The notes beneath the pieces are model-generated. The model worked only from the letters and a program-made list of their open reading frames with translations. It did not search any database and was not told the origin of the DNA. A program made the position numbers and the translations under genes. A stretch of DNA of 56,866 nucleotides, taken from the NCBI RefSeq assembly GCF_017551775.1, contig NZ_JAFZKX010000070.1, forward strand, positions 1 through 56,866, written 5' to 3'. Positions 1 to 56,866 of this stretch are shown here, one piece after another. This DNA is from Fibrobacter sp. GTDB taxonomy: Bacteria > Fibrobacterota > Fibrobacteria > Fibrobacterales > Fibrobacteraceae. Positions within the stretch are counted from its first letter, which is position 1, and each line of letters begins with the position of its first letter.

Positions 1-525
1 ACCACTTGCCAGCTGCACATGCGCAAGTTCAAGGATGGCGACACCATCGTGATCGAACCGTGGCGCGCCGCCGCATTCCCGGTTATCCGTGACTGCGCCG
101 TCGACCGTACCGCTTTCGACCGCATCATCGCCGCTGGCGGCTTTGTTTCCGTCAACACCGGTGCTGCTCCCGAAGCTTCCACGATTCCCGTGCCCAAGGC
201 TGATGCCGACCGCGCCTTCGACGCTGCCGCCTGTATCGGTTGTGGTGCCTGCGTGGCCGCCTGTAAGAACGCTTCTGCAATGCTCTTCGTCTCTGCTAAG
301 GTTTCTCACCTCAGCTTCTTGCCGCAGGGCAAGGTCGAAGCCAAGAAGCGCGTGCTCGCCATGGTCGCCCAGATGGACAAGGAAGGATTCGGCAACTGCA
401 CGAACCTTTACGAATGCCAGGCTGCATGCCCGAAGGGTATCACCGTGGATTACATCGCCAAGATGAACCGCGAATACCTCGGCGCTACTGTTACCTACGC
501 CGAAAAGGTTTACGGAAAGGATTAA
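1..525 (+). CDS. sdhB: Succinate dehydrogenase/fumarate reductase iron-sulfur subunit, C-terminal part
   Basis: The reading frame is open from base 1, so the gene is cut by the window edge and only about 174 C-terminal residues are present. They carry the 4Fe-4S ferredoxin-type pattern [13 protein letters not shown] and a second cysteine group [15 protein letters not shown], which together bind the [4Fe-4S] and [3Fe-4S] clusters of SdhB/FrdB. The 2Fe-2S N-terminal domain lies outside the window. The subunit passes electrons between the flavoprotein and the membrane quinone site. In a succinate-producing fermenter the enzyme would run mainly as fumarate reductase; that direction is inferred from the likely organism, not visible here. 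The other subunits are presumably upstream. The gene is followed by a repeat and a terminator. Confidence 0.93.
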
Positions 526-539
526 TTTCCGGCATTGTC

Positions 540-568
540 ATCCTGGAGGGGCGAAGCCCCGATAGGAT
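540..568. repeat. Small palindromic intergenic repeat
   Basis: This is an imperfect hairpin with outer arms ATCCT/AGGAT and inner arms GGGGC/GCCCC around a GAA loop. It sits between the stop of sdhB and its terminator. It starts with TGTCAT, like the palindromic repeats near 33015 and 41695, so it may belong to the same dispersed family. Confidence 0.5.
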
Positions 569-578
569 CCAAGGCATT

Positions 579-613
579 AAAAAAGGACCGCAGCAATGCG
601 GCCTTTTTTTTTT
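579..613 (+). terminator. Rho-independent terminator of sdhB
   Basis: The stem pairs CCGCA with TGCGG and GG with CC around a GCAA loop, with one bulged A. The A-rich left flank pairs with the start of a run of ten T. It lies 54 nt after the sdhB stop codon. Confidence 0.85.
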
Positions 614-639
614 GACAAATTATAAACTATCTTTATAAA
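612..639 (+). promoter_or_regulatory. Candidate sigma-70 promoter for the 671 lipoprotein gene
   Basis: TTGACA at 612-617 is followed, after 16 nt, by TATAAA at 634-639. The predicted start, near 646, lies 25 nt before the ATG and leaves room for the AAGGAG ribosome binding site at 659-664. The -35 box overlaps the T-run of the sdhB terminator. Confidence 0.6.
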
Positions 640-670
640 CATCTCAAAGAATATTATGAAGGAGATAAAA

Positions 671-1639
671 ATGAGGTATTTTATTTGTTTGCTTGTTTCT
701 GCTGCCGTTTTTTATGCGTGTTCTAGCGATGACGGCTCTAGCGTCAACGAAAACGAGGGATATTCCGAAAACAGCGGATTTCAATATGTGAATGTCGATA
801 AAGACAATCATGTGATTATGATCAGAACGGAAGCCACGACCAAAGCGTATTGTGTTTTGAACAAAGGCGCCTTTACGTGGAGTGAACTTTCCTATCCGTC
901 ATACGACGAAATGGATCCGTCCATCTATGAAACCCGCGGCGACACCCTTGTCGTCTATTTCAACGGCAATACTGACGATCCGCACTATTACATTGGCGGT
1001 TCTACCGAAAAAATTTACGGCAAGTGGAAGAAACTTGAATGTGGCGAATACAATGGCAAGCTGCTTTGCCTCGACGATGATATTCGCGAATTCGATGAAC
1101 AGTATAGTGAAACGATTCTGACTATTTCGGAAAATAAGTTCCAAGAAGAAGTCGTATATAAACCGGCTTATTTCAAAAATGACGATTACATGAATTCGAT
1201 GTTTGTGCATTACCTTTATGGTTCCATTCAGAACGGCGAGATTGTGGGAGGGACTGTTTCGCTCAAAGACCTGTTAGAACCTGCACAAGAGTCTTATATA
1301 AAGAATGATGAAGAAATGCTTGACATTGAGGTTTTGGAATCGTCTAAAACTGAAAAGAAATTCAAGATGAAAGACAAGGAATTTGTGTTCAAGGTGACGA
1401 AAGCCGAACGAGATTCGTTGGACTACACGCTTGCTGTCAGCCTGACCTCTGGAGACAAGGGTTGTTCTTACGAAGAACGGCAGGTGAATGTCACGAAGGA
1501 TAATTGCAAGGACCTGACCACGGACGGCTTGCGCAACTATGACGAAGAACGCGATTTCCAGGATTCGCTGTACATCCGGGGAACAGTCGTGTTTGCAAAG
1601 GGCGCCCGCGAATTTGGCGAGTGCCTTGCTGGACTGTAG
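671..1639 (+). CDS. Lipoprotein of unknown function
   Basis: I do not recognise a family. The 322-residue product starts with a lipoprotein signal peptide ending in the lipobox VFYAC, so Cys17 should be lipidated. A short Ser/Asp/Glu-rich tether follows, as is common in Fibrobacter surface lipoproteins. An in-frame ATG exists at 656, but the AAGGAG ribosome binding site lies inside those first codons, 6 nt before the ATG at 671. The start at 671 also gives a clean signal peptide. The rest is a soluble, mixed alpha/beta-looking domain with two cysteine pairs near the C-terminus. It stands alone between a terminator and a convergent gene, so context gives no functional hint. Confidence 0.8.
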   Translation: MRYFICLLVSAAVFYACSSDDGSSVNENEGYSENSGFQYVNVDKDNHVIMIRTEATTKAYCVLNKGAFTWSELSYPSYDEMDPSIYETRGDTLVVYFNGNTDDPHYYIGGSTEKIYGKWKKLECGEYNGKLLCLDDDIREFDEQYSETILTISENKFQEEVVYKPAYFKNDDYMNSMFVHYLYGSIQNGEIVGGTVSLKDLLEPAQESYIKNDEEMLDIEVLESSKTEKKFKMKDKEFVFKVTKAERDSLDYTLAVSLTSGDKGCSYEERQVNVTKDNCKDLTTDGLRNYDEERDFQDSLYIRGTVVFAKGAREFGECLAGL

Positions 1640-1651
1640 CTCCATGCCCGC

Positions 1652-3622
1652 CTAGAATTGTACTCGTGCCATAGCGCTGAAATTGCGCCCCTTTTCGGGC
1701 ATTACGGATTTCAGGCGCGAAAGGTGGTTGCGTACATCGGCGTCGAAAATGTTGTCGGCGCGGAATACGAGGCTGTATTTCGCAAGTGCGAGCTCCCAGC
1801 GGATTTCTAGCACGGCTCCCGTGGTGAAATAACCGGGAGTCGGCTCTTCGTAAAGGTCTACGAAGTTCTGCGCGAGCGCGAAGTCACAGTAGGCGGAGGC
1901 TTGCAGGTGTTCCCAGATGTAGCCCAACTCACCGTGGAACTTGAACGGGGGAATCTGCGGCATGTCGCCCCAGTCCCCGTCGCGGAAAATACCGCGCACG
2001 TAGCTCGCCGCCGCGGAGGCACGGAGGCCCAGCTCTGCGACTGTCTGTACCGAGGCGCTCGCGCCAAAGAGCAGGGCCTCGTCGCCCCGCACTTGGTATA
2101 TGGGCAGGAGTTGTGACCAGTTTGTGTCCCCGGATGCTCGCGGGGCGAGGTGGTTCAAGAACCACGTGCCGTGCGCGGCCGCTCGCCACGAAAGCAGTTC
2201 CCCGTAGGAGCGGTATTCTATTTCCGCGCCATACCCGCTTTCTGCGTCGAGCTTGTGATTTCCGCGTTCGTAGGTGTAGGCCGCCAGATGCGGTCCCTGG
2301 TTGTAAAGTTCCTCGATGGTGGGGGCCCGCGTCGTCCTGAATACGTCAAGCGTCAAGAATTTGCCGACGCCGACCCTCTGCGAAAATTCCGCTTCGAGCG
2401 CCCACAATGCGAAATTGCGGTCTTCTATCGCGTCCTTGTCGGCGACGACGCTTTCGCGCGGGCGGAAAAACGCTCCTCCGAACCTTCCTGAGAAAGTCAT
2501 CTCGAGGCCGCGCCACCCACCCGCGCTTGCAATCGCGAAAAGCGAGGCCCCGTACGAGCGGGTCGGTGGCGTGAATACGTAGCCGCCCATCTCGACCGAA
2601 CGGGAGTCGAATTCCGCCCCGATGCGCACGCCGAAAAGGGGGCCAAGATTCGCCATGATCTTTTCCAGACGGAGATCCTCTTGATTCACGGCGAACTCGG
2701 CCCCCACGGTTTCCCCCTCGAATTCCTTGTGATGGTAGCGGTTGATACGTAAAGTCACGTCCAAGGTATCGTGCATTGCGCCCGATGGCAGGTAGAGCCC
2801 GCGCAGGGTCAGGTCGTGTTTCCATAAACTGATGTCCACCCCGTTCGGGTGGCCTCCGATAAAACCTCCGGGAATGCCATAGTCGCTGTCGAACCAGCGG
2901 TAAGATGCTCCCAGCCGGAATTGTCCGATTCCGTAAGCGGCTCCCACGGCGCCGCTGCCGTTTTCGATTTGCGTGTTTTTGAGCTTGCCGTCCGGCGTCT
3001 GCATGTCGCACATGCGTCGCCCCGAAAGTTCCCCCTTGACCGAGAGCCCCATCGCATAGGCGTTTGCGCCTACGGCAGTCGCGTATCCCGGTTGTCCGCT
3101 TTCTGCATACCACGTCACGTAACCGTGAAAAAGCGAATCGCTGAAGGGGATGTCCTTGCGTTCCACCTGCACCACGCCACCCGCGGCAGAATAGGAATGC
3201 AACAAAATGTGCGGCCCGCGCAGTACGCGGAGTTTCTGTGCCGTCAAGACTTCCGATGCCACGGCATGGTCGGGCGATGTGGCGCTCATGTCGCCGCTGA
3301 TGGAGCCGTCTTCCGTCACTTCCACGTGGCTCCCCGAAAGTCCCTTGATTACGGGCCGCGCCGCCGCGGGCCCCATGGAACGTATCGCCACGTCGGGCTC
3401 GTTCCGGATAGTCTCTGCTATTGTCGTCGAAATTTCGCGTTCCAGTTTTCCGTCTTTCAAATCGTCGTCTTCGCGCAAGCCTTCCATCAGTGTCTGCGTC
3501 TGGATTTCGGCTTCGACCGTAGAACTTCCCAAATCCTGTATGAATTCCTGTGCAAAAGCAAAAGGAAGGAAGCCTCCCGAAAGGAGGCTCCCTATGGCTA
3601 CCTTCAAAAGGCTAGTCTTCAT
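1652..3622 (-). CDS. TonB-dependent outer-membrane receptor, ZnuD-like (probable zinc receptor)
   Basis: The 656-residue protein has a signal peptide (about residues 1-24, cut after AFA), a plug domain (about 55-165) and a 22-strand-type barrel ending in a terminal Phe. In the plug, the stretch SPDHAVASEVLTAQKLRVL followed by RGP matches the pattern of ZnuD-type receptors, in which DHA and VLRGP are conserved. ZnuD receptors bring zinc across the outer membrane using TonB energy. The start codon overlaps the stop of the upstream His-rich lipoprotein gene by 11 bp, so the two are probably co-translated. The gene sits at the end of a locus that also encodes ZnuABC-like proteins and a Zur-like repressor, which supports zinc as substrate. 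The specificity is inferred. Family membership as a TonB-dependent receptor is firm. Confidence 0.85.
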   Translation of the reverse strand: MKTSLLKVAIGSLLSGGFLPFAFAQEFIQDLGSSTVEAEIQTQTLMEGLREDDDLKDGKLEREISTTIAETIRNEPDVAIRSMGPAAARPVIKGLSGSHVEVTEDGSISGDMSATSPDHAVASEVLTAQKLRVLRGPHILLHSYSAAGGVVQVERKDIPFSDSLFHGYVTWYAESGQPGYATAVGANAYAMGLSVKGELSGRRMCDMQTPDGKLKNTQIENGSGAVGAAYGIGQFRLGASYRWFDSDYGIPGGFIGGHPNGVDISLWKHDLTLRGLYLPSGAMHDTLDVTLRINRYHHKEFEGETVGAEFAVNQEDLRLEKIMANLGPLFGVRIGAEFDSRSVEMGGYVFTPPTRSYGASLFAIASAGGWRGLEMTFSGRFGGAFFRPRESVVADKDAIEDRNFALWALEAEFSQRVGVGKFLTLDVFRTTRAPTIEELYNQGPHLAAYTYERGNHKLDAESGYGAEIEYRSYGELLSWRAAAHGTWFLNHLAPRASGDTNWSQLLPIYQVRGDEALLFGASASVQTVAELGLRASAAASYVRGIFRDGDWGDMPQIPPFKFHGELGYIWEHLQASAYCDFALAQNFVDLYEEPTPGYFTTGAVLEIRWELALAKYSLVFRADNIFDADVRNHLSRLKSVMPEKGRNFSAMARVQF

Positions 3623-4127
3623 CTTCGTCTTCCTGGAAGGGGCATTCTTCCGCCTTCAGGGCCTTGTCTACGACGACGCGAATTTCAGGCGTGCGTGCGT
3701 CGGCATGGTCGTGGTGGTTCACCTTCAAGATAAGCGTCGTTTCGCCTTCCTTGAGTCCCTTGAGGTGGAATCCCCAGCCGCCTTCCCAGTGGATGTCGAG
3801 AATCTTCTTGTCGCCGACATCCCAGCCGAGGGAATGTTCGTCATCCTTCGGGCCGGCCACTTCTTTCTTGTTCTCGTCCAGGAATTTCACGTGGATGTGT
3901 TCGCTCATGCAGTTCGCGTTCACGTGGAGCGCTTTGAGGCTCGTATCGGCCTTGCCGCGGTACACGCTGTAGGCGAGATCCCATTCGGACCAGTAGAGGT
4001 TCCAGCCTTCGACTTCGAAATGTTCGTGCTGTTCGGTAGAGACGCTGTTCTTGTCACCGCATGCGGAGAAGAACGCGCAAAGGACAATGCCGAGGAGGGC
4101 AAGGGAGATTGTCTTGATCATTTTCAT
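3612..4127 (-). CDS. Histidine-rich lipoprotein of the zinc locus
   Basis: The 171-residue product has a lipobox FSAC with Cys23 as the modified residue. The mature part begins with an HEHFEVEGW segment and later has HIHVKF, DDEHSLGWD, IHWEGGWGFHL and NHHDHAD, an unusual density of His and Trp, and it ends in an acidic tail. This suggests a periplasmic or surface metal-binding protein. I do not know a named family. The start is placed at 4127 rather than at the longer frame at 4190 because only this start gives a signal peptide and has an AAGAG element in front. It overlaps the ZnuD-like receptor gene by 11 bp, and a role as zinc-binding partner of that receptor is likely but unproven. Confidence 0.75.
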   Translation of the reverse strand: MKMIKTISLALLGIVLCAFFSACGDKNSVSTEQHEHFEVEGWNLYWSEWDLAYSVYRGKADTSLKALHVNANCMSEHIHVKFLDENKKEVAGPKDDEHSLGWDVGDKKILDIHWEGGWGFHLKGLKEGETTLILKVNHHDHADARTPEIRVVVDKALKAEECPFQEDEDED

Positions 4128-4180
4128 TTTAATACTCTTTTGGTTTGCCGTCGTATGGCGGCAGTTTACAGGCAACAAGC

Positions 4181-4204
4181 CTATCCGCAAATGTCGTGGC
4201 GGAT
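4181..4204. promoter_or_regulatory. Inverted repeat upstream of the His-rich lipoprotein (possible operator)
   Basis: Perfect 7-nt arms TATCCGC and GCGGATA are separated by 10 nt. The element lies 54 nt upstream of the lipoprotein start, in the 148-nt gap that separates the receptor pair from the rest of the zinc locus. It could be an operator for a second promoter. It resembles the palindrome at 8462-8486 in length (24 against 25 nt) but only weakly in sequence. Confidence 0.35.
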
Positions 4205-4211
4205 AACGCGG

Positions 4212-4240
4212 TTAAAACGCCTTGCGGTTTTTCGCGAGGC
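4212..4240 (-). terminator. Weak hairpin terminator after the 4276-4542 gene
   Basis: On the minus strand, GCCTCGCG pairs with CGCAAGGC apart from one G-T or A-C position, around a 6-nt A-rich loop, and GTTTTAAC follows. It lies about 35 nt beyond the stop at 4276 and may partly separate the znu genes from the receptor pair. Confidence 0.4.
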
Positions 4241-4275
4241 AAAAAGCAGGATGTTGCGATTGAAGTTTTTGCAGG

Positions 4276-4542
4276 CTAGGCGAAAAATGCCGGAGGCCCG
4301 CGCGGCCTGTAAAGATTAAAATGGGAATCCGCCCTGCGGGTGCCGCATGCGCCCGTGAGGACGAAGAGCACCGCCCAAAATACGGTAACTTGCGGCGTGA
4401 AGTCGTTGAATTCAAGACCGTCCTGCACCAGCGCGCAGACCGGGCATTCGTCATGCTCGTCAAAATCGTCGTGATGGTGCTGCGCGATGGCCAGGAGGCC
4501 CGCGACCATGAGCGATACGATTATGGTCTTGAAAAGTTTCAC
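4276..4542 (-). CDS. Small His/Cys-rich exported protein of the zinc locus
   Basis: This 88-residue protein has a hydrophobic N-terminal segment (about 1-21, ending AIAQ), then the cluster HHHDDFDEHDECPVC and a second hydrophobic stretch around residues 52-66. It looks like a membrane or periplasmic metal-binding peptide with a CxxC motif. I do not recognise a named family. It has the same length and the same plan as the other mini-protein at 7738-8004. It sits 7 nt behind the OB-fold-like gene on the same strand, so it should be in the znu operon. A role in handling zinc is inferred from composition and neighbours only. Confidence 0.65.
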   Translation of the reverse strand: MKLFKTIIVSLMVAGLLAIAQHHHDDFDEHDECPVCALVQDGLEFNDFTPQVTVFWAVLFVLTGACGTRRADSHFNLYRPRGPPAFFA

Positions 4543-4549
4543 TGCGGAA

Positions 4550-5005
4550 TTACTCGTTTGTCATTTTGGCTTTGCGGATGATGGGGTAGGAGATGTCCTC
4601 TTCCCCCTCTTCCACGACATAGTCGAAGTCGCCGGTAATGGTGATTTCGGTGCCTTCGTCGGGGAATTCGTCTGGGTACTTATGGGGTTTCTCGAGCTCG
4701 AACGCGAGCCCCTGCGAACAGCAGGCGAGCGCATCCGCGATAACGCAACCGAAGAACCGCGTTTTGGTGGCGTCGTCGTAGTAACTCGAAAAGACGCCTT
4801 TCATCTTGATGCGCTTCCCGACGTATTTGCCGGGATGCATTACCATTTGGTAAACCTGCGCATAGACCATGGTGCCGCTCATGCGGGTGAGGTCGATATC
4901 TACGGGCCTCGCGAAAGTCTGCGCTGCAAGTGCGAAAATAGCCAGGAATGCGATTGCCTTGGCTTGGATATGTTTGTACAATCTAGTTACCGCCGTTTCG
5001 TGCAA
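4550..5005 (-). CDS. Exported OB-fold-like protein associated with the zinc transporter
   Basis: The 151-residue product has a signal peptide (about residues 1-32, ending QTFA). The mature part reads as a compact beta domain: TMVYAQVYQMVMHPGKYVGK, then IKMKGVFSSY, a cysteine-containing FFGCVIADALACCSQG, and GTEITITGDFDYV. That pattern is what one expects of an OB fold. Proteins of this kind occur, to my recollection, next to zinc ABC transporters in gut Firmicutes, but I cannot name a characterised member. The gene overlaps the 3' end of the permease gene by 23 bp, so translation is probably coupled. The three conserved-looking Cys could bind metal. Function is unknown. Confidence 0.7.
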   Translation of the reverse strand: MHETAVTRLYKHIQAKAIAFLAIFALAAQTFARPVDIDLTRMSGTMVYAQVYQMVMHPGKYVGKRIKMKGVFSSYYDDATKTRFFGCVIADALACCSQGLAFELEKPHKYPDEFPDEGTEITITGDFDYVVEEGEEDISYPIIRKAKMTNE

Positions 5006-5834
5006 TGCCTATCAAATAGAACAGGCCGAATGCTACGATATCCGCCGCCACGATGGTGGAACCCACGGGGGTCCCTGCGAGAATGGCAATCACGATGCCG
5101 ATGAGCGAGCAGATTACCGAGATGGTCGCTGCCGCGATTGTCACCGAGAAGAAACTCTTGAATGTACGCATGGCCGAAAGCGCCGGGAAAACCACGAGGG
5201 CCGACACCAGGAGGGCGCCCACAAGGTTCATGGCGAGCACGATGATGACGGCAACGATGACCGCGATTAACAGGTTGAAAATCGTGGTGTTGACGCCCGT
5301 GGCGCGTGCGAAATTCTCGTCGAAGGTGATGGTGAATATCTTGTTGTAGAACAGTATAAAGCAGAAGATGACTATGCAAGAAAGTACGATGCACAGGTAG
5401 ACTTCTTCCGCCTTCAAAGTGAGAATCGATGTGGAACCGAAAAGCGTGGTGCAAACGTCGCCCGAGATGTTCGCCGACGTCGAGAAAATGTTCATCAGCA
5501 GATAACCGATGGCGAGCGCCCCGACCGACACCATGGCGACTGCGGCGTCACCCTTGATGCGTGCGTTTTTCCCGGTGCAGAGCAGCAGTACGGCGACGGC
5601 TATGGTCACGGGCAGAATCAGCAGCATGTTGTTCGAAAGCTTCAACACCGATGCGATGGCGAGCGCGCCGAAGGCCACGTGCGAAAGGCCGTCACCGATA
5701 TAGGAGTAGCGCTTGAGTACGAGCGTCACGCCCAGGAGCGACGAACAGAGTGAAACGAGCACGCCCACGATAATCGCATAGCGCACGAAGGGAAAGTCCA
5801 TATAGAACGAGAGCTTTTCGATAAGTTCCGGCAT
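4983..5834 (-). CDS. znuB: Zinc/manganese ABC transporter permease (ZnuB type)
   Basis: This 283-residue integral membrane protein belongs to the ABC-3 family, with about eight or nine hydrophobic helices. The N-terminal part carries GVTLVLKRYSYIGDGLSHVA, matching the conserved cytoplasmic loop of ZnuB/MntB permeases with the typical G-D-x-L-S-H-x-A motif. The C-terminal half has the GALLVSALVVFPALSA segment common in the family. It forms the inner-membrane channel and pairs with the ATPase encoded one nucleotide upstream. The His-rich binding protein upstream and the Zur-type repressor point to zinc rather than manganese, by inference. Confidence 0.92.
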   Translation of the reverse strand: MPELIEKLSFYMDFPFVRYAIIVGVLVSLCSSLLGVTLVLKRYSYIGDGLSHVAFGALAIASVLKLSNNMLLILPVTIAVAVLLLCTGKNARIKGDAAVAMVSVGALAIGYLLMNIFSTSANISGDVCTTLFGSTSILTLKAEEVYLCIVLSCIVIFCFILFYNKIFTITFDENFARATGVNTTIFNLLIAVIVAVIIVLAMNLVGALLVSALVVFPALSAMRTFKSFFSVTIAAATISVICSLIGIVIAILAGTPVGSTIVAADIVAFGLFYLIGIARNGGN

Positions 5835-5835
5835 G

Positions 5836-6492
5836 TTATTTCCCCTTCACGGAAATCTGGTCGAAGTTCATGACGCGAGTGGCGTCGCCCAGGGCGGAAT
5901 CCACGTCGTGGGTCACCATCACGATGGTCATTCCCTTCTTGTGCAGGTCCTTGATGACGCGGTACATCGTTTCCGAAGATTCGGGATCGAGGCCGGTGAC
6001 GGGTTCATCGAGGAGGAGCAGACGCTCTGCGGCACAGAGGGCCCGGGCCAAAAGCACGCGCTGCTTTTGCCCCCCCGAAAGTTCGCGGAAGCACGACTTG
6101 CGCAAACTTTCGGTGCGGGTCAGCGCCATGCATTCCATGGCGCGGTCCCGCTGGGCCCGTCCATAAAACGGGAGCAGGCGGTGCTTGCCTTGGAATGCCG
6201 ACAGCACGATCTCTTCGACAGATGCCGGAAAATCCTTCTGAACTACCGTCATCTGTGGCAGGTAACCGATTTCACTGCGCTTCAGGCCATCGCAGAACTC
6301 GATGCTGCCCGATTTGGGCGAAAGCAGGCCGGCGATTCCGCGGAGGAACGTCGTCTTGCCGGATCCGTTGCGGCCGATGATGCAGAGGTAATCCTCCACG
6401 TTCACTTCGTAGTCCATATCGCGGATTAGGTCCTTGCTTCCGTAGCCGAGGGTCAGCTGGCGGCATTTGATCAGAGGGATTAGTTCGTTCAT
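5836..6492 (-). CDS. znuC: Zinc ABC transporter ATP-binding protein (ZnuC type)
   Basis: The 218-residue ATPase has Walker A GRNGSGKT, a Q-loop around YLPQ, the signature LSGGQKQR, Walker B LLLLDEPVTGLD and the H-loop VTHD, so all catalytic elements are intact. It powers the ZnuB-type permease encoded immediately downstream (one nucleotide gap). The length is normal for this subfamily. The stop codon of this gene and the start of znuB nearly touch, a sign of coupled translation in one mRNA. Confidence 0.92.
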   Translation of the reverse strand: MNELIPLIKCRQLTLGYGSKDLIRDMDYEVNVEDYLCIIGRNGSGKTTFLRGIAGLLSPKSGSIEFCDGLKRSEIGYLPQMTVVQKDFPASVEEIVLSAFQGKHRLLPFYGRAQRDRAMECMALTRTESLRKSCFRELSGGQKQRVLLARALCAAERLLLLDEPVTGLDPESSETMYRVIKDLHKKGMTIVMVTHDVDSALGDATRVMNFDQISVKGK

Positions 6493-6565
6493 ATTATATA
6501 GAGATTCCCTTCGGGCTGGCTCAGGGAACTTTGCGTAAGGTCGCTGAGCCTGCCGAAGCGATGTT

Positions 6566-7654
6566 TTATTTTAATGCCTTTTTCAGAATTTCAAGATTTG
6601 ACCGCATAATGGACAGGTAACTGACGCCGGCTTTTATCTGGTCGTCCGTCACCGACTGCATCGAATTGAGCGTCAGGATTTCGGCTCCTTTGGAGTTCTT
6701 GCTCGCTTCGAGGACGGTGCGGGCGATTTTCGTGTCGCTTCCTTCAATGGTGAGAATGGCGGGCAGTTGTAGAGAATCCATCTTCCCCGCAAGGAACGCA
6801 ACCGTCTCAAAGCTCGCCTCGCTCTCGGCGGAACACCCAACAAACGCGGCATAATACTTAATACCGTAATCATCCACCAGATAGCGAAACGGGAAACGGT
6901 CGCCGAACAGGATAGTTTGGTGGGTCGCCTCGCCAACGGCATCGGCATATTCGTCGTCAATTTCGTTCAGCTTGACGGTATAGTCGGTTGCGTTCGTTCT
7001 GTATGTTTCGGCATTTGCGGTGTCGATTTTGACCAGGGCTTTGACGATGTCCACGCCAACCAGGTATTTGGCCGCTACCAGCGAAAGCCAGATGTGCTCG
7101 TCGTTTTCCATCTCTTCCTCTTCATCGTGATGATGGTGTCCTTCGGCGTGCTCATGGTGCTCGTCTTCGTGCTTTTCGGCATGTTCATGATGTTCGTGTT
7201 CATGCTCTTCGGCCTCTTCGCCATGTTCGTGGTGGTGCTCCTCAGCCTGCATGCCTTCCACGATTTCTTCTTTCTTGACGTGGTCGCCGAGAGCCTTCAT
7301 CAGGTTCAACGCAATACGCCCATCTTTCGGGGTTGCCGCAAGCGCTTTCTCGATCCATTCGTCGGATTCTCCGCCCACGTAAACAACGAGGTCGGCCTTG
7401 GCGATGGTCGCGATGTCCTGGGCAGACGGCTTGTAGCTGTGCAAATCGGTGCCGTTCTTGATGAGCAGTTTCAGATCCACGTCGTTTATGCGCTCGCCCA
7501 AAATGTTCTTGATCCAGTCGTATTGCGGGTAGATGGTCGCGACGATGGAAATCTTTTTCTGGGAAGAATCCTTCTTTCCGGATTCCGTCCCGCAAGCGGA
7601 CAGCATAAACGCTGCCCCAAAAATCAAAAATGCAAGGAATGCAATTTTTTTCAT
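6566..7654 (-). CDS. znuA: Zinc ABC transporter substrate-binding lipoprotein with His-rich loop (ZnuA type)
   Basis: The 362-residue protein has a lipoprotein signal peptide with lipobox LSAC (Cys21). It belongs to the cluster 9 (A-I) metal-binding proteins. His72 in GTDLHSY and the later His in NDEHIWLS are the expected metal ligands. Between them is an approximately 55-residue loop packed with His, Glu and Asp (for example EEHHHEHGEEAEEHEHEHH), the hallmark of zinc-specific members. The open frame extends upstream to 7930, but that part lacks a signal peptide; the start at 7654 is preceded by a purine-rich GGGAC. The protein should capture zinc in the periplasm and deliver it to ZnuBC. Confidence 0.92.
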   Translation of the reverse strand: MKKIAFLAFLIFGAAFMLSACGTESGKKDSSQKKISIVATIYPQYDWIKNILGERINDVDLKLLIKNGTDLHSYKPSAQDIATIAKADLVVYVGGESDEWIEKALAATPKDGRIALNLMKALGDHVKKEEIVEGMQAEEHHHEHGEEAEEHEHEHHEHAEKHEDEHHEHAEGHHHHDEEEEMENDEHIWLSLVAAKYLVGVDIVKALVKIDTANAETYRTNATDYTVKLNEIDDEYADAVGEATHQTILFGDRFPFRYLVDDYGIKYYAAFVGCSAESEASFETVAFLAGKMDSLQLPAILTIEGSDTKIARTVLEASKNSKGAEILTLNSMQSVTDDQIKAGVSYLSIMRSNLEILKKALK

Positions 7655-7737
7655 GTAAAGTCCCTTGTCCTCATGGACAAATGTTGTTGATGTTGGTTCG
7701 CGGCTTGGAGCCGCTCGTCGTCTTGGGGCGGCGCACA

Positions 7738-8004
7738 TCAATTCAGCAACAGGACTTTTTGCGAAACGAGGGTGGAGGTCCGCGTTTCCGGGAACTTGAC
7801 GCGGGGTAGCCTGAAGAAGACTCCGCTCAGGGCGAGCTCGAAAGGCTCGACGACCAGTTCCATGCAAACCGAAATAAGCTCGAGGCAGCGGTGTATGTGG
7901 TGGCAAACATGGCAGTGTTCGCCATGGCAATGGTGTTCCAGGTGCCGCGACACGTAAAGCGATGCGAGTACCACCAGCAATCTGCCGAACAATGCCTTAA
8001 CCAT
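7738..8004 (-). CDS. Small His/Cys-rich membrane-anchored protein next to zur
   Basis: The 88-residue protein has an N-terminal hydrophobic segment (about 7-19) followed by a very dense metal-binding cluster, HLEHHCHGEHCHVCHHIHRC, with four Cys and eight His in 20 residues. The rest is not recognisable. Its start overlaps the 3' end of the Zur-like gene by 8 bp. It has the same length and architecture as the mini-protein at 4276-4542 and both lie in the zinc locus. Short proteins with similar HxxHxCxGxxCxxC clusters are, as I recall, common in Firmicutes and often misnamed as regulators. A zinc-buffering or transfer role is plausible but untested. Confidence 0.65.
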   Translation of the reverse strand: MVKALFGRLLVVLASLYVSRHLEHHCHGEHCHVCHHIHRCLELISVCMELVVEPFELALSGVFFRLPRVKFPETRTSTLVSQKVLLLN

Positions 8005-8422
8005 GGCGCATGCGCCTCCGCGGTTGGGGCTTCTTTGTGGCGATGGAACATTCGGCGCAGCGGCCGAGCAGAACCGATTGCTGCTGGTCCAGTTCGAATC
8101 CCTTGATGCGCTGGACGGAGAGGAGCAGCATCTTGAGTGCCGGACCGTCGAGATGGAAAAACTTGCCGCAAATTTTGCAGACCATGTGCATTTTCGCCTG
8201 GCACCTGCCCGGTCCCGTGTAGCGGTACTGGAGTTCCTTGTTCTCCTCCGCGCCGACGATTTGCACGAGGCCCGCTTTTTCGAGGCGGGAGAGGTTGCGG
8301 TAGATGGTGCTCAGCGAGACGGAGGGAAGGTTCTTGGCGATATCGGACGCCTTGAAAATCCGGTCAGGATTTTCGACCATGTAGTCCATGATGACTTGCC
8401 TAGTCTGAGTCTTGTATTCCAT
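7997..8422 (-). CDS. zur: Fur-family repressor, probable zinc regulator Zur
   Basis: This 141-residue Fur-family protein has a winged-helix domain with recognition helix SLSTIYRNLSRLEKAGLV (residues 36-53). The structural zinc site is complete: Cys82/Cys85 in CKIC and Cys122/Cys125 in CAEC. His79 and His90 are candidate sensor ligands. The start at 8422 was chosen over the longer frame at 8497 because AGAGG lies just before it and the family normally begins here. Its position at the head of the znu operon, with a palindrome overlapping the promoter, argues for zinc-dependent autoregulation and repression of the whole locus. Fur or PerR function cannot be excluded from sequence alone. Confidence 0.85.
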   Translation of the reverse strand: MEYKTQTRQVIMDYMVENPDRIFKASDIAKNLPSVSLSTIYRNLSRLEKAGLVQIVGAEENKELQYRYTGPGRCQAKMHMVCKICGKFFHLDGPALKMLLLSVQRIKGFELDQQQSVLLGRCAECSIATKKPQPRRRMRHG

Positions 8423-8461
8423 TTCGCCTCTGCGAATGAACCGGACTGTCCCTCCCGGAAC

Positions 8462-8486
8462 GAATTTGCAATTCATTCGCAAATTC
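8462..8486. promoter_or_regulatory. Candidate Zur operator
   Basis: Perfect 8-nt arms GAATTTGC (8462-8469) and GCAAATTC (8479-8486) flank a 9-nt spacer that continues the symmetry in part, giving a 25-nt near-palindrome. Its size and central TA-rich character resemble known Fur/Zur boxes. It directly touches the -10 box of the zur promoter and covers the predicted start site, the ideal place for repression. Confidence 0.7.
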
Positions 8487-8487
8487 A

Positions 8488-8516
8488 AATATAGCATAAA
8501 AAAGCCGCCGCGTCAA
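8488..8516 (-). promoter_or_regulatory. Promoter of the zur-znu operon
   Basis: On the minus strand TTGACG (8511-8516), a 17-nt spacer and TATATT (8488-8493) form a near-consensus sigma-70 promoter. The -35 box overlaps the loop of the mntP terminator hairpin, and the spacer contains its T-run. The operator palindrome begins immediately after the -10 box. Confidence 0.7.
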
Positions 8517-8524
8517 TGCGGCGG
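8497..8524 (-). terminator. Rho-independent terminator of mntP
   Basis: Seven G-C pairs, CCGCCGC (8505-8511) and GCGGCGG (8518-8524), surround a 6-nt loop. On the minus strand six T follow at once. It lies 25 nt beyond the mntP stop and shares bases with the zur promoter. Confidence 0.85.
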
Positions 8525-8549
8525 ATGGCCCGTTTCGGGTGAAAAACGG

Positions 8550-9113
8550 CTAAAACAGCATTTTTACGCCGATGCCGATGAGGATTACGCCCGCGAAAAT
8601 TTCGGGAATTTTCGTCTTGAAGCGCTTGGCGGTATGCCGGCCGATTTCGTACCCGATAACGCCCATGGCGAAACTTGCAAATGCGATTGCGGAGGTGGCG
8701 AGCACCATGTTCGCGTTTATGAAGGCGAAGGAGATTCCTACGGCGAAGGCGTCGATGCTTGTCGCGACCGAGAGGAGCAGGATGTTTGTTATGGTGAGGT
8801 TCTTGGCCGCAATTTCTTCACCTTCCTTTTCTCCGGCGTCCCCGCGTACGGCGCCCCATATCATGCGGAGCCCGAGGACGCAGAGGATGGTGCAGGCGAT
8901 GGGCGTGGCTACAGAACTGAACCAGCGTTCGGCGAAACTCCCGAGAAAGTACCCGATGAGCGTCATGCCGCCCTGGAAAACGCCGAAACTGACTGCCTGG
9001 AGCATTGCCCGGCTATAACGGATGCCCGACTTGGAGAGCCCCGTGGCGATGGCGACCGCGAAGCAGTCCATGGCTTCGACGATTGCGACTATTATTATTT
9101 CTATGATGCCCAT
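8550..9113 (-). CDS. mntP: Manganese efflux pump MntP
   Basis: The 187-residue protein has six predicted membrane helices in two homologous halves, each with an acidic motif in the first helix: EAMDCFAVAIATG near the N-terminus and ATSIDAFAVGISF at about residue 120. This duplicated D-x-F/A-A-V pattern is typical of MntP (formerly YebN, DUF204). MntP exports Mn(II) from the cytoplasm to avoid toxicity. A short charged cytoplasmic loop (GDAGEKEGEE) separates the halves. It lies upstream of the zinc locus on the same strand but has its own terminator. I looked for a manganese riboswitch in the leader and see no room for one. Confidence 0.9.
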   Translation of the reverse strand: MGIIEIIIVAIVEAMDCFAVAIATGLSKSGIRYSRAMLQAVSFGVFQGGMTLIGYFLGSFAERWFSSVATPIACTILCVLGLRMIWGAVRGDAGEKEGEEIAAKNLTITNILLLSVATSIDAFAVGISFAFINANMVLATSAIAFASFAMGVIGYEIGRHTAKRFKTKIPEIFAGVILIGIGVKMLF

Positions 9114-9263
9114 TTTTCAGCGTTTTTTTTATCTTGCGTGCGCAAAAATAGAAAAAAAACGGGTGCCGGATGTTGTTTTTATCACGTTTTCGGCTTCTTT
9201 TGGCCTCTTTTGGGGCTTTTGACGACAAAAAAGCTTATTTTATTAAAAAAGCGGAGGTACCCT

Positions 9264-10028
9264 ATGAAACAGTATTGCATTCTGCCGATGGCCTTGTTGC
9301 TCGCCTGTTCCATGGCGTTTGCCCAGGCCGAAAATACCGGGTCTGCCGAAAATGCGGTGCAGGGAACCCTGGTCGAACAAAACGGTGTTCAGTATTTGAT
9401 GGTGCCTGCGGCAGATGGCGGGCAGCCTGTCTACTATGAAGTCCAGACGGTGACCGACGGGGAGGCCATACCGGAGGGTACCCAGCAGGTCTTCTACGTC
9501 GAAAACGCTCCGGCTGATCCTGCGGACGCGCCGGTTGTTACCAATGACGACGCGCAGGCGGTAGAGCCTAAGCCCGAAAAGAAGGAATCCTGGAAGGAGG
9601 CTTGGCGGAAACGTCGCCACAATGTCAGCTTTTTTGTTGGCTTTTTCCCGGTGACCGCCTTGATCGATATGTTCGCCAAGGATGTGGACGGTGGGGATGC
9701 GGATGAGGGTGTCCTCGCTTATTCCATTAGCTATGGCTACGAGTTCTTTTACTTGTTAGAAACCGGCCTCATGGTCGATTATACGACTGTCGGGAAGAAA
9801 CCCGTGGTTTCGATTATCCCGAGATTCAAAGTGAATTATCTGAATTTTAAATATATCAGATTGTATTCGTATTTGGGAGTGGGCGTTATAATCTGGTCCG
9901 AAGGCGCGATGTACATGTTCAACGGCGCGATACTGGGTATTGAACTGGGGACGCCCGTATCCGGCTTTGCGGAATTCGGCTGGGGACAGGTCGGCATGTT
10001 CACGGTGGGCTTGAAGATCGCGTTCTAG
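9264..10028 (+). CDS. Outer-membrane beta-barrel protein of unknown function
   Basis: The 254-residue product starts with a signal peptide cut after AFA (about residue 20). An acidic, proline/alanine-rich linker runs to about residue 110 (ending near EPKPEKKESWKEAWRKRR). The C-terminal 140 residues show alternating amphipathic strands and end in Phe, as expected of a small outer-membrane barrel. I do not recognise the family. The reading frame stays open upstream to 8412, but GGAGG at 9253-9257 followed by ATG and the signal peptide fix the start at 9264. It converges on tsaE, overlapping it by 4 bp at the stop codons. Confidence 0.75.
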   Translation: MKQYCILPMALLLACSMAFAQAENTGSAENAVQGTLVEQNGVQYLMVPAADGGQPVYYEVQTVTDGEAIPEGTQQVFYVENAPADPADAPVVTNDDAQAVEPKPEKKESWKEAWRKRRHNVSFFVGFFPVTALIDMFAKDVDGGDADEGVLAYSISYGYEFFYLLETGLMVDYTTVGKKPVVSIIPRFKVNYLNFKYIRLYSYLGVGVIIWSEGAMYMFNGAILGIELGTPVSGFAEFGWGQVGMFTVGLKIAF

Positions 10029-10447
10029 CCCTGAAGCCTGTCGAACTTTTCAAGCGTCACTTCGCGCTCGTTCTCCGATACGATTTCGATGCTAATCTTG
10101 TGCGTTATGTCGCCCGTTTCGCCCTCGAGGCGTTCGGGCCATTCTATTAGGCTGATTCCCTTCGCGAGGTAGTCGTGGTCGAACCCGACTTCGTAAAGTT
10201 CCGTTCCGGGTTCGAGGCGGTACAGGTCGAAGTGGAAAATGGTCGGGTCGTTCGGGTATTCGTGCAGAATGGTGTAGGTGGGGGAGCAGACGGCGCCGTC
10301 GAAGCCGAGCCCCTTGCAGATGCCGCGGCTCATCACCGTCTTGCCGGCTCCGAGGTTGCCGTATAGCGCAACCATGTCGCCCGCCTTGAGCGACTTGCCG
10401 AATTCAACGGCCCAGTTGTATGTCTCTTCTTCGCTGTTGAACCTCAT
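10025..10447 (-). CDS. tsaE: tRNA threonylcarbamoyladenosine biosynthesis ATPase TsaE
   Basis: The 140-residue protein matches TsaE in length and motifs: Walker A GNLGAGKT (residues 30-37), SPTYTILHEYP, FHFDLYRL and EWPERL. TsaE is the ATPase that drives the TsaB-TsaD complex forming the t6A37 modification of ANN-decoding tRNAs in the cytoplasm. It is essential in most bacteria. The gene is convergent with the outer-membrane protein gene (4-bp overlap) and lies 73 nt downstream of nspC. The gap to nspC is A/T rich with repeated ATCATCAATTAT words and one GCAATAAACATC copy of the dispersed motif. Confidence 0.95.
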   Translation of the reverse strand: MRFNSEEETYNWAVEFGKSLKAGDMVALYGNLGAGKTVMSRGICKGLGFDGAVCSPTYTILHEYPNDPTIFHFDLYRLEPGTELYEVGFDHDYLAKGISLIEWPERLEGETGDITHKISIEIVSENEREVTLEKFDRLQG

Positions 10448-10520
10448 TGCTTCTTTCCCGCAATAAACATCCTGCTACCCGCAACATCATTATCCATCAT
10501 CAATTATCAATCATCAATTA

Positions 10521-11648
10521 TTAAAGTTTGTCCTTGAACTGCTCGTAGGTGAACTTGTGCAGCAGGTGGAATTTGCCGTCCAGGTCGAACTTGCCGATGC
10601 TCGGGTGGCGCACCCCGTTGAAGAAAGTCGTCTTCACCATGGTATAGTGGATCATGTCTTCGAAGATGACGCGGTCGCCGACCTTAAGCGGTTCGTCGAA
10701 CGAGAAGTCCCCGAGCTGGTCCCCGGCCAGGCAGGAACATCCTGTTAATTTGTATGTAAACTTCTTTTCGCCGGGCATGCCGGACCCCGTAACCATGGGC
10801 CTGTAGGGCATTTCGAGGCAGTCGGGCATGTGCGCGCTGACCGAGACGTTCAGGACCGCGATGTCCACTTCGTTGTGCACGATGTCTTCGACCGTGGCCA
10901 CAAGTTCGCCCGTCTGCCACCCGACGGCCTCTCCCGGTTCCATGATGACTTGCACCCCAGGGTGCCTCTGCATGAACCCTTTCAGGATGCGCACGAGCTC
11001 GTCCCTGTGGTAATCCTTGCGCGTAATGTGGTGCCCGCCGCCGAAGTTCACCCACTTCATCTGGTCGATGTACTTGCCGAAATGCTTCTCGAAGGCCGTA
11101 AGCACGCCTTCCAGCGCGTCGGCGTCCTGCTCGCACAGGGCATGGAAGTGCAGTCCCTCAATCCCGTCCAAGAGTTCCGGTTTGAATTCTTTTTCGGTGA
11201 CTCCGAGCCTCGAGAACTTGCCGCACGGGTTGTACAGGTCGGTCTCGACCGTCGAGAACTCGGGGTTTACGCGGATGCCGGCGCTGACCCCCGCCTTGAG
11301 TGTCTTGTCCTTGAAGCGCACCCACTGGCTGAAGCTGTTGAAACTGATATGGTCGGCCAGCGAAAGGATTTCGTCGATTTCGTCGTCGGAATAGACGGGC
11401 GCGAAAACGTGGACTTCTTTATCCATCTCCTCGCGTGCAAGTCTGGCCTCGTTCAGGCTCGATGCGGTCGCCCCACGGAGGTACTTCCCGATGAGGGGGA
11501 ACGACCTCCAGAAACTGTACCCCTTGAGGGCGCAAATTATGTGAACTCCGGTCTTTTTCTGGATTTCGTCCAGAATTTCCATGTTTTTGACGAGTCTTTT
11601 TTCGTCCAGGACGAAGCATGGACTGGGGATTTGGGTGTAATCGAGCAT
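10521..11648 (-). CDS. nspC: Carboxynorspermidine decarboxylase
   Basis: This 375-residue PLP enzyme is of the alanine-racemase fold (fold III). Lys42 in CALKGYSFW is the expected Schiff-base lysine. GLHFHALCEQDAD and the C-terminal GCSCLAGD segment with its catalytic Cys fit carboxynorspermidine/carboxyspermidine decarboxylase (NspC). It makes norspermidine or spermidine from the carboxy intermediate. The partner dehydrogenase gene is not in the window. A -10 box TATATT (11655-11660) ends 6 nt before the ATG and no ribosome binding site is visible, so the mRNA may be leaderless. Confidence 0.93.
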   Translation of the reverse strand: MLDYTQIPSPCFVLDEKRLVKNMEILDEIQKKTGVHIICALKGYSFWRSFPLIGKYLRGATASSLNEARLAREEMDKEVHVFAPVYSDDEIDEILSLADHISFNSFSQWVRFKDKTLKAGVSAGIRVNPEFSTVETDLYNPCGKFSRLGVTEKEFKPELLDGIEGLHFHALCEQDADALEGVLTAFEKHFGKYIDQMKWVNFGGGHHITRKDYHRDELVRILKGFMQRHPGVQVIMEPGEAVGWQTGELVATVEDIVHNEVDIAVLNVSVSAHMPDCLEMPYRPMVTGSGMPGEKKFTYKLTGCSCLAGDQLGDFSFDEPLKVGDRVIFEDMIHYTMVKTTFFNGVRHPSIGKFDLDGKFHLLHKFTYEQFKDKL

Positions 11649-11654
11649 GCGACA

Positions 11655-11660
11655 AATATA
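11655..11660 (-). promoter_or_regulatory. -10 box directly upstream of nspC
   Basis: TATATT on the minus strand is separated from the ATG by only TGTCGC. Transcription would begin at or within 1-2 nt of the A of the start codon. A weak -35-like TACACA lies 17 nt further upstream. Confidence 0.55.
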
Positions 11661-11753
11661 AAATTGTTGCCTAATTTTGTGTAGTATGCATTTTTTTGTC
11701 GTTTTTTAGACTATGCTGGCTTTTTTTTAAAACCTTTAACTAAATTTAAGACG

Positions 11754-12524
11754 ATGATTTTGTCTATACACAAGTGTTTTTTCGCAGCGTTTATATCCCT
11801 CGCTTTCGCAGGGATCTCTTTTGCACAGTCTACCCAGCAGCCGGCGGTTGACTCCGTCGTTGCTCCGCGAGGCTCTCAGGCAACTCTCGATGAGATGATT
11901 CAGCACAAGCTGGACTCCCTCGACCGTACAAACCAGTCCAACGTCCCGAAGGCCAATGCGGACAGCATCGCCAAGGCGAAAGCCGACAGCGTTCGCAAGA
12001 TGATCCAGGCGGGCAAGTACGTCCAGCGTGCCAAGTACGACAAGAGCAACTTCGACCACTGGAAGGTCGACACGGTCTTCCAGAAGAAGGTCAAGGAACT
12101 GGTCTACGGCGTGTGGCGCACTCCGATCGTGGCTCATGGCCATGCGTTCCGTGACGCTGAACTCACGTTCGGCATGAACGACACCCTTTATGGTGTTACC
12201 CGCACCTACTCCGACTCCGGCCGTTACCAGATGACGGGCGAGTATGCCTACAAGGCCCGCTACCGTTTCGATAACGACACCTCCATGGTGAGCCGTGAAG
12301 TGTTCCGTGACCGTCAGGTCATCCGTTGGGACTACGTGACCTTCAAGGTTACTGGCGATTCTCTTCGCTACAACTTGAAGAAGCTCGAGTTCCGCGACCT
12401 GAACGATAACTGGTTGAACGCCCTCCAGGGTTTCGACAACGTTCCTCCGGAATACTACATCCGCGACAAGAAAGCTTCCGAAGAATTGCGGAAGAAGGAT
12501 AAGTCGAAAAACAAGAAGAAATAA
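11754..12524 (+). CDS. Exported protein of unknown function, coupled to a FecCD-type importer
   Basis: The 256-residue product has a signal peptide (cut about residue 24, after SFA). Next come a Gln/Pro/Val-rich segment, a helical lysine/alanine-rich region with repeated DSxxKAKADS-like wording (about 55-90) and a compact domain with several aromatic-charged strands. It ends in a strongly basic tail, KKDKSKNKKK. I recognise no family. The stop lies 8 nt before the importer permease gene, so an operon is likely. It is not a periplasmic binding protein by size or motifs. A TAAATT box 7 nt before the ATG and no Shine-Dalgarno suggest a leaderless mRNA. Confidence 0.7.
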   Translation: MILSIHKCFFAAFISLAFAGISFAQSTQQPAVDSVVAPRGSQATLDEMIQHKLDSLDRTNQSNVPKANADSIAKAKADSVRKMIQAGKYVQRAKYDKSNFDHWKVDTVFQKKVKELVYGVWRTPIVAHGHAFRDAELTFGMNDTLYGVTRTYSDSGRYQMTGEYAYKARYRFDNDTSMVSREVFRDRQVIRWDYVTFKVTGDSLRYNLKKLEFRDLNDNWLNALQGFDNVPPEYYIRDKKASEELRKKDKSKNKKK

Positions 12525-12532
12525 GGTCGCGT

Positions 12533-13516
12533 ATGAGACGCACCGTGCTTTGCTTCGGAATTGTCCTCCTGGGCGTTCTGGTGTTTTTTGCGTGGACTTT
12601 GGTGTCCGGTCCGGTGGATGTCTCGCTGCGCGATCTGGCACTGGCAGTATTCTCGCCGGATGAGGCGGAACCTTTCCACACCAAGATTTTATGGGAGCTG
12701 CGCTTCCCGCGTGCCGTGGCCGCGGTGCTTGCGGGCGTCGCGCTTTCGGTCTCGGGCCTCTGCCTGCAGACCGTTTTCCGTAACCCGCTCTGCGGGCCTT
12801 ATGTTTTGGGCATCAGCAGCGGGGCCAGTCTAGGGGTGGCGGTCGCGCTTCTTGCGGGCTTCGGTTTCGGCGCCCTCGGCGTCTTGGGTGCCGCTGCCGC
12901 AGGTGCCGTGCTTGTTACGCAAATCATACTCATCCTCGCCTCGAGGTTCAGGAACAGTTCCGTGCTCCTTGTGGCGGGACTCCTCGTCGGTTATTTCGTG
13001 AACGCGCTCGTGAACGTTCTCGTGTCGGGCGCCGATGCGGAAAGCTTGCAGGTCTATGTGTCGTGGGGACTCGGGAGTTTCGGGCGCCTCACGCTCGGCG
13101 CCGTTCCCGGATTCGCGGTCTCGGTTTTGGTCGGGCTTGCACTGGTGGTTTGCTCTATGCGTTACCTGAACGCGATCCACATGGGCGACGACTTCGCCCG
13201 CGGGCTCGGCGTCCGCGTCGGGCCTTCCCGCATCTGCGTGCTGCTCGGTTCGAGCTTGCTTGCCGGAGCGGCGACCGCGTACTGTGGCCCGGTGGCATTC
13301 ATCGGCATCGCCGTTCCGCATTTGGCCTTCATGCTTTTCCGGACGACGAACCACCGCGTGCTCTTGCCTGCGGCTTCGCTGTGCGGCGCCCTGCTTGCGC
13401 TTGCCGCGGGACTGTTCCCCGTGTCCATTCCTCTCAACGCGGTCCTGAGCATCATCGGCGTTCCTGTTATTTTGTATGTACTCTTGCACGGAAACCGTGG
13501 CGGGAGGGCTCTATGA
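12533..13516 (+). CDS. FecCD-family ABC transporter permease (iron-siderophore/cobalamin type)
   Basis: The 327-residue membrane protein has about ten helices and the family landmarks FRNPLCGPYVLGISSGASLG (residues 82-101) and GPVAFIGIAVPHLA (about 248-261). Such permeases import ferric siderophores, haem or cobalamin as homodimers with an FecE/BtuD ATPase. The ATPase gene overlaps its stop by 4 bp (ATGA). No periplasmic substrate-binding gene is found nearby, so the substrate cannot be told. The binding protein may be encoded elsewhere, or the exported protein upstream may take part. Confidence 0.92.
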   Translation: MRRTVLCFGIVLLGVLVFFAWTLVSGPVDVSLRDLALAVFSPDEAEPFHTKILWELRFPRAVAAVLAGVALSVSGLCLQTVFRNPLCGPYVLGISSGASLGVAVALLAGFGFGALGVLGAAAAGAVLVTQIILILASRFRNSSVLLVAGLLVGYFVNALVNVLVSGADAESLQVYVSWGLGSFGRLTLGAVPGFAVSVLVGLALVVCSMRYLNAIHMGDDFARGLGVRVGPSRICVLLGSSLLAGAATAYCGPVAFIGIAVPHLAFMLFRTTNHRVLLPAASLCGALLALAAGLFPVSIPLNAVLSIIGVPVILYVLLHGNRGGRAL

Positions 13517-14244
13517 TTCTTGAAGCGTCCGGTTTGCAGTTCGGCTATGCGGGCATCGAAAATGCATTTGCTGCCGCGTTTGATTTCGGCCTGGAGGCGG
13601 GCGAGGTCGTTGCGCTTATGGGCGAGAACGGTTGCGGCAAGAGCACCCTGTTGAAGGTCTTTGCCGGACTGTTGCCGCCGCTTGCGGGAAAGGTCGAAAT
13701 TTGCGGAAAGGATGTTTATGACCGTGCGGCGGGATGGAACCTGCTCGATTTGTCGAAGAAGGTGTCGCTCGTGCGCATGGGCGTGCAGCCTCCCGACCGC
13801 ATGACGGTGCGGGAATTCGTGAGCCTCGGCCGCACGCCGTATTCGGGAATTCTCGATGGCCGGAGTTTGGAGGACGAACGCGTTATCGACGAGGCCATGG
13901 CGCTCTTGGACGTGACGCGATTTGCGAAGCGTCCGGTCGCGGAACTGAGCGACGGTGAACGGACCCGCGTGTACCTTGCCGAGGCCGTGGCCCAGCAGGT
14001 GGACGTGATGCTCCTCGACGAACCGAATGCGTTCTTGGATATCCCGCGAAGCCATGCGCTGTTCCGTACCTTGAGGGAACTAGCCGCGTCCCGCAAGATG
14101 GGCGTCGTGGTGTCGACGCATTCCATAGAGTATGCCGAAAAATATGCCGACCGCATTATGGTCGTGAATGGCGGGCGCGTACGCGTGTCGCCTGCCGGCA
14201 ATGCACTTGCCGATGGCCTGCTGGACTGGGCCTGCGCCGACTAG
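13513..14244 (+). CDS. ABC transporter ATP-binding protein partnering the FecCD permease
   Basis: The 243-residue ATPase starts at the ATGA overlap with the permease stop. It has Walker A GENGCGKST, Walker B VMLLDEPNAFLD and the H-loop VSTHS. The signature reads LSDGERTRV, where most members have LSGGE or LSGGQ. Asp in the third position occurs in a minority of FecE-like ATPases and need not abolish activity. The rest of the fold is intact and of normal length. It would energise the permease encoded just upstream. The 3' end overlaps the convergent sigma-54 activator gene by 4 bp. Confidence 0.9.
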   Translation: MILEASGLQFGYAGIENAFAAAFDFGLEAGEVVALMGENGCGKSTLLKVFAGLLPPLAGKVEICGKDVYDRAAGWNLLDLSKKVSLVRMGVQPPDRMTVREFVSLGRTPYSGILDGRSLEDERVIDEAMALLDVTRFAKRPVAELSDGERTRVYLAEAVAQQVDVMLLDEPNAFLDIPRSHALFRTLRELAASRKMGVVVSTHSIEYAEKYADRIMVVNGGRVRVSPAGNALADGLLDWACAD

Positions 14245-15563
14245 CGGATTTTCTTGACATCGATGCCGAGGCGCGAAAGCCTGTTGTACAGAGTCGTACG
14301 TAACAGGCCGAGCCGTTCGGCGGCGAGGCTGATGGAGCCGTCGCATTCGCGAATTTTCGCCTTGAGGAATTCGCGTTCCTCTTCTTGCTGCATTTCCTGG
14401 AACTGGGCGTAGCTTTTAATTTCGGAACTAGGCGTGCCTTGGCCTTGGTGTTGCGGGTGCGAGGCCGGTTCCCCGATTTGCAGGTCGTCTGCAGTAATCG
14501 TGCCGGGGTCGGTGAAGCACAGCGTGCGCTGGATGACGTTTTCCAGTTCGCGGATGTTACCGGGCCAGTCGTGCGCTTCGAGCTTCTTGAGGGCGTCGGG
14601 CGAAAGCGTGTAAGGTTCGCCCGCGGGCGCGTACTGGCGGATAAAGTAGTTTGCCAAGTCTTCGACATCCTCTTTGCGCTCGCGCAGGGGCGAAAGCGCC
14701 ACCGGGATGACGTTCAGGCGGTAGAAAAGGTCTTCGCGGAAGCGTTTTTCGCGGATTTCTTCGCGCAGGTCGCGGTTTGTCGCCGCGATGATGCGCACGT
14801 CGATATGCCTGGTCTTGTTGGCGCCTATCGGGCGGATTTCATGGTTCTGGATGACGCGCAGCAGTTTCACCTGGGCGTGCAGGGGCATGTCGCCGATTTC
14901 GTCTAGGAATATTGCGCCGCCGTTCGCGTCTTCGAACAGCCCGATGCGTTCGTTCTGCGCTCCGGTGAACGCGCCGCGCGTATGCCCGAAGAGCTCGCTT
15001 TCGAAAAGCGTGTCGGGTATGGCGCTGCAGTTTACGACCACGAACTTGTCGTACATGCAGGCGATGGCGCGGGCCACGAGATCCTTGCCGACGCCCGATT
15101 CGCCCTGGATGAGCACCGGGCCTGTGTGCAGGATGGCGCGCTCCACCATCTTGCGGAGTTTCTTCATCGACTCGCTTTTGCCCACGAGGTGGCTCATGCG
15201 TTCGGTGAATATGCGGCGCGCGCTCTGGATTTCCTTGAGTTTCGAAATCTTGCTCATCAGGTGCAGGCGCAGGGCTTCCACCGAGAGCAGGATGTCGTAG
15301 AGGTTTCCGGGAATTTCCGCGTACGCTTCCGGATTTTCGGCGTAGGCGAGGACCATCGCGTCGGGGGCGAGCGTACGCACGCGGGCGAGCGCGGCGACAC
15401 TTTCGCCCTTGAATGAATCCAGGTCCCAGATGACGATTGACGCGATTTGATTTCGCGGGGTGGCGTCGCTATGCGTCTCTACCGAGTAGTCCACGGAAGA
15501 AAGAACGTCCAGGATGAACGAGGACGTGTCTGTTTCTTTTGTGAAAAAATCGATAGATTGCAT
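14241..15563 (-). CDS. Sigma-54-dependent transcriptional activator with degenerate receiver domain
   Basis: The 440-residue protein has an NtrC-type layout. The N-terminal receiver-like domain (about 1-110) lacks the usual acidic pocket; its IWDLD stretch is the closest match to a phosphorylation site. The AAA+ domain (about 127-355) has GESGVGKD as Walker A, the sigma-54 contact loop ELFGHTRGAFTGA, GGAIFLDEIGD as Walker B and the arginine-finger region RFREDLFYRL. The Fis-type helix-turn-helix is at the end (SLAAERLGLLRTTLYNRLSR). It should open sigma-54 promoters. Targets are unknown and no histidine kinase is adjacent. Confidence 0.92.
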   Translation of the reverse strand: MQSIDFFTKETDTSSFILDVLSSVDYSVETHSDATPRNQIASIVIWDLDSFKGESVAALARVRTLAPDAMVLAYAENPEAYAEIPGNLYDILLSVEALRLHLMSKISKLKEIQSARRIFTERMSHLVGKSESMKKLRKMVERAILHTGPVLIQGESGVGKDLVARAIACMYDKFVVVNCSAIPDTLFESELFGHTRGAFTGAQNERIGLFEDANGGAIFLDEIGDMPLHAQVKLLRVIQNHEIRPIGANKTRHIDVRIIAATNRDLREEIREKRFREDLFYRLNVIPVALSPLRERKEDVEDLANYFIRQYAPAGEPYTLSPDALKKLEAHDWPGNIRELENVIQRTLCFTDPGTITADDLQIGEPASHPQHQGQGTPSSEIKSYAQFQEMQQEEEREFLKAKIRECDGSISLAAERLGLLRTTLYNRLSRLGIDVKKIR

Positions 15564-15565
15564 TA

Positions 15566-15690
15566 TTAGTTCTGAGTTTCTAGTTTAGAGTTCTAGTTCT
15601 TTGTATCCTGATAGCAAGAAACTTCTTGATAATAGAAATTCTAGTAACTAGTAACTACTAACTAGTAACTGCACCGTAGGTGCCCAGTAA
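15566..15690. repeat. CTAGTAACT intergenic repeat element, copy A
   Basis: The gap between the activator and proC is filled by repeated AGTAACTAGTAACT-like words on the right and their rough complement (TTCTAGTTTAGAGTTCTAGT) on the left. Between them lies the hairpin core CAAGAA-AC-TTCTTG (15615-15628), and to the right a small hairpin GCACC-GTA-GGTGC. The same parts in the same order occur at 20712-20858. The right end runs into the proC stop codon. Confidence 0.7.
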
Positions 15691-16497
15691 CTACTTTCCT
15701 AATTCCTTAGAGCGTTCCGTGCCAGCGACAACGGCCTTGATGAGGCTCGAGCGGAAGGCGCCTTCTTCGAGGGCGTCGACGCCTGCAATCGTGGTACCGG
15801 CGGGCGAGCAGACCATCGCGCAGAGGTCGCTCGGGCTCTTGCCCGACTGCTTCACGAGTTCGACGCTGCCTTCGATGGTACCGAGGGCGAGCTTGAGGGC
15901 CACATCGCGGGTAAGGCCGGCCTTCACGCCGCCGCGGGTGAGGCCTTCGATGAACTCGAACACGTAGGCGGGGGCACTACCGGAAAGTCCGGTGACGGCG
16001 TCCATGAGGCTTTCTGCGACGCGGCAGGTGACACCGATGTTCCCGAAGATTTCTTCGGCGGCCTTGAGGGTGGCCTCGTTGACGCCGTCCGTGGCGAGCG
16101 CCACGGTGCCCTTGCCGACAGTGAGCGGCAGGTTAGGCATCACGCGGAGCACCTGGTTCTTGGCGCCGAGCACTTCGGTCAAGTTCTTGCGGGCGACACC
16201 CGCCATGATGCTCACGAAGGTCTTCGTACCCTTGATTACCTTGACGGCGTTCTTCCATTCGGTAGCGACCAGCTTGAAAATCTGCGGCTTCACGCAGAGG
16301 AAGGTGATGTCGGCCTTCTTGACGCCTTCGGCGAAGTTTTTCACGCGTACGCAGCCGAGTTTCACGACCGCTTCAGCGGCAGCGTCGTTCGGGTCGAAGA
16401 AGAAGATGGACTTGGGGTCAACTTTGGCGTTCAGGAGCCCGCGGAGGATAGCGCCTCCCATGTTGCCCGTGCCCGCGAAGAAAATTTTCTGGTTCAT
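15691..16497 (-). CDS. proC: Pyrroline-5-carboxylate reductase
   Basis: The 268-residue enzyme starts with the Rossmann motif FAGTGNMGGAILRGLL and has the conserved C-terminal domain with GLSGSAPAYVFEFIEGL and the substrate loop SPAGTTIAGVDALEEG. It performs the last step of proline synthesis, reducing 1-pyrroline-5-carboxylate with NAD(P)H in the cytoplasm. Length is normal. It is on the same strand as rho, 23 nt downstream of it, so the two may be co-transcribed. The short gap has GGAAAAC before the ATG. Confidence 0.96.
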   Translation of the reverse strand: MNQKIFFAGTGNMGGAILRGLLNAKVDPKSIFFFDPNDAAAEAVVKLGCVRVKNFAEGVKKADITFLCVKPQIFKLVATEWKNAVKVIKGTKTFVSIMAGVARKNLTEVLGAKNQVLRVMPNLPLTVGKGTVALATDGVNEATLKAAEEIFGNIGVTCRVAESLMDAVTGLSGSAPAYVFEFIEGLTRGGVKAGLTRDVALKLALGTIEGSVELVKQSGKSPSDLCAMVCSPAGTTIAGVDALEEGAFRSSLIKAVVAGTERSKELGK

Positions 16498-16520
16498 TTT
16501 GTTTTCCTTTTTTCCTAAAA

Positions 16521-18449
16521 TTATCCGTTCATCGAGGTGAGGAAGTCGCGGTTCGTCTCAAACAGCTTGAGCTTGTCGCGCATGAATTCCATGATTTCGA
16601 CGGTGGTCATATCCTGCAGGTAGCGGCGCAGCACCCAGACGCGGCGCAGTTCCTCGTCGGAAAGAAGCAGTTCTTCCTTGCGGGTGCCGGACTTGAAGAT
16701 ATCGATGGCCGGCCAGATGCGCTTTTCGGCGATGCGGCGGTCGAGCACGAGTTCCATGTTGCCCGTACCCTTGAATTCTTCGAAAATCACTTCGTCCATG
16801 CGGCTGCCGGTTTCGATGAGGGCCGTACCGATGATGGTGAGGGAGCCGCCGTTCTCGATTTTACGTGCTGCACCGAAGAAGCGCTTGGGGCGCTGCATGG
16901 CGTTCGCATCCACGCCGCCGCTCAAGATCTTGCCGGAATGCGGGATGACGACGTTGTTCGCACGGGCGAAACGCGTGATGGAGTCGAGCAAAATCACCAC
17001 GTCGTTGCCGTGTTCCACGAGGCGCTTGGCCTTTTCGAGGACCATGTCGGCCACCTTGATGTGGCGCTCGGGCGGCTCGTCGAACGTGGAGGCGAGCACT
17101 TCGGCCTGGATGTTCTTGCCGGCGTTGGCCGCGTCGTTCTTGAGTCGGTCGATGAGCTTCCTCATTTCGGTCACTTCTTCAGGACGTTCGTCAATCAGGA
17201 GCACCATGAGCTTCACCTCGGGGTGGTTCACGGTGAGCGCCTGCGTCACGTTCTGGAGCAAAACCGTCTTACCGGTACGCGGGGGAGCGAGGATAATGCT
17301 GCGCTGGCCCTTGCCGATGGGTGTGAACAAATTCATGATACGGGTGCTGAACTCGTCCTTCTTCCATTCCAGATTGAGCTTCTCGATCGGGTGGATGGGA
17401 GTGAGGTATTCGAATGCCACGCGACGTTTCGTCTTCTCGGGCGCTTCGAAGTTCACCGTGTCGATGCGCATGAGGGCGAAGTACTTTTCGCCTTCGCGCG
17501 GCTGGCGCACCTGGCCCGTGATGGTGTCGCCCATCTTGAGGTCGTAGCGGCGGATGATGTTCCTGCTGATATAAATATCGTCGGGGCCCGCGAGGTAGTT
17601 GTGGTCGGGGTTACGGAGGAATCCGTGGCCGCCTTCCGGGATAATTTCGAGCACGCCTTCCGTGTAGATGGGGGTTTCTTCGCCACCGGTAGAAGAAAGG
17701 ATGCTGTACACGAGCGCCTGCTTGCGCATGCGCTTGTAGTCCTCGATGCCGAGTTCTTCGGCGCGCTGCTGGAGTTCGAACATCGGGAGGCCGCGCAGTT
17801 CGCGCCACTTGGCCTTCGCGGCCGCCACGACTTCGGGAGGCGGGGGAGGCAGCTGGATGCTCTCGTCGATAAAGTCGTCTTGCGGGAGGTTCCTGTTGTG
17901 GCGGTTCTTGAACTTGTTGTTCTTGTTGAACTTGTTGAACTTGCCGTTGTTGTTGAAGTTCCCGTTGTTGCCGTTATTGTTGTTGAACTTTCCGCCGTTC
18001 TGTCCGTTGTTCTGCTGGTTGTTCTGGCCGTTGCCCGCATTTGCGGCGGCACCTTCCGCGCCGGCGGCCTGGGCGTTCGCGTCACCTGCGTTTTCGGGCT
18101 TCGCTTCGCTCTTGGCTTCGGGCTGCGCCTCGGACTGGCGTGCCTCGTTCTGCTTGTCTTCGAATCTCTTGGCGTTGTTTTTTTCGGCCTTCGGGGCGGG
18201 CGCTGCGTCTTCGTTGCCGTTCTGTGCTTCGGCGGGAGCGGCTTCTGCCCTGGGTGCTTCGTTCTGTTCGGCTTCTTCGTTTGCCTGTTTCTTGGGGCGG
18301 CCGCGGCGCTTGCGCGCGGAATCGGCTGTGTCTACGCCGGGAATGGGCTTGGCGAGGTCGCCTAATTTTTCATAATCTATCGATGCGTTCAGGTCAATGC
18401 TATCGGAAAGGAGCTGCGGTTCGTCTTGAACTTTTTTTTGTCTAGGCAC
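16521..18449 (-). CDS. rho: Transcription termination factor Rho with a long disordered N-terminal extension
   Basis: The 642-residue protein is about 220 residues longer than E. coli Rho. Residues 1-195 are low complexity: first Ala/Glu/Lys/Pro-rich, then an Asn/Gly/Gln block (repeats such as [18 protein letters not shown]) and a basic tail. The Rho N-terminal helix domain follows (about 215-255), then the RNA-binding OB domain with [20 protein letters not shown], and the ATPase core with P-loop APPRTGKT (Lys394). Rho is the hexameric RNA helicase that ends transcription. Similar long insertions are known in Bacteroidota and some Actinobacteria and can drive phase separation; that role here is inference. 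Confidence 0.96.
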
Positions 18450-18579
18450 GTTTCGTTCCTTTGAAAGTATGTTGGGTGAAAAAACTTGTGTTGTTGAAAA
18501 ATGGGGAAAGGGAATAAAGAAAAAATCCCTTCGATTTATTTATGATATTGAAAATAAGGATTCCCTTGGAATCGTTCAT

Positions 18580-18608
18580 AAAATACAAAATTAATCTCAC
18601 TTTGTCAA
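18580..18608 (-). promoter_or_regulatory. Promoter of rho
   Basis: On the minus strand, TTGACA (18603-18608), a 17-nt spacer and TATTTT (18580-18585) give a near-consensus sigma-70 promoter. The transcript would start near 18573 and carry a leader of about 125 nt. The perfect inverted repeat GATTCC-CTT-GGAATC (18559-18573) lies at the start site. The long leader is a plausible place for Rho autoregulation. Confidence 0.65.
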
Positions 18609-18678
18609 AAAAACGTGTCTCCAAACGCATTTTTATTCACGGGGTATTCGAACGGAATAGCCGCACGATGAAAAATGC

Positions 18679-18684
18679 TATATT
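18679..18684 (+). promoter_or_regulatory. -10 box directly upstream of folK
   Basis: TATATT is followed by AACGGC and then the GTG start codon of folK, with no ribosome binding site between. No convincing -35 box is seen. Confidence 0.5.
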
Positions 18685-18690
18685 AACGGC

Positions 18691-19200
18691 GTGGATTCAT
18701 TAGACCGCGTTTTTATCGCATTGGGTAGTAATCTGGCTCCGCGTTCCCGTAGGCTTGCCGAAGGAAGGGATATGCTTTCGCGCATTTCCTCGGGCGGCTG
18801 GATGGAAAGCCCTATTTATGAAACTCCTCCGGTAGGACCGGAAGGGCAGGGTCCGTATTTCAATCAGGTCGTAAGTTTCTGGTACGACGGCGATCCGAAG
18901 CGTTTGCTGCATTACCTCAAGGGCGCCGAACTCGTGCTCGGACGCAAGCCCCGCGGACACTGGAATTCCCGCGAGATAGACCTCGACCTGCTTTATTTCG
19001 GCAACAGGGTATTGGCGGGCAGGCCGACGATCCCGCATGTCGAAATCCCGAACCGCCAGTTCGTGCTCGTCCCGCTGAACGACATCGCCCCCGACTGGGT
19101 GGACCCGCTCAGCAACACCACCATGAAGGATTTGCTTTCGCAGCTTCTCCAGAAGGAAGGGAAGATCGAATTCCGTACCATCACAGCGGAGGAACCCTAA
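18691..19200 (+). CDS. folK: 2-amino-4-hydroxy-6-hydroxymethyldihydropteridine pyrophosphokinase
   Basis: The 169-residue HPPK has the start motif FIALGSNL, the substrate region ETPPVGPEGQGPYFNQV and the signature HWNSREIDLDLLYFG with the metal-binding DLD pair. It transfers pyrophosphate from ATP to 6-hydroxymethyl-dihydropterin in folate synthesis. The start is GTG at 18691, six residues before the family's usual start region. The stop codon overlaps the ATG of the kinase gene by one base (TAATG), so folK, the kinase and panC form one operon, a gene order seen in several other bacterial phyla. Confidence 0.95.
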   Translation: MDSLDRVFIALGSNLAPRSRRLAEGRDMLSRISSGGWMESPIYETPPVGPEGQGPYFNQVVSFWYDGDPKRLLHYLKGAELVLGRKPRGHWNSREIDLDLLYFGNRVLAGRPTIPHVEIPNRQFVLVPLNDIAPDWVDPLSNTTMKDLLSQLLQKEGKIEFRTITAEEP

Positions 19201-19850
19201 TGCTTACGGACAAAGGTGTACATTTTCTCGCTATCGAAGGGGTCATCGGGGTCGGCAAGACCTCGCTTGCGCGTATCATCGCCGAGCGCTGGAATGCCCT
19301 CTGCATAGAGGAGAATTACCAGGACAACCCGTTCCTCGAAAAGTTTTACGAGAATCCCGAACCCTATGCGTTCCAGACCCAGTTGTTCTTTTTGCTGGAG
19401 CGTCACAAGCAGTTGCAGCATTCCGCACTCCAGAGCGACTTGTTCCACGACTTGCTCGTGAGCGACTACACGTTCGACAAGGATGCCATTTTTGCGGCGC
19501 AGAACCTTTCGGACAGTGAGTTCGCCATGTACGAGCAGGTTTCGAAGGCCATCGAACACGAAATCCCGAGGCCGGACATGGTTGTGTATTTGCAGGCGAG
19601 TGTCCCCACTCTCCTTTCGCGCATCAAGAGCCGCGGCCGTTCGATGGAAAAGGCCATCGAAGGCAGCTATCTGAAAGATCTACAGGCCCGTTACGACCTG
19701 CATTTCTGGCACTACCCGCATGCGCCCGTCCTTATCATCAATACGGACCACATCGATTTCGTCCACAACGAGAATCACTTGAAACTCGTGCTCGACGCCA
19801 TCGAGGCGTGTCCCCGCCAAACGACTTATTTTGTTCCAGAAGGTAATTAA
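19200..19850 (+). CDS. Deoxynucleoside kinase family protein
   Basis: The 216-residue kinase has a P-loop GVIGVGKTSLA (residues 14-24), the DxY-type stretch SDYTFDKDAIFA, and a LID region RIKSRGRSMEKAI. This is the deoxyadenosine/deoxyguanosine kinase fold. It probably salvages a deoxynucleoside, but the residues do not tell me which base it prefers. The position between folK and panC is a recurrent one for this family. Translation is coupled to folK through a one-base stop/start overlap, and panC follows after 9 nt. Confidence 0.88.
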   Translation: MLTDKGVHFLAIEGVIGVGKTSLARIIAERWNALCIEENYQDNPFLEKFYENPEPYAFQTQLFFLLERHKQLQHSALQSDLFHDLLVSDYTFDKDAIFAAQNLSDSEFAMYEQVSKAIEHEIPRPDMVVYLQASVPTLLSRIKSRGRSMEKAIEGSYLKDLQARYDLHFWHYPHAPVLIINTDHIDFVHNENHLKLVLDAIEACPRQTTYFVPEGN

Positions 19851-19859
19851 GAAGGTCAT

Positions 19860-20711
19860 ATGCAAATCATAAAGTCAATCGAAACTCTTCGCGAAACGCT
19901 CAAACCGCTTGCGAAGGAGGGAAAAACAATCGGTCTCGTCCCGACGATGGGTGCGCTCCATGAAGGTCATGGCGCCCTCATCAAGGCTTCGGTGAAGGAT
20001 TGTGATATTACGGTTGTCAGCGTGTTTTTGAACCCGATCCAGTTCGGCAAGAACGAGGATTTGGACAAGTATCCCAAGCGTCTCGAGGCCGATGCCAAGC
20101 TCGCCGAGTCCCTGGGGGCAGATTTCGTGTTCGCCCCGAGCGTCTCCGAGATGTACCCGGATGGCGATCCGCTCACGATGGTGCGTGACGAGACCCTCGA
20201 AAGCCTTTACTGCGGTGCCTACCGCCCCGGACATTTCCGCGGCGTGCTCACCGTCGTCTCCAAGCTTTTCCTCATTACCCGTGCGAACCACGCCTATTTC
20301 GGCGAGAAGGATTACCAGCAGGTGTTCCTCATCGAACGCATGGTGAAGGACTTGAACTTCGATATCGAAATCCACCGCGTGCCTATCGTGCGCGAGGCTT
20401 CGGGACTTGCTCTTTCCAGCCGCAACGAATACCTGTCCGATGAAGAACGCAAGCAGGCGCTCGGCATTTCTACCGGCCTGAAAGAAGCGAAGGCCGCCTT
20501 CCTCGCCGGCGAGAAGGGCGTGGCGAAGCTCCGCGATGTCGTGGTGAAGTCCATCTTGCAGAACCGCGGCCAGGTGCAGTTTGTCGAAGTCGTGAACCAG
20601 AAGGACTTGCAGAAGTTCTCCGGCGTGCTGAAGTCTTCGGACAAGGCCGTTATTTTGGTTGCAGCCTTCTTCGGCAAGACCCGCCTTATCGACAATATCG
20701 AACTTAATTAG
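19860..20711 (+). CDS. panC: Pantothenate synthetase
   Basis: The 283-residue enzyme has the nucleotide-binding signature PTMGALHEGHGALI with the HxGH histidines, the pantoate pocket FLNPIQFGKNEDL, the GEKDYQQVFLI segment and the ALSSRNEYLS loop equivalent to KMSKS. It joins pantoate and beta-alanine in an ATP-dependent reaction on the way to coenzyme A. It is of normal length and is the last gene of the folK operon. A 24-bp perfect palindrome 35 nt after the stop may serve as terminator. Confidence 0.97.
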   Translation: MQIIKSIETLRETLKPLAKEGKTIGLVPTMGALHEGHGALIKASVKDCDITVVSVFLNPIQFGKNEDLDKYPKRLEADAKLAESLGADFVFAPSVSEMYPDGDPLTMVRDETLESLYCGAYRPGHFRGVLTVVSKLFLITRANHAYFGEKDYQQVFLIERMVKDLNFDIEIHRVPIVREASGLALSSRNEYLSDEERKQALGISTGLKEAKAAFLAGEKGVAKLRDVVVKSILQNRGQVQFVEVVNQKDLQKFSGVLKSSDKAVILVAAFFGKTRLIDNIELN

Positions 20712-20858
20712 TTACTAGTTCCTAGTTCTGAGTTACTAGTTTAACGGGTCTCAAGAAGCTTCTTGAGACCTAAAATTCTAGTAACTAGTAACTATTGACT
20801 AGTAACTGCACCGCAGGTGCCTGTAACTATTGACTAATAACTGCGCCGCAGGCGCTAT
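20712..20858. repeat. CTAGTAACT intergenic repeat element, copy B
   Basis: The left side has GTTACTAGTTCCTAGTT words and the right side their complement CTAGTAACTAGTAACTATTG. Between them is a perfect 24-bp palindrome at 20747-20770 with arms GGTCTCAAGAAG and CTTCTTGAGACC. A 35-bp unit is then repeated in tandem at 20789-20823 and 20824-20858; each unit carries a mini-hairpin (GCACC-GCA-GGTGC, GCGCC-GCA-GGCGC). The second unit runs over the stop codon of the cyclase gene. Confidence 0.75.
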
Positions 20859-23800
20859 TTGCTTGTTGCGGTAAACACGCCGTCCCATGTTTCGCCGGGT
20901 GCCACGGGCGGATTCTCGCGGTAGGCGATGCAACGTTGTATATACACGAGGCTCGGGCATGTCTTGCTTCCGGGGTCGCGCTCGGGCAGATGCGGCTCGT
21001 ATTCGAGGCACTGCGTGAACAAATCCTGCGCCTTGTCCCAGTCCATCTCCAGGTAGGCCTCGCGGGCCGTTTCCCATATTTCTACGAGCTTGTTCAAGGT
21101 TTCGCGGTTCTCGGTGTCCGATTTCGCGAGGAGTTCGAACGTCTTGACCGGCAGGCTCTTGCCTACAACGCGGATGGTGTCGAGCGAGCGGAATATGAAC
21201 TTGCCCGGCTCGAGGTGCTTCTGCGTGTCTTCGCTAATCTGTATGTAGGCACCGTACTGCTTTGCGGCACTTTCCAGGCGCGAGGCGAGGTTCACGGCGT
21301 CGCCCATCATGGTGTAGTTCTTGCGCATGGTGGAACCCATGTTGCCCGTCACTATGTCGCCCGAGTTGATACCGATACGCATGTGCATATCGTGGACCAC
21401 CTTCGGCCACTTGTCGCCTTCCGATGTCCATTTCTTGCGGAGTTTCATGAGCTTGCTCTGCATGTCGCAAGCGGCGCTGCAGGCGCTTTGCGCGTGGTTT
21501 TCCAGGGGCATGGGCGCTCCGAAGAATGCGATGATGGCGTCGCCTTCGTACTTGTCTAGCGTTCCCTTGTTGCTCAAAAGCGTGTCCGTCATTGCCGTGA
21601 GGTATTCGTTCAGCAGGTCGACGAGTCGGCTCGGGTCGCCGATTTTTTCGGAGAAGGTGGAGAAGCTTGCGATATCGGTGAAGAACGCGGTGATGTTCGA
21701 CTTTTCGCCGCCGAGGGTCGGCATAATCTCGTTGTTCACCATTTCGTCAATCAGTTCGGGCGAGATGTACTGCTTGAACGCGTTGTCGAGGAATCGCTTT
21801 TCCTTGTTTTCGTAGTAGAACTGGACAATCAAGGCCGCGATGTTCGTAATCAGCATGGCGATCAGCTGCTTCGATACGCCGATGTACATGCCGTCCTGGA
21901 AGTAGCGGAACGCTATGAAGGTGTAGGCGCTCATGAGGAGGAACGAAATGGCGATGGATATGTAGCTCTTGATGAAAAGACCGAGCACCATGCAGAGGAT
22001 GGCGAGCAGGATGACGATGAACTGTTGGTGTTTTTCGGCCAGGGTCACGATGTAGTTGTCGTTCAGGATGTTCTGGATGATGGTCGCGTGTATGAGCACG
22101 GCGGGGTTGTTTTCTTCGTGCGGGCCAGGCACAAAGTCGAACAGGGCGGGCGCCGCCGACCCGAGAATGAATACCTTGCCCTGGTACATGGCCTGGTCGT
22201 GACGGTTCTTGGTGACATCGTAGTAGGACAAGTGCTGGAACGGGCGGCTTTCCTTGTCGGTATTGTATCGCCCGATGTAGTTCACGAGGTAGCGCCCGTA
22301 ATTGTCGATGGGCACGCGCTTGATGGGGCCGAATCGGTATTCTTCGCCGGGCTTGAGGTTGTCGACCTTCTTCTCGCTCGTGGCGATGATGTCGCGGATG
22401 ACCTTGTCGTTCAAGATGGCGATGTTCGACACCCATTTCTTCGAGGACTTGTCGTAACGGAGGTCGATGTCGATGGAAAGGTGCTTGGGCTTGTTGACGG
22501 GAAGGCTCGAAAGCGAATCCTTGTAATAGCTGATGGTATGCAGGATGTTCGGCGTGATGGTGATTTCTTCGTCGTTGTTCGTGTCGTTGACGATGAAGAG
22601 GATGTTGGATTCGCTTTCGTCTTCGCGGGTGATGGTCACGCCGGCGGCGAATTCAGTTTCTTCGCCCTGCTTGAGGGACAGAAGTGAATCGCAGTGGACG
22701 CTGGTCGCGATGTCGAGAAGCAGCTTGGATTCCGTTGGGTCGAGAACCTGCCCGTCGAACAGCGAGAAGGTTATTTCGCCATCCTTGTTCTTGGTGGCGA
22801 TGACCTTGTTGGTTATGTCGATGATGTCTTCGGAGGCCCTGTGCTGCGCGTCCTTGCGCTTGAGGAATTTCCGGAGCTCGAGGAACATGGGGTAGCTGAA
22901 CTGCGGATAGGTCGCGTGGAAGCCCCCCGCCGAATCGCGGTATATGCCGAAGGGCTTGCCGAGGTCGATGTAGTTCCCCATCTTGATCTTGACGTTTTTC
23001 GGGTCCTGGTGGAACAGGTGGAGGACCGTCATCAGGGACATCGTGGAATAGACGCGGCTCGGAATGTCGGGATAGGCGTAGGGGTTCGGGAAACGGTAGA
23101 GCATCGACACGTGGCGCACCACGCCGTCATCGTCGGGGTAGGCGTTCACGGAACCCATCAGGGCGCCCGCCTGTGCCAATTCGGGATAGATGTTGTCGAG
23201 GAGCGTTTTCGGTTCCACATGGGTGATGGAATCCACTTGCGAGTTGTTGAAAGTCGAGTTGAACCCGAGTTCCTCGGCGCGTTCGAATGTGGCGAGTTTC
23301 TCCCAGACGGATTTGTGGTTGAACGAGGTGGAATCGTCCATCATGAAGCACATGATGGCGTTCCCGCTCTCCCTGATTTCCTTGATCATCAGGGAGTCGA
23401 AATTGTAGTGCGAGCGGATATCCGAGAACAGGGAGTCCCACTGCTTGGTGGAATCGACCGTGTTCAGGATGTTGATGGTCTGTTCCGCCTTTTTCTGGCC
23501 GAAGTCCGCGCTCTTGAACAGGATATCGAATGCGATGGCCGATGCTCCGCCATCGTTCAAGTTCTTGATGACGTTGGCGTGGATGGAACGGTCCCATTCG
23601 TTGTAGTTGCCGAGCTTCGTGAGGGCGTTCTCGTCGATATCGACAATGATGATGTTGGGCTCGAAACTGTGACTCATCAAGACTTTGCCGTCTTTCTCGA
23701 GCTTTTCGAAGGTCTTGCCGGTCTTAATCTTGAAGAATTGGTCGTAGAAGAAGTTTTCCAGATCCTCGGCGGCGGTACGGGTCACATCGATGTAGGGGTC

Positions 23801-23899
23801 CTGCGAATTGCCAAGAAGGAGAATCAGGAAAAGAAGGACGGCGGTGATGACAAGGCCGACGACAATCTTCTTTATCTTTTTCAAGATTTTTTTGTTCAT
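20855..23899 (-). CDS. CHASE2-domain class III adenylate/guanylate cyclase
   Basis: The 1014-residue protein has an N-terminal membrane helix (about 10-30), a very large extracytoplasmic CHASE2-type sensor (about 35-610, starting with EPNIIIVDIDENALTKLG), three membrane helices (about 625-700) and a class III cyclase domain (about 730-915). Catalytic residues are present: metal-binding Asp742 (FTDIAS) and Asp787 (KYEGDA), Lys783, and Asp867/Asn870/Arg874 in MGDAVNLASRLE. It should make a cyclic nucleotide in response to an outside signal. The sensor is several hundred residues longer than usual. A TPR-like tail of about 90 residues follows the cyclase. Confidence 0.92.
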   Translation of the reverse strand: MNKKILKKIKKIVVGLVITAVLLFLILLLGNSQDPYIDVTRTAAEDLENFFYDQFFKIKTGKTFEKLEKDGKVLMSHSFEPNIIIVDIDENALTKLGNYNEWDRSIHANVIKNLNDGGASAIAFDILFKSADFGQKKAEQTINILNTVDSTKQWDSLFSDIRSHYNFDSLMIKEIRESGNAIMCFMMDDSTSFNHKSVWEKLATFERAEELGFNSTFNNSQVDSITHVEPKTLLDNIYPELAQAGALMGSVNAYPDDDGVVRHVSMLYRFPNPYAYPDIPSRVYSTMSLMTVLHLFHQDPKNVKIKMGNYIDLGKPFGIYRDSAGGFHATYPQFSYPMFLELRKFLKRKDAQHRASEDIIDITNKVIATKNKDGEITFSLFDGQVLDPTESKLLLDIATSVHCDSLLSLKQGEETEFAAGVTITREDESESNILFIVNDTNNDEEITITPNILHTISYYKDSLSSLPVNKPKHLSIDIDLRYDKSSKKWVSNIAILNDKVIRDIIATSEKKVDNLKPGEEYRFGPIKRVPIDNYGRYLVNYIGRYNTDKESRPFQHLSYYDVTKNRHDQAMYQGKVFILGSAAPALFDFVPGPHEENNPAVLIHATIIQNILNDNYIVTLAEKHQQFIVILLAILCMVLGLFIKSYISIAISFLLMSAYTFIAFRYFQDGMYIGVSKQLIAMLITNIAALIVQFYYENKEKRFLDNAFKQYISPELIDEMVNNEIMPTLGGEKSNITAFFTDIASFSTFSEKIGDPSRLVDLLNEYLTAMTDTLLSNKGTLDKYEGDAIIAFFGAPMPLENHAQSACSAACDMQSKLMKLRKKWTSEGDKWPKVVHDMHMRIGINSGDIVTGNMGSTMRKNYTMMGDAVNLASRLESAAKQYGAYIQISEDTQKHLEPGKFIFRSLDTIRVVGKSLPVKTFELLAKSDTENRETLNKLVEIWETAREAYLEMDWDKAQDLFTQCLEYEPHLPERDPGSKTCPSLVYIQRCIAYRENPPVAPGETWDGVFTATSK

Positions 23900-23960
23900 G
23901 CTTTAAGTATAATAAAACAATAAAACTATATTTCAGTATGATTTGCCCCAGGAGCGTATT

Positions 23961-26933
23961 TTGGCTGCACAGAAAAAGAAAACTGCAAAAAAAACAAGTT
24001 CGAAATCCAGGGAAAAGACCCCGGTCGAATCGGATGTTCCATTTTTTGTAATGCTCGGCGGCTGGTTCCTGACTGCGGTCGGAATCATTCTCCTGCTCGG
24101 ATGTGTAAGTTCCGTGTATAGCGGTTCCGACGGCAACTGGCTTGGCCCCTACCTGGGCAAGTTCCTGCCGGATCTTTTCAATTTCATTTTCGGCAAACTT
24201 CCCGTAGTGTTCTTCACCGGAGCGCTCATGCTGTGGGGACTCTTCCTGGCGGTGCGTTCCATGCGCGAACGCCTGCTCAGCTTTGCCATCGGGATGAGCC
24301 TTTTGACCGTCGACCTTTCGTGCCTGCTTTCGCTCAAGAACTACGGCGAAACCCACGTGGGCCGCGACGTGATGATGATGAACGGCGGAATTGTCGGGCA
24401 GTTCTTTAGCCAGAATATCGCGATTCCCGTGTTCGGGAAGGTCTCCTGCGTGGCGCCGCTCCTGGTTCTGCTCGTGGCGCTTGCCCTGATTCTCGTGCTT
24501 TCGTTCGGGTTGCGCCCGAGGCACTTTGCCTTTATCGCCAAGACGATGCGCTGGTTTGCGGGGCTGTTCCGCAAGAAGCCCGAGGCCGAGGAATTGGAAG
24601 GCGAAGAGCCCGAAGAAGACGATGATATCCGGACCGAGGAACCGAAGCGCAAGGGCATCACCTTCATGGACGACGATACCATTTTCAACGAACCCGACGG
24701 TTACAGGCTGCGGCACCGCGGGAAGTTGAAGCCTTTTAGCGCCCGTAAGAACTGGATGGATTCTCCCTTGATGGATCTCGGGGACGAGGCCGGTTCGGGC
24801 GAAACGACAATTGCGCCGGCAATGCCTGTTGCGACGATGGCCGCAACCGCGAGGACCGTGGTTCCGGCCGAGGCGGCTTCGCCGGAATTGACGGGCGAAG
24901 ATCCCGAAATTTTGCGCCTGGAACAACAGCTGCGCGACAACGAACGCTACATGAGCGCTCTCGAAATCAAGGAAATCCGCGACAAGATTGCCGAAATCCG
25001 CCGTGCGCGCGACATGCTCAACTGGGAACGCGCCCACCAGAACAAGATCGTGGTGAAGGGCGCCGTTCGCGGGAACAACAATACCCGTCCGGTAGATACC
25101 GTAGGCGGCGACAAGACTGTTATGGCCGGGAATGCCGCGGCTCCCTCGCAGGACGACGAGAGGACCGTGGTCGCCGGTGCAGGAAAAATGGAAAGCAGGC
25201 CCGAACGTACGATGGCCGGGACCCTTTCCGGATTGTTCGCCGGTCCCGAGGAAGCGGACAATGCGCCTGCCGCGGACGACGAGACGTTTATGCCCGAGAT
25301 AGTCTCGAGCGACGAGGTGGAACAGGACCCGACCTACGAAGGCGCGAACCAGATTGGAACTTCTTCGTCCGGGACGACGTATACGGGCGGTGCAGCGAAC
25401 GGAATTCCGCAGCCTGACCCGACGGTGCATTACGACGAGTACAAGGTTCCCACGGTCGACGAGATTCTCGACAAGCACGATCCGCAGCCTGCGGACTATA
25501 CCGAGGACGAACTCAATGCCATCGGCCGCATGCTCGAGGAAAAGCTCGAGAACTTCAAGGTGAAGGGAAAGGTCGTGGGCTGCGAGACCGGCCCCGTGAT
25601 TACGCGCTTCGAGGTGGAACCGGGCCCGGGCGTGAAGGTGAGCCAGTTCAGCGCGTTGCAAGATGACCTCGCGATGGCGTTGAAGGCTTTGTCTATCCGC
25701 ATCCTGGCGCCTATTCCGGGCAAGGGAGCCGTGGGTATTGAAATTCCGAACAGGAAGATGCAGACCATCTTCGGGCGCGACATCTTCGAGAGCGCCGCGT
25801 TCAAGCCTACGCCCGACAAGATTGTCATGGCGCTTGGCAAGGATATTTCCGGCGAGCCGTTCACGATGGATTTGGCGAAGGCCCCGCACTTGATGATTGC
25901 GGGCCAGACAGGTTCCGGTAAGTCCGTCTGTATCAACGCGCTTATGGCGAGCATGCTCTTCAGCAAGACTCCCGATGAACTGCGCATGATTCTCGTGGAC
26001 CCGAAGGCGGTGGAACTCAAGATGTACGAGAACATCCCGCACCTGCTCGCTCCCGTGATTACCAAGCCCGAGGTCGCCATCCAGGCGCTCCAGTGGCTCT
26101 GCTACGAGATGGACCGCCGTACCGAGGTGCTCGCGAAGGCGAAGGTCCGCAACCTGCTCGGCTTCAACGAGAAGTTCGAGGCTGGCGAGCTGCCGGACGA
26201 CGTGCCCGATACCGATCGCGGTCACCGCATGGCGTTTATCGTCGTGATTATCGACGAGATGGCCGACCTCATGATGGTGGCCGGCAAGGAAATCGAGAAG
26301 AACGTGAGCCGCCTGGCCGCAAAGGCGCGCGCAGTCGGCATCCATCTGGTGCTCGCGACCCAGCGCCCGTCGGTGAAGGTGATTACCGGTAACATCAAGG
26401 CGAACCTGCCGACCCGTATCAGTTTCAAGGTGGCATCCCAGGTGGACGCCCGTACCGTGATGGACCATGCCGGCGCCGAGAAGTTGCTCGGGCGCGGCGA
26501 CATGCTGTTCAAGGCGGTGAACGCTCCCGACCCGGTGCGCGTGCACGGAGCCTTCCTGAGCGACGAAGAGGCGGAAAAGCTTGCTGACGCCTGCAGCAAC
26601 CAGAACGTTTGCTACCCGCAGCTCGAGACCTTCGAGGTCGAAGGCGAAGGCGGGGAAGGCGATGAAGACGGTGAAGGCAATGCCGCGATGAACGAGAAGA
26701 AGGACAAGCTCCTGTTCGAGGTCGCCAAGTGGGCAATCGAATGCGGCAACGGCCTTTCTACTTCTGCCGTGCAACGCCATTTCAGCGTGGGCTACAGCCG
26801 CGCGGGCAAGATCGTGGACCAGCTTTACGGCATGGGCCTGTGCGCCCGCAGTACCGGCAACTCCAAGCCCCGCGCGATGCTTATCGGCATGGATGAACTC
26901 ATGCAACTTGACCGCTCCGGCGCGTTCAGGTAG
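23961..26933 (+). CDS. ftsK: DNA translocase FtsK
   Basis: The 990-residue protein has four N-terminal membrane helices (to about residue 190), an acidic/proline-poor linker, the alpha-beta motor with P-loop GQTGSGKS (Gly648-Ser655), Walker B VVIIDEMADLMM, and a C-terminal winged-helix gamma domain (LSTSAVQRHFSVGYSRAGKIVDQL in two halves of that region) that reads KOPS sites. FtsK pumps chromosome termini through the septum and activates XerCD. I place the start at TTG 23961 because AGGAG at 23950-23954 is ideally spaced; the open frame begins at another TTG at 23943 with no such site. TATATT at about 23923 may be its -10 box. Confidence 0.95.
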   Translation: MAAQKKKTAKKTSSKSREKTPVESDVPFFVMLGGWFLTAVGIILLLGCVSSVYSGSDGNWLGPYLGKFLPDLFNFIFGKLPVVFFTGALMLWGLFLAVRSMRERLLSFAIGMSLLTVDLSCLLSLKNYGETHVGRDVMMMNGGIVGQFFSQNIAIPVFGKVSCVAPLLVLLVALALILVLSFGLRPRHFAFIAKTMRWFAGLFRKKPEAEELEGEEPEEDDDIRTEEPKRKGITFMDDDTIFNEPDGYRLRHRGKLKPFSARKNWMDSPLMDLGDEAGSGETTIAPAMPVATMAATARTVVPAEAASPELTGEDPEILRLEQQLRDNERYMSALEIKEIRDKIAEIRRARDMLNWERAHQNKIVVKGAVRGNNNTRPVDTVGGDKTVMAGNAAAPSQDDERTVVAGAGKMESRPERTMAGTLSGLFAGPEEADNAPAADDETFMPEIVSSDEVEQDPTYEGANQIGTSSSGTTYTGGAANGIPQPDPTVHYDEYKVPTVDEILDKHDPQPADYTEDELNAIGRMLEEKLENFKVKGKVVGCETGPVITRFEVEPGPGVKVSQFSALQDDLAMALKALSIRILAPIPGKGAVGIEIPNRKMQTIFGRDIFESAAFKPTPDKIVMALGKDISGEPFTMDLAKAPHLMIAGQTGSGKSVCINALMASMLFSKTPDELRMILVDPKAVELKMYENIPHLLAPVITKPEVAIQALQWLCYEMDRRTEVLAKAKVRNLLGFNEKFEAGELPDDVPDTDRGHRMAFIVVIIDEMADLMMVAGKEIEKNVSRLAAKARAVGIHLVLATQRPSVKVITGNIKANLPTRISFKVASQVDARTVMDHAGAEKLLGRGDMLFKAVNAPDPVRVHGAFLSDEEAEKLADACSNQNVCYPQLETFEVEGEGGEGDEDGEGNAAMNEKKDKLLFEVAKWAIECGNGLSTSAVQRHFSVGYSRAGKIVDQLYGMGLCARSTGNSKPRAMLIGMDELMQLDRSGAFR

Positions 26934-26959
26934 TACCAATAACTAGCGACTATTGACCA

Positions 26960-27844
26960 ATGACGATTAAAGAATTCGCTCCTGCAAAAATCAACTTGTT
27001 TCTCGATGTCATCCGCAAGCGTGAAGACGGCTACCATGACCTCGGCACTGTTTTTCAGACCATCGATGCCGGCGATACCGTTTCGGCGGAAGCCCGCATG
27101 GACGGGAAAATTGCCCTGAGCTACAACAAGCCTCAGGATTATCCCGTGGAATCGGACCTCGTCTACAAGGCGGCGCTCGCTTTGCGCAGCCATTCCGGGA
27201 ACGAGAACCTCGGGGCGGAAATTTTCCTTGACAAGGTGATGCCTCTCGGTGCTGGGCTTGGTGGTGGCAGCGCCGATGCCGCAGCGACCCTTCGGTTGCT
27301 GAACCGCCTCTGGGACCTCCGGTTGCCGCCTGCGGAACTGGAACGCATCGGGGCGACGCTCGGGGCCGATGTGCCCTTCCTGGTCAGAGGCGGCACGGCT
27401 TTCGCCGAGGGCATCGGCGAGCGCCTGACCTTCATCGAGCCGCTCGACCTACCTGCGGGCGAGGTCCTGCTTGTCGCGACCCCGCACGACGCCGTCCCCA
27501 CGAAGGATGCGTATGCGGGTGTCCCGAAGTCCGGGCCGGACCGCTGGGATGCCTACAAGGCGGCATGGGCGAGCGGAACCGATGCGGAAAAGTCCTTCGG
27601 GTGCCATCTTCTCGATTCTGGTTCGTTCTTCAATGCCTTCGAGATTTCCGTATTCCCGAAGCACCCGCTGGTCTCCGCGCTTAAGGACAAGGTTCTTGAC
27701 CTCGGTGCGCGGGTCGCCCTCATGAGCGGCTCCGGCGCCTCCGTTTTCGGCATCTTTACCGACAAGGCCTCCGCCGAAACCGCCGCCGAGAACCTCCAGC
27801 CCTACACCCGCTACCTCACCCTGACCAAGTTCTGGCACGCATAA
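26960..27844 (+). CDS. ispE: 4-diphosphocytidyl-2-C-methyl-D-erythritol kinase
   Basis: The 294-residue GHMP kinase has the N-terminal APAKINLFLDV with its catalytic Lys, the ATP loop PLGAGLGGGSADAA (about 94-107) and the C-terminal glycine loop LMSGSGASVFGIF. IspE phosphorylates CDP-methylerythritol in the non-mevalonate isoprenoid pathway. It starts 26 nt after ftsK. The gap contains TAACTAGCGACTATTGACCAATG, close to the CTAGTAACT repeat family split by the start codon. Length and motifs are normal. Confidence 0.96.
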   Translation: MTIKEFAPAKINLFLDVIRKREDGYHDLGTVFQTIDAGDTVSAEARMDGKIALSYNKPQDYPVESDLVYKAALALRSHSGNENLGAEIFLDKVMPLGAGLGGGSADAAATLRLLNRLWDLRLPPAELERIGATLGADVPFLVRGGTAFAEGIGERLTFIEPLDLPAGEVLLVATPHDAVPTKDAYAGVPKSGPDRWDAYKAAWASGTDAEKSFGCHLLDSGSFFNAFEISVFPKHPLVSALKDKVLDLGARVALMSGSGASVFGIFTDKASAETAAENLQPYTRYLTLTKFWHA

Positions 27845-27858
27845 AGCGTTGGGCCCTT

Positions 27859-27920
27859 GCGATAAACGGTCTTAAACCTGCAATAAACGGTCTTTCTATT
27901 GCTATAAACTGCCCAAACCT
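27859..27920. repeat. Three tandem 20-21-bp ATAAAC repeats
   Basis: Units begin at 27859, 27880 and 27901 and read GCGATAAACGGTCTT, GCAATAAACGGTCTT and a diverged GCTATAAACTGCCC. The same core occurs at four other intergenic sites in the window. It follows ispE directly. Confidence 0.65.
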
Positions 27921-27951
27921 GAGAGGCGTCGGCCGAGATGGGGTGGGTGCA

Positions 27952-27998
27952 GGGCGGGGCCCGTGCGGCCTTCGCCACTCTGAGCTCGGGCCCCGCCC
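27952..27998. repeat. GC-rich perfect inverted repeat between ispE and tRNA-Gln
   Basis: Arms GGGCGGGGCCCG (27952-27963) and CGGGCCCCGCCC (27987-27998) are perfect 12-nt complements around a 23-nt loop. No T-run follows on either strand, so it is not a standard intrinsic terminator. The rest of the 249-nt gap is plain A/T-rich sequence. Confidence 0.7.
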
Positions 27999-28092
27999 GC
28001 AAGCATTTTATACCAGAAATAGCCTTTTCTATTCGAAAATAACCGCTTTCCCTTTAAAAATTCCCCGAATTTTTATATATTTGCGCCACCAT

Positions 28093-28164
28093 TGGGGTAT
28101 CGTCAAGTGGTAAGACAACGGATTTTGATTCCGTTATTCGTTGGTTCGAATCCAGCTACCCCAA
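28093..28164 (+). tRNA. tRNA-Gln (anticodon TTG)
   Basis: The cloverleaf closes: acceptor TGGGGTA/TACCCCA, D arm GTC/GAC with AAGTGGTAA loop, anticodon stem ACGGA/TCCGT with loop TTTTGAT giving anticodon TTG, and T arm GTTGG-TTCGAAT-CCAGC. CCA is not encoded. A TATATTT -10 box lies about 12 nt upstream. It is followed after 38 nt by rplY on the same strand, so tRNA and ribosomal protein gene are probably transcribed together and separated by RNase cleavage. Confidence 0.95.
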
Positions 28165-28202
28165 TGAAATTTTTTAACAATAAACCTCAATTGGAGTCTA
28201 CA

Positions 28203-28826
28203 ATGGAACTCACAAAACTCGCAGCAACCTCGAGAGTGCTAGGCAAGAGCCGCGACAACGCCCGCCTTCGTAAGGCTGGCCAGATTCCGGCCGTCTATTA
28301 TGGTAAGGGTCAGGAGTCTGTGAATATCAGCGTCAGCGCTATCGATGTTCGCAAGGTTCTCGCCCCGGGTAAGCGTTACACCCTTCTCGACCTCGAGATC
28401 GACGGCAAGGCCGGCAATCCCGCTGTCATCTACAGCTACCAGAAGGATGCCATCACTCAGGCTATCACTCACATCGACTTCATCAAGATCGGTGAAGACT
28501 CCAAGATCAAGGTCCGCGTGCCGGTCAAGCTCACCGGTCTTCCGGTCGGCGTCAAGACTCAGGGCGGCGTGTTCTCTCAGGAAAGCCGCTACCTGATGCT
28601 CTCTGCCAAGCCGGGCTTCATCCCGACTGTTCTCGAAATGGATATCTCCGATTTCGGAACGAACATCACGTTCTACGCCAAGTCGTTCAAGCTCCCGGAA
28701 GGCTGCGAACTCGCTAGCCTCCCGCGCACGGTGATCTTCACGATTACGTCCAAGTCCAAGAAGAAGGAAGATGCTGCTGATGCCGCATCGGCCGCTGCTG
28801 CCGCTCCTGCTGCGGAAGCCAAGTAA
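28203..28826 (+). CDS. rplY: 50S ribosomal protein L25/CTC-type
   Basis: The 207-residue protein is the long, general-stress form of L25. Its N-terminal 5S-rRNA-binding domain has the SRDNARLRKAGQIPAVYYGK stretch. The C-terminal beta domain (about 95-190) ends in an Ala-rich acidic tail. It binds 5S rRNA in the central protuberance. The open frame reaches back through the tRNA gene, but GGAG just before ATG 28203 sets the start. The pairing with pth downstream is a widespread arrangement. Confidence 0.95.
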   Translation: MELTKLAATSRVLGKSRDNARLRKAGQIPAVYYGKGQESVNISVSAIDVRKVLAPGKRYTLLDLEIDGKAGNPAVIYSYQKDAITQAITHIDFIKIGEDSKIKVRVPVKLTGLPVGVKTQGGVFSQESRYLMLSAKPGFIPTVLEMDISDFGTNITFYAKSFKLPEGCELASLPRTVIFTITSKSKKKEDAADAASAAAAAPAAEAK

Positions 28827-28851
28827 TCTGGACAATCGTCAAGAAAACTTC

Positions 28852-28886
28852 AAAGGGTCTGCCAATCGGCGGACCTTTTGCTTTTG
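28852..28886 (+). terminator. Terminator after rplY
   Basis: AAAGG-TC-GCC pairs with GGC-GGA-CCTTT around a short AAT loop with one bulge, followed by TTTTGCTTTT. It lies about 25 nt after the rplY stop. Confidence 0.75.
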
Positions 28887-28919
28887 TGCGCAAATCTGCC
28901 GCGGCATGGACATTTTTTC

Positions 28920-28925
28920 TAAATT
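28920..28925 (+). promoter_or_regulatory. -10 box directly upstream of pth
   Basis: TAAATT is followed by TGAATC and then the ATG of pth. No Shine-Dalgarno sequence is present, so the message is probably leaderless. Confidence 0.5.
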
Positions 28926-28931
28926 TGAATC

Positions 28932-29486
28932 ATGTATATTATCGTAGGTCTCGGAAATCCTGGTACTCAGTATTCTAACACGCACCACAACGCGGGTTTC
29001 ATGGCAATCGAAAAGCTTGCCGACCCGAACAAGGACTGGAAAAGCGAACACAAGGCGCTCACGATGAAGGTGAATATCGCGGGCGAGGAGGTTTTGCTCG
29101 CGAAGCCGCAGACCTACATGAACCTCTCGGGCGAGGCCGTGCAGGCCCTGATGACTTGGTACAAGGTGAAGGTGGACCACCTGCTGGTGTTCAGCGACGA
29201 TATCAACCTTGACGTGGGTCGAATCCGTTGCCGCAAGGACGGCAGCCACGGCGGTCAGAACGGCCTGCGCAACATCATCGAGCATGTGGGCGACAAGTTC
29301 CCCCGTATCCGCTTCGGCGTGGGCAAATGCCCCCCGAAATGCGACCTTTCCAACTGGGTTCTCGCAAAATTCTCTCCCGAGGACCGTCCTGCCTTCGAAG
29401 AGGCCATTTCCAAGGTCCCGGCACTTGTAGAATGCTACTTTAAACTTGGCATAGAAAAGTGCATGGAACGCTATAACGGAAAATAG
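28932..29486 (+). CDS. pth: Peptidyl-tRNA hydrolase
   Basis: The 184-residue enzyme opens with YIIVGLGNPGTQYSNTHHNAG, including catalytic His19 in the HHNAG motif, followed by KPQTYMNLSGEAV and FSDDINLDVGRIR with the catalytic Asp. GSHGGQNGL and RIRFGVGKCP complete the substrate groove. It recycles peptidyl-tRNA dropped from ribosomes. It follows rplY but appears to have its own start site after the rplY terminator. Confidence 0.97.
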   Translation: MYIIVGLGNPGTQYSNTHHNAGFMAIEKLADPNKDWKSEHKALTMKVNIAGEEVLLAKPQTYMNLSGEAVQALMTWYKVKVDHLLVFSDDINLDVGRIRCRKDGSHGGQNGLRNIIEHVGDKFPRIRFGVGKCPPKCDLSNWVLAKFSPEDRPAFEEAISKVPALVECYFKLGIEKCMERYNGK

Positions 29487-29499
29487 TATATATTTATAA

Positions 29500-29520
29500 G
29501 AGTATATATCTAGTATACTC
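29500..29520. promoter_or_regulatory. AT-rich inverted repeat upstream of thiD
   Basis: Arms GAGTATA (29500-29506) and TATACTC (29514-29520) flank a 7-nt spacer, 28 nt before the thiD start. It could be an operator or include the thiD -10 box. No TPP riboswitch fits in the 61-nt gap. Confidence 0.35.
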
Positions 29521-29547
29521 CTTAGCGTTTGTCTGGGTGGGAAGATT

Positions 29548-30291
29548 ATGGATGATAAACTGACATTCGCGCTTACGGTGGCTGGCTTTGATGGCAGTGC
29601 CGGTGCCGGAATTTTGGCCGACGTGAAGGCGATGGCCCATTTCGGCGTGTACGCGCAGGCTGTTTGCACGGCTGTTACCGAGCAGAACGAAGACGAGTTC
29701 GTTGCCCCGGGATGGGTCATTTGGGACCGTATCGAGGCGCAACTCGAAACGCTTTTCCGCAAGCATACCTTCAAGTACGTGAAAATCGGGCTTGTCGAGA
29801 AGGCGAGGGTCCTCAGGCGCATTGTGGAATTCGTGCGCGAGAAAAGCCCGGACGCCTTTATCATTTGGGACCCGATTGCGAGCGCCTCGGCGGGATACCA
29901 CTTTATGCGCGACGCCGAGAAGTTCTTGCCGGTCATGAAGTCGATTGACCTGGTGACCCCGAACCAGGACGAATTTGCCTTCCTGGGTCTCGGGCTGGCC
30001 GCTTCGCGCGAAGAGGTTGAACTCGGAAAGGATTTTGCGGTTCTCCTGAAGGGAGGGCATGCGAGAGGGAAGGAAGCCGTCGATACCCTGTGGTACAAGG
30101 ATGAACAGTACAAGTTCAGGAGCCCGCGGTTGCCCGGCAAAGGGAAGCACGGAACGGGCTGCCACCTTTCCGCGGCAATCCTTGCGAACGTGGCGCTCGG
30201 CAAGGACTTGCCGGATGCGTGCCTAATCGCGAAGCAATACATGAACGAACTTCTCCAGAGCGGGGAAGGCCGCCTCGCGAAAGATTTTTAG
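29548..30291 (+). CDS. thiD: Hydroxymethylpyrimidine/phosphomethylpyrimidine kinase
   Basis: The 247-residue ribokinase-fold enzyme has the N-terminal VAGFDGSAGAGILADVKA, the KIGLVEKARVL segment, the phosphate-binding KGGHARGKEAVD and the catalytic anion hole KHGTGCHLSAAI. ThiD phosphorylates HMP twice in thiamine synthesis. It is slightly shorter than usual and some surface loops are reduced, but all motifs remain. A pyridoxal-kinase role, known for some relatives, is a possible side activity. A good terminator follows at 30336. Confidence 0.92.
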   Translation: MDDKLTFALTVAGFDGSAGAGILADVKAMAHFGVYAQAVCTAVTEQNEDEFVAPGWVIWDRIEAQLETLFRKHTFKYVKIGLVEKARVLRRIVEFVREKSPDAFIIWDPIASASAGYHFMRDAEKFLPVMKSIDLVTPNQDEFAFLGLGLAASREEVELGKDFAVLLKGGHARGKEAVDTLWYKDEQYKFRSPRLPGKGKHGTGCHLSAAILANVALGKDLPDACLIAKQYMNELLQSGEGRLAKDF

Positions 30292-30335
30292 AAAAAACGA
30301 GTGGCCGTCTTCGGAGCGGTCGTCCGTGAAAAAAT

Positions 30336-30361
30336 AAAGCCCCGCGGCGTGCGGGGCTTTT
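30336..30361. terminator. Terminator after thiD (bidirectional look)
   Basis: AGCCCCGC and GCGGGGCT pair perfectly around GGCGT, followed by TTT on the plus strand and preceded by an A-run (a T-run on the other strand). The 30292-30607 gap otherwise holds the tandem repeat at 30408-30597; in 30362-30407 I see nothing recognisable. Confidence 0.85.
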
Positions 30362-30407
30362 GAATTTCAATGCGAGCACAAACCGGAGTAATTTCCGTGT
30401 TTAGCGC

Positions 30408-30597
30408 GAGCGGTCGCTTGTGAACGGAAAAGGCCCGTATTGACGGGCCTTTGCAGTGAGAGTGAGTGAGGAACCGGAGGTTCTGCTCCCTAGATGTCGA
30501 ACGAGCGGTCGCCTGTGAACGGAAAAGGCCCGTATTAACGGGCCTTTGCAGTGAGAGCGAGTGAGGAACCGGAGGTTCTGCTCCCTAGATGTCGAAC
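30408..30597. repeat. 95-bp tandem duplication containing a terminator, behind typA
   Basis: Two almost identical 95-bp units start at 30408 and 30503 (differences at only three or four positions). A third start, GAGCGGTCGCTTA, runs into the typA stop codon. Each unit holds a perfect hairpin (AAAGGCCCGT/ACGGGCCTTT; 30428-30452 and 30523-30547) that works as typA terminator on the minus strand. Each unit also has a small hairpin GAACC-GGAG-GTTC-type element. The duplication copies the typA 3' untranslated region. Confidence 0.85.
30523..30547 (-). terminator. First of two duplicated typA terminators
   Basis: On the minus strand AAAGGCCCGT pairs with ACGGGCCTTT around a 4-nt loop and TTTTCC follows. 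An identical second copy lies 95 nt further on at 30428-30452. Confidence 0.7.
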
Positions 30598-30607
30598 GAG
30601 CGGTCGC

Positions 30608-32443
30608 TTAATCGTCGTCTTCAGCAGGACGCTTCGAGAGCTGCTTTCTCTTGATCGGGTCGAGCTCGTTTTTGCGGAGACGCAGGATTTCCGGCGTGAC
30701 TTCGATGCATTCGTCTTCGTTGATGAAGGTGACGCATTCTTCCAGGGTCATGCGGCGGTACGGAGTCAGCTGGATCATGTCGTCAGCGGACTTGGAGCGC
30801 ATGTTGGTGAGGTGCTTGCCCTTCGTAACGTTCACGGTGATATCGACGTCGCGGTTGTGTTCACCCACGATCATGCCCGGATAAACTTCGGCACCCGGTC
30901 CGATGATGAGGTAACCACGGTCTTCCAGGTTGGAAAGCGCGTAGCTGGCGGCTTCGCCCGGTTCCTTCGCAATGAGCACGCCGTTGATGCGTGTCGGGAT
31001 TTCGCCCTTGTACGGCTGGTATTCCTTGAAGGAAGACTGCGTCACGGCGTAACCCTTCGAGAGCGAGAGGAGGCGCGGACGGATACCGATGAGGCCACGG
31101 CTCGGCACGACGAATTCGAGTGTCACGCGGTCGTTGTCGTCGGTGACCATGTTCACCATTTCGCCCTTGCGCTGCTGGATTTCCTGGATGCAGGCGCCGC
31201 TGAACTCGCTCGGGACTTCGACCTTGAAGTCTTCGACCGGCTCGAGGAGCTTGCCGTTTTCATCGTTGTGGAAAATCACCTGCGGAGATCCGATGGTGAA
31301 TTCGTAAAGTTCACGGCGCATGTTTTCGACGAGGATCGTCAAGTGCAAAATACCACGGCCCGAGACCTTGAACGTGGAGGCTCCGTCGACCTTTTCGACC
31401 AGGAGGGCGGGGTCGGCCATGTGGGCGCGTTCCAGGCGTTCCTGGAGCTGGTTACCCGTCATGAACTTGCCACCGTACTTGCCGGCGAGCGGCGAGGTGT
31501 TCACGGTGAAGATCATGGAGATGGTCGGCGGGTCGATGTGGATGCGCGGCAGGTGCTTCGGATTGTTCGAAGCGCTGATGGTATCACCGATATCGAACGT
31601 GTCGAGGCCAGCGATAAGCACGATTTCGCCCGGACCGGCTTCGTCGACCGGCTTCGGGGTGAGGCCTTCGTAGCGGAGGATCTTCTGCGGGCGGACGTTC
31701 TTGACGGTGCCGTCGCTGAAGGACTGTGCGTAAGTCTGGTTCGGCTTGATGACGCCTTCCTGCACGCGGCCCACGGCCAAGCGACCGAGGAACGTGGAGT
31801 ATTCGAGGGAGGCAATCTGCAGGAGCGGTTCGGCGGCGGGGTCACCCTTCGGGGCCGGAATGCGCTCGATAATCTTGTCCATGAGGATGCTGAAGTCGCC
31901 GTCCGGGTCTTCCATCTCGGCCTTGCAGATGCCCTTGCGGCCGGAGCCGAACACCTTGTCGAAGTCGAGCTGTTCTTCGTTGGCGTCGAGTTCGCAGAAG
32001 AGGTCGAAAACCTTGTCGAGGGCGAGGTGCGGGTTGCAGCCGTCGCGGTCGATCTTGTTCACCACAACGATAGGCATGAGGCCGAGTTCGAGAGCCTTCT
32101 GGGTCACGAAGCGGGTCTGGGCCATGGGGCCTTCGAAGGCGTCCACAACCAGAAGCACGCCGTCCACCGTACCGAGAACGCGTTCCACCTGGCCGCCGAA
32201 GTCGGCGTGCCCCGGGGTATCGACGATGTTCACGCGGTAGCCCTTGTACATGACGCTCGTGTTCTTGGAGAGGATGGTGATGCCGCGTTCGCGTTCCAGG
32301 TTGTCGGAGTCCATCACGCGTTCGTTGACTTCCTCGCCTTCGTGGAAGGTTCCGCACTGCTTGAGGAGCTGGTCGACGAGGGTGGTCTTACCGTGGTCAA
32401 CGTGGGCGATAATGGCGACGTTTCTGATTTTTGACTGGTCCAT
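30608..32443 (-). CDS. typA: Ribosome-associated translational GTPase TypA/BipA
   Basis: The 611-residue GTPase has G1 AHVDHGKT, the effector region [13 protein letters not shown]3 DTPGHADF and G4 NKID, followed by the EF-G-like domains and the TypA-specific C-terminal domain with [18 protein letters not shown]. It assists 50S assembly and growth under stress or cold. The open frame starts earlier (32590), but the family start [12 protein letters not shown] lies at 32443. A promoter with TTGCCA-17-TAAATT precedes it, sharing its -35 box with the divergent receiver gene. The C-terminus ends in the acidic AEDDD. Confidence 0.96.
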
Positions 32444-32477
32444 GGAATCTGCCTGTAATGGTTGTTTTTTGCGCCCA

Positions 32478-32530
32478 AATTTAGCAAAATGAGCCTTATA
32501 TGGCAAGTTCAGGCGAATTTTTACTATATT
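32478..32530. promoter_or_regulatory. Divergent promoters of typA and the receiver gene sharing one -35 box
   Basis: The hexamer at 32501-32506 reads TGGCAA on plus and TTGCCA on minus. Towards typA it is followed by a 17-nt spacer and TAAATT (32478-32483). Towards 32538 it is followed by an 18-nt spacer and TATATT (32525-32530), which ends 7 nt before the ATG. Confidence 0.6.
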
Positions 32531-32537
32531 TACAGCC

Positions 32538-32987
32538 ATGGCAAAAGAATTTGAAGACTTTGAAAATGATGAAATGGACGAAACCGCCAAGGCGTTCTTC
32601 CCCGAAGAAGAGGCTATGGCGCCGGTCGTCCGCGACTACAGCGAACGCCGCATCCTGATTTGGGAAGAGGACGACACCCGCCGTGGCGCATGTCTCGAAG
32701 TGCTTTCCGACCTGCTTGTCGGCGCTACCTTCAAGGCGGTGCGGACCGAAGCCGAGGCCATGGAACAAATCGAAAACGACGACTGGGACACTTTCGTCGT
32801 GGACTTCTACACCGATGGCGTTTCTTCGAGCGAATTCGTGAAGTGCGCGAACAACTACCCGGGTTCGATTCTCGTCGCCATCAACATGGCGCCGCTCACG
32901 CTCCCCGACGAACGTGACCCGGCGAAGACCGAACTGCTCCGTCGCCTCTTCGATATCGAAAAGCCCGTGACGCAGCTCCACGGATAG
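32538..32987 (+). CDS. Small receiver-domain-like protein
   Basis: The 149-residue protein has an acidic N-terminal tail (about 1-40) followed by a single domain that reads like a CheY-type receiver: RRILIWEEDDTRRGACLEVL (first strand and acidic pair), FVVDFYTDG (with the candidate phosphorylated Asp), and ILVAINMAPL in place of the usual Thr/Ser-containing fourth strand. The lysine of the fifth strand is displaced (IEKPVTQL keeps a KP pair). It is a plausible but diverged response regulator with no output domain. No kinase is nearby. The mRNA is probably leaderless. Confidence 0.65.
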   Translation: MAKEFEDFENDEMDETAKAFFPEEEAMAPVVRDYSERRILIWEEDDTRRGACLEVLSDLLVGATFKAVRTEAEAMEQIENDDWDTFVVDFYTDGVSSSEFVKCANNYPGSILVAINMAPLTLPDERDPAKTELLRRLFDIEKPVTQLHG

Positions 32988-33031
32988 TCGATTTGTCCCT
33001 GCTGTCATGCTGATGAAGATCAGCATCAGAT

Positions 33032-33070
33032 ATAAACATTTCGACCCTGAAATAAACATTTTGACCCTGA
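33032..33070. repeat. Two 19-bp ATAAAC repeats behind the receiver gene
   Basis: ATAAACATTTCGACCCTGA (33032-33050) is repeated with one change at 33052-33070. A hairpin TGCTGAT-GAAG-ATCAGCA lies just before (33007-33027 area). ACCCTGAC at the end pairs with GTCAGGGT further on (near 33105). Confidence 0.6.
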
Positions 33071-33120
33071 CCGGAGCTCGTACTGAACTTGTTTCAGTGT
33101 CAGGGTGGCTATGAAGAAAA

Positions 33121-33157
33121 TGCAGGCTCGCGAGTGCGGGCCTGCGTCTGTTTTTTA
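33121..33157. terminator. Bidirectional terminator between the receiver gene and the lamin-tail lipoprotein gene
   Basis: GCAGGC-T-CGC pairs with GCG-G-GCCTGC around a 4-nt loop. On the plus strand GTCTGTTTTTT follows; on the minus strand ATTTTC follows. The flanking genes converge here. Confidence 0.75.
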
Positions 33158-33163
33158 TGCTGC

Positions 33164-34414
33164 CTAATTGCAGAAAGTCGCCGCTCCCGGCGTAGGCGCG
33201 TCCAGACACCAGTTCTCGGGATTTTCGCGGTCATCCCACGCCCCGATGTTCAGGTGCGGGCTCTTGGTGGTGCTGGAGTTCGTGCTGAACGGGACCTGCG
33301 AGAGGTGCAGCGAATCCACCTTGCCGTAGTACACGGAATCGAGAATCTCTCCGTCGCAGTGGAATACGATGGAGGCGCCCGTAGAGGAGTTCGACTTGTT
33401 GAACGCCGGCAGTGCCGCCGCATGGCGGAATTCCGCTGGCACCTTGGCGCTCGTGTCGGCAATGGCCGTCGCCTTGCGCGGAGAGAGCACGAACGGCTCG
33501 ATGGCCGCCGATTCCCTTTCGAGCGATGTCTTCCCCACGAAGCAGTTCTCGATGATGAGCGAGTCGTTGCTCCCGTTGTAGATTTCCACGAACTCGTAGA
33601 GCGCGGAATCGTTCTTGTTCGGGTTCACCAGGAACTCGCTTACGACGATGTCACCTGCCTTCGGGCGCCTCTTGCCTGCGGGGAGGGTGAGCGGGATTTC
33701 CATCTCCACGTCTTCGGCCTTCCCGATGGAGACGCTGACTTTTGCCCGCAGTGAATTTATCTGTAATTCAGGGACGGGCGTGCTTTCGTCGAGCAGGAAG
33801 GTCTGTTCCATGCTGTAGATGTTCGTTCCCGAGGAATCCGCAAGCGAGAGCCGGAACGTGTATTCCAGCCCGAGCGGGAGCATGCCGCTCTTGAATATGG
33901 CGCTGCCCTCTTCGACCTGCATGGGAAATTCGAAGGTGCCGTTGGTGGATTCGACCTGGAGAAGGCCCGAGGCGATGCCCGCCGGATTGCCGAACCCGAG
34001 GGGGATTTCCACGTACACGAACCCGACGACGGCGTGCATGGGGATGGAAAGGTCCACGACGCTGCCCGCATCCAGGCGTGTTTCGATTTCGCCTTTCTGC
34101 ATGAGGGCTCCGTTTGCGTAGAGCTTCGCGGAGAATTTCCAGTGTTCATGCGGGAAAAGGTCGAGGTCGAAACCCGAATCCTTCGGGCCCAGCGAGAGGT
34201 GGAGCGTGTCGGCGCCGACGCAGTCCACCACGAGGCTGTCGGTGAGCGGGACTTCGACATGCGAGAACCGGAGCGCCACGCTTGCTGTCGCGGTTTCGGC
34301 GCCACCGACGGTCTCATGTTCCTGTGTGTCGCTTCCGCAGTTCCATATGGATGCGAGACATGCGCATGCGGCGAGTGCGGCCGCGCCGTTTTTCATTTTC
34401 TTCAAAGGACTCAT
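33164..34414 (-). CDS. Lipoprotein with a C-terminal lamin-tail domain
   Basis: The 416-residue lipoprotein has a signal peptide with lipobox SIWNC (Cys26). The middle part (about 40-260) is beta-rich with Ig-like rhythm. The C-terminal 140 residues form a lamin-tail (LTD) domain: GDIVVSEFLVNPNKNDSALY, EFVEIYNGS and FVLSPRKATAIADT. LTD domains in bacteria are found on secreted and surface proteins and are thought to mediate binding. Only this general role can be stated. AGGAGG precedes the ATG. A 10-bp perfect hairpin (CGCTTAATCG-TGT-CGATTAAGCG, 34502-34524) lies upstream in the 141-nt gap. Confidence 0.8.
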   Translation of the reverse strand: MSPLKKMKNGAAALAACACLASIWNCGSDTQEHETVGGAETATASVALRFSHVEVPLTDSLVVDCVGADTLHLSLGPKDSGFDLDLFPHEHWKFSAKLYANGALMQKGEIETRLDAGSVVDLSIPMHAVVGFVYVEIPLGFGNPAGIASGLLQVESTNGTFEFPMQVEEGSAIFKSGMLPLGLEYTFRLSLADSSGTNIYSMEQTFLLDESTPVPELQINSLRAKVSVSIGKAEDVEMEIPLTLPAGKRRPKAGDIVVSEFLVNPNKNDSALYEFVEIYNGSNDSLIIENCFVGKTSLERESAAIEPFVLSPRKATAIADTSAKVPAEFRHAAALPAFNKSNSSTGASIVFHCDGEILDSVYYGKVDSLHLSQVPFSTNSSTTKSPHLNIGAWDDRENPENWCLDAPTPGAATFCN

Positions 34415-34501
34415 AAAAACCTCCTGTATTGGGTGTCCTTACCCTTAATACGGATTGGGAGGTAAAATCAGCCTTTTTGGTACCTTTTTTTCTGTGTAGG
34501 C

Positions 34502-34524
34502 CGCTTAATCGTGTCGATTAAGCG
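34502..34524. repeat. Perfect 10-bp hairpin downstream of the release-factor-like gene
   Basis: Arms CGCTTAATCG and CGATTAAGCG flank a 3-nt loop. It lies 32 nt after the stop of the 34556 gene on the minus strand but has no T-run on that side, so termination is uncertain. Confidence 0.5.
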
Positions 34525-34555
34525 CGCTGGGCTGTCATTATTCGGGTTTTGACGC

Positions 34556-35023
34556 TTAGAGCTTCAGCCGGGATTTGCCGCCGGCGACCCTCTGGTTTTG
34601 CAACTTTTCGGCGCAGGCCTTGTCTTGCCGGAGTATTTTCACGAGCGCGCTGGGTGAAAGCCCGAACGCCGCCGCTGCCGCCTTCGTGTCTCCTGCCTTT
34701 GTCGCCATGATGTCGAATACGTGCGCGACGAACAGCGGGAAAAGCGCATTGGAAGGTTGTATGTGGCCGTTGCTCCCGGGAAACGGAATTTCGGGGTCTG
34801 CGGGCGTTTCGCGGACGTTCAGGGCGATGGCCATCTGCATCCGGTGCAGCGCATGGGTCTTATTTTCCTTCGCGCTCCTCGCTTCGCAGGATTTGATTTC
34901 TAAATTGTATTCACGCAGATTGAGCTGTACGCCGGTGTTGGTCTTGTTGCGGTGCTGTCCGCCGGGGCCGCTTCCTTGGAAGCCCTTCTGGGAACAGGCG
35001 GCGAGCAGTTGGTCCAAAGTCAT
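34556..35023 (-). CDS. Peptide chain release factor-like protein with GGQ motif
   Basis: The 155-residue protein has a complete class I release factor catalytic motif in GFQGSGPGGQHRNKTNTGVQL (residues about 10-30 of this start; the motif spans GSGPGGQHRNK). It lacks the codon-recognition domain. After the GGQ domain it has an extra region with NALFPLFVAHVFD, a helix-turn-helix-like GDTKAAAAAFGLSPSALVKIL and a basic end (GGKSRLKL). It probably rescues stalled ribosomes like ArfB or hydrolyses peptidyl-tRNA in another context. Two in-frame ATGs (35047 and 35023) compete; I chose 35023 because it does not overlap the start of the divergent lipoprotein gene. Confidence 0.8.
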   Translation of the reverse strand: MTLDQLLAACSQKGFQGSGPGGQHRNKTNTGVQLNLREYNLEIKSCEARSAKENKTHALHRMQMAIALNVRETPADPEIPFPGSNGHIQPSNALFPLFVAHVFDIMATKAGDTKAAAAAFGLSPSALVKILRQDKACAEKLQNQRVAGGKSRLKL

Positions 35024-35041
35024 TCTTAGGTAGGTATCGCG

Positions 35042-35776
35042 ATGCATATCTTGAAAAATACAATTGTTGCGGCGTTCACGGTGGCGCTCGCTCTCGGATT
35101 TACCGCCTGTGCGGGTACCGCCGGGCAATCGGGTGAAGGCGCGAAGGCCGCGGAATCGGGCGCAAGTGCCCAGGTAAAGAACGCCCAATACGAGGGCCAG
35201 CAGCAGGACAAGCAGGCCATGCTCGAAACCATGTTCGCGGGTTTCCTTTCCGCGGTTCGCGGGGGCGCTTCTGCCGAGACTTTGTACGGTTACCTGACCG
35301 ATACTTCGGAATACTGGCTCGATACGCTCGAGAACCACGCCAAGGTCTACGATTCCGAGGCGCTCGACACCTGCCTGTTCTACGAGGCCTATTCCATTCT
35401 CCTCTACCGCCTTTACGAGCGAGAACACCTGTGGGAATCCGAAGAAGACCGCATGCTGTTCATGATGCTCAGCAAGAGCGGCATGCTTGACCGCTTGACG
35501 AAGCTGCCGCTCGGCCCCATGAAGGTGAAGAACGACCGCGGAAGCGTCGGACTCCAGAAGAGCCCGGAAGTGCCTATCATGATTTTCGAATGGGATGACC
35601 AGAGCTGGAAACTGAACCTTCCCGAAACTATCCCGCTGATTACGAAGGGAATCGAGTCCATCGCCGTGAAGAAGAATTGGAGCGGAAAGAAACTCGCTCT
35701 CTACTGGATCGAGAAGGAATACCACATGACGTATTCCCGTCTCGACGAGAGCCTGTTCGAACCTCTCGGCTTCTAG
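35042..35776 (+). CDS. Lipoprotein of unknown function
   Basis: The 244-residue product has a lipobox FTAC (Cys23), a Gly/Ala/Glu-rich tether and a helical domain with many aromatic residues (for example CLFYEAYSILLYRLYEREHLW). I recognise no family. AGGTAGG 7-8 nt before the ATG acts as ribosome binding site. The next gene begins 9 nt after its stop, so it is the first gene of a run that leads through another exported protein to the PorU-like peptidase. A link to secretion or surface assembly is a guess from position only. Confidence 0.75.
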   Translation: MHILKNTIVAAFTVALALGFTACAGTAGQSGEGAKAAESGASAQVKNAQYEGQQQDKQAMLETMFAGFLSAVRGGASAETLYGYLTDTSEYWLDTLENHAKVYDSEALDTCLFYEAYSILLYRLYEREHLWESEEDRMLFMMLSKSGMLDRLTKLPLGPMKVKNDRGSVGLQKSPEVPIMIFEWDDQSWKLNLPETIPLITKGIESIAVKKNWSGKKLALYWIEKEYHMTYSRLDESLFEPLGF

Positions 35777-35785
35777 GATTCCCCG

Positions 35786-36649
35786 ATGCGGCTGATTACT
35801 GTACTGCTCCTGCTTGCCTTCGTGGCTGGTTTTGCTGCGCCCGTGAAAGCGGCTACGGCGCCTGCCCGGCTTTTTGGCGCTGTCGATTCTCGTACCGAGT
35901 TTTCCGGCGGGAGGCTCTTTGCCGTATTGGATTCCGTCGGCGGCACGGGCACCTGGATGGAATGGGACGTGAACGGCATTCGCGACCCGTCCGTGATGTA
36001 CATTCTCGACCCGCTTCTGGCCTCATCGAACAAGCCGAAGATGGTCTGGGTGATTTCGGAACGTATCACGCCCCTCATGGCGGTGTTGCTCCCGAAAGGG
36101 TCCGGCGAGGCGCTTGTGTTCTACGAACTTTCGGCCCTCGACGCAAAGCCCGTCCCCCTGCAGATGAACCGCGTGCTTTCGCCCGACGTGGTGTTCCGCG
36201 ACTACAGGCTGGTAGGCGCCTCCGAATTCGTCCACCTGGATAGGCCGAACCTGAGGGTCGTGGCGACGGACAAGACCATCCGTTTTTCGTACACGAACCC
36301 CGATGCCACCCCGCTCCGTTTCGACCGCGATTTCGCGAAGAAGACCGTCGTCGAGAAGAAGAACGAGGTGCGCAACTACCGCGACTTTTTCGATTACGAA
36401 TACGTCTTGATGCTGCGCGCCTTCGTACAGTCGACCCGCGGGCTCTTCAACTGGCAGGCGTGGCACTGGTATATGCCCGCTTTCAATTCTCGCGCTATGA
36501 TTTCGGATGCCGAACTGGAGGCTATTCTCTCGAAGGGAGTGCCCCCGCAGTCGGTCACCATTTTCAAGATGAAGGCCTCCGGAGGCCAATGGGTGGAATT
36601 CAAGACGAACGGGAACGGATTTTACGAAATGGTCATCACCAATCCTTAG
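35786..36649 (+). CDS. Exported protein of unknown function upstream of porU
   Basis: The 287-residue protein has a signal peptide (cut about residue 22, after VKA) and no lipobox. The mature part is beta-rich with short acidic turns and lacks motifs I can place. Towards the end it has FNWQAWHWYMPAFNSRAMIS, rich in aromatic residues. It follows the lipoprotein gene by 9 nt and precedes the porU-like gene by 32 nt. That gap contains a -10-like TATTTT box, so porU may also have its own promoter. Confidence 0.7.
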   Translation: MRLITVLLLLAFVAGFAAPVKAATAPARLFGAVDSRTEFSGGRLFAVLDSVGGTGTWMEWDVNGIRDPSVMYILDPLLASSNKPKMVWVISERITPLMAVLLPKGSGEALVFYELSALDAKPVPLQMNRVLSPDVVFRDYRLVGASEFVHLDRPNLRVVATDKTIRFSYTNPDATPLRFDRDFAKKTVVEKKNEVRNYRDFFDYEYVLMLRAFVQSTRGLFNWQAWHWYMPAFNSRAMISDAELEAILSKGVPPQSVTIFKMKASGGQWVEFKTNGNGFYEMVITNP

Positions 36650-36669
36650 TTTTGGCGGGGCTGTTTTTG

Positions 36670-36675
36670 TATTTT
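36670..36675 (+). promoter_or_regulatory. -10 box directly upstream of the porU-like gene
   Basis: TATTTT is followed by 6 nt (TAGATT) and then the GTG start codon. No ribosome binding site is visible. Confidence 0.4.
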
Positions 36676-36681
36676 TAGATT

Positions 36682-39600
36682 GTGAAGTCTGTTTTTTACA
36701 TAATATCGATTTTATCTCTTTGCGCATCGGCGTTCGCGACCACGGTGGTGGAAGATTCCCGCTCGCGGTTCGTGCTGGATGATGGTGTTCTTGAAACTTC
36801 GATTCACGGCTGCATGGACAGCCTGGGCGGGTTTGTTCCCGGTAATCAGTTCGAACCTGAAAATGCCACGGTGAGCGCCGAGAGCGATGTCCCGTTCCGC
36901 ATATACCGCGTGGCCGTCCCCGCGGGAGCCACGCCCCGTGTTTCTCTCTCTGTCAAGAAGACCAAACCCATGCAGGGAAATTTCTGCAAGGGTGGCAAAC
37001 TGAATTTTTTCCCGGTTTCCGCGTCATCTCCGTACATGCGAGACGGACTGTGGATGGTCGATATCCGCGTCCCCCTGTACGAAAAGGCGGGCGCATCGTT
37101 TAGGCTGCGCACGCAGTACCGCCTTACGGTCGAATTCTCCGTGACCGGTTCGGGTATAAATCCCGGAAAGCGTGCCGTCTCCCGCGTGATGAACGAAAAC
37201 GGCGCATCGCATTTCGGGGTGTCGCGCAACAAGTACCGCAATTCGCTCCGTCGCTCTGCTTCGAGTGACCTTTCCGACGTGCATTTTATCGCGAAGTTCG
37301 TGGTGGGCGACCAGAACGTAGCGGCTACAGGCGAAGACGGTCTCTATGCCCTGGACTTCAAGACTGTCCAGAAGGCGCTCCTGCCTTATTACGCCCTGTC
37401 CGAATTGAACAGTATTCCTGTCGAGAAACTGAGGCTTTTCGGTGCTTCTCCGGATACGATGACGGCTATGGTCCCGGGTCCCGACGTACTTGCGCCCGTG
37501 CACCTGTTCGATATCCCGTTTGAAGTGCGCGACCATTCAAAGAACGGGAACAGCATGAGTCCGGACGGGACCTTCAACGAGGGGGACTCGATTGTATTCG
37601 TGGGCTACGGATCTTCGTACTGGAAACTGGGCGACAGCGCCTACTACCATACCACTTCGCCGTATTCTTTCTATCAGCATTTCCAGCTGGGCTGGAGCGA
37701 CACAGGTAAGGGCAAGCGCCTTAAGGACAAGATTTCGTTCTCGTCTTCGGGCGCGAAGGATGTTCCGCTCATGCGCTATGTCCGTGCGGAGAAAGACGCA
37801 TTCCTGATTGATACCTACTATGGAAAGGAACTGGACTGGGAAAAGAATTCGGGCAAGGAATGGTTCTGGTTCTGGCATTCCAGGATAGACACTACGGTGG
37901 TATCTTCGTCGGAGTTGCTCTACGGGATGCCGCAAATGAAGAATTTGCCGGGTCGTGTTGACGGTGGACAGTCGCTCCTGCAGGTGACTTATTTCCCGCA
38001 TCGTTCTGTCTGGAAGGACCGCATCGAAAATGTAGCCCAGTCCGGAGGAATGTTCCTTTCTGCCGAAGGTATGACGAAAAGGATGGAGGAAGTCCGGTTC
38101 CTGTTCGATGTCAATGGCAAGAAGTATTCTAGGGCTGACGCCACACTCGGTGCCGAAGGGAATTTCTGGATAAAGAACCCTCCGCTGAAGGATTCTGACA
38201 ACGCCTATGTATTGACGATGCTTCCGAACGGCAGACAGTACGACCGATTTGACGGCTTTACTGTGGCGTACCAGTGGACGCCTGTCGTGGACACTGCGGA
38301 ATGGTATTTGCCGGGCCGGGTTTCGGGAAAAATCCGTATGCCGGTTCCTGATGGCGTGAGCCTCATGAAGTTCGTGAATATGGTTCCTGTCGGTGTGCTC
38401 GAGAATTCGGGCAAGTATGCCGTAGACAGCGTTGCCGCCGGCGAGGACGTGCGTTACCTCGCGTACCGCGAAATATTCCGTAATGGCGAGAATCGCAATC
38501 TTATTACGGTGGAGGGCCTGCCGGCCCCGTCTCCCGACGTGCTTTCCGAAATCTCGAAAATCAATTCCAAGACGGAATACCTCATTATAACTCCGCCGGA
38601 GTTTATAGACGGTGCTGTCATGCTGGGCAAGTTCCGTTCGGAGGGGCAGGCCGTTTCCAAGTATGCGACGACGGTCGTGAATGTCGAGGATATCTACCGC
38701 CTGTATACGGGCGGCTCGCTTTCGCCGATAGCCATAAGGAACTATATCGCTTACGCTTATTCCCTGTGCCCCGACCTCAAATATGTGCTTTTGCTGGGTA
38801 CCGGCCATTACGACTATCGAGGCGCAATCGAAAAGCGCGACAAGAATTTCATGCCTCCCTTCGAACTCGAAGACAACGTCACGGAAGACTTCTTCGCGGC
38901 TTTGGATTCCGGCGAAATGGTGCGCTACGGTTTCTACGATTTGGATTTGGCTGTGGGCCGTCTGCCGGTCCGTACGCCCGACGAACTCTCGGACTATATA
39001 GAAAAGGCTAAGGAGTACGAGATGGTCGGACGGTTCGACCATTCTGAATGGCGCAATACGGTTATTCTTGCTGCTGATGATGCCAAGAACGGAACGGAGA
39101 TCGACAAGGCACGACATGCGGAAACGCAGGAACAGGAAATTTCCCAGAGCATAGACAAGCTGGTTGATGAACTCGGTGTTCGCTGGAACCAGAAAAAAAT
39201 CTATTTGCTGGATTACGAGGCGGATGCCGCCGGCCAGAAAAAGGATGCGACTGCGGACTTCTTGAATCTCTTGAACCAGGGTGCCTTGCTTGCAATTTAT
39301 TTTGGACATGGTTCCAAGACGGACTGGGCTTCTGAGGGACTCTTGAAGCCTAGCTACATACCGAGGCTTTCGAATCAGGGGCGTTATACGATTCTCAATT
39401 CGTTCTCTTGTATCGTCGGACGTTTTGATCAGGGCGGGTCGAGATCCTTGTCCGAAGAGTTTGTTGTTGCCCGGTCGGCGGGTTCCATCGTGTCGATAGG
39501 TGCTACCCGCGAGACGTTCGGACAGCAAAACAAGACTTTGGGAAAGAATTTTATATTCGGACTCCTGCGGAATGACGGCATTTCTGTCGGTGATGCATTC

Positions 39601-40797
39601 ATGCAAGCCAAAAACATGAATACTTCGAAATTCCAATCGAAGAATTATGATAACCAGCGTTTCAACAACGAACACTATACCCTTTTCGGTGAACCTCTCA
39701 TCAAGATGCTCAAGAACGGTTTCGATGTGACGCTCGACCAGAAAATCGATACGCTGAAGGCGCTGGACAAGATGAAGCTTTCTGGTTCGGTCAAGGGCAT
39801 GGAAAATGGTACTATTGAACTGTCGTTGCGCGGTGGCCGCAGTTACAAGAATATGTATTTGGGTTTCCAGGTTAACGAAAAAGATGCGACGACGGATTCT
39901 ATTAAGGTTTCTTATGATGGTTCCCTGATTTATTCGGAAAAAATTCCTGTTGTCGGTGGCCGTTACAAGACGGAATTCGTGACTCCTCGCAAGATATCGT
40001 TTGGCGATACCGCAGTGGAACTCAATGCCTGGGCGTATTCCAAGGACGATCGCGAAATCGGGCGTTTCCGGGTTGGCGGCATCTCTATTTCCGGTTTTTC
40101 CTCCTATGCCGATTCGCTTCACGATTCCGAACCTCCGATTATAAAAATCCAGAACTGCTATTCCAAGGGAACGGAATCCTCGTTCTCGGAAGGCGAGACG
40201 GTGAAGTTGCAGGCGCCCGCCTGTCTCCAGGTCGTTGTAGAGGATTCTACGGCCCTCGATTTCCGCGAACAGCCGGATGAAGGCCTGTCCATCGAAATTC
40301 AGGGTGTCGAGAATCCGTACCACCCGTATCCTTTCTTGGAACAGTCTTCCAAGAAGGCGGTTTTCCGCAAAACGTTTACGCTCGAGAATTATCCGGAAGG
40401 TAGCTACCTGTTCCGCGTGCGTGCACTCGATGTGCTCGGGAACATGGCTGTCAAGTCGTTGAATATCGAGATTGCCGAAGACATGAAGGCTGGACTTGCG
40501 GACGTGTTCAATGTCCCTAATCCGGTGGGCAAGAAGGGCACGACGTTCTTCTTCAAGAATCTTGCTGTGGACCGCGAGTCTACGGTGAACATCTTCATCT
40601 ATAACCAGCACGGTCGCCTGGTGAAGGTCATCAAGGATGCTGTTTCGGGCGTTACGCACTGGGACGGCAAGGATAATCACGGACGTAAACTGGCGAACGG
40701 GCTGTACCATTATGTTGTTCGCAGCGAAGTTCCCGCGGTGGGAAATTCTAAGGCGAAGACTTGGACAAAGAAACAGAAACTATTGATTTCGAGGTAA
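36682..40797 (+). CDS. porU: PorU-like C25 (gingipain-family) peptidase, type IX secretion
   Basis: The 1371-residue secreted protein has a signal peptide (cut about residue 19, after AFA), a long beta-rich N-terminal region, a gingipain-type C25 peptidase domain (about 620-1010) and a C-terminal FlgD-like Ig domain (NPVGKKGTTFFF ... VTHWDGKDNHGRKLANGLYHY). The catalytic pair is His876 (YFGHGSK) and Cys910 (NSFSCIVG). PorU is the sortase that removes the C-terminal signal of type IX cargo at the cell surface. The size fits PorU, and the start is GTG. It could instead be a secreted C25 cargo protease, but the long N-terminal region favours PorU. Confidence 0.82.
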   Translation: MKSVFYIISILSLCASAFATTVVEDSRSRFVLDDGVLETSIHGCMDSLGGFVPGNQFEPENATVSAESDVPFRIYRVAVPAGATPRVSLSVKKTKPMQGNFCKGGKLNFFPVSASSPYMRDGLWMVDIRVPLYEKAGASFRLRTQYRLTVEFSVTGSGINPGKRAVSRVMNENGASHFGVSRNKYRNSLRRSASSDLSDVHFIAKFVVGDQNVAATGEDGLYALDFKTVQKALLPYYALSELNSIPVEKLRLFGASPDTMTAMVPGPDVLAPVHLFDIPFEVRDHSKNGNSMSPDGTFNEGDSIVFVGYGSSYWKLGDSAYYHTTSPYSFYQHFQLGWSDTGKGKRLKDKISFSSSGAKDVPLMRYVRAEKDAFLIDTYYGKELDWEKNSGKEWFWFWHSRIDTTVVSSSELLYGMPQMKNLPGRVDGGQSLLQVTYFPHRSVWKDRIENVAQSGGMFLSAEGMTKRMEEVRFLFDVNGKKYSRADATLGAEGNFWIKNPPLKDSDNAYVLTMLPNGRQYDRFDGFTVAYQWTPVVDTAEWYLPGRVSGKIRMPVPDGVSLMKFVNMVPVGVLENSGKYAVDSVAAGEDVRYLAYREIFRNGENRNLITVEGLPAPSPDVLSEISKINSKTEYLIITPPEFIDGAVMLGKFRSEGQAVSKYATTVVNVEDIYRLYTGGSLSPIAIRNYIAYAYSLCPDLKYVLLLGTGHYDYRGAIEKRDKNFMPPFELEDNVTEDFFAALDSGEMVRYGFYDLDLAVGRLPVRTPDELSDYIEKAKEYEMVGRFDHSEWRNTVILAADDAKNGTEIDKARHAETQEQEISQSIDKLVDELGVRWNQKKIYLLDYEADAAGQKKDATADFLNLLNQGALLAIYFGHGSKTDWASEGLLKPSYIPRLSNQGRYTILNSFSCIVGRFDQGGSRSLSEEFVVARSAGSIVSIGATRETFGQQNKTLGKNFIFGLLRNDGISVGDAFMQAKNMNTSKFQSKNYDNQRFNNEHYTLFGEPLIKMLKNGFDVTLDQKIDTLKALDKMKLSGSVKGMENGTIELSLRGGRSYKNMYLGFQVNEKDATTDSIKVSYDGSLIYSEKIPVVGGRYKTEFVTPRKISFGDTAVELNAWAYSKDDREIGRFRVGGISISGFSSYADSLHDSEPPIIKIQNCYSKGTESSFSEGETVKLQAPACLQVVVEDSTALDFREQPDEGLSIEIQGVENPYHPYPFLEQSSKKAVFRKTFTLENYPEGSYLFRVRALDVLGNMAVKSLNIEIAEDMKAGLADVFNVPNPVGKKGTTFFFKNLAVDRESTVNIFIYNQHGRLVKVIKDAVSGVTHWDGKDNHGRKLANGLYHYVVRSEVPAVGNSKAKTWTKKQKLLISR

Positions 40798-40799
40798 TT

Positions 40800-41663
40800 A
40801 TGGATTTGCGTGAAAAACCGGGAAAGGTTCAGAAGTTTTTGGAACTGATGCTGCGCCTTCGCCTGATTTTTGTGGTGCTGATGGTCGTTTTTGGAGTGAC
40901 CCTTGCTGCGTGTGGCTGGCAGACGATGAATTCGCTCCCGCTCGCCGCCTCCGAAGGGCTTGGCATGTGGCTTGTTGACTTGGACGGCTTTGGCGCCTTC
41001 TGGAGCACAGCCCAGTACCTGAGTGTTGTCGCCGTCGCCTTTGTGGTGCTCATGTTCGTGTTCGGAGGGCTGCGTGGTGGCCTCGGCACTATAGCGTCGC
41101 TCGCGTTGTTCGTTACCGCCTTGATGCTTCTTGGCGGTGCCGAGGGTATGCAACTGAAATTCTATGGCGTGTTTGCCGGAGTTGCGCTTGTCCTGTTGCT
41201 CTTCGCCAAGTGGAGTGTCGCCTGTGCGCTATTCCCGTTCGCGCTTTCGTGGGCCTTGATGACGGGCTTTATTGCGTGCTTCCCGATGGTTCCCGGTAAT
41301 GCGTGGCTCGTGTGGGCGGTGCTGAGCGCCGTCGGGTTTGCAAGCGTCGTTTCGTTCGCGCTTGTCGCAGGCAAGGAACTTTCCGAGGGTGCGCCCCAGG
41401 CGGGAGCGCTCGTGAAGGCGGGCCGCAAGATGTTCACGCCCGTGCTGGTATCGTCGCTCTTGGCTGTCGCTGCAATTACGGTCGATATGGGGAACGCCTC
41501 GGCTAGGGAAATTGCGGGCGCCGCAGTCCTGTGGGTCGCGTTCGTAATCTGGTTCTTCGGGTTTACGCTCGGCACGATGGCTTTCTGCCCGTGGGAACGC
41601 CTCCGCGCAGGTTCCCGCCGCGTCCAGATGAAGGACAAGAAGAAAAAATCTTCCAAAAAATAA
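40800..41663 (+). CDS. Polytopic membrane protein of unknown function
   Basis: The 287-residue protein has about eight hydrophobic helices between residues 18 and 265, a short amphipathic N-terminus and a very basic C-terminal tail (KDKKKKSSKK). I recognise no family. The start is placed at ATG 40800, with GAGG 8 nt before it; the open frame reaches back to a TTG at 40761 inside porU. It begins 2 nt after porU stops, so co-translation is likely and a role in type IX secretion is conceivable. Confidence 0.75.
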   Translation: MDLREKPGKVQKFLELMLRLRLIFVVLMVVFGVTLAACGWQTMNSLPLAASEGLGMWLVDLDGFGAFWSTAQYLSVVAVAFVVLMFVFGGLRGGLGTIASLALFVTALMLLGGAEGMQLKFYGVFAGVALVLLLFAKWSVACALFPFALSWALMTGFIACFPMVPGNAWLVWAVLSAVGFASVVSFALVAGKELSEGAPQAGALVKAGRKMFTPVLVSSLLAVAAITVDMGNASAREIAGAAVLWVAFVIWFFGFTLGTMAFCPWERLRAGSRRVQMKDKKKKSSKK

Positions 41664-41688
41664 AGCGCGCTTAAAACGCGCGCCATTT
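41662..41688 (+). terminator. Probable terminator after the membrane protein gene
   Basis: GCGCG and CGCGC pair around an A-rich loop just behind the stop codon, followed by CCATTTTG. The T-run is short. Confidence 0.5.
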
Positions 41689-41689
41689 T

Positions 41690-41783
41690 GCAATTGTCAT
41701 GCCGGGCTAGTCCCGACACCATCGATAAACATCTTTGCAATTGTCATGCCGGGCTAGTCCCGGCATCGCCGATAAACGGTCTT
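41690..41783. repeat. 47-bp tandem palindromic repeat with ATAAAC tail
   Basis: Two units start at 41690 and 41737. Each reads GCAATTGTCATGCCGGGCTA at its start and ends with GATAAAC plus ATCTTT or GGTCTT. In unit two, ATGCCGGG pairs perfectly with CCCGGCAT. Unit one has lost two of these pairs. This is the most complete copy of the ATAAAC-tailed family in the window. Confidence 0.8.
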
Positions 41784-41796
41784 CTTACGCAATGTG

Positions 41797-41855
41797 GCGC
41801 TACTTCATAGCGCACCTCGCTCGGCTCGGTCATAGAGGCAAACTTGTTTGCCTCT
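41797..41855. repeat. Two strong hairpins downstream of yicC
   Basis: GCGCTA-CTTCA-TAGCGC (41801-41817 area) and a perfect 10-bp hairpin AGAGGCAAAC-TT-GTTTGCCTCT (41834-41855) lie 15-70 nt after the yicC stop on the minus strand. Neither is followed by a T-run. Confidence 0.6.
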
Positions 41856-41867
41856 GCGACGCTCGCC

Positions 41868-42749
41868 TTATGCGATGTTGAGGCTCTGCTCCCTAATGCA
41901 CTCGATTTCATTCTTGAGTTCGATGGCAAGCGCTGCGATATCCGCGCTCTGGCACTTTGTCCCGAGCGTATTCGCCTCGCGTCCCATCTCCTGAAGGATA
42001 AACCCGAGGTTCTTTCCCTGCGCTCCGCCTTTCTTGAGCGCGTCCAGGAACAGCTTGTTGTGGCTGTGGAATCGCGTAATCTCTTCATGAATATCGAGCT
42101 TGTCCGCCATGATGCAGGCTTCCTGCAGCAGGCGCACGTCGTCGATTTCGCTGTCCTTCATCAAGGTGTCCACGCGTTCCTTGAACTTGACCTTCCAAGT
42201 TTCAATGCGCTGCGGGTCGAGTACTTCGACTTTCGCGAGCACGTCTTCCAGGTGGGCGACACGCTTCGTGAGGTCGGCGGCGAGGTTCGCGCCTTCCTTT
42301 TCGCGCATGGCGATGACGCCGTCAAGCGCCTTGTCGAGTTCCGCCTTCAGGTGCTTTTCCCATACTTCGTTGTCGGCACCGGCGTCGGTAAACTGCAATA
42401 CTTCCGGAATCGAGAGGATGTGGTCGAGCGTGATTTCGCCCTTGATGCCGAATTTTTCCTGCATGGCCTTCGTGATTTCCACGAACTTGCTCACCGCCGT
42501 CTCGTTGTAGCATACGGGGATGTTGCCGACGCTGCCTTCACCGAGCGTGATGGAGAGGTTCACCGAGCCGCGGGCGAGTTTTTCCTTGATTTGCGCCTTG
42601 AAGTCGTTTTCGAGGTAGGCGAAGTTTTTCGGAATTTTTGCGGAAATTTCAAGGAAACGGCTGTTCACGCTGCGCACTTCGATAACGCAGGTGGTTCCGT
42701 TCAGGGTGGATTCGCTCTTGCCGAACCCGGTCATGGAAATTATGGACAT
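41868..42749 (-). CDS. yicC: YicC-family endoribonuclease
   Basis: The 293-residue protein matches YicC/YloC along its full length. It opens with ISMTGFGKSES and has EVRSVNSRFLEI, the central EKEGANLAADL stretch and the acidic C-terminal EMGREANTLGTKCQSADI followed by LKNEIECIREQ, both highly conserved. YicC is a hexameric endoribonuclease that in E. coli acts on small RNA RyhB. Here it is probably transcribed alone from a TATATT box at 42812-42817. The stop is followed by two strong hairpins instead of a normal terminator. Confidence 0.94.
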   Translation of the reverse strand: MSIISMTGFGKSESTLNGTTCVIEVRSVNSRFLEISAKIPKNFAYLENDFKAQIKEKLARGSVNLSITLGEGSVGNIPVCYNETAVSKFVEITKAMQEKFGIKGEITLDHILSIPEVLQFTDAGADNEVWEKHLKAELDKALDGVIAMREKEGANLAADLTKRVAHLEDVLAKVEVLDPQRIETWKVKFKERVDTLMKDSEIDDVRLLQEACIMADKLDIHEEITRFHSHNKLFLDALKKGGAQGKNLGFILQEMGREANTLGTKCQSADIAALAIELKNEIECIREQSLNIA

Positions 42750-42852
42750 AGTTTTAGTCGACGAAATGATGTAGACAGTAGAATGTGTTTTTTGATTATT
42801 GCTCGGTGTTAAATATAGTTACTGGTCGGGGATATTTGACAAACGGATTCAA

Positions 42853-42887
42853 GAAAAGCCCCGCGCCATTGCGGTCGCGGGACTTTT
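42853..42887 (-). terminator. Terminator of the metX-metW gene
   Basis: On the minus strand AAAAG-CCCGCG pairs with CGCGGG-CTTTT around an 8-10-nt loop and TTTTCTTG follows. It lies 34 nt after the stop. Confidence 0.8.
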
Positions 42888-42920
42888 CGAATACCGTTGA
42901 ACGGTGCAGTTTCTTGCGGA

Positions 42921-44714
42921 CTACTTCTTGCTGATCGTCGCGATGACGTGTTCCGCACCGAAGTTCGGGATGCCGATGGCGGTGAGGAATTTGCTCAGCG
43001 TGTGTTCGCTCTGGAAACTGATGTTCTCGATGCGGAACCCTTCCTTTTTGCAGAGTGTGTAGAAGTCCTTCACCGTCAGGAGGCGGATGTTCGGCGTATC
43101 GTACCACTCGTAAGGCAGTTCCTTCGACTTGGGCATGCGACCATGGAGCATGAGGCTTCCGCGGGTGGTCCAGTGGCCGAAATTCGGGAACGTGACGATG
43201 GCCTTCTTGGCAACGCGCAACAGCTCGTTCAGGAGCGCCACGGGGTCGCGGATTTCTTGAATCGTGCGGTTGATAATCGCGTAGTCGAAACTATTGTCCT
43301 TGAGGTCCGTGATGCCGCGGTCGTCGAGGTCGCGCTGGATGACCTGCACGTCCTTCTCGATGCAGTCCAGGATTCCGGTGATGTTCTTTTCGATGCCAAA
43401 CCCGGTCGCCTGCTTCTTGTGGGCGAGGTAGTCTAGCAAGTCACCGCTGCCGCAACCGAGGTCGAGCACGTGGCTGCCTTCCCTCACGAGTTTGCCGAGC
43501 AGCTTGAAATCGCTCTCCTCGTGGAACACGGGTACGGCCTGCGTGCCCTGTTGCGGGATAATCTTGGAATCCAGGAAACGGCCCACGGCTTTGCCGAGTT
43601 CGCCCACTTCGATGAGGAACCCGTCGTGACCGAACTGCGTGTCGAGTTCGAGGCTCGTGACGGACTTGCCCACGTTCAAAAGCGCGCTCGTGATGCGGCG
43701 GCTTTCGTGCGGCGGGAACAGCCAGTCGGTCGAAAGGTTCACGTTCAGCACTTCGGCCTTGATGTCCTTGAAGGCGTTCTCGATGCTGCCGTATTCGGTC
43801 TCGAGGTCGAACGCGTCGGTCGCATGCGCAATATGCAGGTAGCTGTTCGCGTCGAAACGGTCCACGAACTTCTTGCCCTGGTAACGCAGGTAGCTTTCGA
43901 TGGGCAGGTTCAGATCGAACGGGGTCGAGTACGTGACGGCGTGGTTCTTGTTCTCCTGCGCTTGGGCGCGCTTGAACTTCTGCTCCATGCCGATGGCCGA
44001 AAGGTAAGTGATGTGGGCGAGCTTGCGGGCGTTCGCGAGGCCTACGTCGGGTCTTTCCGCCTTGTCGTAGAAGTCACCGCCGTTGTAGTTCGGGTCCTGC
44101 GTGATGACGTCGCGGGCAACCACTTCGAAACCGAGCGCCTGGCTCGAGAAGCGCGGGGAACTCGCGATGATCACGATGCGCTTCACTTGTTCGGGGTAGT
44201 AGATGGCCCACTTCATGGCCTGGAATCCGCCCATGGAACCGCCCATGACGCAGTAAAATTCCTTAATGCCGAGGCCGTCGGCGAGTTCCTTCTGGGCGTG
44301 CACCATGTCGCCGATGGTGATGGTGGGGAAGGTGCTCCCATAGGGTTTGCCCGTGCGCGGGTTGATGGTTGCAGGGCCTGTGGTACCCTTGCAGCCACCC
44401 AGGATGTTGCTGCAGACCACGAAGAAGCGGTCCGTGTCGATTGCCTTGCCGGGGCCGATGAGTTCGTCCCACCAGCCGGGCTTCTTGTCGCTTTCGGTGT
44501 ACCAGCCGGCGGCATGCGCGTCGGCGGTGAGCGGCGAGCAGACCCACACCGCGTTGTCGGCAGCCGCGTTCAGCTTGCCGTAAGTCTCGTAACGGATGGT
44601 AAGCGCCGGAAGCGTCTTACCGTTTTCCAGCACAAAACCGGCCTCGCCATAGTCCTTGACGTAGTCCTTCGGCTCAACGGGGCCGATGCTGGATTTATGC
44701 GAATATTCACTCAT
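42921..44714 (-). CDS. metXW: Homoserine O-acetyltransferase MetX fused to methionine protein MetW
   Basis: One frame of 597 residues encodes two proteins that are normally separate. Residues 1-385 are the alpha/beta-hydrolase MetX with Ser160 in MGGSMGGFQ, Asp330 in STDWLFPPHE and His363 in QFGHDGFL. Residues 395-597 are the methyltransferase-like MetW with VLDLGCGSGDLLDYL. MetX acetylates (or succinylates) homoserine for methionine synthesis; MetW is needed with it in many bacteria. The ATG at 44714 is 7 nt after a TATATT box (44722-44727), so the mRNA may be leaderless; ATG 44720 is the alternative. No frameshift or internal start is evident. Confidence 0.92.
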   Translation of the reverse strand: MSEYSHKSSIGPVEPKDYVKDYGEAGFVLENGKTLPALTIRYETYGKLNAAADNAVWVCSPLTADAHAAGWYTESDKKPGWWDELIGPGKAIDTDRFFVVCSNILGGCKGTTGPATINPRTGKPYGSTFPTITIGDMVHAQKELADGLGIKEFYCVMGGSMGGFQAMKWAIYYPEQVKRIVIIASSPRFSSQALGFEVVARDVITQDPNYNGGDFYDKAERPDVGLANARKLAHITYLSAIGMEQKFKRAQAQENKNHAVTYSTPFDLNLPIESYLRYQGKKFVDRFDANSYLHIAHATDAFDLETEYGSIENAFKDIKAEVLNVNLSTDWLFPPHESRRITSALLNVGKSVTSLELDTQFGHDGFLIEVGELGKAVGRFLDSKIIPQQGTQAVPVFHEESDFKLLGKLVREGSHVLDLGCGSGDLLDYLAHKKQATGFGIEKNITGILDCIEKDVQVIQRDLDDRGITDLKDNSFDYAIINRTIQEIRDPVALLNELLRVAKKAIVTFPNFGHWTTRGSLMLHGRMPKSKELPYEWYDTPNIRLLTVKDFYTLCKKEGFRIENISFQSEHTLSKFLTAIGIPNFGAEHVIATISKK

Positions 44715-44721
44715 ATGCATA

Positions 44722-44727
44722 AATATA
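44722..44727 (-). promoter_or_regulatory. -10 box directly upstream of metXW
   Basis: TATATT on the minus strand ends 7 nt before the ATG at 44714. Nothing like a Shine-Dalgarno lies between. Confidence 0.5.
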
Positions 44728-44882
44728 GTAAAATGTAGTGGATTGCTCGTTATCGGTTTTTCCTATGTCTACCTATATGCTGATGCTTTCCTAGAGGCAA
44801 TGTCCATGTGAAACTTCAATTCGCACGAAGAATGCGTGTTTTTAGGGCTGGCGGGGGTGTCTGGGACATGTATTTTAGGGGT

Positions 44883-44939
44883 GGGGCGTATAAATCGCGC
44901 TTTTTTCTAGCATTTATATGCCCCGAGCGCGAGAAAAAA
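44883..44939. promoter_or_regulatory. Interleaved inverted repeats in the leader of the FISUMP gene
   Basis: GGGGCGTATAAAT (44883-44895) pairs with ATTTATATGCCCC (44912-44924), 12 of 13 positions. A second pair, TCGCGC (44895-44900) with GCGCGA (44926-44931), cannot form at the same time. The remaining leader from 44728 to 44882 shows nothing I can identify; a 62-codon frame at 44808 has no support. Confidence 0.4.
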
Positions 44940-44986
44940 GATATTTTGGGGTTAAAGAACACAAAATGGCTTGAAGGGGGATTAAA

Positions 44987-46465
44987 ATGCGCTTAGGACT
45001 TCAATTCCCGTTTGTTCTGCTGGCGTTCGCGCTTCTGGCCGCCTGTAGTGACGACTATTCCAGTCAATTGCATTGGCCGGGCGAGGACGACTTGTATTCA
45101 AGTGAAGAAGATTCGTTTTCTACTGAAGTCGAATCCTCGTCGAGTGAAAAATCCTCCAGTAGCAGCGCGGCGAAATCATCCAGCAGCGAAACGAAGACTT
45201 CTTCTTCGAGTTATTTCAAGGAAAATTGGAATTATTTGAATCCGGAAATCAGCTATGGCGAAATGACGGATTCCCGCGACGGCCAGATTTACAAGACGGT
45301 GGTGATTGGCACGCGGAAGTGGATGGCTGAGAATCTGAACTTCGAAACGGAGAACAGCTCGTGCTTCAATGATTCCCTTGAAAGCTGTGGAATGTACGGA
45401 CGACTCTATACTTGGACCGCTGCTATGGATACCGCTGGCGTTTTCAGTACGGATGCTATTGGCTGTGGACACCCTAAAGATAATCCCTGGACAGTGTCTT
45501 GCGAGGCTTCCAGTAATGGAGATTATGTTCGTGGCGTTTGTCCGGAAGGCTGGCATTTGCCTCATTACGAAGAATGGAGGGCTTTGATTCTTGCGGGTAA
45601 CAACCCGGTTGTACCGGGAAAAGCTCTTAGGTCGATGGAAGGCTGGGACGATGGAGTTGGTAATGGTACGGATGAGTTTGGTTTTTCTGCAATTCCTGTT
45701 CCCGTGGGGGGGCATAGCGCGGAATTTTGGACGCCAGGGATAGGGGAATCTGGTCCGGTCAGTGAAACTGTTATGCATCGAGTTTTCGAAAACGATCGCT
45801 CGTCTAGCCGCAAATTATCGGTCCGTTGTGTTAGTGACGATACGATTGCTGTATCCAGTAGCAGCGGATCCTCCAGTAGTAACTGTGAACCGAACATGAC
45901 TCTTTGCAAGACAGAATCGGAAGACAACTGCGAGTATGAATCCTTGACCGATGATCGTGATGGCCGCGTTTATAAGACTGTAAAATTAGGGTGTAAGTGG
46001 TGGATGGCGGAAAATCTTGCTTTTGAAACAGAACATAGTTTTGAAGGAAAATATGGCCGGTTGTACGAGTGGGGCGCGCTGGCGGAAGCCTGTCCGTCCG
46101 GATGGCACGTCTCGATGGTGGATGAATGGTATGGCCTGAATAGTAGGGTGGGACGAGAGTTTGGAAATTTGTCTGTACTCAAGTCTACAACCGGATGGAA
46201 GGTGGATTCTAGCCGTGTTGATGATGAGGAATGGGACGGAAATGGCAATGGAACGGATGGTTTGGGTTTCTCTGTTTTCCCGGATGGTTATGTGTATGCC
46301 GGAGAACGGTCCGCTCGGCATTATAAAGTCGGAGAAAACGCCAGTTTTTGGATGGTTGATTATTTTCAGTCAGACGTGAACGTTGAGGTCTTTTACGTTT
46401 ATGGGGTAGATGAAACGTATACCTCAGACCCATACGCATTCTCAGTCCGTTGCGTGAAGGACTGA
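44987..46465 (+). CDS. Lipoprotein with two FISUMP domains
   Basis: The 492-residue lipoprotein has a lipobox LAAC (Cys20), an acidic tether and a Ser-rich linker (residues about 45-75). Two FISUMP domains follow: the first from DGQIYKTVVIGTRKWMAENL (about 100-285), the second from DGRVYKTVKLGCKWWMAENL (about 325-490), separated by a second Ser-rich linker. Both contain CPEGWHLP/CPSGWHVS, FGFSA/LGFSV and the final SVRCV strand. FISUMP proteins are a hallmark of Fibrobacter and are exposed on the surface; their function is unknown. GGGGGAT precedes the ATG. Confidence 0.93.
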   Translation: MRLGLQFPFVLLAFALLAACSDDYSSQLHWPGEDDLYSSEEDSFSTEVESSSSEKSSSSSAAKSSSSETKTSSSSYFKENWNYLNPEISYGEMTDSRDGQIYKTVVIGTRKWMAENLNFETENSSCFNDSLESCGMYGRLYTWTAAMDTAGVFSTDAIGCGHPKDNPWTVSCEASSNGDYVRGVCPEGWHLPHYEEWRALILAGNNPVVPGKALRSMEGWDDGVGNGTDEFGFSAIPVPVGGHSAEFWTPGIGESGPVSETVMHRVFENDRSSSRKLSVRCVSDDTIAVSSSSGSSSSNCEPNMTLCKTESEDNCEYESLTDDRDGRVYKTVKLGCKWWMAENLAFETEHSFEGKYGRLYEWGALAEACPSGWHVSMVDEWYGLNSRVGREFGNLSVLKSTTGWKVDSSRVDDEEWDGNGNGTDGLGFSVFPDGYVYAGERSARHYKVGENASFWMVDYFQSDVNVEVFYVYGVDETYTSDPYAFSVRCVKD

Positions 46466-46490
46466 GAGGTGCGTCAATGCGCGCAATAGC

Positions 46491-46665
46491 CTAGAATTCC
46501 TTGCTGTAGATTAAATTCAGCGAGGCCTTTGCTCCGAGGGATTCCTTGAACTTGAAAGAGGGGGAGGTTCAGACTGCCCCCGGCCATGCCGTTGGATGTA
46601 CCCCACGAGAATTATTCCAGGTTGTTCAGGTGCCTGTAGAATTCGGGCATTTCCGCGTCGGTCAT
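46491..46665 (-). pseudogene. Remnant of an outer-membrane protein gene (C-terminal end)
   Basis: On the minus strand an ATG at 46665 opens MTDAEMPEFYRHLNNLE and meets a stop at 46612. Past it the same frame reads FSWGTSNGMAGGSLNLPL; a one-base shift near 46560 (next to a run of G) then gives SFKFKESLGAKASLNLIYS and finally KEF-stop. The last stretch has the alternating pattern and terminal Phe of an outer-membrane barrel. This looks like a decayed gene end with one stop and one frameshift. The evidence is compositional only. Confidence 0.45.
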
Positions 46666-46704
46666 TTTTTAGGCACATAAAAAATTGTATATTACTTTCG
46701 TAAT

Positions 46705-47598
46705 ATGCCGATTTTTGAAGAAAAAGCGCAGATTGTCCAGCTTCCCAAGTTCCTCGACGAACGTGGGAACCTGAGCGTCGTGGAATCGCAGAAGCACGTG
46801 CCTTTCCGGTTCAGGCGCTGTTACTGGATTTACGACGTTCCCGGCGGCGAGCTCCGCGGAAGCCACGCTTTCAAGAATCAGCACGAAATCATTGTCGCCC
46901 TTTCCGGGAGTTTCGATGCGGTCATCCACGACGGGGTAGAAGAGAAACGCTATTCTCTATCGCGCTCGTATTACGGGCTCTACCTGCCGCCCATGCATTA
47001 CCGCACGCTCGATAACTTCTCGACGAATTCCTTGGCGCTCGTGATTTCTTCGACGCCCTATGAGGAAGATGACTACATATGGGAACGCGATGAATTTTGC
47101 CGGATGAAGCCCACGTGGAAACCGGCCCCGCAGGAAAATGCTCCCGAGGCGGAAGTCGCGAAGAAGCCGGACATCGCTGCCGTGAAGGCCGCGACCATAG
47201 AGGATTGCACGCTGATGAAGCTCCCGCGGCACAGCGAGCGTTCGGGCAGTTTGACTTCGCTCGAAAACTCGAAGGACATTCCCTTCGACGTGAAGCGGAT
47301 TTTTTACCTGTACGATATTCCCGGTGGCGAGAACCGCGGGGGGCATGCGCACAAGGAATGCCACCAGATGCTCGTGGCGGCGAGCGGAGCTTTCGACGTG
47401 AAGGTCTCCGACGGCAAGAACGAAAAGATTTACAGGCTGGACCGCCCGTACTACGGCCTGCATATTCCTCCCGGAGTCTGGGCGGAAGAACTGAATTTTT
47501 CTTCGGGTTCCATCTGCCTGGTGTTGACTTCGCATGAGTTCGACGAGAGCGATTACTGGCGCGACTACGAAGAGTTCCTGAAGTTCAAGAAGGCGTAA
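46705..47598 (+). CDS. Tandem sugar 3,4-ketoisomerase (FdtA/WxcM-like double cupin)
   Basis: The 297-residue protein consists of two FdtA-type cupin domains (about 8-135 and 170-295) joined by an Ala/Glu/Lys linker. Each has the pattern VPGGE/IPGGENRG, S-H-A, SGSFDAVIHDG/SGAFDVKVSDG and YYGLYLPP/YYGLHIPPG. FdtA converts dTDP-4-keto-6-deoxyglucose into the 3-keto isomer. The second domain keeps the HxH pair (His214, His216); the first has His54 but Phe56, so it is probably inactive or altered. It begins the sugar cassette, followed by the acyltransferase gene after one nucleotide. Confidence 0.88.
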   Translation: MPIFEEKAQIVQLPKFLDERGNLSVVESQKHVPFRFRRCYWIYDVPGGELRGSHAFKNQHEIIVALSGSFDAVIHDGVEEKRYSLSRSYYGLYLPPMHYRTLDNFSTNSLALVISSTPYEEDDYIWERDEFCRMKPTWKPAPQENAPEAEVAKKPDIAAVKAATIEDCTLMKLPRHSERSGSLTSLENSKDIPFDVKRIFYLYDIPGGENRGGHAHKECHQMLVAASGAFDVKVSDGKNEKIYRLDRPYYGLHIPPGVWAEELNFSSGSICLVLTSHEFDESDYWRDYEEFLKFKKA

Positions 47599-47599
47599 A

Positions 47600-48547
47600 A
47601 TGGCGTGGGTCGAGATTACAGCGGACGAATACGCTCGCCATTTTGCAAATCCGGTCGCCTGTTACCTGAAGGCGGATTTCAATATGTTGAATGCGGAGAA
47701 GGTGGACAAGGTCCGTTTCTTCGCGTTCGAAGACAAAGGACTGCGCGTCGGCCTTGCCGTGGGCGAGAAATGCGACGAGTGGCGCTCTCCTTATTCGGCG
47801 CCTTTTGGCGGTTTTGTCTGCCCGCAGATGCAGACGATTGCATGCTTGAATACCGCAGTTCGCGAATTGAAGGAATTGGCCCTGTCGCAAAAGAAATTGC
47901 TCAGGATTACTTTGCCGCCGTTTTTTTATGACCGGATGTTTTATTCCAAGGTCGTATCTGCGCTGCTCCAGAACGGGTTCAAGCAATCGTATGCCAATCT
48001 GAATTATGCGTTTGACCTTGCGGACGGGACTCCTTACGAGAAACGGCTCCATTACATGGGGGCGCGGAATTACAAGCAGTTTGCCGGTTGCGAATGTTCC
48101 TTTACGCAGGAAACCTCCGAGGAACAGCGCCGGGTCGTATACGGATTTATCCAGAAGCATTATGAAGCCAAGGGCTATCCGCTTTGGATGCGGTTCGAAG
48201 ATTTGCTGAAGACCGCCGAAATCGTTCCCATTGATTTTTGCCTGTTGCGCGTGGACGGCGTCGCGGTAGCGTCGACTATCATTTACAAGGTCAGTGAAAA
48301 GATTGCGCAGATGATTTACTGGGGCGCGGACCAGTCCGCTTTGGACAAACGCCCCTTGAACGTGATTGCACGCGAAATGTTCCGGCATTATCAGGAACAG
48401 GGCTTTGACTATCTCGATCTCGGGCCGGCTGCATCTGACGGGATTGCTAGCGAGGGACTTTGTACGTTCAAGGAGAGCGTGGGTTGCTTCGCCGACTTGA
48501 AATATGCGTTTGAATTTGACGGTACGCATGCCGGCATGGGAGCGTGA
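47600..48547 (+). CDS. FemAB/GNAT-like acyltransferase of the sugar cassette
   Basis: The 315-residue protein has the layout of FemAB-type (GNAT-fold) acyltransferases, with a C-terminal half showing FCLLRVDGVAVASTIIYKV and YLDLGPAASDGIASEGLCTFKESVG. Such proteins add an aminoacyl or acyl group to an amino sugar or peptide. Its place between the ketoisomerase and the aminotransferase suggests acylation of the amino sugar. No exact family name is certain. It begins one nucleotide after the tandem FdtA gene and ends one nucleotide before the aminotransferase gene, so all three are translationally coupled. Confidence 0.75.
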   Translation: MAWVEITADEYARHFANPVACYLKADFNMLNAEKVDKVRFFAFEDKGLRVGLAVGEKCDEWRSPYSAPFGGFVCPQMQTIACLNTAVRELKELALSQKKLLRITLPPFFYDRMFYSKVVSALLQNGFKQSYANLNYAFDLADGTPYEKRLHYMGARNYKQFAGCECSFTQETSEEQRRVVYGFIQKHYEAKGYPLWMRFEDLLKTAEIVPIDFCLLRVDGVAVASTIIYKVSEKIAQMIYWGADQSALDKRPLNVIAREMFRHYQEQGFDYLDLGPAASDGIASEGLCTFKESVGCFADLKYAFEFDGTHAGMGA

Positions 48548-48548
48548 G

Positions 48549-49712
48549 ATGGGTAAGATTGCATTTCTTGATTTGAAGCAGGTAAACGCGCCCTACATGG
48601 ACACCCTGAAGAGTGCCGCCTCCGCTGTCGTGGAGTCCGGCTGGTACATCCGCGGGTCGTATGTCGAATGCTTCGAGCGGGAATTTGCCGCCTACTGCGG
48701 GTACGCCCACGGCGTGGGCGTCGGGAATGGTCTCGACGCGCTTACGCTCATGTTACGCGCTTCCATAGAACTCGGGCGTATCGCTCCCGGCGACGAGATT
48801 CTGGTTCCGGCGAATACTTACATCGCGACGGTTCTGGCCGTGAACGCCGCGGGCCTCGTTCCCGTGCTGGTGGAACCTGACGAAAAGACTTTCAATATCG
48901 ACCCCACGAAGCTCGAGACCGCCTGCTCACCGAAAACGCGCGGCATCCTTTCGGTGAACCTGTACGGGCGCCTTGCCGACATGAAGGCTATTTGCGCTTT
49001 TGCCGAGGCCCGCGGGCTTTTCGTTTTTGAAGACTGCGCCCAGTCGCACGGTGCTGCGTCACACCGAAGTGCCGCAGGCACAAGTGGCGTGCGCGGAATC
49101 GCCTGCGCTTACAGCTTCTACCCGACAAAGAACTTGGGCGCATTGGGTGACGCCGGCATGGTCGTCACCGACGATGCGGAACTTGCCCGCGTTGTGCGCA
49201 TGCTCGGCAACTACGGCTCCGAACAGAAGTACGTGAACCGTTACCGCGGTGTGAATTCCCGCTTGGACGAAATTCAGGCCGCCTTTCTGCTCGCGAAGCT
49301 CCCGCATCTCGATGCCTGGAATGAGCGCCGCCGCGAAATTGCGGCTCGGTACTGCCGAGAAATAAGCAATCCTCTGCTGCGCTTGCCCGAAATCCCGTCG
49401 GACCCGAAGGAGCACGTGTGGCACGTGTTTACCCTGCGCACGCCCGACTGCAAGACCCGCGATGCGTTGCGAAAGTATCTCGAAGCCCGCGGCATCGGGA
49501 CTCTCATCTTTTACCCGATTCCTCCGCATAAGCAAGAGGCCTATGCGGCCGGCGCATTAAACGGCGCGGAAGCCGCCCTTTTGCCCGCGAACCCGAAGTT
49601 CCCGATTGCGGAATCGATGGCCGAGACTGTCATCAGCATTCCAGTATCGCAGGTGCTTACCGACGACGAAGTTGCCGAAATCATTGGAGCGCTGAATGAA
49701 TTTGTTTGCTAG
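48549..49712 (+). CDS. DegT/DnrJ/EryC1/StrS-family aminotransferase (FdtB-like)
   Basis: The 387-residue PLP enzyme has the family sequence VGVGNGLDALTLMLRA, VPANTYIATVLA, FEDCAQSHGA and the Schiff-base lysine Lys194 in SFYPTKNLGALGDAG. With FdtA upstream, the likely reaction is transamination of dTDP-3-keto-6-deoxyhexose to the 3-amino sugar. The open frame starts at 48504 inside the previous gene, but ATG 48549 after GTGAG gives the normal N-terminus (KIAFLDLK). It overlaps the next gene by 17 bp. Confidence 0.93.
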   Translation: MGKIAFLDLKQVNAPYMDTLKSAASAVVESGWYIRGSYVECFEREFAAYCGYAHGVGVGNGLDALTLMLRASIELGRIAPGDEILVPANTYIATVLAVNAAGLVPVLVEPDEKTFNIDPTKLETACSPKTRGILSVNLYGRLADMKAICAFAEARGLFVFEDCAQSHGAASHRSAAGTSGVRGIACAYSFYPTKNLGALGDAGMVVTDDAELARVVRMLGNYGSEQKYVNRYRGVNSRLDEIQAAFLLAKLPHLDAWNERRREIAARYCREISNPLLRLPEIPSDPKEHVWHVFTLRTPDCKTRDALRKYLEARGIGTLIFYPIPPHKQEAYAAGALNGAEAALLPANPKFPIAESMAETVISIPVSQVLTDDEVAEIIGALNEFVC

Positions 49713-50307
49713 AATCATCCGCAAATTTACGCGCAAGTCGAGCGTCCTCTTTTTCAGGAGCATCTCGACTGCGAAGCCCGAAGGCAAGTTCTGCGCCATC
49801 GCTCCCATGCTTTGTGAAGGCAAGGGCAGCATCGTGGTGGGCGAGGGAACCTCGTTCGGCTATATCGAAGATGCGGAATTCTGGACTTCATACGTGTTCC
49901 TGAACCCGCGTACAGCAGAATCCAAAATATCCATTGGCAAGAATTGCCAGATATGTAACCATTTTACGGCCATTTGCGAAGGCCCGGGCATAGAAATTGG
50001 CGACAACGTCCTCGTCGGAACGTCCGTGAATATCTACGATACCGATTTTCATGAAGTACATCCGGAGCGCCGTCTTACGGGTTCCCCGAAGATGGGGAAG
50101 GTCGTAATTGAAGATAACGTTTGGATTGGCGACCGCGTTACGATCCTCAAGGGTTCCAGAATCGGGAAAAATTCTGTCGTCGCCGCGGGTGCTGTCGTTA
50201 CAGGCGAGTTCCCTGCGAATGTCGTTATCGGCGGGGTGCCCGCGCGTGTCATTCGTGAAATCGACGTTTTGGCACAGCCTGCTCGCGAAGTAAACGGTAA
50301 AAGATAG
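49696..50307 (+). CDS. Left-handed beta-helix acyltransferase
   Basis: The 203-residue protein has hexapeptide repeats over residues 40-185 (for example ISIGKNCQICNHFTAI, IEIGDNVLVGTSVNIYD, VVIEDNVWIGDRVTILKG) with the catalytic-type His in TDFHEVHPE. It resembles maltose/galactoside O-acetyltransferases and sugar N-acetyltransferases such as FdtC. In this cassette it probably transfers acetyl to the 3-amino group or to a hydroxyl of the finished sugar. Since a FemAB-like protein is also present, the division of labour is open. Its start overlaps the aminotransferase gene by 17 bp. Confidence 0.9.
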   Translation: MNLFARIIRKFTRKSSVLFFRSISTAKPEGKFCAIAPMLCEGKGSIVVGEGTSFGYIEDAEFWTSYVFLNPRTAESKISIGKNCQICNHFTAICEGPGIEIGDNVLVGTSVNIYDTDFHEVHPERRLTGSPKMGKVVIEDNVWIGDRVTILKGSRIGKNSVVAAGAVVTGEFPANVVIGGVPARVIREIDVLAQPAREVNGKR

Positions 50308-50310
50308 GCG

Positions 50311-51585
50311 GTGACGGTGGAACATTCCTCGAAAATTTGGAAGCTGTTTTTCGGCTCGGGTTCGGTGACGCTTTTCAATACGCTCCGCGCCTTCGTCATC
50401 AATAAGCTGCTCGCCGTATTCCTGCCGCCGGCAGCGTTTGCGTGCGTGGGCCAGTTCATGAACTGGATGAGCATCGGGCAGGCGACTTCTAGCCTTGCGA
50501 TGCAGAACGGCTGGGTGAGCCTTACCGCGCAGAACAAGGACAATATCAAGCAACTGCACGGGGTATGGCGCGGCGGGTTCCGCCTCACGACTTTCGCGAC
50601 GGTGTTCACCTGCGTTGCAGCGATTATTTTCTGCTTTGCCGCCCCGCTCGAAAAAATGTTGCCTGGCGTGCATCCGCGCTTGGCGCAGGCGGCCATCCTG
50701 TTTGCGATGCCGGGAATCTTGGCGACGAACATGGTCGCCATCTGCTCCGCCGTGATGAACGGCCTCGGGTTGGTGAAACGCTGGGCGCTTATCCAGATTG
50801 TAGCCTCGCTTTTCCAGATGATTTGGGTCGCGGTTTTCCTGTACTCGGGCCGCCTTTCGGTGCTGAGTATCATCGCCACGCAGTCTGTAGTTGCGGGCAT
50901 TTTTGCTGCCCGCGTGGCGGCGCGCGCCGGGTTCAATATCAAGACCTTCAGGGAATCGGTCCTGGATATACGCGGGCCGTGGATGTCGTATGCCGTGATG
51001 GGGCTCGTGCCGATGATTGTCGCCCCGCTCGTGCTCATGTTCGTGCGTTCGCTCGTGGGTGCCGAACTCGGCTGGAATGCCGCCGGTATCTGGCAGGGCG
51101 TCTACAAGATTTCGGACTTTTTCGCCTCCATTTTCTCGGCGGTCCTCGGAGTGCTTATTCTGCCGCGCATCAGCCGCAACATGACGCGCGAGAGCTTCCG
51201 CAAGGAATTTTACCCGATTTTCTTGCGGATGATGGGCTTTACGCTCGTATTCTGCGTTGCTCTTTATTTTGGCCGTAGCCTTGTGGTGTCCATCCTCCTT
51301 TCGGGTTCATATGCCGCCGCGGCCGATTACATGCCAATCCAGCTGCTGGGCGACTTCTTCCGCTCGGGCGGTTGGTGCCTCGGAATGGTGCTAATCGCTC
51401 TCCGCGAGACGAAGGCCTTCCTCATCATCGAGGTGGGGGCGAACCTGCTTTTTGCCCTCGGGACGTTCGTGGGAATCAGGATGTTCGAGATGCAGGGCCC
51501 GATGATTGCCTATGCTTTGGAAAACTTCGTGACGCTCGTCGCGCTTGCCGTAACTGTCAGGAGGCTCAAATGGAATACTCCGTAA
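50311..51585 (+). CDS. Wzx-type polysaccharide flippase
   Basis: The 424-residue integral membrane protein has about twelve helices and matches the O-antigen/WzxE-like branch of the MOP superfamily, with GSGSVTLFNTLRAFVINKLLA at the N-terminus (helix 1) and the paired helices typical of the fold. It should move undecaprenyl-linked oligosaccharide across the inner membrane. WzxE-type proteins handle Fuc4NAc- or Fuc3NAc-containing units, which fits this amino-sugar cassette. The start is GTG at 50311, 4 nt after the previous stop; GTG 50317 is an alternative. Confidence 0.88.
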   Translation: MTVEHSSKIWKLFFGSGSVTLFNTLRAFVINKLLAVFLPPAAFACVGQFMNWMSIGQATSSLAMQNGWVSLTAQNKDNIKQLHGVWRGGFRLTTFATVFTCVAAIIFCFAAPLEKMLPGVHPRLAQAAILFAMPGILATNMVAICSAVMNGLGLVKRWALIQIVASLFQMIWVAVFLYSGRLSVLSIIATQSVVAGIFAARVAARAGFNIKTFRESVLDIRGPWMSYAVMGLVPMIVAPLVLMFVRSLVGAELGWNAAGIWQGVYKISDFFASIFSAVLGVLILPRISRNMTRESFRKEFYPIFLRMMGFTLVFCVALYFGRSLVVSILLSGSYAAAADYMPIQLLGDFFRSGGWCLGMVLIALRETKAFLIIEVGANLLFALGTFVGIRMFEMQGPMIAYALENFVTLVALAVTVRRLKWNTP

Positions 51586-52535
51586 CGAACATGTTTGCTG
51601 AAAAGATGGATGAGAACGTCTACGTGAAGGCCTTTGTGCAAGGCTCTGAAACGGAACAGCGCGAAATGCCCCCGCTGGTGTCGGTGCTGATGGCCAGCTA
51701 CAATCACGAAAAGTACGTGGAAGCCGCCGTCCGCTCGATTATGGCGCAGAAGGGCGTTGCCTTCGAACTCATTGTCATTGATGACGGCAGTACGGATTCT
51801 TCGCCCGAAATTCTGGAACGCCTGCAGGCCGAACTCCGGTTCACTTATATCCACCGCCCGAACCAGGGCCTCGTGCCGACGATGAACAATCTCTTTTCGA
51901 TGGCACATGGCAAGTACTTCTGTTCGTTCGCGTCCGATGACATTATGCCGCAAGGGAGGCTCGCAAAGCAGAGCGCCTATCTGGAATCGCATCCGGAAGA
52001 CCCGCTGTGCTTCGGCCAGATTGTGCTGATGGACAAAGACGGCAATCATGGCGAAAAGTTCGACCCGCGCTACACGCGTTCTGTTCCGCGAGTGACCTTC
52101 GACGAGTTCTTTTTGGGCCAGAAGGAAGTTCACGGCTGCTCCGAGATGATCCGGTTGGATTTTTTCCGCGAACACGGTGGCTACGATACGGAGTTTCCGT
52201 TCGAGGATTTCCCCCAGTGGCTCAAGTTCTTCAAGATTTGCGGCTCGCTGCCTGTTCTGCCCGTGAATTGCTGTTACTACCGACAGCACGGCAACAACAT
52301 GTCGCTCGACAACACGCTGATGTACGGTACTTTTTTGAAGGTGCTGGAACGATACAGCGACCACAAGCGCTACAAGGAGGCGGTGAACATCTGGAAATCG
52401 CACTGGTTCTCGATGCTTGCCTACCGCGACAAAAAGGACGCAATCCGCAAGCTGCCACAGCTCTGGTCTTTCTCGCTCCCGTTCCTGAAGCGCTTCCCGA
52501 AGCTGTTTATTCCGCGTTTCCTGCTTAAACGGTAA
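51570..52535 (+). CDS. Glycosyltransferase family 2 protein
   Basis: The 321-residue GT-A enzyme has LVSVLMASYNHEKYVEAAVR, IVIDDGSTDSSPEIL and the metal-binding FASDDIMP, the normal order for GT2. About 100 C-terminal residues bear the acceptor part with FPFEDFPQWLKFFK. It adds a sugar to the growing glycan. GGAGG 6 nt before ATG 51570 fixes the start; the frame is open further upstream inside the flippase gene, which it overlaps by 16 bp. It is the last gene of the plus-strand polysaccharide operon. A hairpin ACCCTGAC-GCAG-GTCAGGGT (52556-52575) follows. Confidence 0.92.
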   Translation: MEYSVTNMFAEKMDENVYVKAFVQGSETEQREMPPLVSVLMASYNHEKYVEAAVRSIMAQKGVAFELIVIDDGSTDSSPEILERLQAELRFTYIHRPNQGLVPTMNNLFSMAHGKYFCSFASDDIMPQGRLAKQSAYLESHPEDPLCFGQIVLMDKDGNHGEKFDPRYTRSVPRVTFDEFFLGQKEVHGCSEMIRLDFFREHGGYDTEFPFEDFPQWLKFFKICGSLPVLPVNCCYYRQHGNNMSLDNTLMYGTFLKVLERYSDHKRYKEAVNIWKSHWFSMLAYRDKKDAIRKLPQLWSFSLPFLKRFPKLFIPRFLLKR

Positions 52536-52555
52536 CGGCCTGCAACCCGAAAGTC

Positions 52556-52575
52556 ACCCTGACGCAGGTCAGGGT
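52556..52575. repeat. ACCCTGAC hairpin between convergent glycosyltransferase genes
   Basis: Perfect 8-nt arms ACCCTGAC and GTCAGGGT surround GCAG. The same arms occur around 33063-33112. It may act as a terminator for one or both convergent genes, though no T-run follows directly. Confidence 0.5.
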
Positions 52576-52597
52576 CGGAACGTTCATAGTTCGCGTT

Positions 52598-53341
52598 TTA
52601 CTTAAAGATTTTTTTTATGGTCCCCGCGACCCCGAGGGTCGTGAGGTTCGTCCACAGCGAAAGCGGTACCGCGAGCACTTTCGCCAGCGGGCGCGGGAAC
52701 TTCGCGAATAGCCATTGCCTGCGCCGTATACCCTTGCGTACGGATTCCGGCCTCCACGCGCTGTCAAAATGGTGGATGCAGAAGGTGTCTTTGTCTGTGC
52801 GAATCTTCCCGTCGATGAAGCTCTTGGGTGAAAAAGCGCTTTCGGGCAGAATTTCGATTCCGGTGAATGGAGCGAAGGCCTCGCGCAAAATATTCGGGAG
52901 TACCATCTGGTCGACGCATCCTTCCGAATAGGAGAACTCGTGCGTTTCGTAATATTCAAGCGCTGCCTTTATGGGCGCGCATCCCGCCTCGCATCCCATC
53001 GCGGCTGCTTCTATGCGTTTGGAGCCGTTCTCGTACCCGAATGCGTTCGGGCGGCTCAGTAGCGTATCGAACGGGCGGAGCACCTCCACGTCGGTGTCGA
53101 GGTAGAACCCGCCTTCCGTGTAGAGCGCATGCAACCGCACCGCGTCGGCGGCAAAAGCCCAGCGTTTTTGCGCAATCGATTCCTTTACCCAGGGGATTCC
53201 CGTTGCGAGCGCTTTTTCTGCATCCCAGTGCACGAACTCGAAATCGGGCAGGTACTTGTGCCAGGAATCAATACAACGTCGTATGCTGTCGGGGTAGGGC
53301 TCGCCGGAAAACCAACAGAAGTGAATCTTCTTCGGGATCAT
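52598..53341 (-). CDS. Glycosyltransferase with DXD sugar-binding domain (GT32-like)
   Basis: The 247-residue protein starts MIPKKIHFCWFSGEPYPD and has the DXD-containing stretch RWAFAADAVRLHALYTEGG followed by FYLDTDVEVL, the pattern of the Gly_transf_sug (OCH1/GT32) family found in capsule and LPS clusters. It transfers a sugar, often mannose or galactose; specificity is unknown. The start at 53341 overlaps the stop of the upstream GT2 gene by 4 bp (ATGA). The long open frame upstream to 53815 is spurious. Confidence 0.9.
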   Translation of the reverse strand: MIPKKIHFCWFSGEPYPDSIRRCIDSWHKYLPDFEFVHWDAEKALATGIPWVKESIAQKRWAFAADAVRLHALYTEGGFYLDTDVEVLRPFDTLLSRPNAFGYENGSKRIEAAAMGCEAGCAPIKAALEYYETHEFSYSEGCVDQMVLPNILREAFAPFTGIEILPESAFSPKSFIDGKIRTDKDTFCIHHFDSAWRPESVRKGIRRRQWLFAKFPRPLAKVLAVPLSLWTNLTTLGVAGTIKKIFK

Positions 53342-54321
53342 CCGAACCTCCGGAGCGCCCAGCCGAGCGCCTGCATCCCTGCGAGGGAAATCACGGCCGC
53401 CACCTTGTTGCGCAACCGTGTCTGCGGTGCGAATGCTGCCCGCCGTGTCGCGAGAATGTCGTTCCATGCGCGGTCGCGGTAATCCGCAAATTCTTCCGTG
53501 TTGGGGGTGCGCTTCAGTATGCTGCATCCCGCGCTGAACAGGTTGCTTGCGGCCGCCTGCTCGATTTCTTTTCCCTTGCCCTTGACCAGGTCGCATACCG
53601 ATTCCGCAATGTCCAGAAGCTCGGCCTTCTTGCGGTCGTAGGCGGTCGCGAGAATGCTTGTGCTGCGCTTGCGGTACAGGTAGAGCGGCGCGGACACGAA
53701 GGCGATGCGGTTTGCTTCCAGGAACACTTGCGGTATGGTCGCTACATCCTCGAAGTATATGCCGGCCGGGAACCGGCGGTGTTTCCAGAACTGGGCCGCG
53801 TAAATCTTGTTCCATGCGGAATAGTCGGGCATGTCGTTTTGGAAGAGCGCGTTCGTGAGAGCCTTGATGGGGCTGAAGGCTACGGGTATCCTGCTGCTTT
53901 CGTTTGCGGGCGCTTCGTTGGCCGTACCCGCGCTTGATTGCGGGCCGAAACCGTCCCAGAAAAAGCGCTTTCCGCTACAGGCGATGTCTGCGCCTGTCGT
54001 TATCACCGCGTCTAGCAGTGTCTGCAAAAAATCGGGAGCGAGCTTGTCGTCGCTGTCCACGAAGGTAAGCCACTGCCCGCGGGCGACATCGATGCCTGCG
54101 TTCCGCGCTTCGGAAAGTCCTTGGTTCTCTTGGCTTACGATGCGTATGCGCGAATCCTTGTCGGCGAATTCCTTCAGGATAGAGGCGCTTGCGTCTGTCG
54201 ACCCGTCATCTACCGCGATAACTTCGAAGTCGCCGAAACTCTGGCCGAGTACGCTCAAAAGGCAATCGGAAAGGTACGGCTCCGTGTTGTAGACCGGGAT
54301 GATGACGCTTACAACAGGCAT
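53338..54321 (-). CDS. Glycosyltransferase family 2 protein
   Basis: The 327-residue enzyme opens with VVSVIIPVYNTEPYLSDCL and has EVIAVDDGSTDASASIL, ARNAGIDVARGQWLTF and the FVDSDDKL metal site, all standard for GT2. The C-terminal 120 residues are helical with a basic, membrane-leaning end. It is translated together with the GT32-like gene. Together with the plus-strand genes it makes three glycosyltransferases, enough for a short repeat unit. Confidence 0.93.
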   Translation of the reverse strand: MPVVSVIIPVYNTEPYLSDCLLSVLGQSFGDFEVIAVDDGSTDASASILKEFADKDSRIRIVSQENQGLSEARNAGIDVARGQWLTFVDSDDKLAPDFLQTLLDAVITTGADIACSGKRFFWDGFGPQSSAGTANEAPANESSRIPVAFSPIKALTNALFQNDMPDYSAWNKIYAAQFWKHRRFPAGIYFEDVATIPQVFLEANRIAFVSAPLYLYRKRSTSILATAYDRKKAELLDIAESVCDLVKGKGKEIEQAAASNLFSAGCSILKRTPNTEEFADYRDRAWNDILATRRAAFAPQTRLRNKVAAVISLAGMQALGWALRRFG

Positions 54322-54328
54322 ATGGACC

Positions 54329-54829
54329 TTAGGCCTTGCCGGCGATCTCCATCCAGCCGACTTGCACGAATGCTCCGGCGCGGACCAGATCTGCCTGCTC
54401 CTTCTCGTAGGCCTTCAGGAGCGTGTTGTAATCGCGCGAGTCGCGGATTACCTTGGCTTCGTGGTGAATTTTCTTGTAGAGCATGTCCTGCTTCCACTGC
54501 GCGATATCGGCGAGGCCTTTGCAACTCTGGTCCAGTGCTTCGAGGTAGGCGGGAACGGCGTCCAGGAACGTCTTCTCGAAAGGCTTGGCCTTGCTTTTTG
54601 CCTGCAATACGAGATTCTGCTGCGATATGATGTTCTTGCGGATTTCGCCCATCAGTCGCACGATGCGCTCGAAGTCCACCTGCGGCCATATGCGGTTGAA
54701 CGGCCACATCTTCTTCCAGTGGAACTTGAAGATGGATTCGTGCGCAGCGTTCTTTGCCCTCAGGAATTCCTTGAGGTTTTCAAAAATAATTTGCGACGGC
54801 AGCTTAGTTTCTTCGTTATTTTCGCTCAT
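54329..54829 (-). CDS. Helical protein of unknown function upstream of the glycosyltransferases
   Basis: The 166-residue protein is predicted to be almost fully helical with coiled-coil character, rich in Lys, Glu and Gln, with a tryptophan-rich patch (FHWKKMWPFNRIWP). There is no signal peptide or membrane segment. I do not recognise it. It lies 7 nt upstream of the GT2 gene on the same strand, so it is the first gene of that operon. It might be a scaffold or chain-length factor, but that is a guess. Confidence 0.65.
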   Translation of the reverse strand: MSENNEETKLPSQIIFENLKEFLRAKNAAHESIFKFHWKKMWPFNRIWPQVDFERIVRLMGEIRKNIISQQNLVLQAKSKAKPFEKTFLDAVPAYLEALDQSCKGLADIAQWKQDMLYKKIHHEAKVIRDSRDYNTLLKAYEKEQADLVRAGAFVQVGWMEIAGKA

Positions 54830-54866
54830 ATAAGCCTTAATATACCAAATATCAACAAAAAATTGC

Positions 54867-54894
54867 TTGCATTTTTCTAATTATTGATTAAATT
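54867..54894 (+). promoter_or_regulatory. Candidate promoter of the paired membrane-anchored proteins
   Basis: TTGCAT (54867-54872), a 16-nt spacer and TAAATT (54889-54894) form a plausible promoter. AAGGAA lies 7 nt before the ATG at 54928. Confidence 0.5.
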
Positions 54895-54927
54895 CTAGAT
54901 AAAACCATTCTCGATGAAGGAATTTAT

Positions 54928-55482
54928 ATGAAAACGAAAAAATTCAAGATTTTGGCCATTGTCGATGCAGTGCTCATCGTGGCTCTTGTCGTCTTGATGT
55001 TCGCGCTCAAGGGTCAGTACAACGACCAGGCGCAGTCATCCGTCAAGGAGCAGGTCGGTGCCTACAAGGCTACCGTGAACGCAGCTCTGCAGGACCAGTG
55101 GAAGTCCATGGACCAGTACGGCATGGCGTGGAAGCTCGTCTACGCGACCATCACTGGTGCGAAGACGGAAGCTGCTTTCAATGCCGCTGTTCAGAATATT
55201 TTTGAAGACAAGGAAGCTCGCTTCAAGCAGGTCTCGTACATGTACACTGCGGCAAGCATTCCGGCCCAGGTGCAGAACGATATCGCTGCGGTCGGCCTTG
55301 CCGAACAGTTCCTCCTCAAGGATGAAGGCGGCGTGAAGGAAGTTGCCTGCGGTAAGAACTGCGTGGCGAAGTTCACCTTCGTGAAGGGCAAGCTCAAGTC
55401 GAGCGACTACAAGGCCCTCGTTGAATACAAGTTTGCAGACAACTTTGGCATCGAAGCCCCTGCGGCGTTCAAGTTCGAATAA
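54928..55482 (+). CDS. Membrane-anchored protein of unknown function (first of a related pair)
   Basis: The 184-residue protein has a short basic N-terminus (KTKKFK), one membrane helix (about 8-27) and an outside helical region starting KGQYNDQAQSS. A later part has a Cys pair (VACGKNCVAK) and ends in a beta-like segment. No family is recognised. It shares its plan and short words (KGxYxDQA near residue 30, then xKLVxA near 60-75) with the next gene product, suggesting an old duplication. A ribosome binding site AAGGAG for the next gene begins at this stop codon, so both are in one operon. Confidence 0.75.
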   Translation: MKTKKFKILAIVDAVLIVALVVLMFALKGQYNDQAQSSVKEQVGAYKATVNAALQDQWKSMDQYGMAWKLVYATITGAKTEAAFNAAVQNIFEDKEARFKQVSYMYTAASIPAQVQNDIAAVGLAEQFLLKDEGGVKEVACGKNCVAKFTFVKGKLKSSDYKALVEYKFADNFGIEAPAAFKFE

Positions 55483-55494
55483 GGAGATGTGAAA

Positions 55495-55986
55495 ATGAAT
55501 ATCAAGAATATATCTATCGTCCTGACCGTTCTCCTTGTTTTCATTGCTGCGATGGTCCTCATGCAGAAGGGCAACTATGTTGACCAGGCTACGGAACATT
55601 ACAACAAGACGACTGAAGCCTCTTTCAAGGGTGGCAAGAAGATTCTCGAGTACGTGAACAACTCCGTCGACGTGAACAAGCTCGTGTGGGCGATGGCCTG
55701 CGAGGCAATCCAGACGGTGAAAACTTCCCAGGATATGGCGAAGCTTGAATCCAAGTACTTCCCGACAACGAAGGGTTCCAACAGCATCGCTAACAAGACC
55801 CGCCGTTTCGAAGCCACGAGCGCCTACTTCATCGTCTCCAACTTCGATAAGGTCGATGTCGACAAGAAGACAGACCTCAAGACCCTTTCGGGCCTCAAGT
55901 CTATCGACGTCAACGCCTTGATGGGCGAAGCTACTGTCGCTCAGGAAGAGCCTGAAGGCGAAGAAGAGGAAGAACTCGAAGAATAA
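55495..55986 (+). CDS. Membrane-anchored protein of unknown function (second of a related pair)
   Basis: The 163-residue protein has one membrane helix (about 6-23), then KGNYVDQATEHYNKTTE, a helical region and a very acidic tail (EEPEGEEEEELEE). The start is ATG 55495 with AAGGAG at 55481-55486; a GTG at 55489 is too close to that site. Similarity to the upstream protein (KGxYxDQA, then KLVxA) suggests homology. Both would face the periplasm with a large soluble part. No function is known. A terminator follows at 56026. Confidence 0.75.
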   Translation: MNIKNISIVLTVLLVFIAAMVLMQKGNYVDQATEHYNKTTEASFKGGKKILEYVNNSVDVNKLVWAMACEAIQTVKTSQDMAKLESKYFPTTKGSNSIANKTRRFEATSAYFIVSNFDKVDVDKKTDLKTLSGLKSIDVNALMGEATVAQEEPEGEEEEELEE

Positions 55987-56025
55987 TCATAACTTCTTGA
56001 TTATCAACGAGTTAGAAAATTGTAA

Positions 56026-56055
56026 GAAACGACCCGCTTTTCGGGCCGTTTTTTT
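56026..56055 (+). terminator. Terminator after the paired membrane proteins
   Basis: ACG-A-CCCG pairs with CGGG-C-CGT with one mismatch around a CTTTT loop and seven T follow. Confidence 0.85.
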
Positions 56056-56140
56056 GTGGTCTTTGCTTGTGTTTTTTGGGTTAAAAATCCCCGCCCTTTT
56101 TTCTAAATTTACGCCGTAAAATACTCAACAGAGGTTAATA

Positions 56141-56866
56141 ATGCTTATTCTTCGTGGTACGCCGGCTTTGTCGGACTTCCGTCTCCAGAAACTTTCTTCC
56201 GATTTCAAGGCCGCGGGTCTTTCCGTGGCTGCGGTCTATGCAGAATTTCTGCACGTGGTGGATTTGTCCGCCGACCTGACCGATGCGGAAACTGAAACGC
56301 TCAAGAAAGTGCTGCATTACGGTCCGGCCCGCGAACCCAAGCCGCTCGAAGGCGAACTCTTCGTTGTTTGCCCGCGTCCGGGTACCATCAGCCCGTGGAG
56401 CTCCAAGGCGACCGATATCGCCCACATCTGCGGCCTCCCGGCTATCAAGCGCATTGAACGCGCTATCGCTTACTACGTGAAGTTTGACGGTGCTGCTCCG
56501 GCTGGCGCCCGCGAAAAGATTTCTGCCAAGATTCACGACCGCATGACGCAGGCCGTGTTTGCCGACACAGCTTCTCTTGAAGTGCTCTTCAGCAAGGAAG
56601 AACCGCGCCCGCTGAACGTGATTCCGGTGCTTGCCGAAGGCCGTGAAGCCCTGGTGAAGGCCGACAAGGAAATGGGCCTCGCGCTCTCTCCGGACGAAAT
56701 CGACTACCTGGTGAAGAACTTCACTGAACTCAAGCGCAACCCGACCGACGTGGAACTCTACATGTTCGCGCAGGCCAACTCGGAACACTGCCGCCACAAG
56801 GTGTTCGGTGCCGAATGGACCATCGACGGCGTCAAGCAGGACAAGTCCCTGTTCCAGATGATCAAG
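56141..56866 (+). CDS. purL: Phosphoribosylformylglycinamidine synthase, N-terminal part
   Basis: The frame is open to the end of the window and holds the first 242 codons; the family is about 1250-1300 residues long in the large single-chain form. The N-terminal part has [16 protein letters not shown] (residues about 85-100) and [17 protein letters not shown] (about 210-226), both diagnostic of large-type PurL. The enzyme amidates FGAR to FGAM with glutamine and ATP in purine synthesis. GAGG lies 7 nt before the ATG. A TAAATT -10 box lies about 37 nt upstream. Confidence 0.95.

Follow-up and report, generated by a model that had tools for sequence, protein, structure and literature searches.

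The region at positions 8462-8516 of a Fibrobacter contig (NZ_JAFZKX010000070.1), where a gene for manganese export ends and an operon for zinc uptake begins, raises the question whether the promoter of the second operon is built into the terminator of the first and, if so, whether this arrangement links the transport of the two metals. Positions refer to the whole stretch of 56,866 nucleotides, here called the window. Downstream of mntP, the co-directional genes on the minus strand are, in order, zur, an open reading frame (ORF) of 88 codons, znuA, znuC, and znuB (Table 1). Homologues of the 88-aa product lie between zur and znuA elsewhere in the genus; searches of Pfam and NCBIfam gave no match. 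The product contains HHCHGEHCHVCHH and is possibly a small metal-binding protein.

Table 1. Coordinates of the features in and around the mntP-zur intergenic region, in window positions.
Feature	Position	Strand	Basis and remarks
znuB, permease	4983..5834	-	profile match
znuC, ABC ATPase	5836..6492	-	profile match
znuA, long His-rich loop	6566..7654	-	PF01297, 203 bits
88-aa His/Cys-rich ORF (HHCHGEHCHVCHH)	7738..8004	-	start overlaps zur end
Fur-family regulator gene, called zur, 141 aa	7997..8422	-	PF01475, 52.8 bits; best solved relatives are Zur
Operator palindrome GAATTTGCGAATGAATTGCAAATTC, 25 nt	8462..8486	-	Fur-family 7-1-7 type; sequence and scan
Operator 19-nt core	8465-8483	-	within 25-nt palindrome
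-10 box TATATT	8488..8493	-	sequence and scan
-35 box TTGACG	8511..8516	-	5 of 6 bases in terminator loop
mntP intrinsic terminator	8498..8524	-	7-bp G+C stem, loop ATTGAC, C then T6; fold and covariation
Second, weaker hairpin	8530..8549	-	between mntP stop and terminator; folding
mntP, manganese efflux pump family	8550..9113	-	PF02659, 126.8 bits

A scan of the minus strand recovered the promoter TTGACG-17-TATATT at 8516-8488, with 10 of 12 positions matched and a TG ahead of the -10 box. A single T (8487) separates this box from a palindrome written GAATTTGC-gaatgaatt-GCAAATTC (8486-8462), within which the predicted transcription start falls. The palindrome follows the Fur-family 7-1-7 pattern TTTGCRAATNATTYGCAAA, and its inverted repeat TGCGAAT-G-AATTGCA (8467-8481) overlaps the core promoter. 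At up to three mismatches, the operator core occurred once in the window, against 0.18 occurrences expected. Within the Fur family, known half-sites are TGATAAT for Fur, TCGTAAT for Bacillus subtilis Zur, and TTATAAT for PerR; the Fibrobacter box shares with Fur-family boxes generally the 7-1-7 inverted repeat and the AAT-N-ATT centre and differs from them in its TGCRAAT half-site.

The operator is conserved in other members of the genus. Initial whole-genome searches of 37 genomes from the genus detected close orthologues of zur in about 20 of them, and 29 distinct zur upstream regions were read. In nearly all of these, a palindrome lies at the -10 box or at most 7 nt from it: its core starts 4-5 nt past the -10 box in most promoters; in the nine where it starts 1-2 nt inside the -10 box, operator and box are fused. 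The genus consensus, AATTTGCRAATNATTYGCAAATT, has the 7-1-7 form of Fur-family boxes, and its core positions T2-T3-G4, A7-A8, and G15-C16-A17 were invariant among the 29 promoters. The boxes carried at most two mismatches in 27 of 29 cases, and the proximal box of L015 has four when read by eye; the scripted survey mispicked this box, as well as the -10 box of L005. A second, upstream box, often TTTGACAATCATTTGCAAA, which contains the -35 sequence TTGACA, was present in 12 of the 29 promoters. Several of these upstream boxes span TTGACA and resemble the double Zur boxes that cover the -35 and -10 regions of the Streptomyces coelicolor znuA and B. subtilis yciC promoters (PMC6103462). Known Zur systems further resemble the Fibrobacter locus in the association of a Fur-family repressor gene with znuABC and in a palindrome, 7-1-7 or of 23 bp, placed over the core promoter (PMC6103462). 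The Fibrobacter system differs from them in its half-site TTTGCRAAT, in the position of the box at the predicted +1 directly after the -10 box, in a sensory site that lacks the HxH cluster, and in that the box was found at no other zinc gene of the genome. The pattern TTTGCRAATNATTYGCAAA provides a testable zinc-regulator operator for the genus, for which a literature search found none. In G026, G033, and G084 (L053, L072, L107), the operator has at its centre an ATG that shares the reading frame of zur (in G084, ATG ATT TGC AAA TTA GAA TAC AAG), which suggests a very short or absent leader in these species.

Proceeding from mntP towards the regulator gene, the intergenic region contains the weak hairpin, the strong hairpin followed by C and T6, the promoter, one base, and the palindrome. 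The strong hairpin, CCGCCGC-ATTGAC-GCGGCGG (8524-8505; folding energy -14.7 kcal/mol, z -3.1), begins 25 nt past the mntP stop codon (8552-8550) and, with the T6 at 8503-8498, forms the G+C-rich hairpin and U-tract of an intrinsic terminator. The loop supplies the TTGAC of the -35 box, the final G of which opens the 3' arm, and the T-run sits in the promoter spacer, so that the terminator of one operon and the promoter of the next have bases in common. The initial annotation had described a TTGACG-17-TATATT promoter with its -35 box in the loop of the mntP terminator, a palindrome directly following the -10 box, and the use of the same bases for mntP termination and zur initiation. This description is real and correct to within one base: the promoter lies on the minus strand as given, one T intervenes before the palindrome, five of the six -35 bases (TTGAC) are in the loop, with the sixth in the 3' arm, and hairpin and -35 box overlap in sequence.

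Comparison with two close relatives of the genome under study (G000) bears on both functions of the shared bases. A C-G pair of the stem is replaced by A-U in G034 and a G-C pair by G-U in G079, with the stem kept, and the loop ATTGAC and the hexamer TTGACG are invariant in all three species. Variation of the stem around an unchanged ATTGAC/TTGACG is the pattern expected if terminator and -35 functions are both maintained. Although this covariation comes from three species, which are few, it indicates, together with the retained TTGAC loop, that the overlap of promoter and terminator is genuine. A -35 box inside a terminator hairpin was found once, at the zur locus itself, in 366 kb of the genome sampled as stretches. 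In this sample, strong terminators numbered 81, against about 17 in shuffled sequence, and promoter-like sites 41, against about 33; shuffling was done simply, by permutation of dinucleotide blocks. Statements on the whole genome are based on pattern searches and on this sample.

With a probability of about 80%, region 8462-8516 is the promoter-operator of an autorepressed zinc-uptake operon, whose overlap with the terminator arose by compaction and is mainly insulating, with any effect of mntP being incidental. According to this proposal, a sigma-70-type promoter would initiate transcription within the Fur-family palindrome, and the metal-loaded regulator, the product of the first gene, would bind the palindrome and block RNA polymerase. 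The operon (zur, the 88-aa ORF, znuA, znuC, and znuB) would thereby be repressed by its own product until zinc falls, in a loop of negative autoregulation. In G000 and its two close relatives, the promoter and the intrinsic terminator of the co-directional mntP gene would have merged, such that the terminator loop provides the -35 box and the U-tract falls in the spacer. This merger most likely arose as a short intergenic region was compacted and, provided that the hairpin terminates efficiently, would mainly shield the repressed operon from mntP read-through. The neighbourhood of zur is conserved to a limited extent and varies between lineages. In G012, G033, and G026, the terminators of other neighbours end just upstream of the -35 box. 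In G023, the upstream neighbour is a glucokinase-like gene, assigned by a match over residues 22-77, which were read from L005, whereas the first ~20 residues of the query did not come from the sequence; here a second, weaker overlap places TTGAAA-16-TATCTT within GGGGCTT-GAA-AAGCCCC. These varied neighbours, nearby terminators, and the G023 overlap fit compaction beside a promoter-operator that travels with zur. Against the proposal count the missing HxH cluster and PerR-leaning family scores of the regulator, the three boxes away from zinc genes, the restriction of the covariation to three species, and the retention of the box in species that lack zur.

The first two of these points concern the identity of the regulator. 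Its FUR domain scored well above the PF01475 cut-off of 23.1 bits, and Foldseek matched its model to Fur-family structures. The CxxC pairs of the structural zinc site (C82/C85 and C122/C125) were invariant among 21 aligned sequences, as were C74, H79, and H90. By sequence, its closest solved relatives are structures of S. coelicolor Zur (3mwm, 7vo0), and Foldseek ranked Mycobacterium tuberculosis and S. coelicolor Zur first for a model of middling confidence; the top PDB and Foldseek matches included 3mwm, 7vo0, and 2o03. Where known Zur proteins have an HxH cluster in the sensory site, this regulator has K77-M78-H79, and the mean pLDDT of the model (70.9) is too weak for placing sensory-site ligands. 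The best NCBIfam scores were obtained with PerR models and lay far below their cut-offs. From the znuABC genes, the Cys/His sites, and the fold match, we infer that the regulator is a Zur. The gene forms an operon with znuACB, with the box at the operon promoter, which makes zinc its likeliest metal. Accordingly worded, the 'Zur-type operator' of the initial annotation stands as a Fur-family operator at the zur-znu promoter that is conserved in the genus, with zinc as the probable specificity.

The genome's only other Fur-family gene (G000:C36:5294-5701, L105) lies upstream of a gene for a CobW/COG0523 GTPase, and an analogous box, TTTGATAATGGTTATCAAA, is fused to its own -10 box; the departure from the zur box is mainly at the two positions that follow TTTG in each half-site. 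Since COG0523 proteins include a zinc-linked subset (PMC2770081), the second Fur-family protein is another candidate zinc regulator. A close zur is missing from two species, G014 and G004, and in G069 and G071 the znu operon lacks it. All four (L046, L050, L108, L109) keep promoter and box upstream of znuA and its preceding 88-aa ORF, with one of the operator's half-sites altered to TCTC, so another protein may use the box there. An alternative to the proposed zinc autoregulation is that zinc is not the metal sensed by the regulator, or that the second Fur-family protein is the main zinc regulator. The atypical sensory site, the lean towards PerR models, the presence of just two Fur-family genes, one of them beside the COG0523 GTPase, and the box retained before znuA in G014 and G004 would be consistent with this alternative. 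It is nevertheless considered unlikely, because zur opens a znuABC operon whose ZnuA is His-rich, Zur structures ranked first in both sequence and fold searches, and the box of the second protein differs in its half-site letters.

The overlap could also have been selected as a link between the metals, as the initial annotation had envisaged: transcription of mntP under manganese excess would occlude or feed the zur-znu promoter and so couple manganese export to zinc import. Terminator and promoter physically share bases, and the overlap is retained in three species with compensating changes in the stem. RNA polymerase may, moreover, remain on DNA after termination and restart nearby (PMC6978322), and at tufB-secE of Salmonella an inter-operon overlap of terminator and promoter is reported to have a measured regulatory and fitness effect (Brandis et al., 2019, as cited in PMC7055797). 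The mntP-zur overlap is like that of tufB-secE in the bases common to the upstream terminator and the next promoter; it differs in showing no sign of co-regulation and in not being an ancient conserved gene pair. Among 30 mntP loci read, mntP was directly upstream of zur in three (G000, G079, and G034), and zur has other neighbours in other lineages. An Rfam search of the window found no manganese riboswitch at threshold and matched only a tRNA. By eye, no motif was common to the upstream regions of mntP orthologues, which differ, as do their neighbours. The weaker overlap in G023, independent and next to another gene, suggests that compaction suffices. A selected link is therefore very unlikely: coupling is possible, but no sign of selection for it was seen, and the proposed connection between manganese export and zinc import was not supported. 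Overlaps of terminator and promoter between operons are of an already published kind, and the present arrangement is local to three closely related species. Within the proposal of compaction, the zur-mntP locus clearly illustrates how a promoter can merge with the terminator of a neighbour.

The genome search for further operators, which the initial annotation had proposed to look for before other zinc genes, found none there. With up to two mismatches, the pattern gave four matches in the genome and none for a reversed control. All four had at most one mismatch, none had exactly two, and those with three resembled background. Unexpectedly, the near-perfect copies other than that at zur all lie within coding sequence: in hemC (G000:C76:25999-26017, L031), in a GCS2-like gene (G000:C27:6524-6542, L033), and at the 5' end of yraN (G000:C92:31004-31022, L032; also L110-L113 and L165-L171). 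They occupy two different reading frames, and the hemC and GCS2 copies translate as FANDSQI/FANESQI. The yraN copy was present in seven species, in one of them (G088) with a single change. In the six species compared, synonymous differences at identical residues amounted to 0 of 90 within the copy and to 34% over the remainder of the gene, and just 2 of 150 windows were as low; these values point to conservation at the DNA level. Synonymous change was 16% in the hemC copy against 37% elsewhere in the gene and 15% against 32% for GCS2, but equally low values occurred in 24 of 291 and 51 of 400 windows, respectively, and selection on these two copies was judged unconvincing; only yraN stands out.

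It is tentatively conceivable, although doubtful, that the 23-25 bp operator also works inside genes, with the copies in yraN, hemC, and the GCS2-like gene bound by the zinc regulator and held at the DNA level, or that it spread through coding sequence as a miniature palindromic element. These copies offer a way to ask whether Fur-family sites within genes act or merely spread. Rickettsia palindromic elements, like the Fibrobacter copies, are palindromes that lie within coding sequences and are read in more than one frame; this is a resemblance only, as the Fibrobacter copies are very few, about 25 bp long, and tied to an operator. That the palindrome at zur is itself a copy of such a dispersed repeat, with its promoter position secondary, is most improbable, since, despite the near-perfect copies in two frames of hemC, the GCS2-like gene, and the 5' end of yraN, almost every zur promoter across the genus has the box at near-fixed spacing, the other copies are few (three in the genome) and lineage-limited, and the GCS2 copy entails no change in length relative to its relatives. 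In related species, FANDSQI-type segments were also observed in variable linkers of other proteins (L186, L187, L191, L195), and G083 and G084 (L192, L194) carry a related palindrome a short distance upstream of a gltB-like gene.

Follow-up and report, generated by a model that had tools for sequence, protein, structure and literature searches.

A probable RND-like membrane protein gene is the old companion of the PorU-type sortase candidate of Fibrobacterales

The gene directly downstream of porU in Fibrobacter, here termed C, forms an old pair with porU, and the four-gene row in which both now lie is a young operon built around that pair. C most likely encodes a relative of the RND permeases with a predicted fold like that of one RND half and no porter domain; the relation to RND is supported by profile comparisons. 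The explanation that we tentatively prefer, with slightly less than even confidence, is that C is an RND-half inner-membrane helper of the anchoring performed by PorU. For the anchoring of type IX cargo outside Bacteroidota, C offers a concrete candidate gene, specifically for the step of acceptor supply. Of the three unassigned genes in the row, A and B are recent neighbours and poor candidates, while C is an old companion with a likely identity.

The window, meaning the whole 56,866-nucleotide stretch of Fibrobacter sp. DNA that was analysed, belongs to a genome of 3.2 Mb that is 98.4% complete. The row and the gene divergent from it are organized as follows.

34556-35047, minus strand: RF-1-like gene (release-factor domain; PF00472, 38.9 bits against a cut-off of 35), divergent from A
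35042-35776, plus strand: gene A, exported; lipoprotein of unassigned fold and old neighbour of the RF-1-like gene
35786-36649, plus strand: gene B, exported; alpha/beta protein without a known fold
36682-40797, plus strand: porU, GTG start; PorU-type C25 peptidase and candidate type IX sortase, with His876 and Cys910
40800-41663, plus strand: gene C; probable RND-like polytopic membrane protein without a porter domain, the steady partner of porU

The four genes of the row share the plus strand and are separated by 9, 32, and 2 nt, so that the first-pass annotation, which described two exported proteins before porU and a polytopic protein after it, was exact in its coordinates. It was equally correct that A, B, and C have no known family, as none of the three produced a match over cut-off in Pfam or NCBIfam, only weak sub-threshold ones. 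The listed open reading frame of C begins at TTG 40761; we place the start at ATG 40800 because the N-terminus is conserved, with Asp or Glu at position 2 and Arg at position 4 in 58/58 aligned rows. Scanning for promoters and terminators gave a signal no greater than in shuffled sequences. For comparison, 150 Fibrobacterota genomes were drawn: 94 from the window's family (f1), two from the other family of the order Fibrobacterales (f2), and 54 from outside the order. Labels beginning with G and L denote sampled genomes and loci, g1 is the window's genus (Fibrobacter), and other g and f numbers are further genera and families.

The PorU-type protein is probably a type IX sortase that cuts and anchors surface proteins, as judged from its sequence relationships. 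Features in common with Porphyromonas gingivalis PorU (MEROPS C25) include the C25 domain (PF01364, E 8.1e-72), the catalytic pair of GHG His876 and Cys910, which is kept in 22/22 aligned PorU relatives, the match to P. gingivalis PorU itself (PDB 6za2, E 1.5e-25), and a sub-threshold C-terminal match of the CHU_C/FlgD-like type. Unlike P. gingivalis PorU, however, the protein falls below the equivalog cut-off of the NCBIfam T9SS_sortase model (NF033707; 372.9 vs 420 bits). It is the single C25 match in its genome, where a profile search also identified SprA, and where 63 matches to the C-terminal sorting domain (CTD) occur, 43 of them over cut-off. In Bacteroidota, porU and porV adjoin; here, in contrast, the two PorV-family genes over cut-off both lie on other contigs than porU. 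In P. gingivalis, PorU removes sorting domains by cleavage and attaches the product to A-LPS, which PorZ supplies (PMC8754138, PMC11285876). Proteomics of F. succinogenes S85 suggests that cellulases bear type IX tails that get cleaved, and in the model proposed for this species the cellulases are T9SS cargo bound to lipid A; the passages on CTD cleavage name no enzyme (PMC6851124). The PorZ model gave no match over cut-off in 60 Fibrobacterota genomes, a result that does not establish absence as partial matches are common. In the genome of the window, the match is confined to model positions 589-742 of 757, and sub-threshold matches in some outer-family genomes extend to other parts of the model (for example, 120-720 in G021).

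Comparison of named loci establishes that the row is not a chance arrangement. The distance from the end of porU to C is 2-9 nt in 42/42 of these loci, including one (L112) where the contig end truncates C, which is known there from a tblastn match, and B and A are present in 40/42 and 38/42, respectively. The misses fall either at contig ends (L099 without A, L107 without A and B) or in other genera (L115 without A, L116 without A and B). Within f1 but outside Fibrobacter, PorU is encoded directly before C in 10/12 porU loci (L022, L025-L027, and L029-L034, representing eight genera and picked from search matches, thus a non-random set). The two exceptions are L036 (g7), which is without the porU-C arrangement, and L037 (g11), which ends shortly past porU with C not seen.

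The genes flanking the pair vary by genus. The order is simply porU-C in g4, g5, and g10, SppA-porU-C-MDH in g8 and g9, DHODH-y-PDZ/thioredoxin-B-porU-C in g2 and g6, and A-B-porU-C in g3 and g1, except in the g3 genome G114, whose B has a different gene in front of it (L032) and whose A is found on a separate contig, at its end (L055). In g8 and g9, DHODH-y-PDZ/thioredoxin-B-VanZ occupies a site apart from porU. These neighbour genes were identified by Pfam for the g8 proteins and the g2 PDZ/thioredoxin protein and by likeness for the others, including the g8 MDH. The two f2 genomes are arranged as SppA-porU-RND-C (G091) and porU (cut)-RND-C-MDH (G088), with the intervening gene matching PF00873 at E 6.4e-95 and 2.5e-82, respectively. 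This ACR_tran permease shares its row with C but, unlike C, is a full permease of 856 residues, and no permease of its type was detected at E <= 1e-30 among the 94 f1 genomes, with up to six candidates scored per genome. B joined the porU row later, from the DHODH/PDZ-thioredoxin neighbourhood, and A joined last. The PorU tree fits this sequence of events: g8/g9 branch first within f1 (support 91/97 and 81/77), followed by g7/g11 and then by the groups (g5,g4,g10), (g6,g2,g3), and g1, the order among these three being unsettled, as is the placement of the outer rows on their long branches. Outside the order, 22 porU loci were scanned with local profiles; none showed an adjoining C, RND, A, or B, though several are cut by contig ends. 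In two of these 22 an SppA-like (S49) gene directly precedes porU, namely in genus g14 of f3 (L122, 4797-10068) and in f5 (L125, 3978-9171). The same gene lies before porU in L033, L034, and L038, which extends its occurrence to f2 and two basal f1 genera; the Fibrobacter row is without it.

The same gene orders bear on the possibility that C acts in the envelope independently of type IX, with porU-C an operon inherited and maintained solely for co-expression. We regard this alternative as quite conceivable though not the one toward which we lean. In 10/10 g7 and g11 genomes that have C, the gene resides on a different contig from the listed porU, which in two of these genomes is one of two C25 genes, and in G127 (L035) C appears by eye between a thioredoxin-reductase-like gene and panC. 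The gene after C in g9, in G088, and, by likeness, in g8 is MDH, a plain metabolic gene. Such a passive association is opposed by the uniformly tight spacing of porU and C in the named loci and by the persistence of their order through eight other genera, in contrast to A, B, SppA, and MDH, which are variably present.

The ties of B and A to PorU so far rest on recent co-location. B, with a Sec-type signal discerned by eye, follows the PDZ-thioredoxin gene in four other genera. Its predicted structure is of high confidence (pLDDT 91.5); fold comparison returned no convincing match (best Z 4.5), Pfam searches with 14 members nothing convincing, and a profile search against PDB sequences nothing credible. 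A profile search of A against PDB sequences was similarly without a credible match. A carries a lipobox-like Cys23 that is invariant in six aligned rows and has, by eye, an NTF2-like look. Its start codon is part of the palindrome ATGCAT (35042-35047), which on the opposite strand is the start codon of the RF-1-like gene, so that both proteins begin with Met-His and no intergenic DNA separates the genes. This arrangement holds in 47/49 loci in which the two genes were both identified (L040 and L050 are the exceptions). The count leaves out loci where A has no RF-1-like gene within the same stretch (for example, in g7, f3, and f5), and many of the 47 are from Fibrobacter; the arrangement spans seven genera, g1-g6 and g9. 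The shared start accounts for A retaining the RF-1-like gene as its neighbour and places the signals of A within that gene. In f5 and f3 (L041, L052, and L053), A comes after a gene for a protein of approximately 785-815 residues, the L041 copy of which weakly matches TPR and C39-like models. Apparent fusions of A (916 residues) and B (506 residues) in G091 were rejected by eye as over-long frames in GC-rich DNA; the real genes begin inside these frames, each with its own signal peptide.

A first suggestion of the identity of C comes from its predicted structure. The protein of approximately 287 residues is mostly helical in the AlphaFold2 model (pLDDT 82.6, pTM 0.82), with about eight hydrophobic segments read from the hydropathy profile and with invariant residues M1, L3, R4, E15, R19, R21, L22, and P264. 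In a VIA-align comparison, the best 50 of 544 PDB matches with Z >= 2 were all RND proteins, with Z from 12.5 to 9.7 over 171-208 aligned residues. They include MexY (12.5), AcrB (12.0), HpnN (11.9), MmpL4 (11.7), and SecDF (10.7) as well as Dispatched, NPC1, and Patched. The matched ranges of these chains cover one RND half together with its porter domain. Among the Foldseek matches listed, an Mce1 chain was placed first (probability 0.30), and MmpL5 and Dispatched had the highest probabilities (0.96 and 0.95) at weak E-values of 0.3-0.5, the best for an RND protein being 0.34.

As a Z below 13 in helical models can reflect a common helix arrangement alone, sequence-based comparisons were added. 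An alignment of 17 C sequences was compared in hhalign with 14 RND proteins, two of them identified as ACR_tran by Pfam and the rest by BLAST to one of those two, and yielded a score of 47.6 (probability 69%) at the end of the second RND repeat. Omitting the f2 rows (19 f1 C sequences) gave 41.5 (probability 40%). Lower values were obtained from the best of 40 block shuffles (33.1), the best of 40 column shuffles (24.1), reversed sequences (18.6 and 16.9), and the alignments of A (16.7) and B (13.7). Across 26 groups of polytopic reading frames from the collected loci, RND scored 49.4 while 23 others reached at most 21.6, 16 of these 23 being single sequences and some spurious frames; the remaining two groups contain C itself. 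RND scores of 41.5-49.4 thus compare with control scores no higher than 33.1. When C was aligned to the first RND repeat instead, the score (31.6) fell within the shuffle range, and this alignment was discarded as evidence. Pfam models for RND, MMPL, and SecDF had no match over cut-off in 19 C sequences, and a sequence profile search of the PDB with C retrieved no chain.

Collectively, C resembles the RND permeases (AcrB/MexY, HpnN, MmpL, SecDF, and Dispatched) in a possible one-half fold suggested by comparison of its model, in the profile similarity to the last part of the second repeat, and, outside Fibrobacter, in an acidic residue within the helix matching TM4/TM10. It differs from them in comprising one half only, in the missing porter domain, in about eight hydrophobic segments rather than six, in the lack of a Pfam match, and, within Fibrobacter, in the loss of that acid. 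The two additional hydrophobic segments and the lack of a Pfam match could be read to mean that C has some other helical membrane fold that resembles RND, as might the best VIA-align Z lying within the range flagged for helical bundles and the weak Foldseek E-values. We consider this unlikely, as the best 50 of the 544 structural matches belong to one superfamily, the profile score beats 80 shuffles and the 23 polytopic groups (with the mentioned single and spurious members), and an RND gene adjoins C in f2.

The candidate acid is at residue 182 of C, which in the hhalign register is placed directly behind the Asn of the TM10 'N-d' consensus, in the column that corresponds to the proton-relay Asp of TM4. 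In the weaker first-repeat alignment, itself within the shuffle range, residue 182 meets the second Asp of TM4. Asp or Glu occupies this position in 16/16 rows from outside Fibrobacter (13 distinct) and in 0/42 Fibrobacter rows, among which some genomes may be represented twice and one row has a title that gives no rank below Fibrobacterales. The C protein of the window has Ser182 and thus no acid at the TM4 proton-relay place. This distribution looks like that of an RND-derived protein that kept the relay-place acid outside Fibrobacter and lost it inside.

Building on the observed gene order, its conservation, and the PorU catalytic residues, we propose that C would reside in the inner membrane and assist the anchoring step of PorU. 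It may act as an oligomer, in f2 beside a full AcrB-family RND permease, and would move or hold an amphiphile, plausibly the lipid acceptor that PorU joins to cleaved substrates. C may be proton-driven where position 182 is acidic, whereas in Fibrobacter, which has lost the acid, it may serve as a passive channel or scaffold. With no PorZ over cut-off in the 60 genomes, though with frequent partial matches, an inner-membrane RND-like protein retained beside the sortase could fill the step of acceptor supply; lipids or lipidated molecules are what MmpL, HpnN, and Dispatched move. Counting against this proposal are the separate contigs of C and porU in g7 and g11, the Mce1 chain placed first by Foldseek and its weak E-values, the VIA-align Z below 13, the lack of a Pfam RND match and of a PDB chain by profile, the eight rather than six hydrophobic segments, and the first-repeat score inside the shuffle range. 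A broader form, in which the Fibrobacterales sortase is tied to a dedicated RND-type module that supplies acceptor or energy and has become non-pumping in Fibrobacter, is a speculative extension that we rate as rather doubtful; our literature searches found no report of an RND-type module for anchor acceptor or energy in type IX systems.

The distribution of the three genes defines how far they can be considered parts of the type IX machinery. SprA matched in 150/150 sampled genomes (144 over cut-off), including all 54 from outside the order, and C25 in 148/150, compared with 100 genomes for A, 91 for B, and 96 for C (one C dismissed). At E <= 0.01, C profile matches occurred in 93/94 f1 genomes and in the two f2 genomes; a further match, in an f12 genome (G033:C158), was dismissed as weak and partial (E 0.005). 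In f2, the match in G088 is genuine and that in G091 misplaced (G091:C96), being situated by eye in a nuo-like region, with the real C located after the RND gene (L038). B was found in 89/94 f1 and both f2 genomes and, at E <= 0.001, in 0/54 genomes outside the order, while A was found in 92/94 f1, 1/2 f2, and 7/54 outside genomes, with no porU beside A in three 8-9 kb stretches checked there. A scan for the N-terminal motif of C, covering one genome from each of 84,980 species and liable to miss remote forms, returned 52 matches, 42 of which were confirmed, all titled Fibrobacter, Fibrobacteraceae, or Fibrobacterales; the nearest named C, from F. succinogenes isolate RUG11683, is 99% identical (the window's own record was possibly excluded). 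Convincing matches to C thus occur in the order Fibrobacterales only, to which the gene is, by this measure, specific.

As A, B, and C are found in only part of the SprA-bearing genomes, none is a phylum-wide type IX part. The first-pass suggestion of phylum-specific components therefore survives in that the genes are unnamed, lineage-restricted, and seen only alongside type IX genes, but not in its phylum-wide scope. The co-occurrence that it anticipated is partial, with C alone steady by porU, and its refuting case, these genes in a genome lacking a type IX system, did not arise, an outcome that carries no weight because SprA matched in every sampled genome. That all three genes are phylum-specific parts of the type IX machine is very improbable, for although they were seen only in genomes also matching SprA, the 54 SprA-bearing genomes outside the order are without B and C (the weak C match having been dismissed), 47 of them are without A, and A and B adjoin unrelated genes in other genera.

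Several further features lie near the row. The product of the minus-strand frame at 33164-34414 matches the lamin-tail domain below threshold (PF00932, 30.1 bits vs 34.3). Downstream, a single minus-strand frame at 42921-44720 joins MetX homoserine O-acetyltransferase (residues 26-385) to MetW (residues 403-573) in a natural fusion, and the plus-strand frame at 44987-46465 encodes a FISUMP (TIGR02145) protein that matches the model in two stretches and contains Ser-rich linkers.
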